Source: an uncultured Pelagibacteraceae bacterium
Lineage (GTDB): Bacteria > Pseudomonadota > Alphaproteobacteria > Pelagibacterales > Pelagibacteraceae
Length of the DNA: 64,000 bases
Reading direction: 5' to 3'
Assembly: GCA_902536305.1 (NCBI GenBank)
Contig: CACAWX010000002.1
Location: 1-64,000 of the forward strand
The notes under the pieces are model-generated. The model saw nothing but the letters and a program-made list of their open reading frames with translations, did not search any database and was not told the DNA's origin. Positions within the stretch are counted from its first letter, which is position 1; each line of letters opens with the position of its first letter. The translations under genes were made by a program, and so were the position numbers. This document shows positions 1 to 64,000 of the stretch, in pieces.

Positions 1-548
1 TGCTCCCAATTTTTCAATAATTTAGGTAAATCTTTTTTGTTATGATAACTTCCTTCCCCAATTTGCTCGGAGGAATTAAATGTTTGATTGATAATATTAT
101 CAATATTAATTAAAAATAAATTTTCTATTTCATTGATAAGTACTTTATAAGTTTTAGAAAATGTAAGAGTTTGTTTTTTTTTGGATAATTCAAAATTAAT
201 TTGTTTTTGATAAATTATTTTTCCTGTATCAATACCACAATCCACTTGATGAATTGTTATACCAGAAGGTGTGTTTTCAGCAAAAGACCAAAAATTAGGA
301 TGAGCACCTTTGTTATAGGGCAAAAAACTAATATGTAAATTAATTATCGGATATTTAAGATTATCAATAATATCTTTATCTATTATATGGCGATAACCAA
401 AACTAATAATAGAATTAAATTTTTTTGCTGTATTTAAATTAATTTTTTTTTGCGTTTGTTTTACACTCCATTTTTTTTTATGGAATTGAATTTTGTCAAT
501 AAGAGATGTTTGTTCATTATTATATCCTAGAAAGAGAATCTTTTTCAT
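1..548 (-). CDS. Formyltransferase-family protein (methionyl-tRNA/sugar-nucleotide formyltransferase fold), 3' end beyond window
   Basis: My translation of the minus strand from ATG at 548: MKKILFLGYNNEQTSLIDKIQF...YPIINLHISFLPYNKGAHPNFWSFAENTPSGITIHQVDCGIDTGKIIYQK. It has the NLHxSxLPxxxGxxPxxW and GxTIHxxDxGxDTGxII motifs. Not in the ORF track because it runs off the edge. Confidence 0.85.
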   Translation of the reverse strand, partial: MKKILFLGYNNEQTSLIDKIQFHKKKWSVKQTQKKINLNTAKKFNSIISFGYRHIIDKDIIDNLKYPIINLHISFLPYNKGAHPNFWSFAENTPSGITIHQVDCGIDTGKIIYQKQINFELSKKKQTLTFSKTYKVLINEIENLFLINIDNIINQTFNSSEQIGEGSYHNKKDLPKLLKNWE

Positions 549-567
549 ATAGAAATATTTACAAATA

Positions 568-592
568 GGGGCGTTCTGTTGCCAGGTGCATC
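568..592 (-). repeat. Copy 1 of tmRNA-3'-end-derived repeat (+ strand: GGGGCGTTCTGTTGCCAGGTGCATC)
   Basis: Matches the tmRNA 3' end over ~22 bp. Weaker, mostly transition-differing similarity continues further into the tmRNA (TGTTACAAAGTCAGATGCACC vs GGTAACGGGGTCCGGGGCACC in tmRNA sense). Confidence 0.88.
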
Positions 593-660
593 TGACTTTG
601 TAACATTATTCTTTATTATAAACCATTTGCAATTGTATAAAATCTTAAACTTTTAGAGAA

Positions 661-681
661 ATTACGTGTGGATTACGTGTG
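661..681 (+). repeat. Tandem 11-mer pair ATTACGTGTGG-ATTACGTGTG, left flank of the DUF3764-like ORF
   Basis: Seen directly; a near-identical direct copy lies at 1070-1088. Confidence 0.7.
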
Positions 682-741
682 AAATTTTATGCTAAAATCG
701 TGGGACAAAAAAAATTTTTAAATATAAATAAGGAGGTTTAT

Positions 742-1056
742 ATGGGAATACTAGTCAAAGGTGAAATTACAATCACAAAAGGATTTAAAACCTGGAAAGA
801 GATGGTTTATGCTCAGGACGAAAAATTAAAAGAACATGGAATAAAGTTTATTTTTGCAGGCACACAAAAAGATGATCCATCAAAACTACATACAGTAATG
901 CAATTTCCAAATATGGAAGCACTCCAATCTTTTAGGGATGATAAGCAACTTACTGAGAAAAGAAGGGAAGCCGGAGCTGTAATAGAAACTGCTGTAATGA
1001 CACCAATTTCAGATGAGCATCTTACTAACTATCCAGATGCATATTCTAAACACTAA
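742..1056 (+). CDS. DUF3764-like small protein (antibiotic-monooxygenase-like / dimeric alpha-beta barrel size class)
   Basis: ORF MGILVKGEITITKGFKTWKEMVYAQDEKLKEHGIKFIFAGTQKDDPSKLHTVMQFPN; AGGAGG Shine-Dalgarno just upstream of ATG 742. The track start at 679 is an over-extension. Confidence 0.65.
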   Translation: MGILVKGEITITKGFKTWKEMVYAQDEKLKEHGIKFIFAGTQKDDPSKLHTVMQFPNMEALQSFRDDKQLTEKRREAGAVIETAVMTPISDEHLTNYPDAYSKH

Positions 1057-1069
1057 TGGTTTATAAAAA

Positions 1070-1088
1070 ATTACGTGTAGATTACATG
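1070..1088 (+). repeat. Right-flank direct copy ATTACGTGTAGATTACATG
   Basis: 17/19 identical to 661-679, same orientation. Confidence 0.7.
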
Positions 1089-1147
1089 CAACAAGGTAAC
1101 ATAATTCTAATCGGTATTATTAATCAAAGATAATTATAAATTTGAAA

Positions 1148-1168
1148 GGGTCGTTCTGTTGCCAAGGG
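1148..1168 (-). repeat. Copy 2 of tmRNA-3'-end-derived repeat (+ strand: GGGTCGTTCTGTTGCCAAGGG)
   Basis: Shares the invariant GTTCTGTTGCCA core with the tmRNA 3' end. Confidence 0.85.
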
Positions 1169-1175
1169 ATTTATA

Positions 1176-1487
1176 TTAACAACCTTTTTTCTCTTTAATT
1201 CTATTTAAATGCAAAGCTCTCTCTTTAGCAGCAATTACTGCTTCCTCAACATTTTTCATTGTTATACCTGCACCAGGAAGAAAAAATAATATTGCCCCAA
1301 CATTATGTGGAGAACTCATTTTTTTTGCCTCTTGTGCTTCAAGTGCATACTTATTAGCTATTTCAATTTCTTTACTTAATTCTTCACAAGTTAGCTTGTT
1401 ATCATTCGGGCCTATAATATTTACTACTGTTGGAGTTGCGCAAGCTGTAAGGATAAATATAAATAATGTTATAATTGTTTTTTTCAT
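1176..1487 (-). CDS. Small lipoprotein
   Basis: MKKTIITLFIFILTACATP: signal peptide with lipobox LTAC. Only 7-8 bp separates each ORF end from the flanking repeat. Confidence 0.75.
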   Translation of the reverse strand: MKKTIITLFIFILTACATPTVVNIIGPNDNKLTCEELSKEIEIANKYALEAQEAKKMSSPHNVGAILFFLPGAGITMKNVEEAVIAAKERALHLNRIKEKKGC

Positions 1488-1495
1488 ATTTCAAA

Positions 1496-1519
1496 GGGGC
1501 GTTCTGTTGCCAGGCGCTC
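1496..1519 (-). repeat. Copy 3 of tmRNA-3'-end-derived repeat (+ strand: GGGGCGTTCTGTTGCCAGGCGCTC)
   Basis: Near-identical to the tmRNA 3' end. Confidence 0.88.
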
Positions 1520-1533
1520 AAACCTAGTTTATT

Positions 1534-2304
1534 TCATAAGTTAAATTTTGATTTGTTTAGAAAGAGTATGTCAGCAAAAAAAATTGATCCACCAAAAAGA
1601 GAATTATTGTGCAGTTCAATCCCGCTAAAACGATAGTTATATGGTAATAAATATTTTTCTATATCACTAAAATTTACATATTTTTCATAGACGTTGCTAA
1701 AGACAATCTCTATTTCTATTGCATCAATTTTTTGATTTTTAATCATATTTTCACAACCCATAAGCACTTTTTGTTCATACAATTGAGTATCTATTTTCAT
1801 AATATTGATATTATTTATAGAGTTTGTATTACAATAAGAGTCTACGGTATCTACATTAACCTCAATTTTTTTTGTGATATAGTTTTCTTTATCAATACCT
1901 AATTGTTCACTTCTTAGACTCAACCAGTCTGAGTCTTTTTTTATTTCAAAAAAAGAGGAATTTCCTGAATGACCTGCAATATTTAAAGTTTTTTTTTGTT
2001 TTTTATCCCCAACTGCAAGGTTAACTAAACTAATATTATCATAATTATTGTACTTTTTTTTTAAATAATTGAATTCTTCAGGTAATGGCTCAAAAGAATG
2101 AATTAAAGAGTTTTGATAAATTTTTAAAAACCTATCTATTGATTGACCCTTATTTGCCCCAATATCAAAAATTATAGGTTTATCATTTTTAATTATTTTT
2201 CGGTATATTTTATCAAAAGTTAAATAATTTATTTCCCTCTCATTTGGTTTTCTTCTTATTTCAAATCCAACCATATTAAAAATATTTTTTATCAGTTTTT
2301 TCAT
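1534..2304 (-). CDS. FkbM family methyltransferase
   Basis: IIFDIGANKGQSIDRFLKIY...IHSFEPLPEEFNYLKKKY...NIMKIDTQLYEQKVLMGCENMI: SAM-binding motif and FkbM-type layout. Confidence 0.85.
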   Translation of the reverse strand: MKKLIKNIFNMVGFEIRRKPNEREINYLTFDKIYRKIIKNDKPIIFDIGANKGQSIDRFLKIYQNSLIHSFEPLPEEFNYLKKKYNNYDNISLVNLAVGDKKQKKTLNIAGHSGNSSFFEIKKDSDWLSLRSEQLGIDKENYITKKIEVNVDTVDSYCNTNSINNINIMKIDTQLYEQKVLMGCENMIKNQKIDAIEIEIVFSNVYEKYVNFSDIEKYLLPYNYRFSGIELHNNSLFGGSIFFADILFLNKSKFNL

Positions 2305-2313
2305 AGATAATTA

Positions 2314-2343
2314 TTAAGGGTGTTCTGTTGCCAGGTCCCTTAA
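2314..2343 (-). repeat. Copy 4 of tmRNA-3'-end-derived repeat with a replaced stem (+ strand: TTAAGGG-TGTTCTGTTGCCAGGT-CCCTTAA)
   Basis: 15-nt GTTCTGTTGCCAGGT identical to the tmRNA copy; flanking 7-bp perfect inverted repeat. Confidence 0.88.
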
Positions 2344-2362
2344 ATATTAGTTAATATATTGA

Positions 2363-2722
2363 ATGTACGAATTATTTGCAAATCTTACTTTAATTATACA
2401 TTTAACTTTTATTTTATTTGTTATTTTTGGAGGATTACTTTTTTTTATTTTTTCAAAAATTATCTATATTCACTTCCCAGCATTATTATGGGGAATTTAT
2501 ATAGAACTAACTAATTCTGTTTGTCCATTAACTTATCTCGAAAATTGGTTTTTGTATAAAGGAGAATTAACAACCTATTCTAATGATTTTATTAACAACT
2601 ATCTTTTTCCAATAATTTATCCTGAGAGCTTAACTAATGAAATTCAAATATATCTTGGTATATCACTGATAGTTATAAATATTTTAATTTACGGATTAAT
2701 TTATAAAAGTTTTAAGAGATAA
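2363..2722 (+). CDS. DUF2784 family membrane protein
   Basis: MYELFANLTLIIHLTFILFVIFGGLL...NSVCPLTYLENWF: characteristic CPLTxLE motif and TM pattern. Confidence 0.8.
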   Translation: MYELFANLTLIIHLTFILFVIFGGLLFFIFSKIIYIHFPALLWGIYIELTNSVCPLTYLENWFLYKGELTTYSNDFINNYLFPIIYPESLTNEIQIYLGISLIVINILIYGLIYKSFKR

Positions 2723-2725
2723 TAA

Positions 2726-2750
2726 GGGGCGTTCTGTTGCCAGGTGCCCC
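2726..2750 (-). repeat. Copy 5 = native tmRNA 3' end (presumed ancestral site)
   Basis: GGGGCGTTCTGTTGCCAGGTGCCCC with perfect GGGGC/GCCCC stem, inside the tmRNA gene. Confidence 0.92.
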
Positions 2751-2984
2751 GGACCCCGTTACCTAATTAACAATGTTAATTAAGCTGCAAGTGCGTAACT
2801 TTCGTTAGCATTTGTAAATTAGCCCGTTACGTCGGAACCATCTCGTACGAAAGAATAGCCTTTAGACATCCGTCGATCCTAATTCACCCCCATAAGTTGT
2901 AAATGGTGGAGGTGGTGGGTACTGCCCCCACGTCCGTAATGTTTATTACGAAATTCGTTTATCGTCATAGTTGGAAAACCAACC
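2726..2984 (-). ncRNA. ssrA: Permuted two-piece alphaproteobacterial tmRNA (acceptor piece ~2904-2984; spacer 2892-2903; coding piece ~2726-2891)
   Basis: Minus strand: acceptor 3' end GGACGTGGGGGCAGTACCCACCACCTCCACCA, then loop ATAAGTTGTAAA (as read on +), then 5' end GGGGGTGAATTAGGATCGACGG. GGGGGTG pairs with CACCTCC over 7 bp (one G.U). Tag frame GCT AAC GAA AGT TAC GCA CTT GCA GCT TAA = ANESYALAA*. Coding piece ends GGGGCACCTGGCAACAGAACGCCCC. Confidence 0.94.
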
Positions 2985-3031
2985 CTATTAATATAAAACT
3001 CTTTAGCAGAGATTCAATAAATTATTTCAAA

Positions 3032-3979
3032 ATGAAACTTACAACAGAACAAAAGCAAGAAATTGCAGATCAACAAGCCCAAAAACACGAAACTAAAAGA
3101 GTTACCTCTCTTGAATTAGAAAAGATACTTTATGATGCTTTACCCGTTTTAGATCATGGTTTTGTAAGAGTTGTAGACTATATGGGAGACGATAGTTCCA
3201 TTGTTCAATCTGCAAGAGTTTCTTATGGAAAAGGAACAAAAAAAGTTTCTACTGATGAGGGATTAATTAAATATTTGATGAGACACTGGCATTCTACACC
3301 ATTTGAAATGTGTGAAATAAAATACCACGTCAAACTTCCAATCTTTATTGCTCGACAATGGATCAGACATAGAACTGCAAACGTAAATGAATATTCAGCT
3401 AGATATTCAATTTTAGATAAAGAATTTTATATTCCAGCAAAAGATCAATTATCAGCTCAATCAACTTCAAATAGACAAGGAAGAGGAGATTTAATTACTG
3501 GAGAGCAAGCTGATGAAGTTTTAAAAATTTTAAAAGATGATGCAACTAGAACCTATGATAATTACGAGAAAATGCTAAATGAAAGATTTGATGGCTCAAC
3601 AATTGATGAAGGCAAATCAGGTCTCGCAAGAGAATTAGCTAGAATGAATTTAACTTTAAATTCATACACACAGTGGTATTGGAAAACAGATTTATTAAAT
3701 CTACTTAACTTTTTATTTTTAAGAGCAGACAGTCATGCTCAATACGAGATAAGAGTTTATGCAGAAACTATGTTAGATACAGTTAAAAAATGGGTGCCAA
3801 TAACCCATTCAGCATTTTTAGATTATAGAGTGGGAGCAGTTCATGTTTCAGCTAAAGGTAAAAAAGTTATCCAACAAATGGCCAAAGGTGAAAAAGTAAG
3901 TCATGAAAGTTCAGGTCTTTCAAAAAGAGAATGGAATGAACTAATGACTTCTTTTGATTTTATTGAAAAGATTGTTTGA
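3032..3979 (+). CDS. thyX: Flavin-dependent thymidylate synthase
   Basis: [15 protein letters not shown] ThyX motif. Real start likely ATG 3032; the track start 2903 lies inside the tmRNA. Confidence 0.96.
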
Positions 3980-4787
3980 TTTTTTTTGCTATTTCTATAA
4001 ATAATTTAGATACCTCATGATCTGGATCTGAATGAGTTAAAGGATCACCTTTATCAGCTGAGACTCTCAAATCTTGATGAATTGGTAAATGACCTAAAAA
4101 TTCTTTATTAAATTCCTTTGCAGTTTTTTCTACTCCACTTTCGCCAAATATTTTATACTGTTTTCCATCATCTCCTTTGAAATAGCTCATATTGTCGATT
4201 AAACCTAAAATCTTAACACCTGTTTTATCAAACATTTGAATTCCTCTTTTTACATCTAGTAACGCTAAATCCTGTGGAGTTGATACAATTATTGCCCCAT
4301 CAACTTTAACTTCTTGAGCAAAAGTTAATTGGGTGTCTCCAGTGCCTGGCGGCATATCAATAATAATCACATCTCTATCTTTCCATAAAACTTTTTGTGT
4401 CATCGTCTTAATTGCGCTTATGACCATGGGACCTCTCCAAATCATTGGTGTTTGTTCATCAACTAAAAATCCCATAGACATGAATTGAGCATCATACTTC
4501 TCTAAAGGCATCATTGCTTTACCATCTTCACTTTTTGGTTTTTCATTTAAATCTATTAACTTTGGAAGTGATGGTCCGTATACGTCAGCATCCAAGATAC
4601 CAATTTTTAGTCCTAAACTTTGTAACGCAAATGCAATATTTATCGCTACGGTAGATTTACCTACACCTCCCTTTGCACTTGAGACTAAAATAGCAAACTT
4701 TGTTCCATTTATTGGAGTTTTAATAAATTTCTTAGGAGCAAGCTTTTCTTTAACTGCCCGGTCTATTTCTTCTTTTTTTTCGGTCAT
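3960..4787 (-). CDS. mrp: Mrp/ApbC Fe-S cluster carrier P-loop ATPase
   Basis: [31 protein letters not shown]. Start at MTEKKEE (4787). Confidence 0.93.
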
Positions 4788-4841
4788 AATACCGCTTCTT
4801 CTTAACTTGTTTTTATAAGAAAAGTCACTATATAAAGTGAC

Positions 4842-5954
4842 ATGAGTTTCAAGGACAAGATATTTAAGAACCAATCTCCGTGGGGAACACCTCCAGGAGG
4901 AGGCGGTCGCTCGCCAGGGGGCAATGGATCAGGGACAAGACAAGATCCACCAAGTCTTGATGATATTATAAAAAATTTTCAAAAAACAATTAATAAATTT
5001 TCTGGCGGTAAATCAGGTGGCTCAAGACCAATAATAATTGGCTTATTAATTATTTTAGGACTTTACGTTGCTAGCGGTCTTTACCGAGTATTACCAGACG
5101 AGCAAGGTGTCGTTTTAAGATTTGGTAAATTTGTAAATACAACTCAGCCAGGATTGCACTATCATTTGCCGATGCCTGTTGAGAGAGTGTTAACTCCAAA
5201 AGTTACAAAAGTTAATCGAGTTGACGTTGGCTTTAGACCAGCGAGTGATAGCGGAAGATCATCTGGCGTTGGTAATGTTCCAGAAGAAAGTTTAATGCTT
5301 ACAGGAGATGAAAATATCGTTGATATAAACTATTCAGTATTTTGGGTAATAAAAGATGCTGGTAAGTTTTTATTTAATATTCAAAGTCCAGTAGAGACAG
5401 TAAAAGCAACTTCTGAAACAGCGATGAGAGAAGTTATTGCTAAAAATAATATACAAACGATTTTAACTGAGGGAAGAGCAAATATAGAAGTAGAGGTACA
5501 AGAAATTACACAACAAATTCTAGATGAGTATCAGTCAGGCATTCAAATTACACAAGTCCAAACCCAACAAGCTGATCCGCCGGAACAAGTTATTGATGCT
5601 TTTAGAGATGTACAGGCCGCAAGAGCCGATAGAGAAAGATCTAAAAACGAAGCCGAAGCTTATGCTAACGATGTGATACCAAGAGCACGAGGAGAAGCGG
5701 AACAAGTTTTACAACAAGCAGAAGCTTACAAAAAAGAAGTTGTTGCTAAAGCTGAAGGTGAAGCAAGTAGATTTTCTGCGATTTATAATGAGTACAGAAA
5801 TGCAAAACAAGTTACTCAAGAGAGAATGTATTTAGAGACAATGGAAAAAGTTTTAGCGGATATTGATAAAGTTATTATAGATAAAGAGTCTGGTTCAGGT
5901 GTTGTACCTTACTTACCATTACCAGAATTAAAAAAATCGGGGAGCACAAACTAA
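4842..5954 (+). CDS. hflK: FtsH protease modulator HflK
   Basis: Gly-rich N-terminus, single TM, SPFH/band-7 domain, ADPPEQVIDAFRDVQAARADRER. Confidence 0.94.
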   Translation: MSFKDKIFKNQSPWGTPPGGGGRSPGGNGSGTRQDPPSLDDIIKNFQKTINKFSGGKSGGSRPIIIGLLIILGLYVASGLYRVLPDEQGVVLRFGKFVNTTQPGLHYHLPMPVERVLTPKVTKVNRVDVGFRPASDSGRSSGVGNVPEESLMLTGDENIVDINYSVFWVIKDAGKFLFNIQSPVETVKATSETAMREVIAKNNIQTILTEGRANIEVEVQEITQQILDEYQSGIQITQVQTQQADPPEQVIDAFRDVQAARADRERSKNEAEAYANDVIPRARGEAEQVLQQAEAYKKEVVAKAEGEASRFSAIYNEYRNAKQVTQERMYLETMEKVLADIDKVIIDKESGSGVVPYLPLPELKKSGSTN

Positions 5955-6829
5955 TGAAAGTTGTTAAATTTATAATTCCAGCAATAGTTTTAATCGCTGT
6001 TGTTATATTTCAATCATTATTTATTGTACAAGAAATCAGTCAAGCTATAGTTCTTCAGTTTGGTGATCCAAAGAAGATTGTCACGAAAGCTGGCTTAAAT
6101 TTCAAACTACCATTTATTCAAAACGTGGTTTTCTTAGATAAAAGAATTTTAAATTTAGATAACGAGCCAGAAGAAGTTATCGCGGCCGACCAAAAAAGAT
6201 TAATCGTAGATGCAATAGCAAGATTTAAAATTGTAGATCCTTTAAAATTTTATATTTCAGTTGGAAACGAGAGAGTTGCAAGATCAAGACTTTCTACAAT
6301 AATAAATTCAAGAATAAGGGGTGTGCTTGGAACACAAGAATTAGCTACTCTTTTATCTACTGACAGAACTAAGCAAATGTCAATTATTCAAAACGATGTA
6401 AATACCGAGGCAAAAAACTTTGGAATAGAAATTGTTGATGTAAGAATTAAAAGAGCTGACTTACCCCCAGCAAACAGTGAAGCGATTTATTTAAGAATGC
6501 AAACTGAGAGAGAAAGAGAAGCTAAAGAATTTAGAGCACAAGGAGCAGAGATTGCACAGAAAATTAGATCAACAGCAGATAAAGACGTTACAGTAATCTT
6601 AGCTGAAGCAAATAAAAAATCAGAAATCATGAAAGGTGAAGGCGATGGTTTAAGGAATAAAATTTTTGCTGATGCCTTTGGACAAGACCCTCAATTCTTT
6701 GCATTCTATCGAGCCATGCAAGCCTACGAAAAAGCTTTAATTGGAGGAGAAACTTCTCTTGTACTATCTCCAGATAGCGAATTTTTTAAATTCTTTGGCA
6801 AAGCAATGAAGCCAGCCGTCAAAAGATAA
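5954..6829 (+). CDS. hflC: FtsH protease modulator HflC
   Basis: SPFH domain, adjacent to hflK. Confidence 0.94.
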   Translation: MKVVKFIIPAIVLIAVVIFQSLFIVQEISQAIVLQFGDPKKIVTKAGLNFKLPFIQNVVFLDKRILNLDNEPEEVIAADQKRLIVDAIARFKIVDPLKFYISVGNERVARSRLSTIINSRIRGVLGTQELATLLSTDRTKQMSIIQNDVNTEAKNFGIEIVDVRIKRADLPPANSEAIYLRMQTEREREAKEFRAQGAEIAQKIRSTADKDVTVILAEANKKSEIMKGEGDGLRNKIFADAFGQDPQFFAFYRAMQAYEKALIGGETSLVLSPDSEFFKFFGKAMKPAVKR

Positions 6830-6843
6830 TAAAATATAGATTT

Positions 6844-7032
6844 GTGGGAGAGCTTATTACAGCAATAGGATTGCTTTTTTTTATAGAAGGTTTGTTTCTC
6901 GCCATTTTCCCGTCAAGAATAAAAAATATGTTAGAGTTAATCAAAAATACACCAGAAAACAAACTGAGATCTTTTGGTGTAGTTTTTTTGATTATCGGTT
7001 TTTTAATAATTTGGTATATAAAAAGTTTATGA
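6844..7032 (+). CDS. DUF2065 small membrane protein (GTG start)
   Basis: Two-TM 62-aa protein, typical DUF2065 position after hflC. Confidence 0.75.
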   Translation: MGELITAIGLLFFIEGLFLAIFPSRIKNMLELIKNTPENKLRSFGVVFLIIGFLIIWYIKSL

Positions 7033-8432
7033 ATTTTCTAAGAAAAATATTTTTCATCTTTATTGTTTTAAATTTAACAAACTTAAATGCAAAACCTGTT
7101 CCAGGATCTTTTGCTGATTTAGCTGAAAAATTAATGCCATCAGTTGTTAATATTTCAACTACTCAAACTGTAAAAACAACTACAAACAATTTTCCTTTTC
7201 AGTTTCCTCCTGGATCACCTTTTGGTGAGATGTTTAAAGATTTCGAAAGACCAACAGAGAGAAAAGCATCATCTTTAGGATCTGGTTTTATTATAAAAGA
7301 TAATGGAACTGTTATTACTAATAATCACGTAATTGCAAATGCTGAAGATATTTTAGTTAGAGTAGGGGATAAAGAATACAAGGCTGATGTTGTAGGCGCT
7401 GATCCATATATGGATATTGCTGTCTTGAAAATGAAAACCAAAGAAAAATTTAATACTGTAAAATTTGGAGACTCTGACAAAGCACGTGTTGGAGATTGGG
7501 CGGTTGCTATCGGAAATCCATTTGGTCTAGGTGGAACAGTTACTGCAGGAATTATATCGGCCAGAAATAGAGATATTAATTTAACTAGATATGATGATTT
7601 TATTCAAACAGATGCATCGATCAACCAAGGAAATTCTGGCGGACCTCTGTTTAATCTTGAAGGAGAGGTAATCGGAATTAACACTGCAATTATTGCTCCT
7701 GGACAATCTGGTTCAATAGGAATTGGTTTTGCCATACCAGCTAATGCTGCATCGAATGTCATTGATCAATTAATAGAATTTGGTGAAACAAAAAGAGGTT
7801 GGTTAGGCGTTAGAATTCAAGAAGTTACAAAAGAAATAGCTGATGTAGAAAAATTAAAAAAACCAGAAGGCGCGTTAGTTGCAAGTGTTGGCCAAAATAG
7901 TCCTGCAGACAAAGCTGGGATTAAAGCAGGAGACATTATTTTAGAATTTGATGGTAAAAAAATTGATACAATGAGAACTTTGCCAAAGGTTGTTGCTAAT
8001 ACAAAAGTTGGAAAAAGTGTTCAATTAAAAATATGGAGAAATAAAAAATCTATTTCCAAGAGATTAATTTTAGGAAGATTAGAGTCTTCAGAAGAGTTTA
8101 AAGAGAAGAAAACCAAGGTTGTTAAAAAAGAAATTGAAATTGAAACTTTAAAAATCACTGTGAGAGATATTACAGACAAAGATATTTCCTCAAGAAATTT
8201 AAATAAGAATACAACTGGAGCTTTGATAGTTAATATTTCTAATAAAAGTTCATTAATAAATCTTTTAAGCGTAAATGATATTATTGTTGAAGTACAGAAG
8301 ACACCTATTAAAAAGTCATCAGATTTAAATAAGACTGTTCAAGGTATTTTCAAAAAAGGTGAAAAGACTTTATTGTTGACAATTATAAATAGCAACAATC
8401 AAAGACGCTATCTTGGTGTTAAAATAAATTAA
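7029..8432 (+). CDS. Deg/HtrA periplasmic serine protease with PDZ domains
   Basis: ITNNHVI...DIAVLKM...GNSGGPLFN catalytic triad context; GWLGVRIQEVT PDZ. Confidence 0.93.
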   Translation: MNFLRKIFFIFIVLNLTNLNAKPVPGSFADLAEKLMPSVVNISTTQTVKTTTNNFPFQFPPGSPFGEMFKDFERPTERKASSLGSGFIIKDNGTVITNNHVIANAEDILVRVGDKEYKADVVGADPYMDIAVLKMKTKEKFNTVKFGDSDKARVGDWAVAIGNPFGLGGTVTAGIISARNRDINLTRYDDFIQTDASINQGNSGGPLFNLEGEVIGINTAIIAPGQSGSIGIGFAIPANAASNVIDQLIEFGETKRGWLGVRIQEVTKEIADVEKLKKPEGALVASVGQNSPADKAGIKAGDIILEFDGKKIDTMRTLPKVVANTKVGKSVQLKIWRNKKSISKRLILGRLESSEEFKEKKTKVVKKEIEIETLKITVRDITDKDISSRNLNKNTTGALIVNISNKSSLINLLSVNDIIVEVQKTPIKKSSDLNKTVQGIFKKGEKTLLLTIINSNNQRRYLGVKIN

Positions 8433-8434
8433 TT

Positions 8435-9352
8435 TTGTCAAAAAAAATAATTCTTTTAGCAGGACCTACAGCCTCAGGAAAATCAAAATTAGCAGTTCAT
8501 TTGGCCAAAAAATTAAATGGTGAAGTTATCAATGCAGATAGTATGCAAATATATAAAGAGTTTTCTATTTTATCATCTAGACCCAACAAGGTTGATACAG
8601 AAAGAGCTAAACACCATCTTTACGGCATAGTTTCAGTTAAAAAATATTTTTCAGCAGGTGATTGGCTGAAAGAGGTAAAAAAAAAAGTAAGTCTTTGTTT
8701 TAAAAAGAAAAAGATACCAATAATTGTTGGTGGCACAGGATTATATTTTGACACGATTACTAAAGGAATTAGCAAAATTCCTGATATTGATAGTAAAACG
8801 AGAGCTAAAGTAAGGAATTTATTTAAAAAACTTGGATTTAAAAAGTTTTACGAAAAACTTTTAAAGCTAGATCCAAAAGTAAAAGGTAAAATTTTACCTA
8901 CAGACACTCAAAGAACTCAAAGAGCTTATGAGGTCAAACTTAAAACCAAAAAATCTTTGTTTGACTGGATAGCTAACACAAAATCAGATTTTTTAGATTT
9001 TAATTTAAAAAAAATTTTTATAGATATTCCAAGAGCAGAACTACTCCAGAAAATTTCAAAAAGAACTGATCTGATGTTTAAAGAAAACTGTATAGCGGAA
9101 GTTAAGAAATTTAACTTATTAAAACTTAATAATAGCTTATCAGCTAATAAATTGATTGGTGTTCAAGAAATTAATCGATATTTGAACGGCGCGATCTCTT
9201 TAGGCGAGTGCAAAGAACTTATCAATATCAAGACAAGACAGTACGCTAAAAGACAAAAAACCTGGGCTCGAGGTCATATGAAGAATTGGAATAAGCTATA
9301 TTCTAAAAATTTCTTCATTCTCTCAAAAAAAACATTAAAAGCAGTAAGCTAA
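8435..9352 (+). CDS. miaA: tRNA dimethylallyltransferase (TTG start)
   Basis: LLAGPTASGKSKLAVHLAK, NADSMQIYK, IIVGGTGLYF. Confidence 0.95.
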   Translation: MSKKIILLAGPTASGKSKLAVHLAKKLNGEVINADSMQIYKEFSILSSRPNKVDTERAKHHLYGIVSVKKYFSAGDWLKEVKKKVSLCFKKKKIPIIVGGTGLYFDTITKGISKIPDIDSKTRAKVRNLFKKLGFKKFYEKLLKLDPKVKGKILPTDTQRTQRAYEVKLKTKKSLFDWIANTKSDFLDFNLKKIFIDIPRAELLQKISKRTDLMFKENCIAEVKKFNLLKLNNSLSANKLIGVQEINRYLNGAISLGECKELINIKTRQYAKRQKTWARGHMKNWNKLYSKNFFILSKKTLKAVS

Positions 9353-9355
9353 AAC

Positions 9356-9383
9356 TTGACGGTTGGCATTTCTAGGCTAGATT
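9356..9383 (+). promoter_or_regulatory. Candidate sigma70-type promoter for ilvB
   Basis: TTGACG (9356-9361), 16-bp spacer, TAGATT (9378-9383), ending 6 bp before ATG 9390. Confidence 0.4.
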
Positions 9384-9389
9384 GTATGA

Positions 9390-11158
9390 ATGCCAAAATT
9401 ATTGAGTGGAGCAGAAATTGTTTTTAAATCACTAGAAGACCAAAAAGTAGAATATATTTTTGGTTACCCCGGTGGTGCTGTTCTTCCTATTTACGACGAA
9501 TTAAAAAATCATAAAAAAATAAAACATATCTTGGCACGTCACGAACAAGGTGCCGGTCACGCTGCTGAAGGTTATGCACGATCAAGCGGTAAGCCTGGAG
9601 TTTTATTAGTTACATCAGGACCAGGTGCAACTAATGCAGTTACTGCATTAACAGATGCTTATATGGACTCAATTCCAGTAGTTTGTATTTCAGGTCAAGT
9701 ACCTACACATTTAATTGGAACAGATGCATTTCAAGAATGTGACACAACAGGAATAACAAGACCCTGCACTAAACATAATTGGTTAGTAAAAGATGTAAAT
9801 GATTTAGCTGACATCATGAACCAAGCTTTTGAAATAGCGACAACAGGTCGACCTGGCCCTGTGTTAGTTGATATTCCAAAGGATATTCAATTTAATAAAG
9901 GTGTTTATAAAGTTAATAAAAATAAATTAGTTAAAAAATTAAACGGTGCACTATCAAATAAAATAAATTTAAAAGACGTAGTTAAATTTATTGAAATGAT
10001 AAAAAAATCATCTAAACCTATTTTTTATTCGGGTGGCGGAGTAATCAATTCAGGTCCAAAAGCTAGTGAACTTTTAAGAGAATTAGTTTCATTAACTGGT
10101 TTTCCTATTACTTCAACATTACAAGGACTTGGAGCTTATCCAGGTGATGATCCACAATTTTTAGGAATGCTTGGTATGCATGGAACTTATGAAGCTAACA
10201 ATGCAATGCATGACTGTGATTTGATGATTAATATTGGGGCAAGATTTGATGATAGAATAACTGGAAAAATCGATGAGTTTTCCCCAAAATCTAAAAAAAT
10301 TCATGTTGATATAGATCCTTCTTCAATTGGTAAGAATGTTAAAGTTGATTTAGCTATTACAAGTGATGTTACAGAATTATTACAATCTGTAATCAAAATA
10401 TTTAAAGAAAAAAATAAAAACTTTATTAATTCAAATAAACAAAAGACAGCAAAATGGTGGAGTCAAATTGAAAAATGGAGGAAAAAAAAATCTTTAAATT
10501 TTGTAAATAGTAAAAAAACAATTAAGCCTCAACACGCTGTTCAAAGATTATATGAGTTAACTAAAGACCAAGATACTTTTATAACAACTGAAGTTGGCCA
10601 ACATCAAATGTGGGCTGCACAGCATTATAAATTTAACAAACCTAATAGATGGATGACATCTGGTGGTCTTGGGACTATGGGGTATGGTTTACCTGCAGCA
10701 ATCGGTGTACAAATCGCTCATCCTAAAAAACTTGTCGTAGATATAGCAGGAGAGGCGTCAATATTAATGAACATTCAAGAGATGTCGACCGCTATTCAAT
10801 ATCGATTGCCCATTAAAATTTTCATCTTAAATAATGAGTACATGGGAATGGTTAGACAATGGCAAGAGTTATTACACGATAAAAATTATTCTGAGAGTTA
10901 TACAGAAGCTTTACCTGACTTTGTAAAATTAGCTGAAGCATATGGCGCAGTTGGTATTAGAGCTAAAACTCCCGATGAATTGGATGAGAAAATAAAAGAA
11001 ATGATTAATACTGATAAGCCAGTTATTTTTGATTGTGTGGTTGATAAAGCTGAAAATTGTTACCCTATGATACCTTCTGGAAAACCTCATAACCAAATGC
11101 TTCTAGGGCCAGAGGATGAAAAAGAAGAAGTTTCAGACGAGGGTAAAACTTTAGTTTA

Positions 11159-11159
<1 letters not shown>
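9390..11159 (+). CDS. ilvB: Acetolactate synthase large subunit
   Basis: FGYPGGAVLPIYDEL, ThDP-dependent enzyme architecture. Confidence 0.95.
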
Positions 11160-12740
<1,581 letters not shown>

Positions 12741-12840
12741 CCCAATCTGATTTAATAATTAGGCTTACAATTGCATTAAAGTTTGCAAATTCTCTCTTTG
12801 ATTGTAATATGAGAAACTTTTGAACTAACAATTTTTGATT

Positions 12841-15445
<2,605 letters not shown>

Positions 15446-15464
15446 TTTATTTTTAAATGAATAA

Positions 15465-16307
15465 ATGTCAGTCAGTAGAGATGATTTTAGTATAGCTTTT
15501 CGTTCAGCTCTTTTACAAAGGGGAGCAAGTCAAAAATTCTCTATTTTATCTCTTATAATCATAGCAGTTATAATTTTCTTTTTAGATGTGTATGGATTCG
15601 CTGTTGTCAAAACAGCAAGAGGAGTTATTAACGATTTAGTTTATAGAGTTAGTTATTTAGCCTCAACTCCTACAAGAATGTTTCCAAGTCTAAATAGTGA
15701 AATTGCAAGTCACTTTAATTTAAAAAAAGAAAATGAAGAGTTAAAAAAAGTTATTGAAAAGTATAAAGCGCTAGAATTAAATCTAGAGTACTTGACTAAT
15801 GAAAATCAAAATTTAAAAAAAGTTTTAAATGCTGAAAATATTTCTAACGTATCTAATATTATTTTAGCTAAAGTTTTAGTGGATCGGAATAGCCCTTTTT
15901 TAAAGTCAATAATAGTAAATAAAGGAAGTAAAGAAGGTATCGAAAAAGGGATGCCAGTGACTAAGGATAATAATTTAGTTGGCAGGGTTGTAGAAACTAA
16001 TTATTTGTCCTCAAGAGTATTACTTTTAAACGACTTAAACAGCAGGATACCTGTAACACTTGATGCAGATAATTCACAAGCCATATTATCTGGAGGGGGA
16101 ACTTCTAAACCAAAATTAGATTATTTACCTGAAGATTATAATTTTACAGGGGAAGTTAACGTTTTTGCATCAGGAAAAGATGGAATTTTTAATTCAGGTA
16201 CACCAATTGGGAAAACTACTATCGACGGCGAGGTAGATTTATTTGTTGATCCCAACCAACTTTCATTTGTAACCGTTATACTTAAAAAGAATGAGGAAAA
16301 ATTTTAA
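15465..16307 (+). CDS. mreC: Rod-shape determining protein MreC
   Basis: Position after mreB; coiled coil plus MreC beta domain. Confidence 0.92.
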   Translation: MSVSRDDFSIAFRSALLQRGASQKFSILSLIIIAVIIFFLDVYGFAVVKTARGVINDLVYRVSYLASTPTRMFPSLNSEIASHFNLKKENEELKKVIEKYKALELNLEYLTNENQNLKKVLNAENISNVSNIILAKVLVDRNSPFLKSIIVNKGSKEGIEKGMPVTKDNNLVGRVVETNYLSSRVLLLNDLNSRIPVTLDADNSQAILSGGGTSKPKLDYLPEDYNFTGEVNVFASGKDGIFNSGTPIGKTTIDGEVDLFVDPNQLSFVTVILKKNEEKF

Positions 16308-16819
16308 TGGCTAAAATTAATATACTTGATAAAATCTATACTACCGGTCCATTAATCTTATTATATTATTTATCAATCAGTGAGGTAGATGCAAATCTTG
16401 AAAATCTTTTAGATATATTTTCTATTAATCTTCAGATTATAATTATTTATTTTTGGATCATAAAGAGACCATCGTTGATGGGCACAGGGCATATTTTTGT
16501 AGCTGGGTTAATCAACGACGTAGTAATGGGATTTCCACTTGGAATTAGCTCATTATCCTACCTTTTAGTTTGTTTTGTTGGAAATTATGTAAGAAATAAA
16601 AGCGTTAATACAACTTTAGCTTCAGATTGGTTTACATTCTTCATTGCTTTAATATTCTCTAATTTGTTATTTTTTGCATTAATTAACAATTTTTCAGATC
16701 TTGCAATTCCTTTCTCTAAAATAGGTTACAACACTTTTTTTACACTATTTTTATTTCCAATTTTTTGGTTCTTATTTAAAATTTATCAAATGAGTTTTAT
16801 AGGTGGTCATGATGCTTAG
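16307..16819 (+). CDS. mreD: Rod-shape determining protein MreD
   Basis: Multi-TM protein in the mreBCD-mrdA-rodA operon. Confidence 0.85.
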   Translation: MAKINILDKIYTTGPLILLYYLSISEVDANLENLLDIFSINLQIIIIYFWIIKRPSLMGTGHIFVAGLINDVVMGFPLGISSLSYLLVCFVGNYVRNKSVNTTLASDWFTFFIALIFSNLLFFALINNFSDLAIPFSKIGYNTFFTLFLFPIFWFLFKIYQMSFIGGHDA

Positions 16820-18746
16820 TCCTGGATCAGGTAATACAATTATAAAATCTAAATTAATCAGCAGAAGAATGTTTTTAATAACCGCAGCACAAGCAGTTGT
16901 AATGTTTGGCTTAGTTGGGCGTCTTATTTCTCTACAAATAAACCAGGCCACAAAATATAAGTCTCTTTCTGATAAAAATAGATTTAGGGAGTGGAAGCTT
17001 GCGCCAGAGAGAGGAGTAATAAAAGATTTTTTTGATAAAGAATTAGCTTCAAATGAACCTTTATATCAAGTTCATCTCGTACCAGAAAATACTAAAGATC
17101 TTAATAATCTTTTTGTGAGATTAAAGGCGATTTTAAATATTTCCGAAACTAAAGTGTCATACCTTAAAAGAATTATTTCAAAACAAAAGCCGTGGGAACC
17201 TGTTATTATATCTGAAAATTTAAACTGGTCTGACTTTTCAAGAATTAATTTATTTTTACATGAGTTAGAGGGAGTTGAACCTATTGTTTCTGTTGCAAGA
17301 ACATATCCTGATAATTCATCTGCTCATATTTTAGGTTATGTCTCACAAATTAGTAAAAAAGATCTTCAAACAAAAGAATATTTAAAAGATCAATCGGTTC
17401 CAGGAATGGCTATTGGAAAAACTGGTCTTGAAAGAAAATTGGACGAAAAGATTATAGGCAAGGTTGGCTATCAACGTTACGAGGTAAACGCATTTGGTAA
17501 AAGAATCCGGGAAATTAAAATTGATACAGGTCAGGTGGGGCAAAGTTTTAAAACCACATTAGATTACGAAGTACAAAAATATACAAACGAACTATTAAAA
17601 GATAAAGCTGCAGCGGTTTGTGTTATGGATGTTTATAATGGGGATGTAGTATCTTTAGTTTCCTCACCGACTTTTGAACCTAATGCATTTGTTCATGGTT
17701 TAGATAAAAAATATTGGAATAATTTAATTAAAGATGAAAAAAAACCCCTTACAAATAAAGCTTTGTCTGGACTATATCCGCCGGGCTCAACTATTAAAAC
17801 TTTAGTAGCTCTTAGCGCCTTAGAAAACGGAATTATCAAACCTTTAGACAGTTTTAGATGTAAGGGTAAAATTGAATTATACGGTGAAAAATTTCACTGC
17901 TGGGAAAAAGAAGGCCATGGCATAGTAAATTTAAGAAAAGGTATTCAAAGATCTTGTGATGTTTATTTTTATGAGGTAGCTAGAAAGCTTGGTGTGGACA
18001 GGTTATCAGAGACAGCAAAAAGATTTGGATTAGGAAAAAAAGTTTTAAATAATTTTGCTGAAGAAAGATCCGGCGTAGTCCCAAATACAAAGTGGAAGAA
18101 AAAATTTATTGGTCAAAACTGGTATTTAGGAGAAACTTTGCACTCTGGAATAGGACAAGGGTATTTTCAAAGTACACCAATTCAATTATGCTTAATGACA
18201 GCTCAAATCGCTAATGGAGGATTTGAAATTAAACCAAGAATCATAACAGATGGAAGAAATAATAATCTTAGAGATTATCTAAAATTCAAAAATGAAAACC
18301 CGAACCAACCTTTGCCTACTGATTTATTGGTGGCTAACTTTGATTTAAAACCATTATTTAAAAATCAAGAACACATCAACTTAATAAAAGATGCAATGTT
18401 TTCTTCATCAAATGAACCAGGAGGAACTTCGTATCGACACAGATTTGAAAATCCTAAATATACCTTTGCAGGAAAAACCGGTTCCTCACAAATAAAAAGA
18501 TTTACTGAAGCTCAAAGAGAAGCTGAAGTTAAACAAAAAGATATAGAATATAAAGACAGAGACCACGCATTATTTGTTGCTTTTGCTCCATATAAAAATC
18601 CTCAATATGCAATTAGTGTTTTAGTTGAGCATGGGGGGTCTGGCGGTAAAGCTGCAGCTCCTATTGCAAGAAAAGTAATTAAGAAGGTTTTGGAAAGACA
18701 TAAATTAAGAGAACGTATTAACCAATTAACTGGAGAACCTGTCTAA
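16812..18746 (+). CDS. mrdA: Penicillin-binding protein 2
   Basis: YPPGSTIKTLVAL (SxxK), KTGSSQ motif; operon context. Confidence 0.94.
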   Translation: MLSPGSGNTIIKSKLISRRMFLITAAQAVVMFGLVGRLISLQINQATKYKSLSDKNRFREWKLAPERGVIKDFFDKELASNEPLYQVHLVPENTKDLNNLFVRLKAILNISETKVSYLKRIISKQKPWEPVIISENLNWSDFSRINLFLHELEGVEPIVSVARTYPDNSSAHILGYVSQISKKDLQTKEYLKDQSVPGMAIGKTGLERKLDEKIIGKVGYQRYEVNAFGKRIREIKIDTGQVGQSFKTTLDYEVQKYTNELLKDKAAAVCVMDVYNGDVVSLVSSPTFEPNAFVHGLDKKYWNNLIKDEKKPLTNKALSGLYPPGSTIKTLVALSALENGIIKPLDSFRCKGKIELYGEKFHCWEKEGHGIVNLRKGIQRSCDVYFYEVARKLGVDRLSETAKRFGLGKKVLNNFAEERSGVVPNTKWKKKFIGQNWYLGETLHSGIGQGYFQSTPIQLCLMTAQIANGGFEIKPRIITDGRNNNLRDYLKFKNENPNQPLPTDLLVANFDLKPLFKNQEHINLIKDAMFSSSNEPGGTSYRHRFENPKYTFAGKTGSSQIKRFTEAQREAEVKQKDIEYKDRDHALFVAFAPYKNPQYAISVLVEHGGSGGKAAAPIARKVIKKVLERHKLRERINQLTGEPV

Positions 18747-19870
18747 TGTTACAACCAAGATCTATTCAGTCTTCGTTAAGTTTAAGAGATAAAATTTTTT
18801 CTATTGATTATATTTTAGTAATATCAATTTTAATTTTAGGTATCACTAGTATGTTTGCAATGTATTCTACAGATGGTGGAGAATTTAAATATCATACTAA
18901 GAGTCATATTCTTCGTTTTTTTGTATTTTTTGGAATGTTTTTTGTTGTTTCTTTTATTGGAATAAGATTTTGGCATAATACAAGTTATTTAATTTATTTG
19001 GGAATTTTTATTTTACTTTTAGCTGTAAAATATTTTGGTCTTACATCATCTGGTTCTAAAAGATGGCTAGATCTTTACTTTATGAATTTACAACCTTCGG
19101 AACTGATGAAAATTAGTCTAATTTTGTTTCTAGCTAAATACTATCATCGTATTTCAATTGAAAATATAAATTCTTTTAGACATCTAATTTTACCTATCAC
19201 AGTCCTTACCGGACCAGTTATCTTAGTTGCAACACAACCTGATCTTGGAACTTCAATTCTTATTGCAGCTGGAGGTATAACTGTTGCTTGGTTAGCTGGA
19301 GTTAGAGCAAAGTTTTTTATTTATTCTGGAGTTGCTATGCTTGCTTTATTGCCAGTAGCAATTTCATTTTTAAAACCTTATCAAAAATCAAGAATTTTAA
19401 CTTTCCTAAATCCAGAAAGAGATCCTTTAGGCGCCGGATATCAAATTATCCAATCTAAAATTGCTATAGGATCTGGAGGATTATTTGGTAAAGGTTTTTT
19501 AAATGGATCTCAAAGTTATCTAGATTATTTACCAGAAAAACATACTGATTTTATTTACACACTCTTTTCTGAGGAATTTGGTTTTTTTGGATCATTTTTC
19601 ATTTTATTGTTATATGCCTTAATTATTTACCGGATCGTTAGAATAGGAAACATAACAAGAAGTAATTTTGGAAAATTATATTGTTACGGTTTTGGCACAG
19701 CTTTCTTTATATATGTTGTTGTAAACATGATGATGGTACTAGGTTTGCTACCCATAGTGGGCTCACCGCTCCCAATTATGTCATATGGAGGCTCTTCTAT
19801 GATGGCTATTATGTTTGGTTTAGGCATAGTTATGTCTTGTAAGATTTATAGGGATGTGCCCGTTAATTAA
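18746..19870 (+). CDS. rodA: Rod shape-determining protein RodA (SEDS)
   Basis: SEDS family signatures (LQPSELMKISLILFLA; LPIMSYGGSSM). Confidence 0.95.
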   Translation: MLQPRSIQSSLSLRDKIFSIDYILVISILILGITSMFAMYSTDGGEFKYHTKSHILRFFVFFGMFFVVSFIGIRFWHNTSYLIYLGIFILLLAVKYFGLTSSGSKRWLDLYFMNLQPSELMKISLILFLAKYYHRISIENINSFRHLILPITVLTGPVILVATQPDLGTSILIAAGGITVAWLAGVRAKFFIYSGVAMLALLPVAISFLKPYQKSRILTFLNPERDPLGAGYQIIQSKIAIGSGGLFGKGFLNGSQSYLDYLPEKHTDFIYTLFSEEFGFFGSFFILLLYALIIYRIVRIGNITRSNFGKLYCYGFGTAFFIYVVVNMMMVLGLLPIVGSPLPIMSYGGSSMMAIMFGLGIVMSCKIYRDVPVN

Positions 19871-19952
19871 CTTAAGACCTAAAATGATCAAATTAAATTA
19901 AAATAATAACTTGTAAATTTTGATTATAGGTGATTAGTTTAAGAATAATTAT

Positions 19953-20405
19953 ATGTTCGGTGATAAGAAAAATAAAATTAAAGATTCTGAGAGATCATTA
20001 ATAAGTGAAACTGTGAGTATCGAAGGAACAATAAATAGCTCTGGAGCAATTGATGTTGCGGGTTTAGTGAAAGGTCCAGTTTACTCAAAAGAACTAATCG
20101 TAAGAGACACAGGTTCTATAACCGGAACAATTGAAGCTGACGATGTAGAAATTCACGGTCATTTAGATGGTAAAGTTTCAGCACAAAATATTGTTGTTGG
20201 AGCTACGGGGACTGTCAAAGGGGACATTGAATTTGGAAATAATTTAAGAACTGAAAATGGAGCTGATATTGATGGCTACATCAAAAAAACAAATAGCTCA
20301 AAATCTAAATTAACTGGAGATTTTTTATTTAAGAAAAAAGATAAAAAAGAACCAGCAGAGTCAGAAGATAGACCCGACGTAGTAAATAAAGAAGCTATCG
20401 CCTAA
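19953..20405 (+). CDS. Bactofilin (polymer-forming cytoskeletal protein)
   Basis: SVEGTINSSGAIDVAGLVKGPV-type repeats. Confidence 0.9.
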   Translation: MFGDKKNKIKDSERSLISETVSIEGTINSSGAIDVAGLVKGPVYSKELIVRDTGSITGTIEADDVEIHGHLDGKVSAQNIVVGATGTVKGDIEFGNNLRTENGADIDGYIKKTNSSKSKLTGDFLFKKKDKKEPAESEDRPDVVNKEAIA

Positions 20406-20450
20406 TCTACCGCACTACTATTTTTTAAAACATTGCAATATAATTCCCTT

Positions 20451-21710
20451 GTGGAAAATTACAAATGTAAATCTGTTGGTATTGTAGGATCTGGTATCCA
20501 AGGTGTTTGTACTGGTCTTCAGTTAATTAAAAAAGGTATACCTGTTACTATCTTCGATAGACACGATCCTTTATCAAAAGAATTTAAACCAGCATCTTAT
20601 GGGAATGCAGGACATTTTTCGCCATATGCTGTTCTTCAATTTAATAGACCAGATGTATTAAACGATGTTCCAAAAATGTTAATGAGCTCTTACGGTCCTT
20701 TAGCTTTGAAATGGAATTATATACCAAAAATGTTCAACTGGTTCTTACATTATTTTAAAAATTGTAATCAAAAATCCATGATGCACACAGCAAAGTATAT
20801 GCATCAAATTTTAAGCCTTTCTAATGATGCATATGAAGAAATTTTTCAAGAGATTGATACAACTGATTTAGTTGAAAAAAAAGGTATTATTTATATTTGG
20901 ACTAATAAAAATCTTAAAAGTAGAAAATTAGAAATTAAAGTTAGAGAAGAATTAGGTATAGAACAAAAACTCTTAACTCAAAAGGAAGTTTTAGATTTAG
21001 AGCCCAATTTACAACCTGTCTTTGATGCTGGAGTAATTTATGAGAACGCAATGCATGCAAAAGACCCTCACGGTATATTAAAAGAGATATTCAAACTTTT
21101 TCTAGAAAGAGGCGGTAAATTTATTCAAACAAACATTAAATCTTTAGAGCAAATAAATATCAATGAAACTGTAATAAAATCTGCTAGTAATGAATATAAA
21201 TTTGAAAAAACTGTAGTAGCCTCGGGAGCTTTTTCAAAGTTTTTAACAGACCAGCTAGGTGAAAAAATCCCTTTAGATACAGAAAGAGGATATCATGTAC
21301 ATTTTAAAGACAAAGATCATCTTATTCAAAGACCTGTAATATTTTTGGATAGAGGTTTTGGCATGACTCCAATGAATCAAGGATTAAGAGCTGTGGGAAC
21401 AGTGGAATTAGGTGGTTTAAAAAATCCTCCATCACAAAAAAGAATTGATTATATAATTAAAAGCGCAAAGGAGCTTTTACCCCAACTTGGAAAGCATGAG
21501 GATGAATGGTTAGGCTTTAGACCAACGCTCCCAGATTTTTTACCTATTTTGGGGCCATCATTAAAAAATAAAAATATTATTTACGCATTTGGTCATCAAC
21601 ATTTAGGCTGGACTTTAGGTGCGATTACAGGCAAAATTATTTCTAGAATAGTTGCTGGAGAAAAAACAAATTTAGATTTAACTCCTTACAGCTCAAAAAG
21701 ATTTAACTAG
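20451..21710 (+). CDS. FAD-dependent amino-acid oxidoreductase (DadA-like)
   Basis: VGIVGSGIQGVCTGLQLIKKGIPVTIFDRHDP Rossmann; LGFRPTLPDFLPILGPS. GTG 20451 or TTG 20433 start. Confidence 0.85.
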   Translation: MENYKCKSVGIVGSGIQGVCTGLQLIKKGIPVTIFDRHDPLSKEFKPASYGNAGHFSPYAVLQFNRPDVLNDVPKMLMSSYGPLALKWNYIPKMFNWFLHYFKNCNQKSMMHTAKYMHQILSLSNDAYEEIFQEIDTTDLVEKKGIIYIWTNKNLKSRKLEIKVREELGIEQKLLTQKEVLDLEPNLQPVFDAGVIYENAMHAKDPHGILKEIFKLFLERGGKFIQTNIKSLEQININETVIKSASNEYKFEKTVVASGAFSKFLTDQLGEKIPLDTERGYHVHFKDKDHLIQRPVIFLDRGFGMTPMNQGLRAVGTVELGGLKNPPSQKRIDYIIKSAKELLPQLGKHEDEWLGFRPTLPDFLPILGPSLKNKNIIYAFGHQHLGWTLGAITGKIISRIVAGEKTNLDLTPYSSKRFN

Positions 21711-21717
21711 GAAATTT

Positions 21718-22611
21718 CTGTTTAAAAAATACATAGCTTACATTCTATTAATTGTAGCCGCTTTATGTTGGTCTGGTAATTTTATAGTTGGAAAATTTGC
21801 ATATTTATATGAAGTACCTCCTTTAACTTTAAATGTCTTCAGATGGATTTCAGTATGGTTTATTTTATTACCTTTTACGTATAAAGAGATTTATAATAAT
21901 TTCGATTACGTAAAGAAAAATTTTTTAATAATTGGTTTTATGGGCATAATAACCATAAGCACTTTTAATTCTGTGGTTTACTTTGCTTTAAATTATACCC
22001 AAGTTATTAATGCCGTTTTAGTTCTTGCGGCGATACCTGCGATAACAATTATTTTATCTTCATTAATGAAAATTGATAAAACGAATATTTTTCAAATTAC
22101 TGGATTAGTTCTATCTATTTTAGGCATTAGTTCAATTATATCTAATGGTGAGATAGAAAGGATTACCTCTTTAAATTTTAATAAAGGAGATTTATGGATG
22201 TTAGTTTGTGTTATCACCTGGTCGTTATATTCAACATTATTAAAAAAATACAAATTTAGAATTTCTCAATTTTCTTTAATTCAACTAATGGTATCCGTTG
22301 GAATATTATTTTTAATTCCACAATATTTTTATGAACAATCAATTGGTCTTGAGGTTAAATTTAATAAATCATTTTTTCTTATCCTTTTTTATGTTGTGAT
22401 TTTTCCAGCTATTTTTGCTTATTACTGCTGGCAAAAAGGAATAGAAATTATCGGGCCAAATCGCGCTACTATGTTTATCCAATTGATGCCGTTATTTAGC
22501 GCTCTTATGGCTATTATCATTTTTAAGGAAAATTTTAAATTATTCCATTTTGCAGGAGCCGCTTTTATAGTAACAGGTATTTATTTATCAAATAAAAAAA
22601 TCTATGATTAA
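21718..22611 (+). CDS. EamA/DMT family transporter, probable non-ATG start
   Basis: In-frame translation upstream of the track ORF: LFKKYIAYILLIVAALCWSGNFIVGKFAYLYEVPPLTLNVFRWISVWF, restoring the missing EamA N-terminus. Confidence 0.8.
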   Translation: MFKKYIAYILLIVAALCWSGNFIVGKFAYLYEVPPLTLNVFRWISVWFILLPFTYKEIYNNFDYVKKNFLIIGFMGIITISTFNSVVYFALNYTQVINAVLVLAAIPAITIILSSLMKIDKTNIFQITGLVLSILGISSIISNGEIERITSLNFNKGDLWMLVCVITWSLYSTLLKKYKFRISQFSLIQLMVSVGILFLIPQYFYEQSIGLEVKFNKSFFLILFYVVIFPAIFAYYCWQKGIEIIGPNRATMFIQLMPLFSALMAIIIFKENFKLFHFAGAAFIVTGIYLSNKKIYD

Positions 22612-23554
22612 AGTTGCAGTTTTAGATGATTATCAAAATGCTTTTCAACAAATTATTGAGGTAGACAAGCATAAGGATAAATTTGAATTTAAGATATTTA
22701 ATAATCCATTTAACGATGAAAAAGAAGCAATAGTTGAACTAGAAGATTTTGAAGCTTTACTAATAATGAGAGAACGAACTCCTATGACCAGAACGTTGAT
22801 TGAAAGTTTACCAAAGTTAAAATATATCATGACATCGGGAATGCGAAATACATCTATTGATTTAGAAACAACAAAAAAGAAAAATATTATCGTTTGTGGA
22901 ACAGAGATTAATTCAAATCCTGCTGCTGAAATTACTTGGGCTTTAATTTTAGGTCTTTACAGAAATATGAAACAAGAGATTGATAATATGTTTCAAGGCT
23001 ATTGGCAGACAACTATAGGTTTCGAATTAAAGGGAAAAATGCTTGGTTTAATTGGGCTAGGTAAAATAGGAACACAAGTGGCCAAAGTTGCAAAAGCTTT
23101 TGGTATGGAAGTTTGTGCTTGGAGCGAAAACTTAAACCTCTCTCATGCAAGTGAGTTGGGTGTACTGCCTATGAGCAAAGAAGATTTATTAAAGAATTCA
23201 GATATTGTTTCAATACATGTTGTCTTGGGCGATAGATACAAAGATCTAATTACTAAAAAAGAATTAGGTATGATGAAAAAAACAGCTTTTCTAGTTAATA
23301 CTTCAAGAGGACCGATTATTAATGAAAAAGATTTAGTAGAGGCATTAAAAGATGAAAAAATCGCTGGAGCAGGTTTAGATGTTTACGATAAAGAACCTTT
23401 ACCTCAAGATCATAAATTAAGATTTCTTCCTAATGCTTTGTTATTGCCCCACATCGGTTATGTAACTGCTGAAAACTACTCAAAATTTTATTCGCAAATG
23501 ATTGAAAATTTGGAAAGTTGCCTAAAAAACAAGCCTTTACGGATAATATCATAG
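22604..23554 (+). CDS. D-2-hydroxyacid dehydrogenase family protein
   Basis: GLIGLGKIGTQVAKVAKAFGMEV; VNTSRGPIINEKDL. Confidence 0.9.
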   Translation: MIKVAVLDDYQNAFQQIIEVDKHKDKFEFKIFNNPFNDEKEAIVELEDFEALLIMRERTPMTRTLIESLPKLKYIMTSGMRNTSIDLETTKKKNIIVCGTEINSNPAAEITWALILGLYRNMKQEIDNMFQGYWQTTIGFELKGKMLGLIGLGKIGTQVAKVAKAFGMEVCAWSENLNLSHASELGVLPMSKEDLLKNSDIVSIHVVLGDRYKDLITKKELGMMKKTAFLVNTSRGPIINEKDLVEALKDEKIAGAGLDVYDKEPLPQDHKLRFLPNALLLPHIGYVTAENYSKFYSQMIENLESCLKNKPLRIIS

Positions 23555-23664
23555 AAAAGCACTTCCATTACAGGTTGTATTATATATAAACTCAATTTGA
23601 GTGATTCGTTTGTTTTATAACGAACAAATCTCTGCTTAAAATAGGGGAAATATAAAAAGGGAGT

Positions 23665-24066
23665 ATGAAAAAAATTTTAGGCTTTTTGCTTGGATTCACT
23701 TTACTAACTGGTTGTGCAGAGACTTTAGCTCTATTAGGACCTACCTCTACCGCAGTAACCGGTGGAAATATTGCCCAGTCAGCTTTTTCTTCAGCAGTAA
23801 ATTATGGAGTAAAAAAACAAACTGGAAAAAGCCCAATGGAACATGCAATGACATATGCTGATGAAATGAATCCGCAGAAAAAGAAAGAGCCTTGCTTATC
23901 ATTTGTTGAAAAAACTAATTCAGAAATTTGCGCTATTGTAAAAAAGCAATTGAAAATAACTAAATTGAAGATCTTAAAGAAATCTAAGGAAAGACCTATG
24001 AAAGATCTTACTTCATCACTACAGTCTAATATAAATAAAAAATCTAAAATTAAGTATTTAGATTAA
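23665..24066 (+). CDS. Small lipoprotein (paralog A)
   Basis: LTGCAETLALLGP lipobox; paralogous to the next ORF. Confidence 0.7.
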   Translation: MKKILGFLLGFTLLTGCAETLALLGPTSTAVTGGNIAQSAFSSAVNYGVKKQTGKSPMEHAMTYADEMNPQKKKEPCLSFVEKTNSEICAIVKKQLKITKLKILKKSKERPMKDLTSSLQSNINKKSKIKYLD

Positions 24067-24205
24067 TCAAATCTAAAACAAATCATCATTTGAAATTTAA
24101 GATCTTAACCACCTAGGGTTGTGTTAATAAAAATTAATACATTCAAAATTAACTTTTATTTAAAAATGAAGCAGATATATGAAATTGATTAAAATTAGTT
24201 TTATC

Positions 24206-24616
24206 ATGAAAAAAATATTGCTTTTATTATTAACTATGTTCTTTCTGAACGGTTGCGCTGAGTCGTTAGCATTACTTGGCCCAGGTGCCTCAAATGGAAG
24301 ATTTGTTCAATCCAGCTTAAATTCAGCGATAAGTTATGGGGTTAAAAAACAAACAGGAAAAACACCTTTAGAACACGTTATTGCTTATGCTGACACTAAA
24401 AATCCTGAGAGAAAAAAAGAAGCCTGCATTTCTTCTTTTGAAATAACAAGGTCTGAATTCTGTACAATAGCTAAAAAACAAATCTCATTAACAAATGCTG
24501 CACTAGTAGAGAAGACGATAGAAATTGCACAAAAACTTCCTAAAATTACACAAAAAAAAGAAATTTCTTTGATTGAAAGAATAGCTAAAAAATCAGTTAT
24601 CTATAATAGAAGGTAA
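24206..24616 (+). CDS. Small lipoprotein (paralog B)
   Basis: LNGCAESLALLGP...SYGVKKQTGKTPLEHVIAYAD; paralog of 23665-24066. Confidence 0.7.
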   Translation: MKKILLLLLTMFFLNGCAESLALLGPGASNGRFVQSSLNSAISYGVKKQTGKTPLEHVIAYADTKNPERKKEACISSFEITRSEFCTIAKKQISLTNAALVEKTIEIAQKLPKITQKKEISLIERIAKKSVIYNRR

Positions 24617-24961
24617 TCCTAAATTCTTCCAACCAGGATCTTGACCATTTCCACTAAACCCATCAGAGATATTTAAAGTATTATATCCTTCTGTAGCTAA
24701 AAGGTTAGCTGCAATAATGGACCTACCACCTGCTGCACACATTACCAGCACTTGTTTTTTTTTATCAATACTTTGTTTAACCTTGTCTAAAAAACTTGGA
24801 TCTTGAGAAATAGTAATAAAGAAAGATTCTATACCAAGAACTTTTGTATCAGGTTTTCCGATAGTATTCCATTCATCTTCTGTTCTAACATCAAGTAGAA
24901 CAGTTTTAGGATTATTTTCTATAAATTTTTTTATTTCTGATGATTTGATATTTTTTATCAT
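24593..24961 (-). CDS. Rhodanese-like domain protein
   Basis: VLLDVRTEDEWNTIGKPD; VLVMCAAGGRSIIAANLL. Confidence 0.88.
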   Translation of the reverse strand: MIKNIKSSEIKKFIENNPKTVLLDVRTEDEWNTIGKPDTKVLGIESFFITISQDPSFLDKVKQSIDKKKQVLVMCAAGGRSIIAANLLATEGYNTLNISDGFSGNGQDPGWKNLGLPSIIDN

Positions 24962-25003
24962 GAGTGGCCCCAATATAAATAATTGGGACCACTAAATCAA
25001 TTT

Positions 25004-26296
25004 TTAAGCAGCTAAAGCTTGCTTAATATCAGCAACGATATCATCTGGATGTTCGATACCGATAGATAATCTTACGTAACCTGGAGTTACACCAGCAGCC
25101 AATAATTCTTCATCATTTAATTGACTGTGAGTGGTTGTAGCTGGGTGAATTGCTAAACTTCTAGCATCACCAATATTAGCAACGTGGTATAGCATTTTTA
25201 GGTTATCTATGAACTTAGCACCTGCTTCTTTTGTACCAACGTCCATACCGACTAGAGAACCATAACCACCTTTCATATATTTTTTAGCTCTTTCTTTTAT
25301 TTCTCCTTGGTGATTTGTTGGATAGATCACATTTTTAACTTTCTTTTGCGTCTCTAAGAAAGATACAACTTTCTCTGCATTGCTGCAGTGTTGTTTCATT
25401 CGAAGAGCCACCGTCTCCAAACCTTGAATGATTTGAAAAGCATTAAATGGAGCTAAAGGAGCACCTAAGTCTCTCAGTAAAACCACTCTCGCTCTTATTA
25501 CAAAAGGAATGTTAGCTCCTGTTAATTGAGGAACTGCGTCTGCCCAAATAGCACCACCATAACTTTGGTCTGGTTCATTTAATAATGGTTGTCTTTTTCT
25601 GTCTTTAATCCAGTCAAAGTTTCCACCATCAACAATTATTCCACCAATCGAAGTTCCGTGACCACCAATATATTTTGTCAAAGAGTGCATTACTATTGCA
25701 GCTCCATGAGCTAAAGGTTTACAAATCACTGGTGAAGCTGTGTTATCGATAATTAAAGGTATACCTTTTTTTCGACCGATATCTGCAACTTCTTTAATTG
25801 GAAACACACGAAGATAAGGATTTGGACAAGACTCACCGTAGTAAGCCCTTGTTTTATCATCAGTTACTTTTTCAAAGTTTTTAGGATCCGCAGGATCTGC
25901 GAATCTAACTTCAATACCTTGTTGCCTTAAAGTATTTTTAAACAAGTTTACTGTGCCTCCGTATAAATCAGTCGAAGCGACGATGTTATCACCAGCTTGT
26001 GCTAAGTTTTGAATACACATTGCTGACGCTGCCTGCCCTGATCCCACAGCACATGCCGCCACACCACCTTCAAGTGCTGCAACTCTTTTTTCAAGCACAT
26101 CAACTGTTGGGTTCATAATACGTGTATAAATGTTACCAAACTCTTTTAGTCCAAATAAATTTGCAGCAGTTTCTGCATTTTTAAATTGGTACGAAGTTGT
26201 TTGATAAATTGGAACTGCTACTGACGTAGTGGTAGGATCACTTCTGTAATCTCCGCCATGTAAGCCAATAGTTTCCGGATGTTTAAAATCAGCCAT
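25004..26296 (-). CDS. metY: O-acetylhomoserine sulfhydrylase
   Basis: PLP Cys/Met metabolism enzyme; MHSLTKYIGGHGTSIGG. Confidence 0.94.
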   Translation of the reverse strand: MADFKHPETIGLHGGDYRSDPTTTSVAVPIYQTTSYQFKNAETAANLFGLKEFGNIYTRIMNPTVDVLEKRVAALEGGVAACAVGSGQAASAMCIQNLAQAGDNIVASTDLYGGTVNLFKNTLRQQGIEVRFADPADPKNFEKVTDDKTRAYYGESCPNPYLRVFPIKEVADIGRKKGIPLIIDNTASPVICKPLAHGAAIVMHSLTKYIGGHGTSIGGIIVDGGNFDWIKDRKRQPLLNEPDQSYGGAIWADAVPQLTGANIPFVIRARVVLLRDLGAPLAPFNAFQIIQGLETVALRMKQHCSNAEKVVSFLETQKKVKNVIYPTNHQGEIKERAKKYMKGGYGSLVGMDVGTKEAGAKFIDNLKMLYHVANIGDARSLAIHPATTTHSQLNDEELLAAGVTPGYVRLSIGIEHPDDIVADIKQALAA

Positions 26297-26336
26297 TGAT
26301 TTTCCCCCTTATTGTTTCTCTTACTGTCTCGTTCAT
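26289..26336 (-). CDS. Candidate 15-codon leader ORF (MNETVRETIRGKING*) overlapping the metY start
   Basis: AGGAGAAAAT-ATG start; stop TGA lies inside the metY start (AAT GGC TGA / ATG GCT GAT). Confidence 0.4.
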   Translation of the reverse strand: MNETVRETIRGKING

Positions 26337-26391
26337 ATTTTCTCCTAATTTGGAGAAGTATGAACGAAATTATATTCAGTTCATCTTCTCC
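26331..26391 (-). promoter_or_regulatory. Mutually exclusive hairpins between SAM-V and metY
   Basis: Minus strand: A=GGAGAAGATGAAC (26391-26379), B=GTTCATACTTCTCC (26365-26352), C=GGAGAAAATATGAAC (26345-26331). B can pair with A (1-nt bulge) or with C (small internal mismatch). Confidence 0.55.
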
Positions 26392-26445
26392 TTTTTAGTA
26401 CTTCGGCAAAATGCCAGGTGTACAATACGGTTCAAATACCTGGTT
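26385..26445 (-). promoter_or_regulatory. SAM-V riboswitch
   Basis: Minus strand: AACCAGGTATTTGAACCGTATTGTACACCTGGCATTTTGCCGAAGTACTAAAAAGGAGAAG; P1 CCAGGT/ACCTGG, CUAAAAAGGAG 3' element. Confidence 0.85.
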
Positions 26446-26462
26446 TAATTTTAGATTGTTCC

Positions 26463-26491
26463 AAAAAAAAACCACCGACTAAAGCGGTGGT
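26463..26491 (-). terminator. Intrinsic terminator between SAM-II and SAM-V
   Basis: Minus strand ACCACCGCTTTAGTCGGTGGTTTTTTTTT. Confidence 0.9.
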
Positions 26492-26501
26492 CTATATGAC
26501 T

Positions 26502-26556
26502 TAAACGCTTTAGCAGGATTTATTAAGCGCCCGCAAGTTGCCTTAACTCGGCGCTA
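26502..26556 (-). promoter_or_regulatory. SAM-II riboswitch
   Basis: Minus strand AGCGCCGAGTTAAGGCAACTTGCGGGCGCTTAATAAATCCTGCTAAAGCGTTT: P1 GCGCC/GGCGC, AUAAAU and GCUAAA hallmarks. Confidence 0.87.
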
Positions 26557-26586
26557 TCTAATCTTATCAATATTGCTTGTTTAATG

Positions 26587-26988
26587 TCAATGGCTATTTT
26601 TTAGTGTTTTAAGCTCTAAAATATTGCCATGTGGATCTTTTATAAAGAAAGTTTCCTGCTGCTCTGCTTTACCATCAAATCGAGTGTAAGGTTTATCTAA
26701 ATAGTCGATTTTATTTTTTTCTAAATTAAATTTAATTTTATCAAATACTTTAGGTTCTAAATGTACTCCAAAGTGAGGTACAGGAACTGAGCCCATATCC
26801 ACATCATGTCTTTCAGATGGAAGTTTCATATCTGTTTTATGTAAAGTTAACTCATTACCCCAAAAATCAACATCGATCCATTTTCCTTCTTCTCGGTTTC
26901 CTAGCTTACATTCTAGAACTTTTTCGTAAAATTGGACTGAATCCGTTAAGTTACCTGCTGGCACTGCTAAATGAAATGGTCTGCTCAT
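26587..26988 (-). CDS. VOC/glyoxalase family protein
   Basis: [30 protein letters not shown]...[12 protein letters not shown]. Confidence 0.87.
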
Positions 26989-27045
26989 GCAACTTATATA
27001 TATAGTCCTTTTAATTTTGCAAGTAGACATTATATACATATAAGA

Positions 27046-27624
27046 ATGAATGATTTTCTAGAGTCAATAAAATCACGAGATCCGGCAGCAAAGTCTGTTT
27101 TGAGTATAGTTTTAACTTACCCAGGTGTAAAAGCTGTATTTTTTCACAAATTCGCTCATTTATTTCATGTTGCTGGTTTTGATTTAATCGCTCGTATCAT
27201 TGCTCAAACAATAAGATTTTTCACAGGTATTGAAATTCATCCAGGTGCGAAAATTGGAAAAAATTTATTTATCGATCACGGTATGGGAGTTGTGATCGGG
27301 GAGACATCAGAGATAGGAGATAATGTTACCATCTATCATGCAGTTACATTAGGCGGCAGCTCACCAAGTATTGACAGTGAAAGACAACGACATGAAAAAA
27401 GACATCCCACAATAGGAAACGATGTTGTTATCGGTTCTGGTGCTCAAATTATTGGACCAGTTAACGTGGGCAATGGCGCAAGAATTGCAGCTAACGCTGT
27501 AGTGGTTAAAGATGTTCCTGAGAATGCAACAATGGTAGGCATACCTGCTAAAGCCGTTAAACTCGAGAACAAGGGAAACTTTAGACCTTACGGTGTAGAT
27601 GACAAAGTAAAAGATGAGCAATAA
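27046..27624 (+). CDS. cysE: Serine O-acetyltransferase
   Basis: Hexapeptide repeats; [38 protein letters not shown]. Confidence 0.94.
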
Positions 27625-27994
27625 AGATTGGGATCCCAATTTAACTCCAGAGCAAAATTACATTTTAAGACAAGAAGGAACCGAGTCCCCAGGCAGCAGT
27701 CCGCTTAACAATGAAAAAAGAGAGGGCTCTTATCTCTGTGTTGGATGTGGAACTAAACTTTTCGATTCAAACACAAAATACGAAAGCGGTTCGGGTTGGC
27801 CCTCTTTTTTTAAGTCTTTACCTGACGTTTTTGAGGAAAAAACAGATATGCATATAGGTTACCCTAGAACAGAGTATCACTGTAAAAAATGTGGTGGACA
27901 TCACGGACACATCTTCGATGATGGGCCAAAACCAACAGGAAAACGCTACTGCAATAATGGCGTGTGTTTAGTTTTTAAACCAAAAAGTGAATAG
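27614..27994 (+). CDS. msrB: Peptide-methionine (R)-S-oxide reductase
   Basis: CVGCGTKLF...SGWPSF...[10 protein letters not shown]. Confidence 0.95.
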
Positions 27995-28034
27995 TTATTA
28001 ACAAACCAATTAAGTGTTTTAATACAACCTAACA

Positions 28035-28080
28035 ACAAAATATATTTTGTGATGCCATGTCCTCTAGACCACGGCTACAT
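28035..28080. other. Structured intergenic element
   Basis: Perfect 16-bp palindrome ACAAAATATATTTTGT (28035-28050) next to a GC-rich imperfect hairpin CCATGTCCTCTAGACCACGG. Confidence 0.4.
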
Positions 28081-28109
28081 AAATTTGTAAGACTTTCATT
28101 TCATCCGCC

Positions 28110-28673
28110 ATGAAGAATAAGATTATTTCCCTAATTTTAAACCTAATAATTTTTTCTCTTTTTTCATTTCAAATAAACGCATCAGAGCAGGCCTGGAACT
28201 TAGCAGAAGAGGGTGATAAAATTATTCTTATAAGACACTCTTTAGCCCCAGGGGGCGGTGATCCGCAAGGATTTAAAATTGATGATTGCAAAACACAAAG
28301 GAACTTGAATAGAAAAGGCATTAACCAATCAAAAAAAATAGGTAAGTTATTTAAAAAAAATAAAGTTGCTGTTGATCAAGTTTTAACTAGTCAGTGGTGT
28401 AGATGTAAAGATACAGCCAAATATGCTTTTGGAAATTTTAAAGAATTCACAGCATTAAACTCTACTTTCCAATCTCCTTATAATAAAAATGAAACCAAAC
28501 AATTAAAAGAACTTTATAATTTTGTAAAGAAATGGGATGGAAAAGGTAAGAATTTAGTATTGGTTACTCATTACAGTATAATAACTGCAGTAACTAATGC
28601 AGTACCCAGTTCAGGAGAAATTGTAATTACTGATAAAAATTTTGAAGTTTTAGGAACGATACAAACTGATTAA
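28110..28673 (+). CDS. Histidine phosphatase (phosphoglycerate mutase-like) with signal peptide
   Basis: IILIRHSLAPGGGDP, CRCKDTAKYAFG, VTHYSII. Confidence 0.85.
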   Translation: MKNKIISLILNLIIFSLFSFQINASEQAWNLAEEGDKIILIRHSLAPGGGDPQGFKIDDCKTQRNLNRKGINQSKKIGKLFKKNKVAVDQVLTSQWCRCKDTAKYAFGNFKEFTALNSTFQSPYNKNETKQLKELYNFVKKWDGKGKNLVLVTHYSIITAVTNAVPSSGEIVITDKNFEVLGTIQTD

Positions 28674-29014
28674 GCAAAAATATAATAAACAATTGCTATA
28701 ATTATAAAATATTCAATAACTGTTTTTATCCTTATTAAATTTTGTTTATTTTCAAATTTAGAATTAATAAATAAGCTTATACGTGAAAAACCTAAATGAA
28801 CTGAAACTATAATAAAGCCTATACCTATTAAAACATTATAAAATTCGAAATTCTTAAATCCATAAAAACAAGCTGCAATAAAAGTTAACCACGAAATTTT
28901 TGAAACAAATAAAGTTATTAAAATTCCAGATCCTTTTTTAAATAGACTTTGTGTTCTAATAAATGAGTAAGACCAAAGAAGAGTAAATAGAAACCCAAGA
29001 TATTTAATTAGCAT
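28670..29014 (-). CDS. Hypothetical membrane protein
   Basis: Multi-TM ORF; no family recognised. Confidence 0.6.
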   Translation of the reverse strand: MLIKYLGFLFTLLWSYSFIRTQSLFKKGSGILITLFVSKISWLTFIAACFYGFKNFEFYNVLIGIGFIIVSVHLGFSRISLFINSKFENKQNLIRIKTVIEYFIIIAIVYYIFA

Positions 29015-29064
29015 GAGCCAATATTGTAATTGCGAGAAAGTTTAAAGGCAAATATAAAGTAAGT

Positions 29065-29778
29065 ATGATAGTCAAATTAGCTTTTGCATTTGGTGCAGGG
29101 TTTATTAGCTTCCTAACTCCCTGTGTACTACCGATCATTCCAGGATATATCTCTTATATAACAGGTAAAAATTTAAGTGAAATTGACCAAAATAAAAGAA
29201 TTGTTTTAATTAAAACAATTTTATTCTCATTAGGTTTTTCTTTAATTTTCATTATTCTAGGAGCTACTGCTTCAGCAGTTGGAAATATACTTTTATTTCT
29301 TTCTAACGAATTAAGAATAGCTGCTGGAATTGTAATTATTGTATTTTCATTACAAATGATGGGTATTTTAAATTTTAATTTTTTAAACCAAGATAAAAGA
29401 ATTGAAACCAAAGGATACAAAGATAATTACGCTTTCCCTTTTATAGTAGGTGCTGCTTTTGCTTTTGGCTGGACACCATGTATAGGACCAGTCTTAGGAT
29501 CTATCTTAGCATTATCAGCAACAGAGGCTTCAATTAGTAAAGGGATATTATTGCTTTCATTTTATTCATTAGGTTTAGCAATACCATTTATTTTGTCGGG
29601 TTATTATATGAGTAATTTTTTAACTACAAGAAAAGGTTTCAGCAAATATTATGGAACTGTTACAAAAACTGGTGGAGCAATTTTATTAATCACAGGTGTT
29701 TTAATTGCAACAAATCAAATTCAAGTTATTAGCTTTTATATTTTGACAATCTTTCCGTTCCTTACTACGCTTGGTTAA
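29065..29778 (+). CDS. ccdA: Cytochrome c biogenesis / thiol-disulfide transmembrane protein CcdA
   Basis: GFISFLTPCVLPIIPGYISYITG; FGWTPCIGPVLGSILAL. Confidence 0.93.
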   Translation: MIVKLAFAFGAGFISFLTPCVLPIIPGYISYITGKNLSEIDQNKRIVLIKTILFSLGFSLIFIILGATASAVGNILLFLSNELRIAAGIVIIVFSLQMMGILNFNFLNQDKRIETKGYKDNYAFPFIVGAAFAFGWTPCIGPVLGSILALSATEASISKGILLLSFYSLGLAIPFILSGYYMSNFLTTRKGFSKYYGTVTKTGGAILLITGVLIATNQIQVISFYILTIFPFLTTLG

Positions 29779-30680
29779 TGAGCGATATTTCCGTACTAGG
29801 TATCTTTGTAGCTGATATAAGTTTTTCTGGTCCTAAAATTCCTTCAGTAGGAGAAACTATTTTAGGCAATAAATATAATGTTGGCCCAGGCGGTAAGGGA
29901 TGCAATCAAGCAATAGCCATTGCAAGATTGGGGGGAAAAGTAAATTTTATAAGTAAAATTGGAAAAGATTCTTACGGAGAATTAGCCTTAAACACACTTG
30001 AGAAAAATAATATTAATATTGTAAATATAATCCAAGATAAAATACTACAAACAGGTGTTGCCGGTATTTTAGTTGATCAAAACTCTGGGAAAAACGCAAT
30101 CAATGTAATTGTAGGTGCCCCAAGTTCTTTAAAGGTAAGTGAAATTGAAAAACAAATTAATTTAATAAAAAGTTCTAAAATTTTCTTAACTCAATTAGAA
30201 GTTCCAAAAGATGTTACTTTACATTGCTTAAAAACAGCTAAAGAAAATGGATGTATTACTATTTTAAATCCTGCGCCAGCATCTGAAATTTCAAAAGAGT
30301 TTTATAATAATATCGATTTTTTTACACCTAATGAAACTGAGGCTGAATTTTATACTGGAATAAAGATTACTAATGAACAAGAGGCAAAACAAGCTGCTGA
30401 AAAATTATTAAATCTAGGAATTAAAAAAGTAATCATTACACTTGGAGAGAAAGGTCTATTATATACCGATGGAAAAGAAGAAATTTATTTAAAAGCTAGC
30501 CCAGTTAAAGCAATTGATACTACTGGAGCAGGTGATGCGTTTAATGGAGGTTTAGCTTTTGGCTTGTCTAAAGATAAACCGATTAGAGAATGTTTGGACT
30601 TAGCTAATAAAGTTGCAGGAATTTCTACTACAAAACTTGGGGCAGGAGATGCCATGCCTTTTTTAAAGGATATTAATTAA
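29778..30680 (+). CDS. rbsK: Ribokinase-family sugar kinase
   Basis: VGPGGKGCNQAIAIARLGGKV; DTTGAGDAFNGGLAF. Confidence 0.9.
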   Translation: MSDISVLGIFVADISFSGPKIPSVGETILGNKYNVGPGGKGCNQAIAIARLGGKVNFISKIGKDSYGELALNTLEKNNINIVNIIQDKILQTGVAGILVDQNSGKNAINVIVGAPSSLKVSEIEKQINLIKSSKIFLTQLEVPKDVTLHCLKTAKENGCITILNPAPASEISKEFYNNIDFFTPNETEAEFYTGIKITNEQEAKQAAEKLLNLGIKKVIITLGEKGLLYTDGKEEIYLKASPVKAIDTTGAGDAFNGGLAFGLSKDKPIRECLDLANKVAGISTTKLGAGDAMPFLKDIN

Positions 30681-30931
30681 GCTAGCAATTTATCTAATTC
30701 ACCACTTCTATTCGCTTCTTGAAGTTTATCATTTCCTCCGATGTAATGATCTCCGATGAAAATTTGAGGAATAGTTCTAGCACCATTCGTCCTTTGCAAC
30801 ATTTCTTTTGCGTTTGCTGGATCAGCCCAAATATCAATTTCCTCTATCTCAACGTTTTTTGTTTTAAGCAAAGCTTTTGCAGCTCCGCAGTAAGGACAAG
30901 GATTGCCTGAATACATGGTTACTTTTTTCAT
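30677..30931 (-). CDS. grxC: Glutaredoxin 3
   Basis: YSGNPCPYCGAAKALL; RTIPQIFIGDHYIGG. Confidence 0.94.
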   Translation of the reverse strand: MKKVTMYSGNPCPYCGAAKALLKTKNVEIEEIDIWADPANAKEMLQRTNGARTIPQIFIGDHYIGGNDKLQEANRSGELDKLLA

Positions 30932-30933
30932 AA

Positions 30934-31230
30934 TTAATATATATCAGTTATTTTTATTTTTTCTCTTAATTTTTTTCTCTCAAGTTTAAATTTTTTACGG
31001 TGTTTAATACTTGTATTATGTACTCTTTTTCTCCAAAGTCTAAAAGAACCGGGCCTTAAGTTCTTTCTCATAATTTTAATTACATCTGATTCATTTTTTC
31101 CAGTCTTATCCTTTATCTCTTCAAAAGTAATTCGGTCAGCCCAGGCAGCCCAGATAATCCAATTTTCGTCTTTCTTCTTTGGTTCAGGATTTTTTACTTT
31201 TGTTTGAGGGAAAGAACTTTTTTTCTTCAT
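30934..31230 (-). CDS. TIGR03643/DUF2805 family protein
   Basis: IIWAAWADRITFEEIKDKTGKNESDVIKIMRKNLRPGSFRLWRKRV. Confidence 0.75.
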   Translation of the reverse strand: MKKKSSFPQTKVKNPEPKKKDENWIIWAAWADRITFEEIKDKTGKNESDVIKIMRKNLRPGSFRLWRKRVHNTSIKHRKKFKLERKKLREKIKITDIY

Positions 31231-31255
31231 ACAATTCTATATAATCTTTATTAAT

Positions 31256-31870
31256 ATGTTTCCAAGTGACTTTTTAATCTTTTTACAAATTATTCTTTTT
31301 TTATTTATAACCCCAGGTCTTCCAAGAGTTGTAATCGTTTCGCACACTCTTAACTATGGATTAAAGAGATCTGTTTGGACCGCCTTTGGAGATATTTCAG
31401 CAAATATTATGCAAGGAATTTTAGTAGTTTTTATTATTGGCTCTTTTCTAAGTGATAACCCTCAAGTACTTAATTATCTAAAATGGGCAGGCATTCTTTA
31501 TATTGTATACTTAGCTTATGATACGTACACTGCAAAAATAAGTTCAGTAAATTCAAAACACCAAAGTTCAAAATCTACTTTTTCATTTTACAAAGATGGC
31601 TTTATGGTTGCTGGCTTAAGTCCAAAAGCAATTATATTTTTTGGAACAATTTTTTCATCGTTTATTAATTACGATAGTCATATAATTTCTCAGTTTTTAA
31701 TTCTTATGATTACTTACGTAATTTTAGATTTTACTACCCTTATGATTTACGGTTTAGCTGCAGAGAAAATTTCAGTATGGTTGAGAAGTAAACCTAAAAT
31801 TCTTAATACAATTTCTGCGTGTGTACTGCTAATAATCGCTATTTATGTGGCTGCGACACAGAATTTTTAG
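31256..31870 (+). CDS. LysE family translocator
   Basis: TM pattern; LFITPGLPRVVIVSHTLNYGLKRSVWTAFGDISAN. Confidence 0.85.
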   Translation: MFPSDFLIFLQIILFLFITPGLPRVVIVSHTLNYGLKRSVWTAFGDISANIMQGILVVFIIGSFLSDNPQVLNYLKWAGILYIVYLAYDTYTAKISSVNSKHQSSKSTFSFYKDGFMVAGLSPKAIIFFGTIFSSFINYDSHIISQFLILMITYVILDFTTLMIYGLAAEKISVWLRSKPKILNTISACVLLIIAIYVAATQNF

Positions 31871-31946
31871 TTAATCTAGATGTTGTCATTATCTCGTTTT
31901 CTTGTTTTAATTATTCATTAATTAATTAATTAACAAAGGGGAAATA

Positions 31947-33188
31947 ATGAATAAATTAGTTAAACTATTTATTACATCTATTTCAGCTATAACATTAGCA
32001 CTTGTTTCTTATACATCTTCTTTTGCAAAAGTAGATGGTGAGTACATTGTGTTAGGTTCTGCAATATCTCTTACAGGAAAATACTCATCTAATGGTGTTC
32101 ATACTCAAAACGGTTACAACATGGCCGTTGACAGAATAAACAAAATGGGTGGAGTAGAAGTACAAGGTAAGAAATACAAGTTTGAAATTATCTATTACGA
32201 TGATGAGTCAAACCCAAAAAGAGCCGCTCAGTTAGCTGAAAGACTAATTAAGCAAGATGGCGTTCATTACATGCTTGGACCATACAGTTCAGGTTTAACG
32301 AAAGCCATTGCACCAGTAACCGAGAAATATAAAATTCCTATGGTTGAAGCAAACGGTGCATCAAGATCTTTATTTACAAAAGGATACAAATATTTGTTCG
32401 CGGTGTTATCACCAGCTAACCAATACCTTGAAGTAGCTATCGATCTAGCGGTAGAAAAAAATGGTGGAAAGCCAGTAAGAATTGCACAAGCATTTGAGCA
32501 AGATGCATTTTCACAAGACGTGAGATTAGGTATCTTAGATGCAGCAAAAAGAACTGGATCTGAAATCATTATCGATGACAAACTACCTAAAGAATTAAAT
32601 GATATGGCAGCAACATTGGCAAAAGTTAAAGCAACTAAGCCAGATGTACTTGTTGTATCAGGTCACACAAAAGGCGCATTAACTGCAATCAGACAAATAT
32701 CTGAAATGAAAGTTGATGTACCAATGTTAGCGATGACACATTGTGATGCTGCAAAACTTTCTAAACAACATGGAAAGAACTCAGAATACGCATTATGTGC
32801 TTCTCAGTGGCATAAAAACTTAAGCTATAAAGATAAGTTTTTTGGTGGTGGAAAAAAGTATGACAAAGACTTTAAAAAAGAATTTGGTTATGCCCCGCCT
32901 TACCAATCAGCTGAATCATCAGCAGCACTTCTAGTATTTAAAGATGCGTTCGAAAGAGCGAATTCTTTTGATAGAGATGCTGTAAGAGATGCTCTTAAAG
33001 ACACTGACATGCAAACTTTCTATGGAAACATTAAATTTGGTCCTGGCGGTCAAAACGTTGCTAAACCAATGATCTTGTTCCAAGTAAGATGTAAAGGTGA
33101 TACGTGTGAGAACAAAGTTGTAGCTCCTACAAAATGGGCTTCAGACAAGTTCTACCACCCAATACCTAAGTGGTCAGAAAGAAGTTAA
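31947..33188 (+). CDS. Branched-chain-type amino acid ABC transporter substrate-binding protein
   Basis: LGSAISLTGKYSSNGVHTQNGYNMAVDRINKMGGV; followed by livHMGF. Confidence 0.93.
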   Translation: MNKLVKLFITSISAITLALVSYTSSFAKVDGEYIVLGSAISLTGKYSSNGVHTQNGYNMAVDRINKMGGVEVQGKKYKFEIIYYDDESNPKRAAQLAERLIKQDGVHYMLGPYSSGLTKAIAPVTEKYKIPMVEANGASRSLFTKGYKYLFAVLSPANQYLEVAIDLAVEKNGGKPVRIAQAFEQDAFSQDVRLGILDAAKRTGSEIIIDDKLPKELNDMAATLAKVKATKPDVLVVSGHTKGALTAIRQISEMKVDVPMLAMTHCDAAKLSKQHGKNSEYALCASQWHKNLSYKDKFFGGGKKYDKDFKKEFGYAPPYQSAESSAALLVFKDAFERANSFDRDAVRDALKDTDMQTFYGNIKFGPGGQNVAKPMILFQVRCKGDTCENKVVAPTKWASDKFYHPIPKWSERS

Positions 33189-33210
33189 TAACTACTAAGT
33201 AATTTGATTA

Positions 33211-33239
33211 GCCCCTGGTTTTCCGGGGGCTTTTCTTTT
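33211..33239 (+). terminator. Intrinsic terminator/attenuator between the SBP gene and livH
   Basis: GCCCCTGGTTTTCCGGGGGCTTTTCTTTT. Confidence 0.88.
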
Positions 33240-33256
33240 ATAAGAAATTCTTTTTT

Positions 33257-34150
33257 ATGGATTTATTAATTTTCCAAGCTCCGATCTTGATGGTCCAAGC
33301 GTCTTTGGACGGAATTCTTCTTGGGATTTTATTTGCATTAATAGCTTACGGCATGGCTCTTCAGTGGGGAGTGATGAACATCATTAATATTGCACAAGGT
33401 GATTTAGTAATTCTTGGAGGTTATATTGCCTACACTATGTATCTTGCTGGAATTCATCCAGCCTGGGGAGTAATTGTTTCTCCAATTATAATGTATTTTG
33501 TAGGTTGGACTTTATATAAACTTGTTATCAATAAAGTCGTAGACCGAGATCTTTTTATTTCAATTTTAGCAACTTTCGGAATTGCAATTGTATTCCAACA
33601 ATTAATGAATTTTGTTTTTGGAGCTGATGTAGTTGTTGCTCAGTCGGAATACGGAACAACAATGTTATTTGATAATTCAGTAACACTGCCAAATTCTAAA
33701 ATATTTGCTGCTTTTATAAGCGTAATATATGCAATTGGTTTAGTTGTATATATGAGAAGATCTAGGCTCGGACGAGCAATAAGAGCCACAGCGCAAAATG
33801 CAAGAGCAGCAAAAATTTTAGGCGTAGATACCGAAAAAGTTTATGCTGCAACTTTCGGCATTAACGCTGCGTTATGTGGAATTGCAGGAGCTTTAATTTC
33901 AATTACTCTTACCCTTCATCCTTATGTAGGGCTGCCTTATACGGTAAGATCTTTTATGATAGTTATTGTTGCAGGTCTTGGAAATTTACCAGCGGTAGCA
34001 CTGTCTGGAATGGGATTAGGACTTTTTGAAGAATTTGCAGATTATATTTTAGGAACAGAATTTAGAATTGGAGCAGTATTTATGCTGCTTGTTTTCATAT
34101 TGGTTTATAGAAGATTTAAACTTTCAAAAAAAAGGGAGTATTTAAAGTAA
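33257..34150 (+). CDS. livH: Branched-chain amino acid ABC transporter permease LivH
   Basis: LivH-type permease; operon context. Confidence 0.92.
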   Translation: MDLLIFQAPILMVQASLDGILLGILFALIAYGMALQWGVMNIINIAQGDLVILGGYIAYTMYLAGIHPAWGVIVSPIIMYFVGWTLYKLVINKVVDRDLFISILATFGIAIVFQQLMNFVFGADVVVAQSEYGTTMLFDNSVTLPNSKIFAAFISVIYAIGLVVYMRRSRLGRAIRATAQNARAAKILGVDTEKVYAATFGINAALCGIAGALISITLTLHPYVGLPYTVRSFMIVIVAGLGNLPAVALSGMGLGLFEEFADYILGTEFRIGAVFMLLVFILVYRRFKLSKKREYLK

Positions 34151-35215
34151 ATGAATGCCATAAGACAAAAAGATCTGATCTTATATTCAGGCCTAATAAT
34201 TTTAGGTTTAGCTGCACCTTTCTTATTCTCTGCTTTTAAAGTTCAGCTTACATATCTTTGTGTCTTGATCGTTCTAGCGATGACTTGGAATTTACAAGGT
34301 GGAGAGATGGGTTACAACTCTTTTGGAAATATTCTTTTCTATGGTCTAGGAATGTATCTTACTGCCTCAGTTCAAGTAGGGATGTTTTTTCCATTAGCAG
34401 AATGGACAGAAAGTGGTGGAGAAAAAACGTTTGTACATACTACAGCACAATATTTTCAAGGAATAGGAGTCGGGTTATTAGTTGCAGCTATTGTTCCTAC
34501 TATAGTTGCTGGTGCGATTGGTTATGCTATTTTAGGTTTAAGAGGTCATTACTTTGCGATCTGTACTTTAGGTTTAGGAATTGCAGCAGGTGAAATCGCT
34601 GGAGGGATTGAAATTATTGGTGCAGGTCAGGGTTTTACTACTCCACCTTTTCCAGCAGAAATAGTTGATCCTGAAGCGAGAGGAAAATTTTTCTATTTTT
34701 TAAGTTTTTTAGTATTAGTTCTAGCATTTGTTTTTGTAAAATACATTTATGGCTCTAGATTTAGATTAATTTTAAATGCAATAAGAGATAATGAGGACAA
34801 AGCAGAAGCAATGGGCATTCAAACAATGAAATATAAAATTGTTGGTTGGATGTGCTCCGCATTTTTCTGTGGTCTTGCTGGCGGAATTATGGGTGGACTA
34901 ATTGGATATATAGACTCCACTGATGTTGCATTTGATGGAAGAGAGATGGGTGTTTTCATGGTTCTTATGGCAATACTTGGTGGTAAAGGAACTTTATGGG
35001 GACCAATAATTGGTGCAACTTTATTCCATTTTTTCAAAGAAGGTCTTTGGACATTTATATTGGGTTGGCAATATGTTGCGCTTGGAGTTTTAATTGTTGT
35101 TATCGTAGTTTATTTCCCAGAAGGACTAATGGGTTGGTTAAGAGAAAAATATCCTGATAGATTTGGTGAAGTAATTGATGAAAAAGATCGTAAAGCACAG
35201 GTAGAAATAAAATGA
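34151..35215 (+). CDS. livM: Branched-chain amino acid ABC transporter permease LivM
   Basis: LivM-type permease; operon context. Confidence 0.92.
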   Translation: MNAIRQKDLILYSGLIILGLAAPFLFSAFKVQLTYLCVLIVLAMTWNLQGGEMGYNSFGNILFYGLGMYLTASVQVGMFFPLAEWTESGGEKTFVHTTAQYFQGIGVGLLVAAIVPTIVAGAIGYAILGLRGHYFAICTLGLGIAAGEIAGGIEIIGAGQGFTTPPFPAEIVDPEARGKFFYFLSFLVLVLAFVFVKYIYGSRFRLILNAIRDNEDKAEAMGIQTMKYKIVGWMCSAFFCGLAGGIMGGLIGYIDSTDVAFDGREMGVFMVLMAILGGKGTLWGPIIGATLFHFFKEGLWTFILGWQYVALGVLIVVIVVYFPEGLMGWLREKYPDRFGEVIDEKDRKAQVEIK

Positions 35216-35946
35216 GTATTTTAGAAGTTAAAAGCGTAAGTAAATCTTTCGGTGGTGTGCAAGCCAACGTAGATATTTCTGTTGCGGTTGAACAAGGATC
35301 AATTGTTGGTTTAATAGGACCTAATGGTTCTGGTAAAACAACTTTATTTAATTCTATTGTAGGAACTCATCCAATAGATAAAGGATCTATAGTTTTTGAT
35401 AACACAGAGGTATCAGAAATGCCTGTTCCAGCAGTAGCTAAACTTGGTCTTTTAAGAACTTTTCAACAAACAAGAATTTATTCAAAACTTAATTGTGTAG
35501 AGAACATGCTGATAAGTCATAAGGCAAGTGACTCTGGATTTATCTTCGCAAAAGTACCTGCTGAACTTACAGAAAAAGCAGAAACTCTTTTAAACTTTGT
35601 AGGTCTTTACCAAAAAAGAAATTTGAGAGCAGGTGATCTATCATTTGGACAACAAAAATTACTAGAATTAGCAATGGCTTTAATGAATGAACCTAAAATG
35701 CTTTTATTAGATGAGCCAACAGCTGGAATTAACCCAACTTTAATTAATGGAATAATAGATAGATTGATCACAATTAATAAAGACTATGGAATAACTTTAT
35801 TAGTTATAGAGCACAATATGAAAGTGATTATGAGTTTAGCGCAAAAAATATTCTGTTTAGCTCATGGAAAAATGTTAGCAGAGGGATCACCCGACCAAAT
35901 TAAAAATGATAAGCGAGTAGTTGATGCTTATTTAGGAGCTCAATAA
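35212..35946 (+). CDS. livG: ABC transporter ATP-binding protein LivG
   Basis: GPNGSGKTTLFNS; LSFGQQKLLELAMAL. Confidence 0.92.
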   Translation: MSILEVKSVSKSFGGVQANVDISVAVEQGSIVGLIGPNGSGKTTLFNSIVGTHPIDKGSIVFDNTEVSEMPVPAVAKLGLLRTFQQTRIYSKLNCVENMLISHKASDSGFIFAKVPAELTEKAETLLNFVGLYQKRNLRAGDLSFGQQKLLELAMALMNEPKMLLLDEPTAGINPTLINGIIDRLITINKDYGITLLVIEHNMKVIMSLAQKIFCLAHGKMLAEGSPDQIKNDKRVVDAYLGAQ

Positions 35947-36731
35947 TGGCAAATCAATATGATGTTTTAGGTAAAGCGCCTGGTTTAGAAGACCTTAATA
36001 AACTGTCACCAAATGATGTTCATCTAACTATCAGAGGTTTAAACGCTGGGTATGGAAAAATGGAAATCCTTCACAACTTTGATTTAACCGTCAGTAAAGC
36101 CCAGTCATTATGTTTAATAGGACCGAACGGAGCTGGGAAATCTACAATACTTCACTCTATTTATGGCTTTACAAATATTTTTGATGGAAAAATTGAATTA
36201 GAAGGTGATGAAATTACAAAATTAACTCCTGCACAAAAACTAAGCAAAGTTGGCATAGCTTACATCTTGCAAGATAATTCAGTGTTTCCCGATATGACAG
36301 TTGAAGAAAATCTTTTAATGGGTGGTTATATAAAAGATAAACAGGATGAAGCTTTTGAAGAAGCTGAAAGAATTTTTCAAAAATATGAAAGATTAAGAAA
36401 TAGAAGAAATCAACCTGCAAAAGTTTTATCAGGTGGTGAAAGAAGATTATTGGAGATCTCTAGAGCTTTAGTTATGAAGCCATCGATATTATTAGTAGAC
36501 GAACCATCAATTGGTTTAGAACCAAAATATATAAACATGGTATTTGAAATTTTAGACGATCTTCAAAAAACTGAAAAGAAAACAATAATTCTTGTAGAGC
36601 AGAATGCTAAAAAAGGTTTAGAATTTGCTGATATCGGTTATGTCTTAGTATCAGGACAAACAGCAATCGCTGGTAAAGGCGATGATCTTCTTAAAAATCC
36701 AGACGTAGGAAGACTATTCCTTGGTGGATGA
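35946..36731 (+). CDS. livF: ABC transporter ATP-binding protein LivF
   Basis: GPNGAGKSTILHS; LSGGERRLLEISRAL. Confidence 0.92.
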   Translation: MANQYDVLGKAPGLEDLNKLSPNDVHLTIRGLNAGYGKMEILHNFDLTVSKAQSLCLIGPNGAGKSTILHSIYGFTNIFDGKIELEGDEITKLTPAQKLSKVGIAYILQDNSVFPDMTVEENLLMGGYIKDKQDEAFEEAERIFQKYERLRNRRNQPAKVLSGGERRLLEISRALVMKPSILLVDEPSIGLEPKYINMVFEILDDLQKTEKKTIILVEQNAKKGLEFADIGYVLVSGQTAIAGKGDDLLKNPDVGRLFLGG

Positions 36732-37432
36732 TAAATTCGAAAGTATTCTTTCAAGGCTTAAAATCATTAAAAGGTTCTAGAAGTCCAGCAATTCCACTTG
36801 CGGCATGTTTTATTGCACTAGGAGCTTTATTAAAAGATGCTGGATTTAACATTCAACAAAGCGCAGCTTCAAGTTTATTCACTTACGCCTTACCAGGCCA
36901 ATTAGTAATGGCGGAGTCATTACTAGTAGGCGCCTCTGTAATTAATATATTCATAGCAGTATGGTTAGTAAATTTTAGACTTTATCCAATGACCGTTTCA
37001 TTGTTTCCACTTTTAAATCATGTTTCCCAACCTAAATGGAAATATTATTTATCCTGTCATTTTTTAGCTGTTTCATCTTGGTTAATTGCAAAAGATAGTT
37101 ATAAAAAAATTAATAAAAAACACAGAATAGATTTTTGGATTGGTATAGGTATCGGCACCTGGTCAACAGCTGTTTTAATGACAGTGATTGGATATTTAGC
37201 AGCTGATTACTTAAACAAAGATATGTTAATTGGCTTAGCAATTGTAAACCCGGTTTATTTTTTTTGTATGATGATAGGTGCAATGAAAAATATAAGTATA
37301 TCTTTAGCTGTAATTCTTGGAACAGTATTAGGTCCAGTTATCTTTTTGGTTTCTACGGAATGGTCTTTATTATTTGCTGGATTAATAGCTGGTACAATTG
37401 CTTTTTTATTCGGAGAAAAAAATGGAAAGTAG
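36728..37432 (+). CDS. azlC: AzlC family ABC permease-like protein
   Basis: AIPLAACFIALGALLKDAGFNIQQSAASSLFTYALPGQLVM; followed by AzlD. Confidence 0.88.
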   Translation: MINSKVFFQGLKSLKGSRSPAIPLAACFIALGALLKDAGFNIQQSAASSLFTYALPGQLVMAESLLVGASVINIFIAVWLVNFRLYPMTVSLFPLLNHVSQPKWKYYLSCHFLAVSSWLIAKDSYKKINKKHRIDFWIGIGIGTWSTAVLMTVIGYLAADYLNKDMLIGLAIVNPVYFFCMMIGAMKNISISLAVILGTVLGPVIFLVSTEWSLLFAGLIAGTIAFLFGEKNGK

Positions 37433-37742
37433 TCAAATCATAATATTAGCGATCATAGCAACATCACTAGCAACATTTATTTCAAGATTTATGGGAGCAC
37501 TTACTTCAGAAAAAGTAAGTGTTAAATCTAAATTATTTCAATGGTTTAATTGCGTAGCCTATTCAACTCTAGCTGCTCTATTGGGTAGAATGATAATATT
37601 TCCTGCGGGGGTTTTAGCAGAGTCCGATGTCATTATTAGAATAGTAGTTGTTTTTATATGTGTAATAATTTTCATAATATCGAAAAAAAATTTAGTAATT
37701 CCTACAGTTTTTTCAGCAATCCTCCTAAGTATATTGAGTTAA
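37422..37742 (+). CDS. azlD: AzlD family protein
   Basis: Small TM protein after azlC; ATG 37422. Confidence 0.8.
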   Translation: MESSQIIILAIIATSLATFISRFMGALTSEKVSVKSKLFQWFNCVAYSTLAALLGRMIIFPAGVLAESDVIIRIVVVFICVIIFIISKKNLVIPTVFSAILLSILS

Positions 37743-37801
37743 TTTTTGTATTGATCGTTTTGGACCATTTGTTTATAAAAAAAATTAACAAAAATAAAAA
37801 A

Positions 37802-38695
37802 ATGATTAGAATTTTTATTACATGCTTTATTGCATTATCTCTTGGTGTAAATGCACACGCCGATATTAAAGGTTCTACACTTAACAAAATTTCAGAAAAA
37901 GTATCATCAACGGTATCTAATTTAATTCCTGGTGAGGGTTTAACAGAAGTAGATATTTCCATAAGAGATGACAACGAGGGTAATCCAGAAGTTCAATTTG
38001 ATATTTTAGGTGTAAGAGACTTGATAGACAATGAAAACTCTAATGTTTTTACTCAATTTAGTTTACACAGCCAAGATGTTAATGGAGATAAAAGAGCTAT
38101 AGGTAATATTGGTCTTGGTTATAGAGAATTAAATGCTGACCAATCCATGATGATCGGTGGAAATATTTTTTATGATGTTGATTTATTCGAACAACACCAA
38201 CGTTTGAGCATGGGTCTTGAAGCAAGAGCGGCAATCATAGACTTTAATTATAATTATTATCAAGAGATTTCAAATAATCAAATCGTTGATGGATTTAATG
38301 AAAAAGTACTAAGTGGACAGGAATATAATCTTAGCTCTCAGCTTCCCTACATGCCTTGGACAACTTTTAATATTCAAGGATATAGATTTGAAAATGAAAA
38401 AGCAGCTCAAGACACCAAAGGTAATATCTATTCTTTAGAAATGGCTTTAACACCATCTTTAGCATTCGATGTAGAAAACGATGTATCAAGTGTAGATGGT
38501 CAAGATGATATGTGGAACTACAGATTAACTTTCACCCATCCGCCACGAACCAATAAAGCAACATTAATGGATGGCTTAACTTCAGATGTAGCTTTTGTTA
38601 AAGCAAATATGCAAGATAAACTTAAAGATAAAGTTAGAAGAAATAATAATTTAGTCGTAGAAATTCAAGGAGCTGTAACAATAACTAAGAAATAA
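37802..38695 (+). CDS. Inverse-autotransporter beta-domain-like outer membrane protein (barrel only)
   Basis: Signal peptide; IGLGYRELNADQSMMIGGNIFYDVDLFEQHQRLSMGLEARAAIIDFNYNYYQEIS resembles the intimin/invasin beta-domain. No passenger region. Confidence 0.75.
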   Translation: MIRIFITCFIALSLGVNAHADIKGSTLNKISEKVSSTVSNLIPGEGLTEVDISIRDDNEGNPEVQFDILGVRDLIDNENSNVFTQFSLHSQDVNGDKRAIGNIGLGYRELNADQSMMIGGNIFYDVDLFEQHQRLSMGLEARAAIIDFNYNYYQEISNNQIVDGFNEKVLSGQEYNLSSQLPYMPWTTFNIQGYRFENEKAAQDTKGNIYSLEMALTPSLAFDVENDVSSVDGQDDMWNYRLTFTHPPRTNKATLMDGLTSDVAFVKANMQDKLKDKVRRNNNLVVEIQGAVTITKK

Positions 38696-38697
38696 CT

Positions 38698-39381
38698 ATG
38701 TTTAAATTTTTTTTAAAATCATTAATAATTTTTAGTTTATTTTATTCAGTTTCACATGCTGGCACAGGTGCAGCAACAGAATATAAAGTTACAATGACAA
38801 AGTTAGAGCTTTGTGAAACAGGTAGTGCAACAGACAATTGTTTAAACCCAGTAACAATAAGTCCATCCAGTGACTCAGGAGCAGTAGATATTGCAGCCGT
38901 AGATGCAGGTGTGGCAGCTGCCTCGTATGGAAATTTGAATACTGCTACTGTTGGAACAACTTACACATATATGCAAATCACAATGTCTAGAGCAATGACT
39001 ATCACTGGTGGAGATGGAACGTGTGTGACCAAGTCAGGAGCGTCAGGATCAGTTAGTGCTAGTGCAGTTGGTCAAGCTGCAGCAGCGGGAGCCGACTCAA
39101 CTACTTTATTTGTTCCTGTATCTTCAACGTTAGGTGACCATATTAATGGTGCAGATGACTCATTGGGCGCAAGTGTTACAGCAGATGGAAATATTGACAA
39201 TAACGATACACATTTCCAATTTAGACAAGTATTATCAAAACCAGCAACTTTAAAGGCTGGACGAATACCAAACGTTACGATTGCTTTTGATGTTAGCAAT
39301 GCAGTTGGAGCTGCTTCAACCACTTGTACAAATGCTATTATGTTCGCAGCAGAGCCAAGTATTACAATTACTTTAGATTAA
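38698..39381 (+). CDS. Secreted Ala/Thr/Ser-rich protein
   Basis: Signal peptide ...LFYSVSHAGTG; low-complexity beta-rich; begins 2 bp after the barrel gene. Confidence 0.7.
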   Translation: MFKFFLKSLIIFSLFYSVSHAGTGAATEYKVTMTKLELCETGSATDNCLNPVTISPSSDSGAVDIAAVDAGVAAASYGNLNTATVGTTYTYMQITMSRAMTITGGDGTCVTKSGASGSVSASAVGQAAAAGADSTTLFVPVSSTLGDHINGADDSLGASVTADGNIDNNDTHFQFRQVLSKPATLKAGRIPNVTIAFDVSNAVGAASTTCTNAIMFAAEPSITITLD

Positions 39382-39535
39382 TTAATTTACAACTAAGTTT
39401 TTCCTATTATTTTTTCAGTTATATTTCTAAGTTTTTTGAATTCAGTGTAAAAATATATTATGATAAAATTATTATGGAGCCAATATTATTAGCTTTTATT
39501 GTTTTATGGATCATGGGAATTTCGGAGTAAATTAG

Positions 39536-40429
39536 ATGAGCTTTGCAGTTGCAGACCATAATAAATCTAAAAGAGTAAGTGTTATAAAATTAAATGAAAG
39601 CGATCTTGACAGATTAGTTTTTCCTTTTAAAAAACACACTATTACGTCTCTAGAATACAAACCTTTTTCTAGATTTAGCTTAGCTAAAAGCTTAGACGAG
39701 GTTTTCGAAAATAAACTTAGCCAAACTTTAGTAAAAATATTAAATGATCGTGAAACAGGCACAGCTATTGTTGAGCCTGAAATTAATAAAAAGTTTGATA
39801 AAGATTTCTTAGTTAAACTATCAACTGGACTCGCTTATTTAGTTGGGAATCCTAACTTTGACTCGATGACAGGCAAATATTACGCAAGGTTCTATGTTAA
39901 ACATCAGGATAGTAGCGACTCATATCTAAGAAAAGCTTACACAAATTTAGATCTTCATACTGATGGCACTTATGTAAGAGAGAAAACTGATTGGCTAATT
40001 ATGACTAAAATGGAAGAACAAAATGTAAATGGAGGAGATAGTGTAATTTTACATTTAGATGACTGGGAACACCTAGATGAATTGAGCAATGATCCTATCG
40101 GCAAACAAAATTTTATATGGGGATCACCTAAGAGTAAAAATATTGACTATAAAGTAGAGCACCCCGTATTTTCAAAAGATGAAAATGGAAAACCTACAAT
40201 TTCTTATATTGATCAATTTCCTGAACCTCAAAACATGGAACAAGGTTTATTTCTTCAAAGATTATCAGACGCATTAGAGGAGAGTAAAAATAAAGTAATT
40301 TTTCCACTTCCTGTTGGATCTACAATATTTTCAAATAATTACTTTTGGTTACACGGTAGAAAAGCTTTCAAAGAGCATTCTGGGTTATCAAGAGAATTGC
40401 TTAGAATTAGAGGAACTTTTTTTAATTAA
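39536..40429 (+). CDS. glaH: Glutarate 2-hydroxylase GlaH/CsiD-like Fe(II)/2OG dioxygenase
   Basis: CsiD-like layout: GKYYARFYVKHQD...YTNLDLHTDGTYV (HxD)...WLHGRKAF. Confidence 0.83.
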   Translation: MSFAVADHNKSKRVSVIKLNESDLDRLVFPFKKHTITSLEYKPFSRFSLAKSLDEVFENKLSQTLVKILNDRETGTAIVEPEINKKFDKDFLVKLSTGLAYLVGNPNFDSMTGKYYARFYVKHQDSSDSYLRKAYTNLDLHTDGTYVREKTDWLIMTKMEEQNVNGGDSVILHLDDWEHLDELSNDPIGKQNFIWGSPKSKNIDYKVEHPVFSKDENGKPTISYIDQFPEPQNMEQGLFLQRLSDALEESKNKVIFPLPVGSTIFSNNYFWLHGRKAFKEHSGLSRELLRIRGTFFN

Positions 40430-40501
40430 GAACAGTTGACTCTCTAGTTTCATTCATTTTTAATATGGATATTAATTAATTAATCAACAGAGGGAAATAA
40501 T

Positions 40502-41482
40502 ATGTTTAATAAATTTAAAAAATTAATTAGCCTAGTTTTCGCTACTGTTCTTTTAACTTCAATCTCATCAACTAGTTTTGCGATCGATAAATTGCACTTC
40601 ATTATCGGTGGTGGTGCTGGCGGTGGTTGGGATGGAACTGCTAGGGGAACTGGAGAAGCTTTAACTAAAGCTGGTTTTCTAAAAAGTGCTTCATTTGAAA
40701 ATATGTCAGGTGGTGGTGGAGGAAAAGCTCTATCTTACATAATTAATTCGAAGCCAGAAGGAACTGTATTAGTCCAATCAACACCTTTAGTATTAAGATC
40801 GATCACTAGACACAAAGGTTATGTAGCTGGATCTGGTGTATTATCTTACAAAGATGTTAAACCAATTGCTGGTGTAATTGGTGATTACGGTGCAATCGCA
40901 GTTGCTAAAAACTCACCTTACAAAAATTTTAAGGATGTAGTTGATGCTTATAAAAAAGATGCTAAGTCTATCAAAATGGCTGGCGGTTCTGTAAGAGGAA
41001 GTATGGACCATTTAATTGGCGCACTTGCATTTCAAGAAGCAGGCGCTAACCCTAACAATGTAGTTTACGTGCCTTACGATGCTGGTGGTAAAGCATTGGC
41101 AGGACTTTTATCAGGTGAAACTCAAATTCTTTCAACTGGTTTAGGTGAAGTAATGGGTGCCAGAGACCAAGTTAGAATTATTGGTATTACCGCTCCTGAA
41201 AGAGTAGGCGATGCTCCAGATGTTCCAACTTTAAAAGAACAAGGTTTCGATGTTCAGTTTGTTAACTGGAGAGGATTCTTTGCTCCTAAGAGTATGTCAA
41301 GTGGAGACGTTAAAAAGATTGCTAAAATGTTAGGAGATGTTCAAAAAACTCCTGAATGGGAAACAGTTAGAAAAAGAAATGCTTGGGTAAATATTTATAA
41401 TCCAGGTAGTAAATTTGACAGCTTCTTGAAAAAGCAAACTAAAGAAATGACAAAGTTAATGAAAAAACTAGGCGTTATCTAG
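40502..41482 (+). CDS. tctC: Tripartite tricarboxylate transporter substrate-binding protein (TctC family)
   Basis: IIGGGAGGGWDGTARGTGEAL; followed by TctB and TctA. Confidence 0.9.
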   Translation: MFNKFKKLISLVFATVLLTSISSTSFAIDKLHFIIGGGAGGGWDGTARGTGEALTKAGFLKSASFENMSGGGGGKALSYIINSKPEGTVLVQSTPLVLRSITRHKGYVAGSGVLSYKDVKPIAGVIGDYGAIAVAKNSPYKNFKDVVDAYKKDAKSIKMAGGSVRGSMDHLIGALAFQEAGANPNNVVYVPYDAGGKALAGLLSGETQILSTGLGEVMGARDQVRIIGITAPERVGDAPDVPTLKEQGFDVQFVNWRGFFAPKSMSSGDVKKIAKMLGDVQKTPEWETVRKRNAWVNIYNPGSKFDSFLKKQTKEMTKLMKKLGVI

Positions 41483-41505
41483 TTTATTAACTTATAGGAA
41501 GAGCA

Positions 41506-41976
41506 GTGAAAATAAATTCAGTTAAGATTATCTCACTGCTCTTCTTTATTTTATCAGCCTTTTATTTATACACCGCACATCAAATACAAGTTTTTGCTTT
41601 CGACGAGGGAGCGCCATTTAATGCAAAAACATTTCCTATATACCTGGGTTATGCTGGAATGTTTTTTGCTGGTTTAAAGATTGTTTTACCAGACCGCAAA
41701 CCTATAGCAGTAGACCCATTACATTTAGAGTTTAAAAAGACTATTTTGTTAGTTGTTACAATGATTGTTTATGGAGCAACAATTCTTAAAGTCGGTTTCT
41801 TTTTGTCTACGTCTTTATTTCTTGTATTTTCTTATTATTTTTTGGGAGAGAGAAGATGGAAATATATATTAATATTTTCCTTCCCTTTTGTTGCAATCTT
41901 CATGTATCTTCTTCACGGTTTACTAGCCGTATACCTTAGAGATCCATTATTAAAATATATAGGAATAATGGGATGA
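41506..41976 (+). CDS. tctB: Tripartite tricarboxylate transporter small TM protein (TctB family)
   Basis: Four-TM small protein between TctC and TctA. Confidence 0.85.
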   Translation: MKINSVKIISLLFFILSAFYLYTAHQIQVFAFDEGAPFNAKTFPIYLGYAGMFFAGLKIVLPDRKPIAVDPLHLEFKKTILLVVTMIVYGATILKVGFFLSTSLFLVFSYYFLGERRWKYILIFSFPFVAIFMYLLHGLLAVYLRDPLLKYIGIMG

Positions 41977-43487
41977 TAGAGGGAATACTTATTGGCTTAA
42001 AAACTGCTTTATCCTTTCAAAACATTTTAATGGTAATGATCGGGTGCTTTGCAGGAACCATAATTGGAATGTTGCCAGGTTTAGGACCAATGACTGCAAT
42101 AGCTTTAATGATTCCAATTACTTATGGTTTCGATCCTGCTACAGGATTAATTTTAATGGCAGGAGTTTATTACGGTGCAGTTTTCGGTGGATCAACGTCT
42201 TCAATTTTAATTAATGCACCTGGTGTACCTGGAACAGTTGCAACTTCATTTGACGGTTATCCTATGGCACAACAAGGTAAAGCTGGTAAAGCTTTAGCTA
42301 TTGCCGCTTATAGTTCATTTGCTGGCGGTACCATTGCAGCAATCTTTTTATTAATCGCTGCACCAAGCTTATCAAAAGTAAGTTTGTCATTTAGATCACC
42401 AGATTATTTTGGCTTAATGATATTAGGATTAACAGCGGTTGCTGCATTTTCATCTAAAGGAAACTTTTTAAAAGCAATGATGATGTGCGTTTTCGGCTTA
42501 ATGTTAGCATCTGTTGGACAAGATACTTTATCTGATATCCCAAGATTTACTTTTAATACAATGAATTTATCAGACGGAATTAGTTTTGTATTAGTAGTTA
42601 TGGCAACTTTTGCCATGAGTGAAGCTTTAACAATTATAATTAAAGGTAATGATCCAACAAAAGCCGCAAAACAAATTTCCTTAACAGATTTAGGTTCAAT
42701 AAAAGTTAGTAAAGAAGAAACAAAACAAATGGCTAAAACTATTCCACGTTCTTCAATTTTAGGATTTATCGTTGGAGTTTTACCGGGTGCAGGAGCTACT
42801 ATTGCATCTTTTCTAGCTTATGGAATGGAGAGAAACTTTGTCAGTAATGAGGAAAAAGAAAAGTTTGGTAAAGGAAGTGTACAGGGTTTATCTGCACCAG
42901 AGACAGCAAATAACGCAGCTTGTTCTGGTGCATTCGTACCGTTATTAACTTTAGGAATTCCAGGAAGCGGAACCACTGCAGTTATGCTGGGAGCTTTACT
43001 TGGTTTTGGAATTCAACCTGGTCCAAGATTATATGAAACTAATCCAGAAATATTTTGGTCGGTAATAATGTCAATGTATATTGGAATGGTTGTACTTTTA
43101 ATTCTTAATCTTCCACTTATTCCTTACATAGCAAGAATACTTGCAGTGCCAAGAACCTTTTTAATTCCAATGATTTTATTTTTCTCTGTGACTGGAATTT
43201 ATTTAATGTCATTTAATAATTTTGATATTTTTTTAATGATTGGTATTGCTGTAGTTGCAACTATCTTAAGACTTTATGATTTTCCCATGCCACCTTTAAT
43301 TTTAGCATTTGTCTTAGGTGGACTGATGGAAGAGAATTTAAGAAGATCGCTTTTAATCAGTGATGGCTCATGGTCATTCTTATGGGACAGACCATTAACA
43401 ATTTGTATCATGATAGCAATTTTAACTATCGTTGGATGGCAAATTTATAATAGTTTTTTAAATCACAAAATAAGCTCTAAAACCTAA
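41973..43487 (+). CDS. tctA: Tripartite tricarboxylate transporter large TM protein (TctA family)
   Basis: GMLPGLGPMTAIALMIPITYGFDPATGLILMAGVYYGAVFGGSTSSILINAPG. Confidence 0.95.
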   Translation: MIEGILIGLKTALSFQNILMVMIGCFAGTIIGMLPGLGPMTAIALMIPITYGFDPATGLILMAGVYYGAVFGGSTSSILINAPGVPGTVATSFDGYPMAQQGKAGKALAIAAYSSFAGGTIAAIFLLIAAPSLSKVSLSFRSPDYFGLMILGLTAVAAFSSKGNFLKAMMMCVFGLMLASVGQDTLSDIPRFTFNTMNLSDGISFVLVVMATFAMSEALTIIIKGNDPTKAAKQISLTDLGSIKVSKEETKQMAKTIPRSSILGFIVGVLPGAGATIASFLAYGMERNFVSNEEKEKFGKGSVQGLSAPETANNAACSGAFVPLLTLGIPGSGTTAVMLGALLGFGIQPGPRLYETNPEIFWSVIMSMYIGMVVLLILNLPLIPYIARILAVPRTFLIPMILFFSVTGIYLMSFNNFDIFLMIGIAVVATILRLYDFPMPPLILAFVLGGLMEENLRRSLLISDGSWSFLWDRPLTICIMIAILTIVGWQIYNSFLNHKISSKT

Positions 43488-43578
43488 ACTGAGACATAAT
43501 AGCTTAATTTTTCTTTAAATAATAACTAATTAACCTATTAATAGTTTAAAAATTATGACATAAGCGTTTCTTAATTTC

Positions 43579-43833
43579 ATGCCATCACTAAAATTAATTA
43601 AATTATTCAAAGTTATAAATAAATTAGATAAGAAAAATTTAGCTATATTTCTTAATCTTTCTAATTATCAATGTTATGTTGTATCTAGGTTAGTGAGCGA
43701 GAAAACTTTATCAGCTAAAGAAGTTTTAAATTCACCTCTTAGACTTTCCAAGGCTCAAAAATACAGATACATCAGAAATCTGTTAAAGAAGAACTTAATA
43801 AAAAAAAAATATAACCAATATTTTATCAAATAA
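43579..43833 (+). CDS. Small basic hypothetical protein, possible DNA-binding
   Basis: 84-aa Lys-rich helical ORF. Confidence 0.5.
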   Translation: MPSLKLIKLFKVINKLDKKNLAIFLNLSNYQCYVVSRLVSEKTLSAKEVLNSPLRLSKAQKYRYIRNLLKKNLIKKKYNQYFIK

Positions 43834-43875
43834 GATCTTTTTAAATTCAGAAAACTCTAAAATTTCTTTTTCAAT

Positions 43876-43952
43876 TAAAGAGAGAATTAATTGATTTAGA
43901 GCCTAATTGTGTCATATATGACACACTAAAAAATCAATAAAACCTCTCTTTT
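43876..43952. other. Nested three-tier inverted repeat with central 18-bp perfect palindrome
   Basis: AAAGAGAG...ATTGATT...TGTGTCATATATGACACA...AATCAAT...CTCTCTTT then T-run. Confidence 0.6.
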
Positions 43953-44061
43953 TTGAGATTCTCATTTAGAATAATGTAAAAGTGGCTAAAATGAGATTGT
44001 ATAATATAAGAGTCTCATATAATAGAAATAGTAACATTAATTTATAAATTAAGGAATAATA

Positions 44062-44733
44062 ATGAAAAAGTTAATATTAACAATAATTACTTCTTTCGCT
44101 CTTACTGGTGTTTCTTACGCTGGTTCTTTTGGAATCGGTGTATCAGGTTCATTAGCTAAAGTTAGTGCAGATGGTACAGAGACTACCGATGCAGGAACTG
44201 TAGCTGGCGGAGCTGCGAATAAAAACAGCAAATCAGTTGATGAATTGGGAATGATCGGATCAATCTTTCTTGATTACGAATTCGACGGCGGAATGGTAAT
44301 TGGATTGTCTCACGTTCCTGGTACAGCCGACGTATCTGGCAAAGCATTTTCTAGATCTGAAACCGCTCAAGGTGTTAGTGGCACAGATGCTAGTGGTGCT
44401 GTCACAAGAACAGCTGACGCAGAAGTTGAGAATTTTAATACGCTTTATATAGAGTATCCAATTGGACCAATCTATGCAAAGTTAGGTTTTTCTCAAATTG
44501 ATGTAAACACTTTAGAAAATGCCATAACAAGTTCTGGTACTTACGGTAATGCCACTTTAGACGGCTACACAATAGGTGCTGGTGTAAATAGTGAAGTGGG
44601 TGGATTTTTCACAAAGACATCACTTGAATTTACAGATTTTGAAGATCTTGCACTAAATTCTTCTACAGTTAACAAAATAGAAGCTGATCTAGATGTTCTT
44701 GAATTCAAAATTTCAGTAGGAAAAAGATTTTAA
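44062..44733 (+). CDS. Outer membrane beta-barrel (porin-like) protein
   Basis: Signal peptide ...GVSYAGSFGIGVSGSLAKVSADG; C-terminal ...LEFKISVGKRF. Confidence 0.75.
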   Translation: MKKLILTIITSFALTGVSYAGSFGIGVSGSLAKVSADGTETTDAGTVAGGAANKNSKSVDELGMIGSIFLDYEFDGGMVIGLSHVPGTADVSGKAFSRSETAQGVSGTDASGAVTRTADAEVENFNTLYIEYPIGPIYAKLGFSQIDVNTLENAITSSGTYGNATLDGYTIGAGVNSEVGGFFTKTSLEFTDFEDLALNSSTVNKIEADLDVLEFKISVGKRF

Positions 44734-44754
44734 TAATTTAAAATTTTAGATTTA

Positions 44755-44788
44755 AACCTAGCTAATTAATTTTAGCTAGGTTTTTTTT
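44755..44788. terminator. Bidirectional intrinsic terminator
   Basis: AACCTAGCTAATTAATTTTAGCTAGGTTTTTTTT: 11-bp perfect stem between convergent genes. Confidence 0.9.
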
Positions 44789-45173
44789 ATAGCCTAACGT
44801 ATTTCTTTTTAGTGTCTACTGACCAGTCTTTTGTTCCGTTGGCTACAATGAATAAAAATCCTCCAGCTAATCCTACATTTTTAAGAAAAGCTATTTTTTG
44901 CATAGGATCTACAAAGTTCAAGTGGAAAATAAATGCTGTGGCTAAGCAAAATATAGCAAGAAGACCTGCTGAAATTCTAGCTCGGTAACCAATTATTATG
45001 CAGAAAGGCAAGATTATTTCTAAAACTATAACTGCATATAATAATATACCTGGAACTCCAAATCCTTCCATCCAACTCATTGACCCATCAATACTGAATA
45101 TTTTATCATAAGCTGATATCAAAAAAAGAGCTGAAATAAGAATTCTTGCTACAAGGTCAATAAAATTTGCCAT
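44787..45173 (-). CDS. DoxX family protein
   Basis: ARILISALFLISAYDKIFSIDGSMSWMEGFGVPG. Confidence 0.85.
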   Translation of the reverse strand: MANFIDLVARILISALFLISAYDKIFSIDGSMSWMEGFGVPGILLYAVIVLEIILPFCIIIGYRARISAGLLAIFCLATAFIFHLNFVDPMQKIAFLKNVGLAGGFLFIVANGTKDWSVDTKKKYVRL

Positions 45174-45223
45174 ACGAATTTTTACTTAATTAAATTAGGA
45201 GTGTCAAAGATGATAAGACTAAA

Positions 45224-46300
45224 TTAGGCTTTTTTTGAAATTATTTTGAGTATTATTGGCACAATAAATAAAATCATTAATAATCTTATAATATGATGAA
45301 AAGATACGAATTCTGGATCAAGGTCGAAAAAAATAGCAATAACAGCCACCTCATAAATTCCCCCTGGACAGTAAGACAACAATAATGTGAAAAAATTTTT
45401 ATCAATTACTAGTCCCGCAGCTAAAGCAGCTATAAGACCTAAAACCACTAATAGAAAAGTTGCAACAAAACTATGAAGCGCATTTCTTCCAATTTCACCA
45501 AAAGTTTTTTCAGCAAATCTACAACCAACTGACGAACCTAAAATCAATAGACAATAATCAATTATATCAGGAGAAATTTTATAACTTGCTATATCTGTAA
45601 TTTGCAAAAAACCACTGGCAACCAAAGTTCCCGAAAGTAAGGCAGCTGGAATTTTAAATTTATCAAATAAAAAAATAAGGATTACTGAAGTTATAATTAA
45701 TATTAATAAATTTACTAAATTTTGATTAGTTAAAACCTCATCTAAAACTTTAAGATTTTCTACTTCATAAAAACTATCTACAATAAATGGAAAGATAGTA
45801 ATTATTATAATTAGTCTTATTAGATGAGAAGTCGCAACTTGGCTAAGATCAGATTTTTCATCCTCCGCTAAAATCATTAAGGGACCAAGCGCACCTGGAG
45901 CTGCAGAAAATATTGAGGTTTTTCTCTCATATTTAGAAAAAAATTGAAGATACTTTGAAACAATCAATACACTGACAACAATGTAAATTAGCATGATAAG
46001 AGAGGTCCAAACCCATTGATTTATTTGAGTGAATAAACTTTTGTCGATATAATTTCCGATGTATAATCCCAAAATAATGAGCACTGAAGACAAGACTATT
46101 CTTGGCATTTTCACTTTGAAACCCATTAAAGCAGCAAGAGATGTAATAAGCATTGGCCCTAAAAACCAGGCTAGAGGAATATTGAAATAATCAGCCACAA
46201 GAGAACTTGGAATAGATATGATAATGACAGTTATAAATTGTAAGGAGAATATTTGTTTAAAATTTTCTTTATTAAAGGGTAGAGCTTGGTTATTCTGCAT
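45224..46300 (-). CDS. AbrB family transporter
   Basis: Duplicated membrane domains; YCPGGIYEVAVIAIFFDLDPEFVSFHHIIR. Confidence 0.85.
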   Translation of the reverse strand: MQNNQALPFNKENFKQIFSLQFITVIIISIPSSLVADYFNIPLAWFLGPMLITSLAALMGFKVKMPRIVLSSVLIILGLYIGNYIDKSLFTQINQWVWTSLIMLIYIVVSVLIVSKYLQFFSKYERKTSIFSAAPGALGPLMILAEDEKSDLSQVATSHLIRLIIIITIFPFIVDSFYEVENLKVLDEVLTNQNLVNLLILIITSVILIFLFDKFKIPAALLSGTLVASGFLQITDIASYKISPDIIDYCLLILGSSVGCRFAEKTFGEIGRNALHSFVATFLLVVLGLIAALAAGLVIDKNFFTLLLSYCPGGIYEVAVIAIFFDLDPEFVSFHHIIRLLMILFIVPIILKIISKKA

Positions 46301-46305
46301 TATTC

Positions 46306-47070
46306 ATGATTTTAGGATTTATAGGAACAGGAAAAATTTCATCTTCAATTATTCTCGGTATTTTTAAGTCTAAATTAAAAGTTAGAAGAATTTATATCTC
46401 TTCAAGGAATAGAAGCATAGCTAAAAAATTAGCTAATGAATTTGGACGTGTTAAAATACTTAAGGATAATCAGGATATTATTAATAAATCATCTATAATT
46501 ATATTAGGAATCACACCTAATGTAGGTAGAAAGATTTTATCAAAGTTAAAATTTGCAAGTAATAAAAAAATTATAAGTTTAATATCAACTATTAATTTAG
46601 CTAATCTAAAAAGATTAACTAAAAATAAGAATATTGTTCGAGCTACTCCTTTGCCGCCTATAGAGATAAAAAAAGGACCTATAGTAATATGCCCTCCTAA
46701 CAAAACTGCTAAGAATTTATTTAAGCATTTAGGTGAAGTTTTAGAAATTCGTAATGAGAAACTTAGTAATAAGTTTTGGTCAACTGCTTCTATTATGGCA
46801 GCTTATTACGAAATATTAAATACTAGTACAAATTGGTTAATTAGAAAGGGTATAAATAAAAATTTAGCTCAAAACTACATTGCTGAGCTATTTTTATCAC
46901 TCAGTCAGGATGCAGTTAATAAAAGATCACAAGGTTTTAAGAAACTTGTAGCAGATTCACAAACTCCTAAAGGTTTAAATATGCAAGCATTACAAGAGCT
47001 TAAAAAAGCGAAATTTTATTATAAGTTTACAAAAGCTTTAGATAATATTAATAAGCGAGTAAGCAAATAA
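46306..47070 (+). CDS. Pyrroline-5-carboxylate reductase-like protein
   Basis: ILGFIGTGKISSSIILGIFKS NAD-binding; overall ProC-like. Confidence 0.8.
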   Translation: MILGFIGTGKISSSIILGIFKSKLKVRRIYISSRNRSIAKKLANEFGRVKILKDNQDIINKSSIIILGITPNVGRKILSKLKFASNKKIISLISTINLANLKRLTKNKNIVRATPLPPIEIKKGPIVICPPNKTAKNLFKHLGEVLEIRNEKLSNKFWSTASIMAAYYEILNTSTNWLIRKGINKNLAQNYIAELFLSLSQDAVNKRSQGFKKLVADSQTPKGLNMQALQELKKAKFYYKFTKALDNINKRVSK

Positions 47071-47080
47071 ATTCTATTTA

Positions 47081-47518
47081 ATGAGTTCTGAAACTTTTCA
47101 CTGGAGTTGTAAACACACATGGTCAAGAAGTGCCAAAAATACTTCATGGTGTTTATTAGGTTGTTCTATAGGTGATTTTGGTACAATTTTATTTTTTCAA
47201 CTTACACAAATACCTTTTCCAGTATTAGCAATAATGATTTTAGCAATAATTAACGGAATTATTACTAGTATTATTTTAGAAACCATCATACTGCTTAAAC
47301 AAAATTTTACTTTTAAAAACGCATTTAAAACTGCAGTAGGAATGAGCTTAATTTCAATGATAAGCATGGAAGTTGCTATGAACTTAACTGATTATCTTTT
47401 AACAGGTGGAGCGATGCTTACCTGGTGGATTGTTCCAATAATGTTAGCGGTTGGTTTTGTAACACCCTGGCCTTATAATTATTGGAGACTAAAAAAATTT
47501 AATATTGCTTGTCACTAA
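47081..47518 (+). CDS. DUF4396-family membrane protein
   Basis: TM pattern and conserved Cys/His/Trp N-terminus WSCKHTWSRSAKNTSWCLLGCSIGDFGTILFFQ. Confidence 0.75.
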   Translation: MSSETFHWSCKHTWSRSAKNTSWCLLGCSIGDFGTILFFQLTQIPFPVLAIMILAIINGIITSIILETIILLKQNFTFKNAFKTAVGMSLISMISMEVAMNLTDYLLTGGAMLTWWIVPIMLAVGFVTPWPYNYWRLKKFNIACH

Positions 47519-48045
47519 GTAATCTTATTTAAAATCTTATCTTTAAAAATAAGATGATGAATAATAACGGCTAATATATGCAAGGTCACTAGTGCGATAA
47601 GAAGGTAATTAGCGTAAATATGAACTTCATAATAAGTATCGGCTAAAACAAAATTATCTTTTTCAAAACCATATTTAAAGAATATAAAATTAAGTGTTTC
47701 TCCCATGTAAAGTTTCTTAAGAATTCCAGATATGGTGATAGTAAAAATACTAAGATAGAGTAAAAAATGGTTTGCTTTTCCAATAAAGACTTGTCCTTTA
47801 AAATAACTTTTTGTTTCAGACGGACTTGGGTTAAAAAATTTCCAAATTAGTCTAAATAAAGTTACATAGAAAACAGTTATACCCACAAGAATATGTATGT
47901 TTTCAAGATCAATTCTTTCATCTGAAAACTCAAGTCCTACAAGATAAAATCCAAAAGGAACCTGTGCTATTAAAACAATAAATGTTACCCAGTGGAACAA
48001 TTTGGCTAATAGTCCATACTCACTTTGACTGTTAAGTATATTCAT
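47515..48045 (-). CDS. Cytochrome b561 family protein
   Basis: KLFHWVTFIVLIAQVPFGFYLVGL; conserved His residues. Confidence 0.88.
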   Translation of the reverse strand: MNILNSQSEYGLLAKLFHWVTFIVLIAQVPFGFYLVGLEFSDERIDLENIHILVGITVFYVTLFRLIWKFFNPSPSETKSYFKGQVFIGKANHFLLYLSIFTITISGILKKLYMGETLNFIFFKYGFEKDNFVLADTYYEVHIYANYLLIALVTLHILAVIIHHLIFKDKILNKIT

Positions 48046-48063
48046 AATTAATTATATTAGCAT

Positions 48064-48546
48064 ATGAAACTCAAAAAAAATTTAATAAAACTAACAGCTT
48101 CAATAGTATTAACATTCTCTTTTTTTTATATTTTAAATTTTGTCACAGATAAAAAAGATGCTTTGGCAAATATTAACAATAAACAAATTGTCGAGGTTTT
48201 TAAAACTCCTTCGTGTGGATGTTGTTATGGTTATGTTTTATTTTTAGAAGAAGAAAAATTCGAGGTAAAACAAACAGATATGAGAAGCCTTCATACAATA
48301 AAACAAAAATATAATATACCAGTAGAAATGCAGTCTTGTCATACTACTATAATGGGTAAATATTTTATAGAAGGTCACGTACCCTTTGAAGCGGTAAATA
48401 AATTATTAAAAGAGCTACCTGATATTGATGGTATAGCTTTGCCTGGAATGCCGATTGGCACACCAGGAATGCCAGGTGATAAAGATGAACCCTATGTTAT
48501 TTATCAACTTAAAGATGGGAAATCTTCAGTATTCATGACAATATAA
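48064..48546 (+). CDS. DUF411 metal-binding protein
   Basis: VFKTPSCGCCYGYVLFLEE; MQSCHTTIMGKYFIEGHVPFEAVNKLL. Confidence 0.88.
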   Translation: MKLKKNLIKLTASIVLTFSFFYILNFVTDKKDALANINNKQIVEVFKTPSCGCCYGYVLFLEEEKFEVKQTDMRSLHTIKQKYNIPVEMQSCHTTIMGKYFIEGHVPFEAVNKLLKELPDIDGIALPGMPIGTPGMPGDKDEPYVIYQLKDGKSSVFMTI

Positions 48547-48551
48547 ATTTA

Positions 48552-49001
48552 ATGATACAAAAGATAAAAATATTAAAAATTTTTATTATTATTTTGTCCT
48601 TGAGCTTTTCTTTTTCTGCTAATGCTCAAACTGTAGAAGAAATTATTAAAGGTAGAAAAGCAATGTTTAGTGAAAATTATCAAAATGGTAAAAAAATATC
48701 CATTTTGCTTAAATCAAATAAGATTGAAGAGGCTAAACCTTTAATGAAAAAAATCTCAGACAACTATGTAAAATTATTAGATTATTTTCCTGAAAATACA
48801 AAAGAGGGTTTTAAAACAGAAGCTCTTCCAAGTATTTGGGAAAATAAAGATGAGTTTAATGCCTTAATGCAAAAAGCTTCAGATGATATGATTAAATTAG
48901 CTAAGGCTATTGATACCGCAGAAGATCTAAGAGCAGTACAGAAAGAATTAATGTGGGGTAACTGCTCTGCTTGCCATAATAGGTTTAGAGCCCCTCACTA
49001 A
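48552..49001 (+). CDS. Cytochrome c' family protein
   Basis: Signal peptide, four-helix profile, C-terminal CSACHNRFR. Confidence 0.9.
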   Translation: MIQKIKILKIFIIILSLSFSFSANAQTVEEIIKGRKAMFSENYQNGKKISILLKSNKIEEAKPLMKKISDNYVKLLDYFPENTKEGFKTEALPSIWENKDEFNALMQKASDDMIKLAKAIDTAEDLRAVQKELMWGNCSACHNRFRAPH

Positions 49002-49592
49002 ATGCTTTCTCATATAATTTCTTTGCTACTTTTTGGAGTAGCAACTTCTTTTTCGCCTGGTCCAAACAATATTATGACTGCTTACACAATGTTTAATTTT
49101 GGTTTTAAAAAAACTATACCCACCATATTAGGGGTTATTACGGGTTGGACTGTTTTAATTATTGTATTACAATTAGGTTCTTCAGCAGTTTTTCAAAAAA
49201 TTGATAATTTGCAAAATATTATAAAAATATTTGGATCTTTTTTTTTAATTTATATGGCTTATAAAATTTCATTTGTAAAAGACAAGTCAGAAAAAACTAG
49301 CCCAAAACCAATAACTTTTATTAATACATTCTTTTTCCAATTTATTAATCCAAAAGGAATAATTATCGCATTAGTTGGAATTTCTACATTTATAGATGTT
49401 CAAAATAACTTTTTAAGAGACACAATTATTTTCACTATCGTTTTTTTCTTAATGGCAGTAAGCAGTCAAGCTGCATGGTGTTTAACAGGAAAATACATGA
49501 GAAAATTCGCCACAACCGATCGTTTTATCCAAAATTTTAATTACTCTATGTCTTTTTTACTTATCGTTTGTGTTATTTTGTTCTATGTATAG
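49002..49592 (+). CDS. LysE family translocator
   Basis: ATSFSPGPNNIMTAYTMFNFGFKKTIPTILGVITGW. Confidence 0.9.
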   Translation: MLSHIISLLLFGVATSFSPGPNNIMTAYTMFNFGFKKTIPTILGVITGWTVLIIVLQLGSSAVFQKIDNLQNIIKIFGSFFLIYMAYKISFVKDKSEKTSPKPITFINTFFFQFINPKGIIIALVGISTFIDVQNNFLRDTIIFTIVFFLMAVSSQAAWCLTGKYMRKFATTDRFIQNFNYSMSFLLIVCVILFYV

Positions 49593-49595
49593 CCC

Positions 49596-52268
49596 ATGAA
49601 ATTTAATAGTAAAAACTCATTTCAATCTCTCGATACTCTTAATTCATCAGGCAAAAATTATAAAATTTTTAACTTAAAAATTGCAGAGAAAAATGGTTTA
49701 GAGGGAATATCAAAACTTCCAAAATCTCTTAAGGTCCTATTAGAAAATCTTCTGCGTTATGAAGATGATGCTACCGTTGATAAAAAACAGATTTTAGCTT
49801 TGAAAGAATGGCTTAAGAATAAAAAATCAAACACAGAAATAGCTTACAGACCTGCAAGAACTTTATTGCAAGATTATACTGGTATACCAGCTATTGCAGA
49901 TCTTGCTGCAATGAGAGACGCCGTTAAAGAAAAAAATAAAGATCCAAATCAAATCAATCCGTTATCGACAGTAGATTTAGTAATAGACCACTCTGTTATG
50001 GTAGACGAATATGCTTCAGGCAAATCATTCAATCAAAATGTCGAAAAAGAATTTTCTAGAAATGGAGAAAGATATGCATTTCTTAAGTGGGGTCAAAAAG
50101 CTTTTGATAATTTTAGAGTCGTTCCTCCTGGAACAGGCATTTGTCATCAAGTTAATCTAGAATACTTAGCTAAAGTAGTTTGGTCATCAAAAAGCGGTGA
50201 TGATCTTTATGCTTATCCAGATACGTTAGTTGGAACAGACAGTCATACGACAATGGTTAATGGATTATCAGTTTTAGGATGGGGTGTTGGCGGAATAGAA
50301 GCAGAGGCAGCTATGTTAGGTCAACCTATTTCAATGTTAATCCCAGAAGTAATTGGAGTAGAGATCAAAGGTAAATTGCTTGAAGGATTAACAGCTACAG
50401 ACCTAGTGTTAGCAATTGTTGAAATGCTAAGAAAAAAAGGTGTAGTAGGAAAATTTGTAGAATTTTATGGAGAAGGTTTAAAAAACCTTACATTAGCTGA
50501 TAGAGCAACTATAGCAAACATGGCACCTGAGTACGGTGCAACGTGTGGTTTTTTTCCTGTAGATGAAGAAACTTTAAAATATTTAAAACTTTCTGGTAGA
50601 GACAAAGAAACAATTGACCTAGTAGAAAAATATTCAAAAGCACAAGGTCTTTGGGCAAGTGAAGGCATGGAGTTCACCGATACTTTATCTTTAGATATTA
50701 GCACTGTAGTCCCAAGTATATCTGGCCCTAAACGACCACAAGACAAAGTTTTATTAACGGAGTCCTCTACAAGCTTTGCTAAAGCTTATAAAGAAAACAC
50801 AAAAAGAGAAAAACCCATTCAAGCCAATGTTGCTGGTGCTGATTACAAAATCAACGATGGAGATATAGTAATAGCAGCTATTACTTCTTGTACAAACACT
50901 TCAAATCCAAGCGTAATGATTGGTGCGGGGCTACTTGCGAAAAAAGCTATTGAAAGAGGTTTAAAAATTAAACCGTGGGTAAAAACTTCTTTAGCTCCTG
51001 GTTCTAAAGTAGTTACAGACTATTTAGAAAAAGCAGGTTTAAATAAATATTTAGATGAACTTGGATTTAATCTAGTCGGTTACGGTTGCACAACATGTAT
51101 AGGAAATTCTGGTCCACTAAATAAGAATATTTCTGATGCGATACATAAAGAAAATTTATATGCAGTTTCTGTTTTATCAGGGAATAGAAATTTTGAAGGA
51201 AGAATAAGCCCAGATGTCAAAGCTAATTATCTTGCTTCACCTCCGCTTGTAGTTGCTTTTGCTTTAGCTGGTAATATGAATTTTGATATGTACAAAAATT
51301 CTCTTGGTACTGATAAAGAGGGAAAAGAAGTATTTTTAAAAGATATTTGGCCAAGCAATAAAGAAATTGAAGATATTATGTTAAAGTCAATTAATGCAGA
51401 GATGTTTATTGATCGTTATTCTAATGTTTCAGAGGGACCTAAAGAATGGAGTGCTATAAAAACAGTTGATAGTAGTATTTATAATTGGGAAGATAACTCC
51501 ACATACGTTAAGAGACCTCCTTTTTTTGATAATTTACCAGACCAACCAGAGGGATTTAAGCCAATCAAAGATGCAAGATTATTACTTTTATTAGCAGACT
51601 CAGTCACTACAGATCATATCTCCCCAGCGGGTAATATAAAAAAAGATAGTCCTACCGGTGATTATTTTATGAAAAACCAAGTACAACAAAAAGACTTTAA
51701 CTCTTATGGAGCTAGACGTGGAAATCATGAAGTTATGATGAGAGGAACATTTGGAAATATAAAAATTAGAAATGAAATGGCACCAGGAACTGAGGGTGGA
51801 TTTACAACTTTACAGCCAGATGGAAAAGTAATGAGTGTTTACGATGCTGCAATAGAATACAAAAAAAGAGGAAATGATTTAGTTGTTGTGGCTGGAAAAG
51901 AATATGGTACTGGTTCTTCAAGAGACTGGGCTGCTAAAGGTACAAAACTTTTAGGAATAAAAGCTGTTATAGCAGAGAGCTTTGAAAGAATTCACAGATC
52001 AAATCTAATTGGTATGGGTGTTTTACCCCTTCAATTTAAAGATGGTTTTGACAGAAAAAAATTAAAAATCACAGGCGAAGAATTAATTACCATAGTCGAT
52101 ATAGATAAAGGCATCAAACCAAGAGATGAAGTGTCATGTGAAATTAAATATAAAGACGGTACAAGTAAAACTATTAAACTTATTTGTCGAATAGATACTC
52201 AAAATGAGGTGGAATACTACAAAAATGGTGGAATACTCCAATACGTTCTTAGAAATATGTTAAATTAA
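49596..52268 (+). CDS. acnA: Aconitate hydratase A
   Basis: [47 protein letters not shown]. Confidence 0.97.
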
Positions 52269-53773
52269 TGAGAAACATAATTGTAAAAGTACATTCCTCA
52301 AAAGCAAATTTAAAAAAAAAAGATCAATTAGCCTGGAAAATTGCAGAGATAGCCTCTGATAAAGCAAAAATAAATAAAGATGCAGTTGAGATGGTTATTA
52401 ATAGAATTATTGATAATGCTTCAGTAGCTATTGCTTCTTTTAATAGAAAACCCGTTTTATCAGCAAGACAAATGGCTTTAGCTCATCCAAGAAAAACTGG
52501 AGCAAATGTTTTCGGTTTAAATTCTAAAATAAAAGTTGATTGTGAGTGGGCAGCCTGGGCTAATGGTACAGCTGTTAGAGAGTTAGATTATCACGATACT
52601 TTTTTAGCAGCAGATTACAGTCACCCTGGAGATAATATTCCAGCCATTTTAGCTGTAGCTCAGCAAAAAGGTTGCAGCGGAATAGACTTAATAAAGGGAA
52701 TTCTTACAGGTTATGAGGTGCAAGTTAATTTAGTTAAAGGAATTTGTTTACATGAACATAAGATTGATCACATTGCTCACTTAGGTCCAAGCGTTGCAGC
52801 TGGTTTAGGAAGTTTATTAAAACTTAATACTGATAAAATTTATCAATCTGTTCAGCAAGCTCTTCATATTACAGTTTCTACTAGACAGTCTCGTAAAGGA
52901 GAAATTTCAAGTTGGAAAGCATTTGCTCCTGCACATGCAGGGAAATTAGCGATAGAGTCTGTAGACAGATGTATGAGAGGCGAAGGTGCACCAAGCCCTA
53001 TTTATGAAGGTGAAGATAGTGTAATTGCATACGTATTATCTGGTCCAAACAAAAAATATATTGTGCCATTACCTAAAGTTAATGAACCTAAAAAAGCGAT
53101 TTTGGAAACTTATACTAAAGAACACTCTGCAGAATATCAGTCCCAAGCGTTGATTGACCTTGCCAGAAGTTTAAATAAAAAAATCACAAACCTATCTGAT
53201 ATTAATAAAATTATCATCGAAACAAGTCACCACACTCATTACGTAATTGGAACAGGTGCAAATGATCCTCAAAAAATGGATCCCTACGCCAGTAGAGAAA
53301 CTTTAGATCACTCAATCATGTATATTTTTGCTGTTGCATTAGAAGATGGTTCTTGGCATCATGTAAAATCCTACACACCACAGAGAGCTAGAAGAAAAAG
53401 TACAGTTAAACTTTGGCGCAAAATAGTGACAAGAGAGAATAAAAAATGGACAAAAAAATATCATGACAAAGATCCTAAAAAGAAGTGTTTTGGTGGAAAA
53501 GTTATTATTAAAATGAAAAATGGTTCGTCGATCTCAGAAGAAATTAATGTCGCTGATGCTCATCCAGCTGGCAAGAGACCTTTTGGTAGAAAAGAATACA
53601 TTAATAAATTTAAAACTTTGACAGATGGTATAATTTCTAAAAAAGAGTCTGCAAGATTTTTAAAAGTAGTACAAAATTTAAAAAATCTTAAATCTAAGGA
53701 TCTTAAGGGTTTAAATGTAGAGGTGATGCCTAAAATCAAAAGATTATCTAAAAGCAGTAAAGGTATTTTCTAA
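52268..53773 (+). CDS. MmgE/PrpD family protein
   Basis: [28 protein letters not shown]; PrpD-type. Confidence 0.92.
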
Positions 53774-54736
53774 TTATTTAATTTTTTTTGCTAAATCTTG
53801 GGCGCTTAACCAAGCATTTTCGACCTTAGGTCCATTAAACCAATCTCCGCATACGCCAAGTTTATAATTATTATTCCAGTAGCTAAGTAAATTTGTTTTC
53901 TCGTAATTATACGAATATTTCCAACCATGTGCACCTGTATGTATAATTTTATTCTTATCAAAACCTGTTAATTTTATAAATCTAGAAACTAATTGTTTCA
54001 TTATTAATGAATTATTTTTGTATTTATTAATCGTTTTTTTGGACCATTTCAAAGTGGCTTGAAGTGTCCATAAATTAATATTGGATCTAAATCGATTTTT
54101 ACTATTCTCATTAGCTGCCCAAGCCAAAGTATCATCATCAAATTTAATAGAGCTAATAGGTAAATTTTTTTGATTTTTGAAAGCGACCATAACAGTCATA
54201 TTAGGTTGCATCCTAATGTTAAGATTTAAGATTTTTTTATCTAGATATTTTCTTGCAATTTTTTTTAATTGTGGGAAAGGACAAGTTAAAACTAAATATT
54301 TGAATTGATAATTTGAACCATCTTTAATTTCAATTTCCCAGAAGTTATTTTTAAAATTAATTTTAGTAATTTGTGATGCAAACGTTTTCTTGATACCTCT
54401 TAAATTATATTTGCATATATCGTTATTTGCTTTTTTACCTATATATTTTATAGAATGTGGTTTTTTTTCAAATGTAAAATCCAAATGATTTCCATTCCAT
54501 GTTTTTAGGACCTTTTTTTTAAAAAGTTTTTCTGTAAATTTTAAAAATGCTTTTGATTTAGGAGAAATATATTGAACTCCATGATCGAAACTTAGATTAG
54601 TTTTAAACCTTTTATTTGATGATCTACCGCCAGGACCTCTTGCTTTATCAAAGACATGAACAGAATATTTGTTAGATAATAGATTTGCAATTGTAGAGCC
54701 AGCTACTCCTGACCCCAAAATACAGAAGTCCGTCAT
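53774..54736 (-). CDS. NAD(P)/FAD-dependent oxidoreductase (renalase-like)
   Basis: FCILGSGVAGSTIANLLSNKYSVHVFDKARGPGGRSS. Confidence 0.88.
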   Translation of the reverse strand: MTDFCILGSGVAGSTIANLLSNKYSVHVFDKARGPGGRSSNKRFKTNLSFDHGVQYISPKSKAFLKFTEKLFKKKVLKTWNGNHLDFTFEKKPHSIKYIGKKANNDICKYNLRGIKKTFASQITKINFKNNFWEIEIKDGSNYQFKYLVLTCPFPQLKKIARKYLDKKILNLNIRMQPNMTVMVAFKNQKNLPISSIKFDDDTLAWAANENSKNRFRSNINLWTLQATLKWSKKTINKYKNNSLIMKQLVSRFIKLTGFDKNKIIHTGAHGWKYSYNYEKTNLLSYWNNNYKLGVCGDWFNGPKVENAWLSAQDLAKKIK

Positions 54737-55353
54737 ATCACAAATAAAAATTTATATTTTTCGTTTATTGACAGCACTTCATAATTAACAAGGCCGCCTA
54801 TAATTAATTGAACTGCTATTATTAGAATTACAACTAAACCTAAATATACTAGCCATTGATGTTTTTTTATATATTCAGCAAAGTAACTTGCTAGTGTCGC
54901 TATTAAAAATACAGACAATAATAAACCGATTACCATAAGGTGGAAATTGCCTTTAGATGCCGCAACAACAGCCAATACGTTATCGAAACTTAAAGTTAAA
55001 TCAGCAATTAATACTTGATAAACACCTTGCGAAAAACTTTTTGTTTCTTTTGATTTTAATTTAGGAGATCTGATTTTATTTTTACTCAAGAAGTCTTGCC
55101 TTAAATTATTTATAATCCAAATTAAAAGTAATCCACCAAAAATTTTAACCCAGGCAAAATCAAATATATAATTCACGCCTGATGCAAACACGATTCTGAA
55201 AATAAAAGCTGCAGCTAATCCCCAAGCAATAATTTTTTTTTTATTGTCTGGAGCAAAATTAGCAGCTATTACACCTATTATGATGACATTATCGGCTGCC
55301 ATAACCACATTGATTATTAATATTTGAAAGGTGCTAAATAATTGCTCTAACAT
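54733..55353 (-). CDS. TerC/YjbE family integral membrane protein
   Basis: NVVMAADNVIIIGVIAA; ADLTLSFDNVLAVVAAS. Confidence 0.9.
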   Translation of the reverse strand: MLEQLFSTFQILIINVVMAADNVIIIGVIAANFAPDNKKKIIAWGLAAAFIFRIVFASGVNYIFDFAWVKIFGGLLLIWIINNLRQDFLSKNKIRSPKLKSKETKSFSQGVYQVLIADLTLSFDNVLAVVAASKGNFHLMVIGLLLSVFLIATLASYFAEYIKKHQWLVYLGLVVILIIAVQLIIGGLVNYEVLSINEKYKFLFVI

Positions 55354-55402
55354 TCTTTAATTAGCTGTATATAAGTTAATTAGCTTATTTAAAAGAGCAA
55401 AA

Positions 55403-56728
55403 ATGAAATTAACAAATTATTCATCAAAATTTTCAAAAAAACAAATTATCTTATTGTCCATTCCAGTGTTTTTTTCAAACTTGGCAATCCCTTTAGTTGG
55501 GATAGTGGATACAGGACTTATGGGAAATCTTGGAGAAACAAAATATTTAGCAGCAACAAGTATTGCTACATCAGTAATGACAATGGTCATTTGGAGTTTT
55601 GGATTTTTGAGAATGGGAACTGTTGGAATAGTCTCGCAAGCCTTCGGAAGAGCAGATTATAGAGAGATAGTTAAAACTTTACTTAGAAATTTTGTTATCG
55701 CTTTGTTGATTGCGGTATTAATCATTATTCTCACACCTCTAATAAATTTCTCTATTCAACATTTTTTTAATATTTCTACTGAAACACAAAAATTAATAAA
55801 TACCTATATAAACGTAAGAGTTTTTTCGGTTCCTGCAGAATTAATAATTTATGTATTAGTAGGTTTTTATCTTGGAATACAAAAAACACAGATTTCTAGT
55901 TTGTTAATAGTTACTTTATCCGTTTTAAATATAGTCTTTAGTTCAGTTTTAGTATTGTCTTATAATTTAAATGTATTTGGAGTTGCGTTAGGCACCTTAC
56001 TAGCTAGTTACATAACATTGATTATTTTTACTTTGTTTACTCGTAATTTTATAATTAAAAAGTTTAAAATAATCCCAAGATTTGAAAAGCTAATAGTTCA
56101 GTCAAAAATTATTAGATTACTTAATATTAATTTAGATATATTTATAAGGACATTATTTTTAACTTTTTCATTTTTATGGGTCACTTATCAAGGCTCTAAA
56201 TTAGGTGAAGATTATCTCGCGGTTAATACAATATTAATGCAATTCATTATACTAGCTGCATTTTTTTTAGATGCTTATGCTTTTTCTACTGAGGGAATCA
56301 TCGGTTATAGTATTGGAAGGCGAAACAAAACATCTTTTCTTCAAGTTGTTAAAAATTCTATTCAGGTGAGTTTATTTACAGCTTTAATAATATCTATTCT
56401 TTATCTAATTTTTTTCAAAGAAATTATAAATGTTATAACTGATATAGAGATTTTAAGGTTTATTTCTTATCAACATTTTATCTGGATCATTATTATACCG
56501 CCTGTAGCATCTTTTTGTTATCAGCTTGATGGTATCTTTATAGGAGCATCGCAAACAAAAGAAATTAGAAACGCTATGATAATTTCTGCAGTTATATTTA
56601 TATTTATATCAATTTATTTAACAAATTATTTTGATAATCATGGTTTATGGTTTTCTCTTATGTTTTTTATGATACTTAGAGCTTTAACATTAAGGTTTTA
56701 TTTTAATAAAATTTTAAGAAAGTTTTAA
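55403..56728 (+). CDS. MATE family efflux transporter
   Basis: LLSIPVFFSNLAIPLVGIVDTGLMGNLGETKYLAATSIA. Confidence 0.92.
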   Translation: MKLTNYSSKFSKKQIILLSIPVFFSNLAIPLVGIVDTGLMGNLGETKYLAATSIATSVMTMVIWSFGFLRMGTVGIVSQAFGRADYREIVKTLLRNFVIALLIAVLIIILTPLINFSIQHFFNISTETQKLINTYINVRVFSVPAELIIYVLVGFYLGIQKTQISSLLIVTLSVLNIVFSSVLVLSYNLNVFGVALGTLLASYITLIIFTLFTRNFIIKKFKIIPRFEKLIVQSKIIRLLNINLDIFIRTLFLTFSFLWVTYQGSKLGEDYLAVNTILMQFIILAAFFLDAYAFSTEGIIGYSIGRRNKTSFLQVVKNSIQVSLFTALIISILYLIFFKEIINVITDIEILRFISYQHFIWIIIIPPVASFCYQLDGIFIGASQTKEIRNAMIISAVIFIFISIYLTNYFDNHGLWFSLMFFMILRALTLRFYFNKILRKF

Positions 56729-57595
56729 ATGCAATTTTTATATAAAATTCCTGGATATATTTTACTTTTATTCGGTGGTTTTTGTCTGAGTTGGGGTGGT
56801 TTTATAGTCAGATCTTTCGAGGAAGCTACAGTTTGGGAAATGTTATTTTTAAGATCATTTTTTTTTCTTTTAGCTTTAATAGTTTTTTTAATAAGTATTT
56901 ATAAAAAAAATACTATTAAAATAATAAAAGACTCAGGTTTTCCAGGGGTGCTTGGTGGTTTTGTATTGTCTTTTAGTTTTGTGGCTTTTGTTTTAGCTAT
57001 GAACAGTACCACAGTAGCTAATGTAGTATTTATAATAAGCACCCAAACAATGTTCCTTGCTATATTTGGATATTTTTATCTTAAGGAGAAGGTCTCAGTA
57101 ATTGGATCTATTTCAATCTTTCTTGCAATGAGCGGTATAGCGATAATGGTTGGAGACTCTATATCTTCAGGTTCTTTATTTGGCAATTTAGTCTCACTTG
57201 CAATTCCGATTAATTTTGCAATTTTAGTTATGATAATTAGAAAAAATACTAATTTGGATATGGTTCCTGCAATTTTTTATTCAGGAGTTTTCAGTTTGAT
57301 CTATGGTTTTTTTTTAACTGAGTCTTTTGAGTTTACCGGCCATGATATTTTAATGGGATTTTTATTAGGAGTACCTCAATTAGCACTAGGTTTTATTTGC
57401 ATAACTATTGGCTCAAGAACTACAGCCTCAGCAACAGTTGGACTATTGATGTTAATGGAAACTCTTTGTGCACCCATTTGGGTTTGGCTATTTTTAAACG
57501 AAATTCCACCTTTAAGTGTGTTTATCGGCGGGGCTGTCATTATTTCTGCAATAATCCTTAAAAGTTTCGATAAAAAAAAGGTCACATTAACTTAA
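56729..57595 (+). CDS. EamA/DMT family transporter
   Basis: 10-TM EamA pattern. Confidence 0.88.
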   Translation: MQFLYKIPGYILLLFGGFCLSWGGFIVRSFEEATVWEMLFLRSFFFLLALIVFLISIYKKNTIKIIKDSGFPGVLGGFVLSFSFVAFVLAMNSTTVANVVFIISTQTMFLAIFGYFYLKEKVSVIGSISIFLAMSGIAIMVGDSISSGSLFGNLVSLAIPINFAILVMIIRKNTNLDMVPAIFYSGVFSLIYGFFLTESFEFTGHDILMGFLLGVPQLALGFICITIGSRTTASATVGLLMLMETLCAPIWVWLFLNEIPPLSVFIGGAVIISAIILKSFDKKKVTLT

Positions 57596-57637
57596 TTATG
57601 TTTGACTTTTAAAGTCTTTTGAAAGAAAGTTCGCAAT

Positions 57638-57785
57638 GTAACGGGAGAGACCAATTATTTGGCGCCGAAGGAGCAACCACCCCGGAAACTCTCAGGCAAA
57701 AGGACCGTTACCGTAATAACTCTGGAAAGCAGGCTTAGGCCTCACCGAAGGATTAAATCTCTCAGGTACAAAGACAGATGGGGTT
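57638..57785 (+). promoter_or_regulatory. Tandem glycine riboswitch
   Basis: CGGGAGAGACC...GCGCCGAAGGAGCAA...CTCTCAGGCAAAAGGACCG, then second aptamer CTCTGGAAAGC...CACCGAAGGATTAAATCTCTCAGGTACAAAGACAGATGGGG. Confidence 0.95.
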
Positions 57786-57798
57786 TGAAAGAGTTATT

Positions 57799-58893
57799 AT
57801 GGAAGTACAAAAAACAGCTTTATATAATTATCATAAAAACCTTGGAGCAAAGTTTGTCTCTTTTGCTGGTTACGAAATGCCGATCCAATATAAAGATGGA
57901 ATAGTAAAAGAGCATATTTCTACAAGAACTTATGCTGGATTTTTTGATGTTTCTCACATGGGTCAATTCTTTTTAGAGGGAGATGAAACATTAGCTATTG
58001 CTTTAGAAAAAATCATTCCTTCTGATTTACAGTCATTAAAGTTAAATCACTCAAAATATTCTTTTTTACTTAATAGTGAAGGAGGAATTATTGATGACTT
58101 AATTATAACAAAAACCCCTAAAGGTTTTTGTATTATATTAAATGCAGCATGTAAGGATAATGATGTTAAACAAATCTCTCAAATTCTAGACACGAAACAT
58201 AAATATTTTTTAGATAATAATCTATCGTTAATAGCAGTTCAAGGACCCAAGGCGGTTGAAATTCTGGAAAAACTTATACATGGTGTGGCTAAGTTAAAAT
58301 TTATGACTGGAGACTATTTTAAATTTGAGGATGAAAGCTTATATATTACTAGATCAGGATATACTGGGGAAGATGGTTTTGAAATATCTATACCTAATTT
58401 AAAAGTAGAAAAACTAATCAAATTCTTAAATGAAAATAAAGTTCATCCAGTAGGTTTAGGTGCCAGAGACACTTTAAGACTAGAAGCTGGTTTGTGTTTG
58501 TATGGCCATGACTTGAATGAAAAAATAAATCCTATTGAAGCAAATTTAAAATGGGCCATAGCGAAGAGAAGAAGAGAAGAAGGTGGCTTTAATGGTTGGG
58601 AAAAAATTAAAGACTTAATAACAAACGGAAGTGAAAAAAAAAGAGTTGGCATTTTGCCTGAAGGTAGAATTATTGCTAGAGAAAATACAAAAGTTTTTTC
58701 AGACACTGGAGAAGAGATTGGTTTAATTACAAGCGGTACATTTGGTCCAAGTGTAAACGCACCAGTTGCAATGGGTTATGTAAATAAAGATTTTGCGGAA
58801 GTTGGAACAAAAATTCAATTAGAAGTCAGAGGCAAGAAACATGGGGGTAAAGTTTCTGAACTTCCTTTTTTTAAGAAAAGTTATGTTAAATAA
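57799..58893 (+). CDS. gcvT: Glycine cleavage system T protein
   Basis: FDVSHMGQF; operon with gcvH/gcvP. Start ATG 57799. Confidence 0.95.
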   Translation: MEVQKTALYNYHKNLGAKFVSFAGYEMPIQYKDGIVKEHISTRTYAGFFDVSHMGQFFLEGDETLAIALEKIIPSDLQSLKLNHSKYSFLLNSEGGIIDDLIITKTPKGFCIILNAACKDNDVKQISQILDTKHKYFLDNNLSLIAVQGPKAVEILEKLIHGVAKLKFMTGDYFKFEDESLYITRSGYTGEDGFEISIPNLKVEKLIKFLNENKVHPVGLGARDTLRLEAGLCLYGHDLNEKINPIEANLKWAIAKRRREEGGFNGWEKIKDLITNGSEKKRVGILPEGRIIARENTKVFSDTGEEIGLITSGTFGPSVNAPVAMGYVNKDFAEVGTKIQLEVRGKKHGGKVSELPFFKKSYVK

Positions 58894-58907
58894 TAAGGAA
58901 TTAAACG

Positions 58908-59288
58908 ATGAGTGAAAAAAGATTTTCGAAAAAACACGAATGGGTTTCAATTGAAGGTGATACTGCAACAGTAGGAATTACCAAACATGCTACAGAAATG
59001 TTAGGTGATATAGTTTTTGTTGAGGTTCCTGAGCAAGGTAAGTCTGTTGAAAAAGAAGGTCAAGCAGCAGTGGTAGAATCTACAAAAGCAGCTAGCGATG
59101 TTTATTCACCTATTTCAGGCGAAATATTAGAGGGAAATAAATCCATTGTTGATGATCCGGGGAATGTTAATTCTGATCCAGAGGGCGCGAGTTGGTTTTT
59201 TAAATTAAAAGTAAAAGATAAATCTGAATTTGACTCTTTAATGAACAAAGAAGAGTATGATAAATTTGTAGCGGAGAACCCAAGTTAA
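58908..59288 (+). CDS. gcvH: Glycine cleavage system H protein
   Basis: [18 protein letters not shown] lipoyl-lysine motif. Confidence 0.96.
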
Positions 59289-62153
59289 ATGATAGACAAT
59301 AATTCAAAAGAATTCATTTATCGTCACATTGGCCCTTCAGAGGAAGAGCAAAAAACAATGCTTAAAGCAGTAGGATACACCTCTTTAGAGGATTTAATGG
59401 ATAATACAGTTCCAGAGAAAATTCTTCTTAAAAATGAGTTAAAGATTAACGATCCACTATCAGAAAATGATGCTCTTAAAAAATTAAAATCTATATCTAA
59501 ACAAAACAAGATCTTTAGAAATTTTATAGGTATGGGATATTACAATTCTTTTACTCCAAATGTGATTTTAAGAAATATATTAGAAAATCCAGGTTGGTAC
59601 ACTTCTTATACACCTTATCAGCCTGAAGTAGCTCAAGGTCGATTAGAAATGCTTTTAAATTTCCAACAGTTAATTATTGATTTAACAGGCATGGATATAG
59701 CAAATGCTTCTTTACTAGACGAGGCAACAGCTGCTGCCGAAGCTGTCGGTCTAAGCCAACGTTTAGACAAAAATGACTCAAAAAAAATATTTGTGTCAAG
59801 TTCATGTAATCCACAAACTATCGATCTTATAAAAACAAGAACCGAACCATTTGGTCTAGATTTAATTATAGGAAACGAAAAAGAAGATTTACCAAAAATC
59901 AGTGAAAATATTATTTGTGGTGTTTTAGCTTATCCCGGAACATTAGGAGATATACAAGATCCTAGTGAGAGTATAAGCCAAATTCACAGGAAAAATGGTA
60001 AAGCAATTTTAATTTGCGATCTTTTAGCACTTACAAGATTAAAAACTCCTGCAGAGTTAGGGGCAGATATTGCTGTAGGAAGTGCTCAAAGATTTGGAAT
60101 TCCAATGGGATATGGTGGCCCTCATGCAGCTTTTTTTGCAACAAAAGAGGAATTCAAAAGGTCTATGCCAGGAAGAATTATAGGTGTTTCGGTAGATAGA
60201 CATGGAAAGAAAGCATATCGTTTATCACTGCAAACTAGAGAACAACATATAAGAAGAGATAAAGCTACAAGTAATATCTGCACTGCACAAGCCTTGTTAG
60301 CAGTTATATCTGCAGCTTTTGCAATTTATCATGGACCTAAAGGAATATTAAAAATAGCTAACAGAACATCAACATTAGCAAAATTATTTGCTGACGAGAT
60401 AAAAAGTGAATTTGAAATACTAAGTGAAAATTTTTTCGATACAGTTACAATTAAAACAAAAAATAAAACTGAAGCTATTTTTAAAAAAGCTTTAGATGCA
60501 AATATAAATTTAAGAAAAGTTGATAATAAGACTTTATCAGTTGCATTTGATGAAGCTAAAAAACTAGATGACGTGAATATATTGTTTAAGATTTTTGGTA
60601 TTAAAAAAACCTTAGACCAAAATTCAAAAGTGGATTTAAATAATTTACCAACAAATCTTTTAAGAACATCTGAATATTTAACTCATCCCGTATTTAACAA
60701 ATATCACTCTGAAACAGAGATGTTGAGATATCTTAAAAAATTGGAAGATTGCGATATAGCATTAAACAGATCTATGATTGCCTTGGGTTCTTGTACTATG
60801 AAATTAAATGCTGCAGCAGAACTAATACCAATTACATGGAAAGAATTTTCGCTTCCACATCCTTTTGTTCCAACAAATCAAATGGGCGGTTATAAAATAT
60901 TATTTAATGATTTAATTAACGATCTAAAAGAAATAACCGGCTATGATGCAGTGTCTCTTCAACCAAATTCTGGGGCTCAAGGAGAGTACGCAGGATTAAT
61001 GACTATTAGAAAATTTCATAAAACCAATAACCAAGCAAATAGAAATGTATGTTTAATCCCAGACTCTGCTCATGGAACAAATCCTGCAAGCGCACAAATG
61101 TGTGGAATGAAGGTGGTTGTAGTTAATTGTGACGAAGATGGAAATGTTGATATAGAAGATTTAAAAAATAAAGCTGAGAAGCATTCCAAAGATTTAGCTG
61201 CATTAATGGTAACATATCCTTCAACTCATGGAGTATTCGAAGAAAAAATTATGGAAATTTGTGATATTATTCATAAGTTAGGTGGTCAAGTTTATATGGA
61301 TGGGGCAAATTTGAACGCTCTCGTAGGAGTTGCTAAACCAGGAAAATTCGGCCCAGATGTATGTCATATTAATCTACACAAAACTTTTTGTATCCCTCAT
61401 GGTGGTGGAGGGCCAGGTATGGGTCCAATTGCTTGTGCTAAACACTTAGCAGATTTTTTACCAACACATAAAGTTATAAAAGAGTCAGGTCCAGAAAAAG
61501 GAATGGGTGCTGTTTCCGCTGCTCCATGGGGTAGCTCAAGTATTTTACCTATTTCCTGGATGTACATAAAAATGATGGGAGCAGAGGGTTTGAAAAAAGC
61601 ATCTCAAGTTTCAATTTTAAATGCGAACTATATTTCTAAAAAATTATCTAAAGACTATAAAGTTTTATACACTGGTAAAAACGGAAATGTAGCTCACGAG
61701 TGTATAATTGATATAAGACCGATCAAAGCAAGCTCAGGAATTTCAGAAGAGGATCTAGCAAAAAGATTAATTGATTTTGGATATCATGCTCCAACCATGT
61801 CGTGGCCTGTTGCCGGAACTATTATGATAGAACCCACTGAAAGCGAAAATCTAGAGGAGATAGATAAGTTTTGTAATGCTTTGATTAAAATTAAAAAAGA
61901 AATCAATTTAGTTGAGTCTTCTAAATTTGATAAAATAGATAACCCTCTTAAAAATGCTCCACATACTTATATAGAATTAGCCTCTAATGAATGGAGCCAC
62001 AAATACACAAGAGAGGAAGCAGCCTTTCCAAACGAATACGTAAAAAATAACAAATATTGGGCACCAGTAGCTAGAGTAGACAATGTTTACGGTGACCGTA
62101 ATTTAGTTTGTTCTTGTCCTTCTATGGACGAATATAAAGACGAAGCAGCTTAA
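59289..62153 (+). CDS. gcvP: Glycine dehydrogenase (decarboxylating), P protein
   Basis: RHIGPSEEEQKTML; INLHKTFCIPHGGGGPGMGPI PLP lysine. Confidence 0.97.
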   Translation: MIDNNSKEFIYRHIGPSEEEQKTMLKAVGYTSLEDLMDNTVPEKILLKNELKINDPLSENDALKKLKSISKQNKIFRNFIGMGYYNSFTPNVILRNILENPGWYTSYTPYQPEVAQGRLEMLLNFQQLIIDLTGMDIANASLLDEATAAAEAVGLSQRLDKNDSKKIFVSSSCNPQTIDLIKTRTEPFGLDLIIGNEKEDLPKISENIICGVLAYPGTLGDIQDPSESISQIHRKNGKAILICDLLALTRLKTPAELGADIAVGSAQRFGIPMGYGGPHAAFFATKEEFKRSMPGRIIGVSVDRHGKKAYRLSLQTREQHIRRDKATSNICTAQALLAVISAAFAIYHGPKGILKIANRTSTLAKLFADEIKSEFEILSENFFDTVTIKTKNKTEAIFKKALDANINLRKVDNKTLSVAFDEAKKLDDVNILFKIFGIKKTLDQNSKVDLNNLPTNLLRTSEYLTHPVFNKYHSETEMLRYLKKLEDCDIALNRSMIALGSCTMKLNAAAELIPITWKEFSLPHPFVPTNQMGGYKILFNDLINDLKEITGYDAVSLQPNSGAQGEYAGLMTIRKFHKTNNQANRNVCLIPDSAHGTNPASAQMCGMKVVVVNCDEDGNVDIEDLKNKAEKHSKDLAALMVTYPSTHGVFEEKIMEICDIIHKLGGQVYMDGANLNALVGVAKPGKFGPDVCHINLHKTFCIPHGGGGPGMGPIACAKHLADFLPTHKVIKESGPEKGMGAVSAAPWGSSSILPISWMYIKMMGAEGLKKASQVSILNANYISKKLSKDYKVLYTGKNGNVAHECIIDIRPIKASSGISEEDLAKRLIDFGYHAPTMSWPVAGTIMIEPTESENLEEIDKFCNALIKIKKEINLVESSKFDKIDNPLKNAPHTYIELASNEWSHKYTREEAAFPNEYVKNNKYWAPVARVDNVYGDRNLVCSCPSMDEYKDEAA

Positions 62154-62162
62154 GAATTATAG

Positions 62163-63389
62163 ATGAAGTTAGCTGTTATCGGATCAGGGATCTCAGGTTT
62201 ATCCGCAGCATATCATTTTTCCAAAAATCACAATGTTGATTTGTTCGAGCAAGACGATCATTTTGGAGGTCACTCTCTAACTTATGATATAAAAGAAGAA
62301 GATAAAGTTGTGCCTGTTGATTTAGGTTTTATTGTATTTAATGAACAAACATACCCAAACTTAATAAGTTTTTTCCGTGAACTAGATGTTCCTTTTGAAA
62401 AAAGCAATATGTCCTTTTCAGTATCTGTGAAAGACTCTAATGTTGAATATGGTGGTAGTGGTTTTAATGCAATTTTTGCTAATAAAAAAAATTTGTTAAA
62501 TTTAAAATTTTTGAAGATGATAAATGAAATTATTAATTTTTATAAAAAAGCTCCGTCACTTCTTAATCATAATTTAAGCGAAGACACATTGGGAAATTAT
62601 TTAGAAAAATCAAAATTATCAAAATATTTTATCGAATATCATATTATTCCAATGGTCGCAGCTATATGGTCTATGCCATTCAAAAAAGCAAAAGATATGC
62701 CTTTAAAACTTTTCTTAAATTTTTTTATAAATCATGGTTTATTTAAATTAAAAAATAGACCCCAATGGTATACCGTTACAAATCGAAGTAGAGCTTATGT
62801 TAATAAAGTTCTTGAAAAAATTAGTGGAGAAGTCTTTAAAAATTATAAAGTAAGCAAAATTTTAAGAAGTGAGAACAACGTGAGAATTTCTATTGGTAAT
62901 GAATATTTGGATTATGATCACGTCATTTTAGCCTCCCACGCAGATCAAAGTTTAAAAATTTTAGAGGAACCAACTTCTGAAGAAGATAAGATTTTAAAGA
63001 GTTTTTCTTATGTATCAAACAAAGCTTATTTACATATTGACGAGAATTTAATGCCACTTAGAAAATCAGCATGGTCCAGCTGGAACTCTATTACTAAGGA
63101 TAATAGAACTTGTATTACATATTGGTTAAATAAATTACAAAACTTAAAAACTTCAAAAAATTATTTTTTAACCTTAAATCCTGTAGAGCAAATTAATAAC
63201 AATAAGATATTAAAGAAAATAGATTTTACCCATCCTTACTTCAATAAAGAGAATGTAAAACTCCAAAAAGATTTACACAAACTTCAAGGAAAGAAAAGAA
63301 CCTGGTTTTGCGGTAGTTATTTTGGCTATGGTTTTCATGAAGACGGCTTAAAATCATCTATAGAATTATTTAGAAAATTTAAGGACTGA
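62163..63389 (+). CDS. NAD(P)/FAD-dependent amine oxidase-like protein
   Basis: LAVIGSGISGLSAAYHFSKNHNVDLFEQDDHFGGHS. Confidence 0.9.
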   Translation: MKLAVIGSGISGLSAAYHFSKNHNVDLFEQDDHFGGHSLTYDIKEEDKVVPVDLGFIVFNEQTYPNLISFFRELDVPFEKSNMSFSVSVKDSNVEYGGSGFNAIFANKKNLLNLKFLKMINEIINFYKKAPSLLNHNLSEDTLGNYLEKSKLSKYFIEYHIIPMVAAIWSMPFKKAKDMPLKLFLNFFINHGLFKLKNRPQWYTVTNRSRAYVNKVLEKISGEVFKNYKVSKILRSENNVRISIGNEYLDYDHVILASHADQSLKILEEPTSEEDKILKSFSYVSNKAYLHIDENLMPLRKSAWSSWNSITKDNRTCITYWLNKLQNLKTSKNYFLTLNPVEQINNNKILKKIDFTHPYFNKENVKLQKDLHKLQGKKRTWFCGSYFGYGFHEDGLKSSIELFRKFKD

Positions 63390-64000
63390 TGAATTCTTGT
63401 ATTTATAACGGAATAGTAACTCACCATCGATTTAAACCAGTTCAGCATTCATTAAAATATAATACTTTTTCATTATTTGTAGATTTAGATGAACTTGAAA
63501 AATTACATAAAGACATAAAGATATTTTCATTTAACAAATTTAATTTATTTAGTTTTTATAATAAAGATCACGGACCCCGAGATGGAAGTTCATTAAAAGA
63601 ATGGGTTCTCGAAAATTTAAAAAAATTCAATATAAATGAAAATATTTCAAATATTAAATTACTTTGTTACCCAAGAATCTTTGGCTATGTATTCAATCCA
63701 CTAAGTATTTTTTACTGTTACGACTCCGAAAAATTAAGAGCAATTTTTTATGAGGTTAAAAATACTTATAATGAGCAACATACATATATTTTTAAAGTAG
63801 TTGATCATGAGAAAATCGAACAAAAATGTAAAAAAAAATTCTATGTTTCACCATTTATGAATATGAATACTTACTATAATTTTAGACTTTTAAATCCAAA
63901 TGAAAAATTATCGGTATTTATAAAACAAACAGATGATCAAGGAGCAATTCTTACCGCAACACAGGTTGGCGATAAAAAGGAATTTTCTTTTAAACAATTA
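63389..64000 (+). CDS. DUF1365 family protein, 3' truncated by window edge
   Basis: My translation from ATG 63389: MNSCIYNGIVTHHRFKPVQHSLKYNTFSLFVDLDEL...YPRIFGYVFNPLSIFYCYD; typical neighbour of the FAD oxidoreductase. Confidence 0.88.
   Translation, partial: MNSCIYNGIVTHHRFKPVQHSLKYNTFSLFVDLDELEKLHKDIKIFSFNKFNLFSFYNKDHGPRDGSSLKEWVLENLKKFNINENISNIKLLCYPRIFGYVFNPLSIFYCYDSEKLRAIFYEVKNTYNEQHTYIFKVVDHEKIEQKCKKKFYVSPFMNMNTYYNFRLLNPNEKLSVFIKQTDDQGAILTATQVGDKKEFSFKQL

Follow-up and report, generated by a model that had tools for sequence, protein, structure and literature searches.

Repeats of the ssrA end in the window

The window is a 64,000-nucleotide stretch of DNA from an uncultured Pelagibacteraceae bacterium, and its first base is the first base of a 183-kb contig in a draft SAR11-type genome. 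Close to this end lies ssrA, the gene of a permuted two-piece tmRNA (2722..3021, minus strand; RF01849, 218 bits; ARAGORN tag ANESYALAA), overlapped by the thyX ORF (2903..3979, plus strand; PF02511 and synteny), which is the usual right flank of the hotspot and whose true start is probably downstream of the overlap. The 3' end of ssrA reads GGGGCGTTCTGTTGCCAGGTGCCCC on the plus strand. At 2726..2748 (+), the 23-bp core represents the 3' terminus of the coding piece in this permuted alphaproteobacterial tmRNA, with the gene end intact (the attB side). Four further copies were found at 568..590 (GGGGCGTTCTGTTGCCAGGTGCA, the outermost in the window), 1148..1170, 1496..1518 and 2317..2339, so that the five copies lie within 2.2 kb in the same orientation (+), with one gene per interval.

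The earlier note had claimed tmRNA-end repeats at four further sites in one orientation, and the 12-mer search, RF01849 and ARAGORN all agreed with it. The 12-mer GTTCTGTTGCCA matched at 573, 1153, 1501, 2322 and 2731, all on the plus strand. With one mismatch allowed, five copies were found versus 0.32 expected in shuffled sequence, and there was no sixth copy with at most one mismatch in the window. The statement that the repeat is confined to this end of the window holds for the whole 878-kb draft genome, where no core copies beyond these five were detected. The core starts (568, 1148, 1496, 2317 and 2726) give spacings of 580, 348, 821 and 409 bp; the first two are as the note had given them, and its values of 818 and 412 bp for the others are corrected here.

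The ORF listing returned one main ORF per interval, and the family assignments of the note were upheld by Pfam. Cassette 1 (568..1147, +) has an attP scaffold of family B and carries a DUF3764 gene (739..1056, +; PF12594, 1.3e-7). Its right arm words, ATTACGTGTgg ATTACGTGT (661..680, +), are 11 bp apart at +93 and +104 from the core, and its left arm words, ATTACGTGTag ATTACATG (1070..1088, +), have the same 11-bp spacing and precede the next core by 78 and 67 bp (ATTACGTGT at 661, 672 and 1070, ATTACATG at 1081). This cassette is 91% identical to its counterpart in L110, where thyX is 85% identical. Cassette 2 (1148..1495, -) has no recognised scaffold and encodes a small lipoprotein-like ORF without a Pfam match (1176..1487, -); it is 96% identical to a cassette in L040 that has different neighbours there. 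Cassette 3 (1496..2316, -), likewise with no recognised scaffold, encodes an FkbM methyltransferase (1534..2304, -; PF05050, 1.8e-20). Cassette 4 (2317..2725, +; 409 bp) encodes a DUF2784 protein (2363..2722, +; PF10861, 2.6e-31) and recurs in 11 arrays, with varying positions and different neighbours. Beyond the outermost visible core is a formyltransferase gene (3..548, -; PF00551, 8.9e-17), which is incomplete at the contig start. The left side of the array is cut off by this contig start, and the formyltransferase may therefore itself belong to a further cassette. The candidate integrase described below was not detected in any cassette of the window or in the window's own 73%-complete genome.

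Distribution of the arrays in the genus and family

A core 11-mer was detected in 135 of the 169 genomes of the genus, usually in several copies clustered within a few kb on one strand, and the reversed-pattern control was near zero in the genus genomes. We read 81 regions (80 from genus genomes plus the window), which together hold 275 forward core copies and no reverse copy. The consensus of core positions 0-22 is GGGGCGTTCTGTTGCCAGGTGCC; the sequence to its left is random, and to its right is a partly shared stretch. The repeats are present in all arrays, and the ssrA copies retain the full core. Beside ssrA in other genera of the family, the arrays reach up to eight exact copies.

Within the genus, variable DNA is limited to the stretch separating ssrA from a conserved gene pair (g0, g1), and thyX usually follows ssrA; L139 represents the empty site without cassettes. 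The gene ppdK adjoins ssrA in the sister genus but was rejected as a flank in the window's genus. One 272-bp cassette is also found apart from ssrA, next to a tRNA-Leu gene, where it has core copies of its own. The two patterns that the earlier note had set against its own reading, fixed genes in a fixed order and a genome-wide repeat unconnected to tmRNA, were tested and not seen: the gene content varies and the repeat is not genome-wide.

Cassette content and exchange between species

The arrays comprise 194 intervals with a median length of 782 bp. Among the 148 intervals shorter than 1.5 kb, 105 have a single ORF of at least 50 aa, and the longest ORF spans a median of 78% of the DNA; some intervals reach 5-8 kb. 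The cassette proteins fall into 172 clusters, 117 of them singletons. Sampled cargo includes superoxide dismutase, rhodanese, hydrolases, GMC oxidoreductase and restriction endonucleases, and the larger units carry type I and type III restriction-modification systems.

A total of 24 cassette groups are present in at least two arrays, mostly at other positions and with other neighbours. Between species, the cassettes are 94-100% identical versus 72-85% for the flanking genes (background thyX identity, median 84%). The cassette identity is 99% in C10 (flanks 81-85%), 100% in C18 (72-78%), 99-100% among ssrA arrays in C1 (73-84%), 94% in C5 (77-81%) and 94-95% in C2 (72-84%). Several species and settings thus share the same small cassette in intact form, with the same ends, indicating that the small form itself moves.

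Homology between related cassettes starts and stops inside the core, with an identity of about 0.8-0.98 within and about 0.3-0.5 outside; the mean identity left of the core is 0.37-0.47, and the other end mirrors this pattern. The repeats adjoining ssrA are the most intact, and core mismatches rise with rank from ssrA (Spearman 0.38, p 8e-8, with very decayed copies uncounted), a trend that insertion of new cassettes next to ssrA would produce.

attP-like scaffolds and arm words

A scaffold was recognised in 93 of 188 cassettes and not in the other 95, and a few scaffolds are shared by many cassettes. Within them are cassette-specific arm words of 7-9 bp, 11 bp apart, and the words at one end of a cassette tend to match those at its other end. 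The right-hand words are about +84/+95/+107 from the core and the left-hand words about -65/-54 or -78/-67, with overall ranges of about +84 to +107 and -54 to -80. Family A words include TGAGTCC/TGTGATC/GTGCCC, and family B words include ATTACGAG/TTCGGCA/CTCCGCC. When a cassette's own ends were compared with swapped ends, the mean longest shared word was 8.3 versus 5.3 in family B (0 of 5000 permutations) and 7.1 versus 6.3 in family A (4 of 5000), the latter modestly above chance; the remaining cassettes gave 0 of 5000 permutations. Judged from the sequence, this word-pair layout is that of a tyrosine-integrase attP (~250 bp, with the core flanked by arms), and matched word pairs of this kind occur in about half of the cassettes.

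The main gene points toward ssrA in 88 of the 93 scaffold-bearing cassettes and away from it in 5. The scaffold-less cassettes are shorter, with mixed gene direction (34 versus 51). Some of them, C1 and C2, are 94-100% identical between species and so moved recently, suggesting that the arms may be dispensable or that another route exists. The scaffold A and B sequences were not detected in the viral contigs searched.

A candidate tyrosine integrase beside ssrA

A PF00589 search revealed no tyrosine recombinase gene at the arrays; what it matched in the genus was for the most part a single Xer-like gene in each genome, at a distance from the array. The other non-Xer integrases of the genus (L164-L174) were rejected as candidates, as they have no core copy nearby. 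Across the order, a divergent tyrosine integrase was found beside ssrA in eight genomes, in elements with the core and word pairs; the gene or its remnant is within 10 kb of ssrA in G034, G493, G338, G330, G217, G421, G445 and G407, and the remnants in the last three adjoin ssrA. Two homologues (G285, G423) are at contig ends, and two more (G529, G537) have no ssrA nearby.

In L053, a 7.6-kb element directly adjoins ssrA; it has the core, carries GGTACATAGT words at each end and encodes a 409-aa integrase whose gene ends beside the distal core. Pfam, PDB sequence and PHROGs searches gave no name to this protein, and its identity comes from the fold together with a subthreshold PF13102/PF00589 match in L193. 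The AlphaFold model, of middling confidence (pLDDT 74, pTM 0.47), begins with a strand-plus-helix domain at the N terminus, after which come helical and catalytic parts, and Foldseek matched it to Cre, Xer and Tn1549 Int at E values of 4e-6 to 1e-4. The protein is thus predicted to have a Cre/Xer-like tyrosine recombinase fold, and the R...K...R...Y residues are conserved among its homologues in the order. The L053 element also includes a PF00239 resolvase, away from its ends.

The integrase is inside the element only in rare elements (L053, G493, G338, G217) and is absent from the cassettes; in the genus it was found in 1 of 169 genomes. The ends of the elements read GGGGCGTTCTGTT and continue into sequence specific to each element, so that the shared block can be narrowed to 12-13 bp. 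For the right attP arm of the G338 element, alignments to integrase-less cassettes from the window's genus scored 110, 78 and 73 (null maximum 30), and two other element-cassette pairs were also prominent in the arm alignment. Among the integrases found, none bears the arms of scaffold A or B, the two that are commonest.

A phage origin of the core was considered and rejected. The 18-mer is present in 18 viral contigs, but the sequence beyond it looks like the terminus of a permuted tmRNA gene carried by the phage, and neither an integrase nor a second core copy is nearby, so these matches are not attP sites. Phage-borne permuted tmRNA genes have already been published (PMC9004378). No homologues of the integrase were detected in the viral contigs or GenBank phages searched.

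Proposed mechanism and alternative explanations

The attP-like sites, together with the ssrA-adjacent integrase elements that share their core and word pairs, one of them also an attP arm, lead us to view the array as a probable stack of integrase-less integrative cassettes, moved into the ssrA end by the tyrosine integrase of the rare elements. Observed directly are the repeats (their orientation, polarity and boundaries), cassettes shared among species, arm words that match, the family and position of the integrase, and an attP arm in common. The cassettes are most likely mobilized in trans; this action, the circular form and the route between cells are what we infer. A cassette would be a circle, usually with one gene plus an attP. 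The core of this attP matches the last 12-13 bp of ssrA exactly and is flanked by arm-type word pairs in roughly half of the cassettes. The tyrosine integrase from a rare element with the same core and arms would recombine this circle into the ssrA end, where the left half of its core would restore the tmRNA 3' end. The old ssrA end would be pushed outward and become the next repeat, and later insertions would stack next to ssrA with the older cassettes outward.

The earlier note had proposed that small cassettes were inserted one after another at the ssrA end, with the recombinase encoded outside the window. This is strongly supported by the genus-wide arrays, the swapping between species at repeat boundaries, the polarity and the integrase beside ssrA in relatives; circles would be the presumed form of the cassettes. 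The note's description of the system as integron-like fits the look and action of the array, and fails as a statement of membership, given that there is no IntI, no attC-type folded site and the arms are of attP type. In a more far-reaching version, which we put forward tentatively, Pelagibacterales may have a new gene-capture system, a shared pool of one-gene, attP-only cassettes whose arm words are different specificities, each for a different ssrA-specific integrase acting in trans from rare helper elements. The cargo would be expressed in one direction and often exported via a common signal peptide, and the whole would be an integron analogue that arose from phage-type integration at a permuted tmRNA.

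The strongest competitor, though still unlikely, is that larger ssrA islands were inserted serially and lost their integrase and other genes, leaving remnants between att sites. Tandem accretion and such remnants (CIMEs) are documented (PMC5704250), and the integrase remnants beside ssrA in G421, G445 and G407 and the 5-8 kb intervals would fit. Decay of this kind would not readily account for small cassettes that recur intact with identical ends across species and settings, or for the large share of the short intervals taken up by one ORF. Rather less probable is exchange by homologous recombination between repeats or flanks, the repeats being kept as ssrA-type terminators or spacers with no active site-specific recombinase. 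Recombination is frequent in SAR11, and the tmRNA copy of the core folds into a hairpin. A 23-bp repeat is short for such exchange, however, the boundaries fall inside the core, and half of the copies do not retain the hairpin; the matched arm words and the adjacent integrase would be left unexplained, and the 272-bp cassette that is also found by tRNA-Leu speaks against this reading too.

We consider it very improbable that this is a true integron-type system, in which an IntI-like integrase acts on folded single-stranded sites and ssrA is the attI-like end. The one-gene units, the polarity of the array and the nearly uniform direction of the scaffold-bearing cargo (88 versus 5) are all in line with it, but there is no IntI-type gene near any array, all five stem pairs are kept in only 87 of 189 internal copies versus 74 of 76 ssrA copies, the internal core copies of the window fold weakly, and arm words at 11-bp spacing favour an attP. 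There is similarly little to recommend modules driven by the host XerCD recombinase, like the dif modules of Acinetobacter. An Xer-like gene is present in most genomes and would explain why no local integrase is needed, but all 275 copies have one orientation, the core is derived from ssrA and accompanied by arm words that Xer would not need, and the dedicated adjacent integrase would be left unexplained.

With integration by the element-encoded tyrosine integrase as the preferred reading, the gene-swapping array in the stripped-down SAR11 genomes apparently acts much like an integron. SAR11 are the most abundant ocean heterotrophs and have very small genomes, and a family-wide array with one fixed integration point would be a concrete mechanism for gaining and swapping accessory genes, among them restriction systems, hydrolases, superoxide dismutase and secreted proteins. 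It would also indicate that an ordinary tRNA/tmRNA integration system can become an integron-like array when its cargo units retain only the attP. The mechanism is directly testable, as the site and a candidate integrase are known and the gain and loss of cassettes can be expected to show up in single-cell genomes and long reads.

Comparison with known systems

Like integrons, the arrays have one-gene cassettes in order, polarity toward a fixed end where the newest units lie, and a shared cargo pool. Integrons have IntI, attC hairpins and attI; here none of these was found, and the core consists of a gene end accompanied by attP-type arms. At the hypervariable regions of SAR11, a previous search had likewise detected no attC (PMC2217521). 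The dif/pdif modules of Acinetobacter plasmids (e.g. PMC13141974) resemble the cassettes as small modules served by a tyrosine recombinase in trans, but they use Xer-type sites in alternating orientation, whereas the core here is ssrA-derived, has arms and occurs in one orientation (275 forward, 0 reverse). CIMEs and tandem ICE/IME accretions (PMC5704250) are likewise att-flanked, integrase-less and stacked at one target; those are decayed conjugative or mobilizable elements. In the arrays here, the integrase remnants of some genomes may point to such decay, but many units are intact one-gene cassettes with conserved attP scaffolds that recur across species.

Dehalococcoides is known to have islands in tandem at ssrA (PMC3146451), which the serine recombinase DsiB inserts in the T-loop region; here the predicted fold is that of a tyrosine integrase, and the target is the non-tRNA-like end of a permuted ssrA. 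The Dehalococcoides islands are also larger (vcr ~12 kb) and many have integration modules, whereas the units here are mostly one gene without an integrase. In Ca. Methylopumilus, recurring tRNA-Lys end repeats were noted in the additive island fGI-2 (PMC10872708), which differs in its target and for which one-gene units, attP arms, a dedicated recombinase and interspecies transfer are not described. Tandem ssrA islands are thus already known, and what is new is the compact one-gene arrays, in our interpretation trans-mobilized, with matched arm sites; our literature search, which is not proof of absence, found no paper describing such an array in SAR11.

As in other tmRNA-targeted elements, the gene end is directly repeated and the target gene is restored. 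The earlier note was right that the target is the coding-piece terminus of the permuted ssrA, but this usage is not wholly novel: a cyanobacterial integrase reportedly uses the non-tRNA-like 3' end of a permuted ssrA (Williams 2003). The cyanobacterial case is said to be an ordinary element, whereas the same gene end is here the site of a cassette array.

Shared features and size of the cassettes

A nearly identical signal peptide resembling MKKLLAIVVLGLL was found at the start of 54 cassette ORFs in 29 clusters (L035-L144), while outside the arrays such a peptide occurred in 3 of 761 ORFs. The mature proteins behind this near-identical export signal differ, a pattern that resembles the exchange of cargo downstream of a constant attP-leader-signal module.

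In two genomes (L092 and L122), a type III restriction-modification unit of 5 kb acts as a single large cassette; the two copies are 77% identical and occupy different array positions. The arm of the L122 copy is similar to that of the L053 element, the unit beside ssrA that carries the ssrA integrase.

Ten cassettes without a recognised attP-type scaffold have tmRNA-like sequence extending past the right side of the 23-bp core (at least 9 of 12 nt matching; for example, L039 at 10124, L112 at 15008, and L126 at 14155). This suggests a different origin or mode of movement for these cassettes.

Cores and an integrase relative at tRNA genes, and core-identical sequence on phage contigs

A 272-bp cassette flanked by two cores lies upstream of a tRNA-Leu gene in several genomes (L094, L096, L103, L109, and L132), and shares 98-99% identity with copies in the ssrA arrays of L091, L102, and L112. 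The tRNA-Leu location has the appearance of a secondary attachment site. In L225 (genome G529), a gene related to the ssrA integrase is found close to a tRNA-Gly gene, and the family may include tRNA-targeting members.

Phage contigs L145-L162 seem to carry permuted tmRNA genes of their own, with a 3' end identical to the SAR11 core. These phage genes could be decoy or carrier attachment sites.

Riboswitches in the window

The window contains a SAM-V riboswitch (26385-26450) and a glycine riboswitch (57632-57717), both usual in SAR11.
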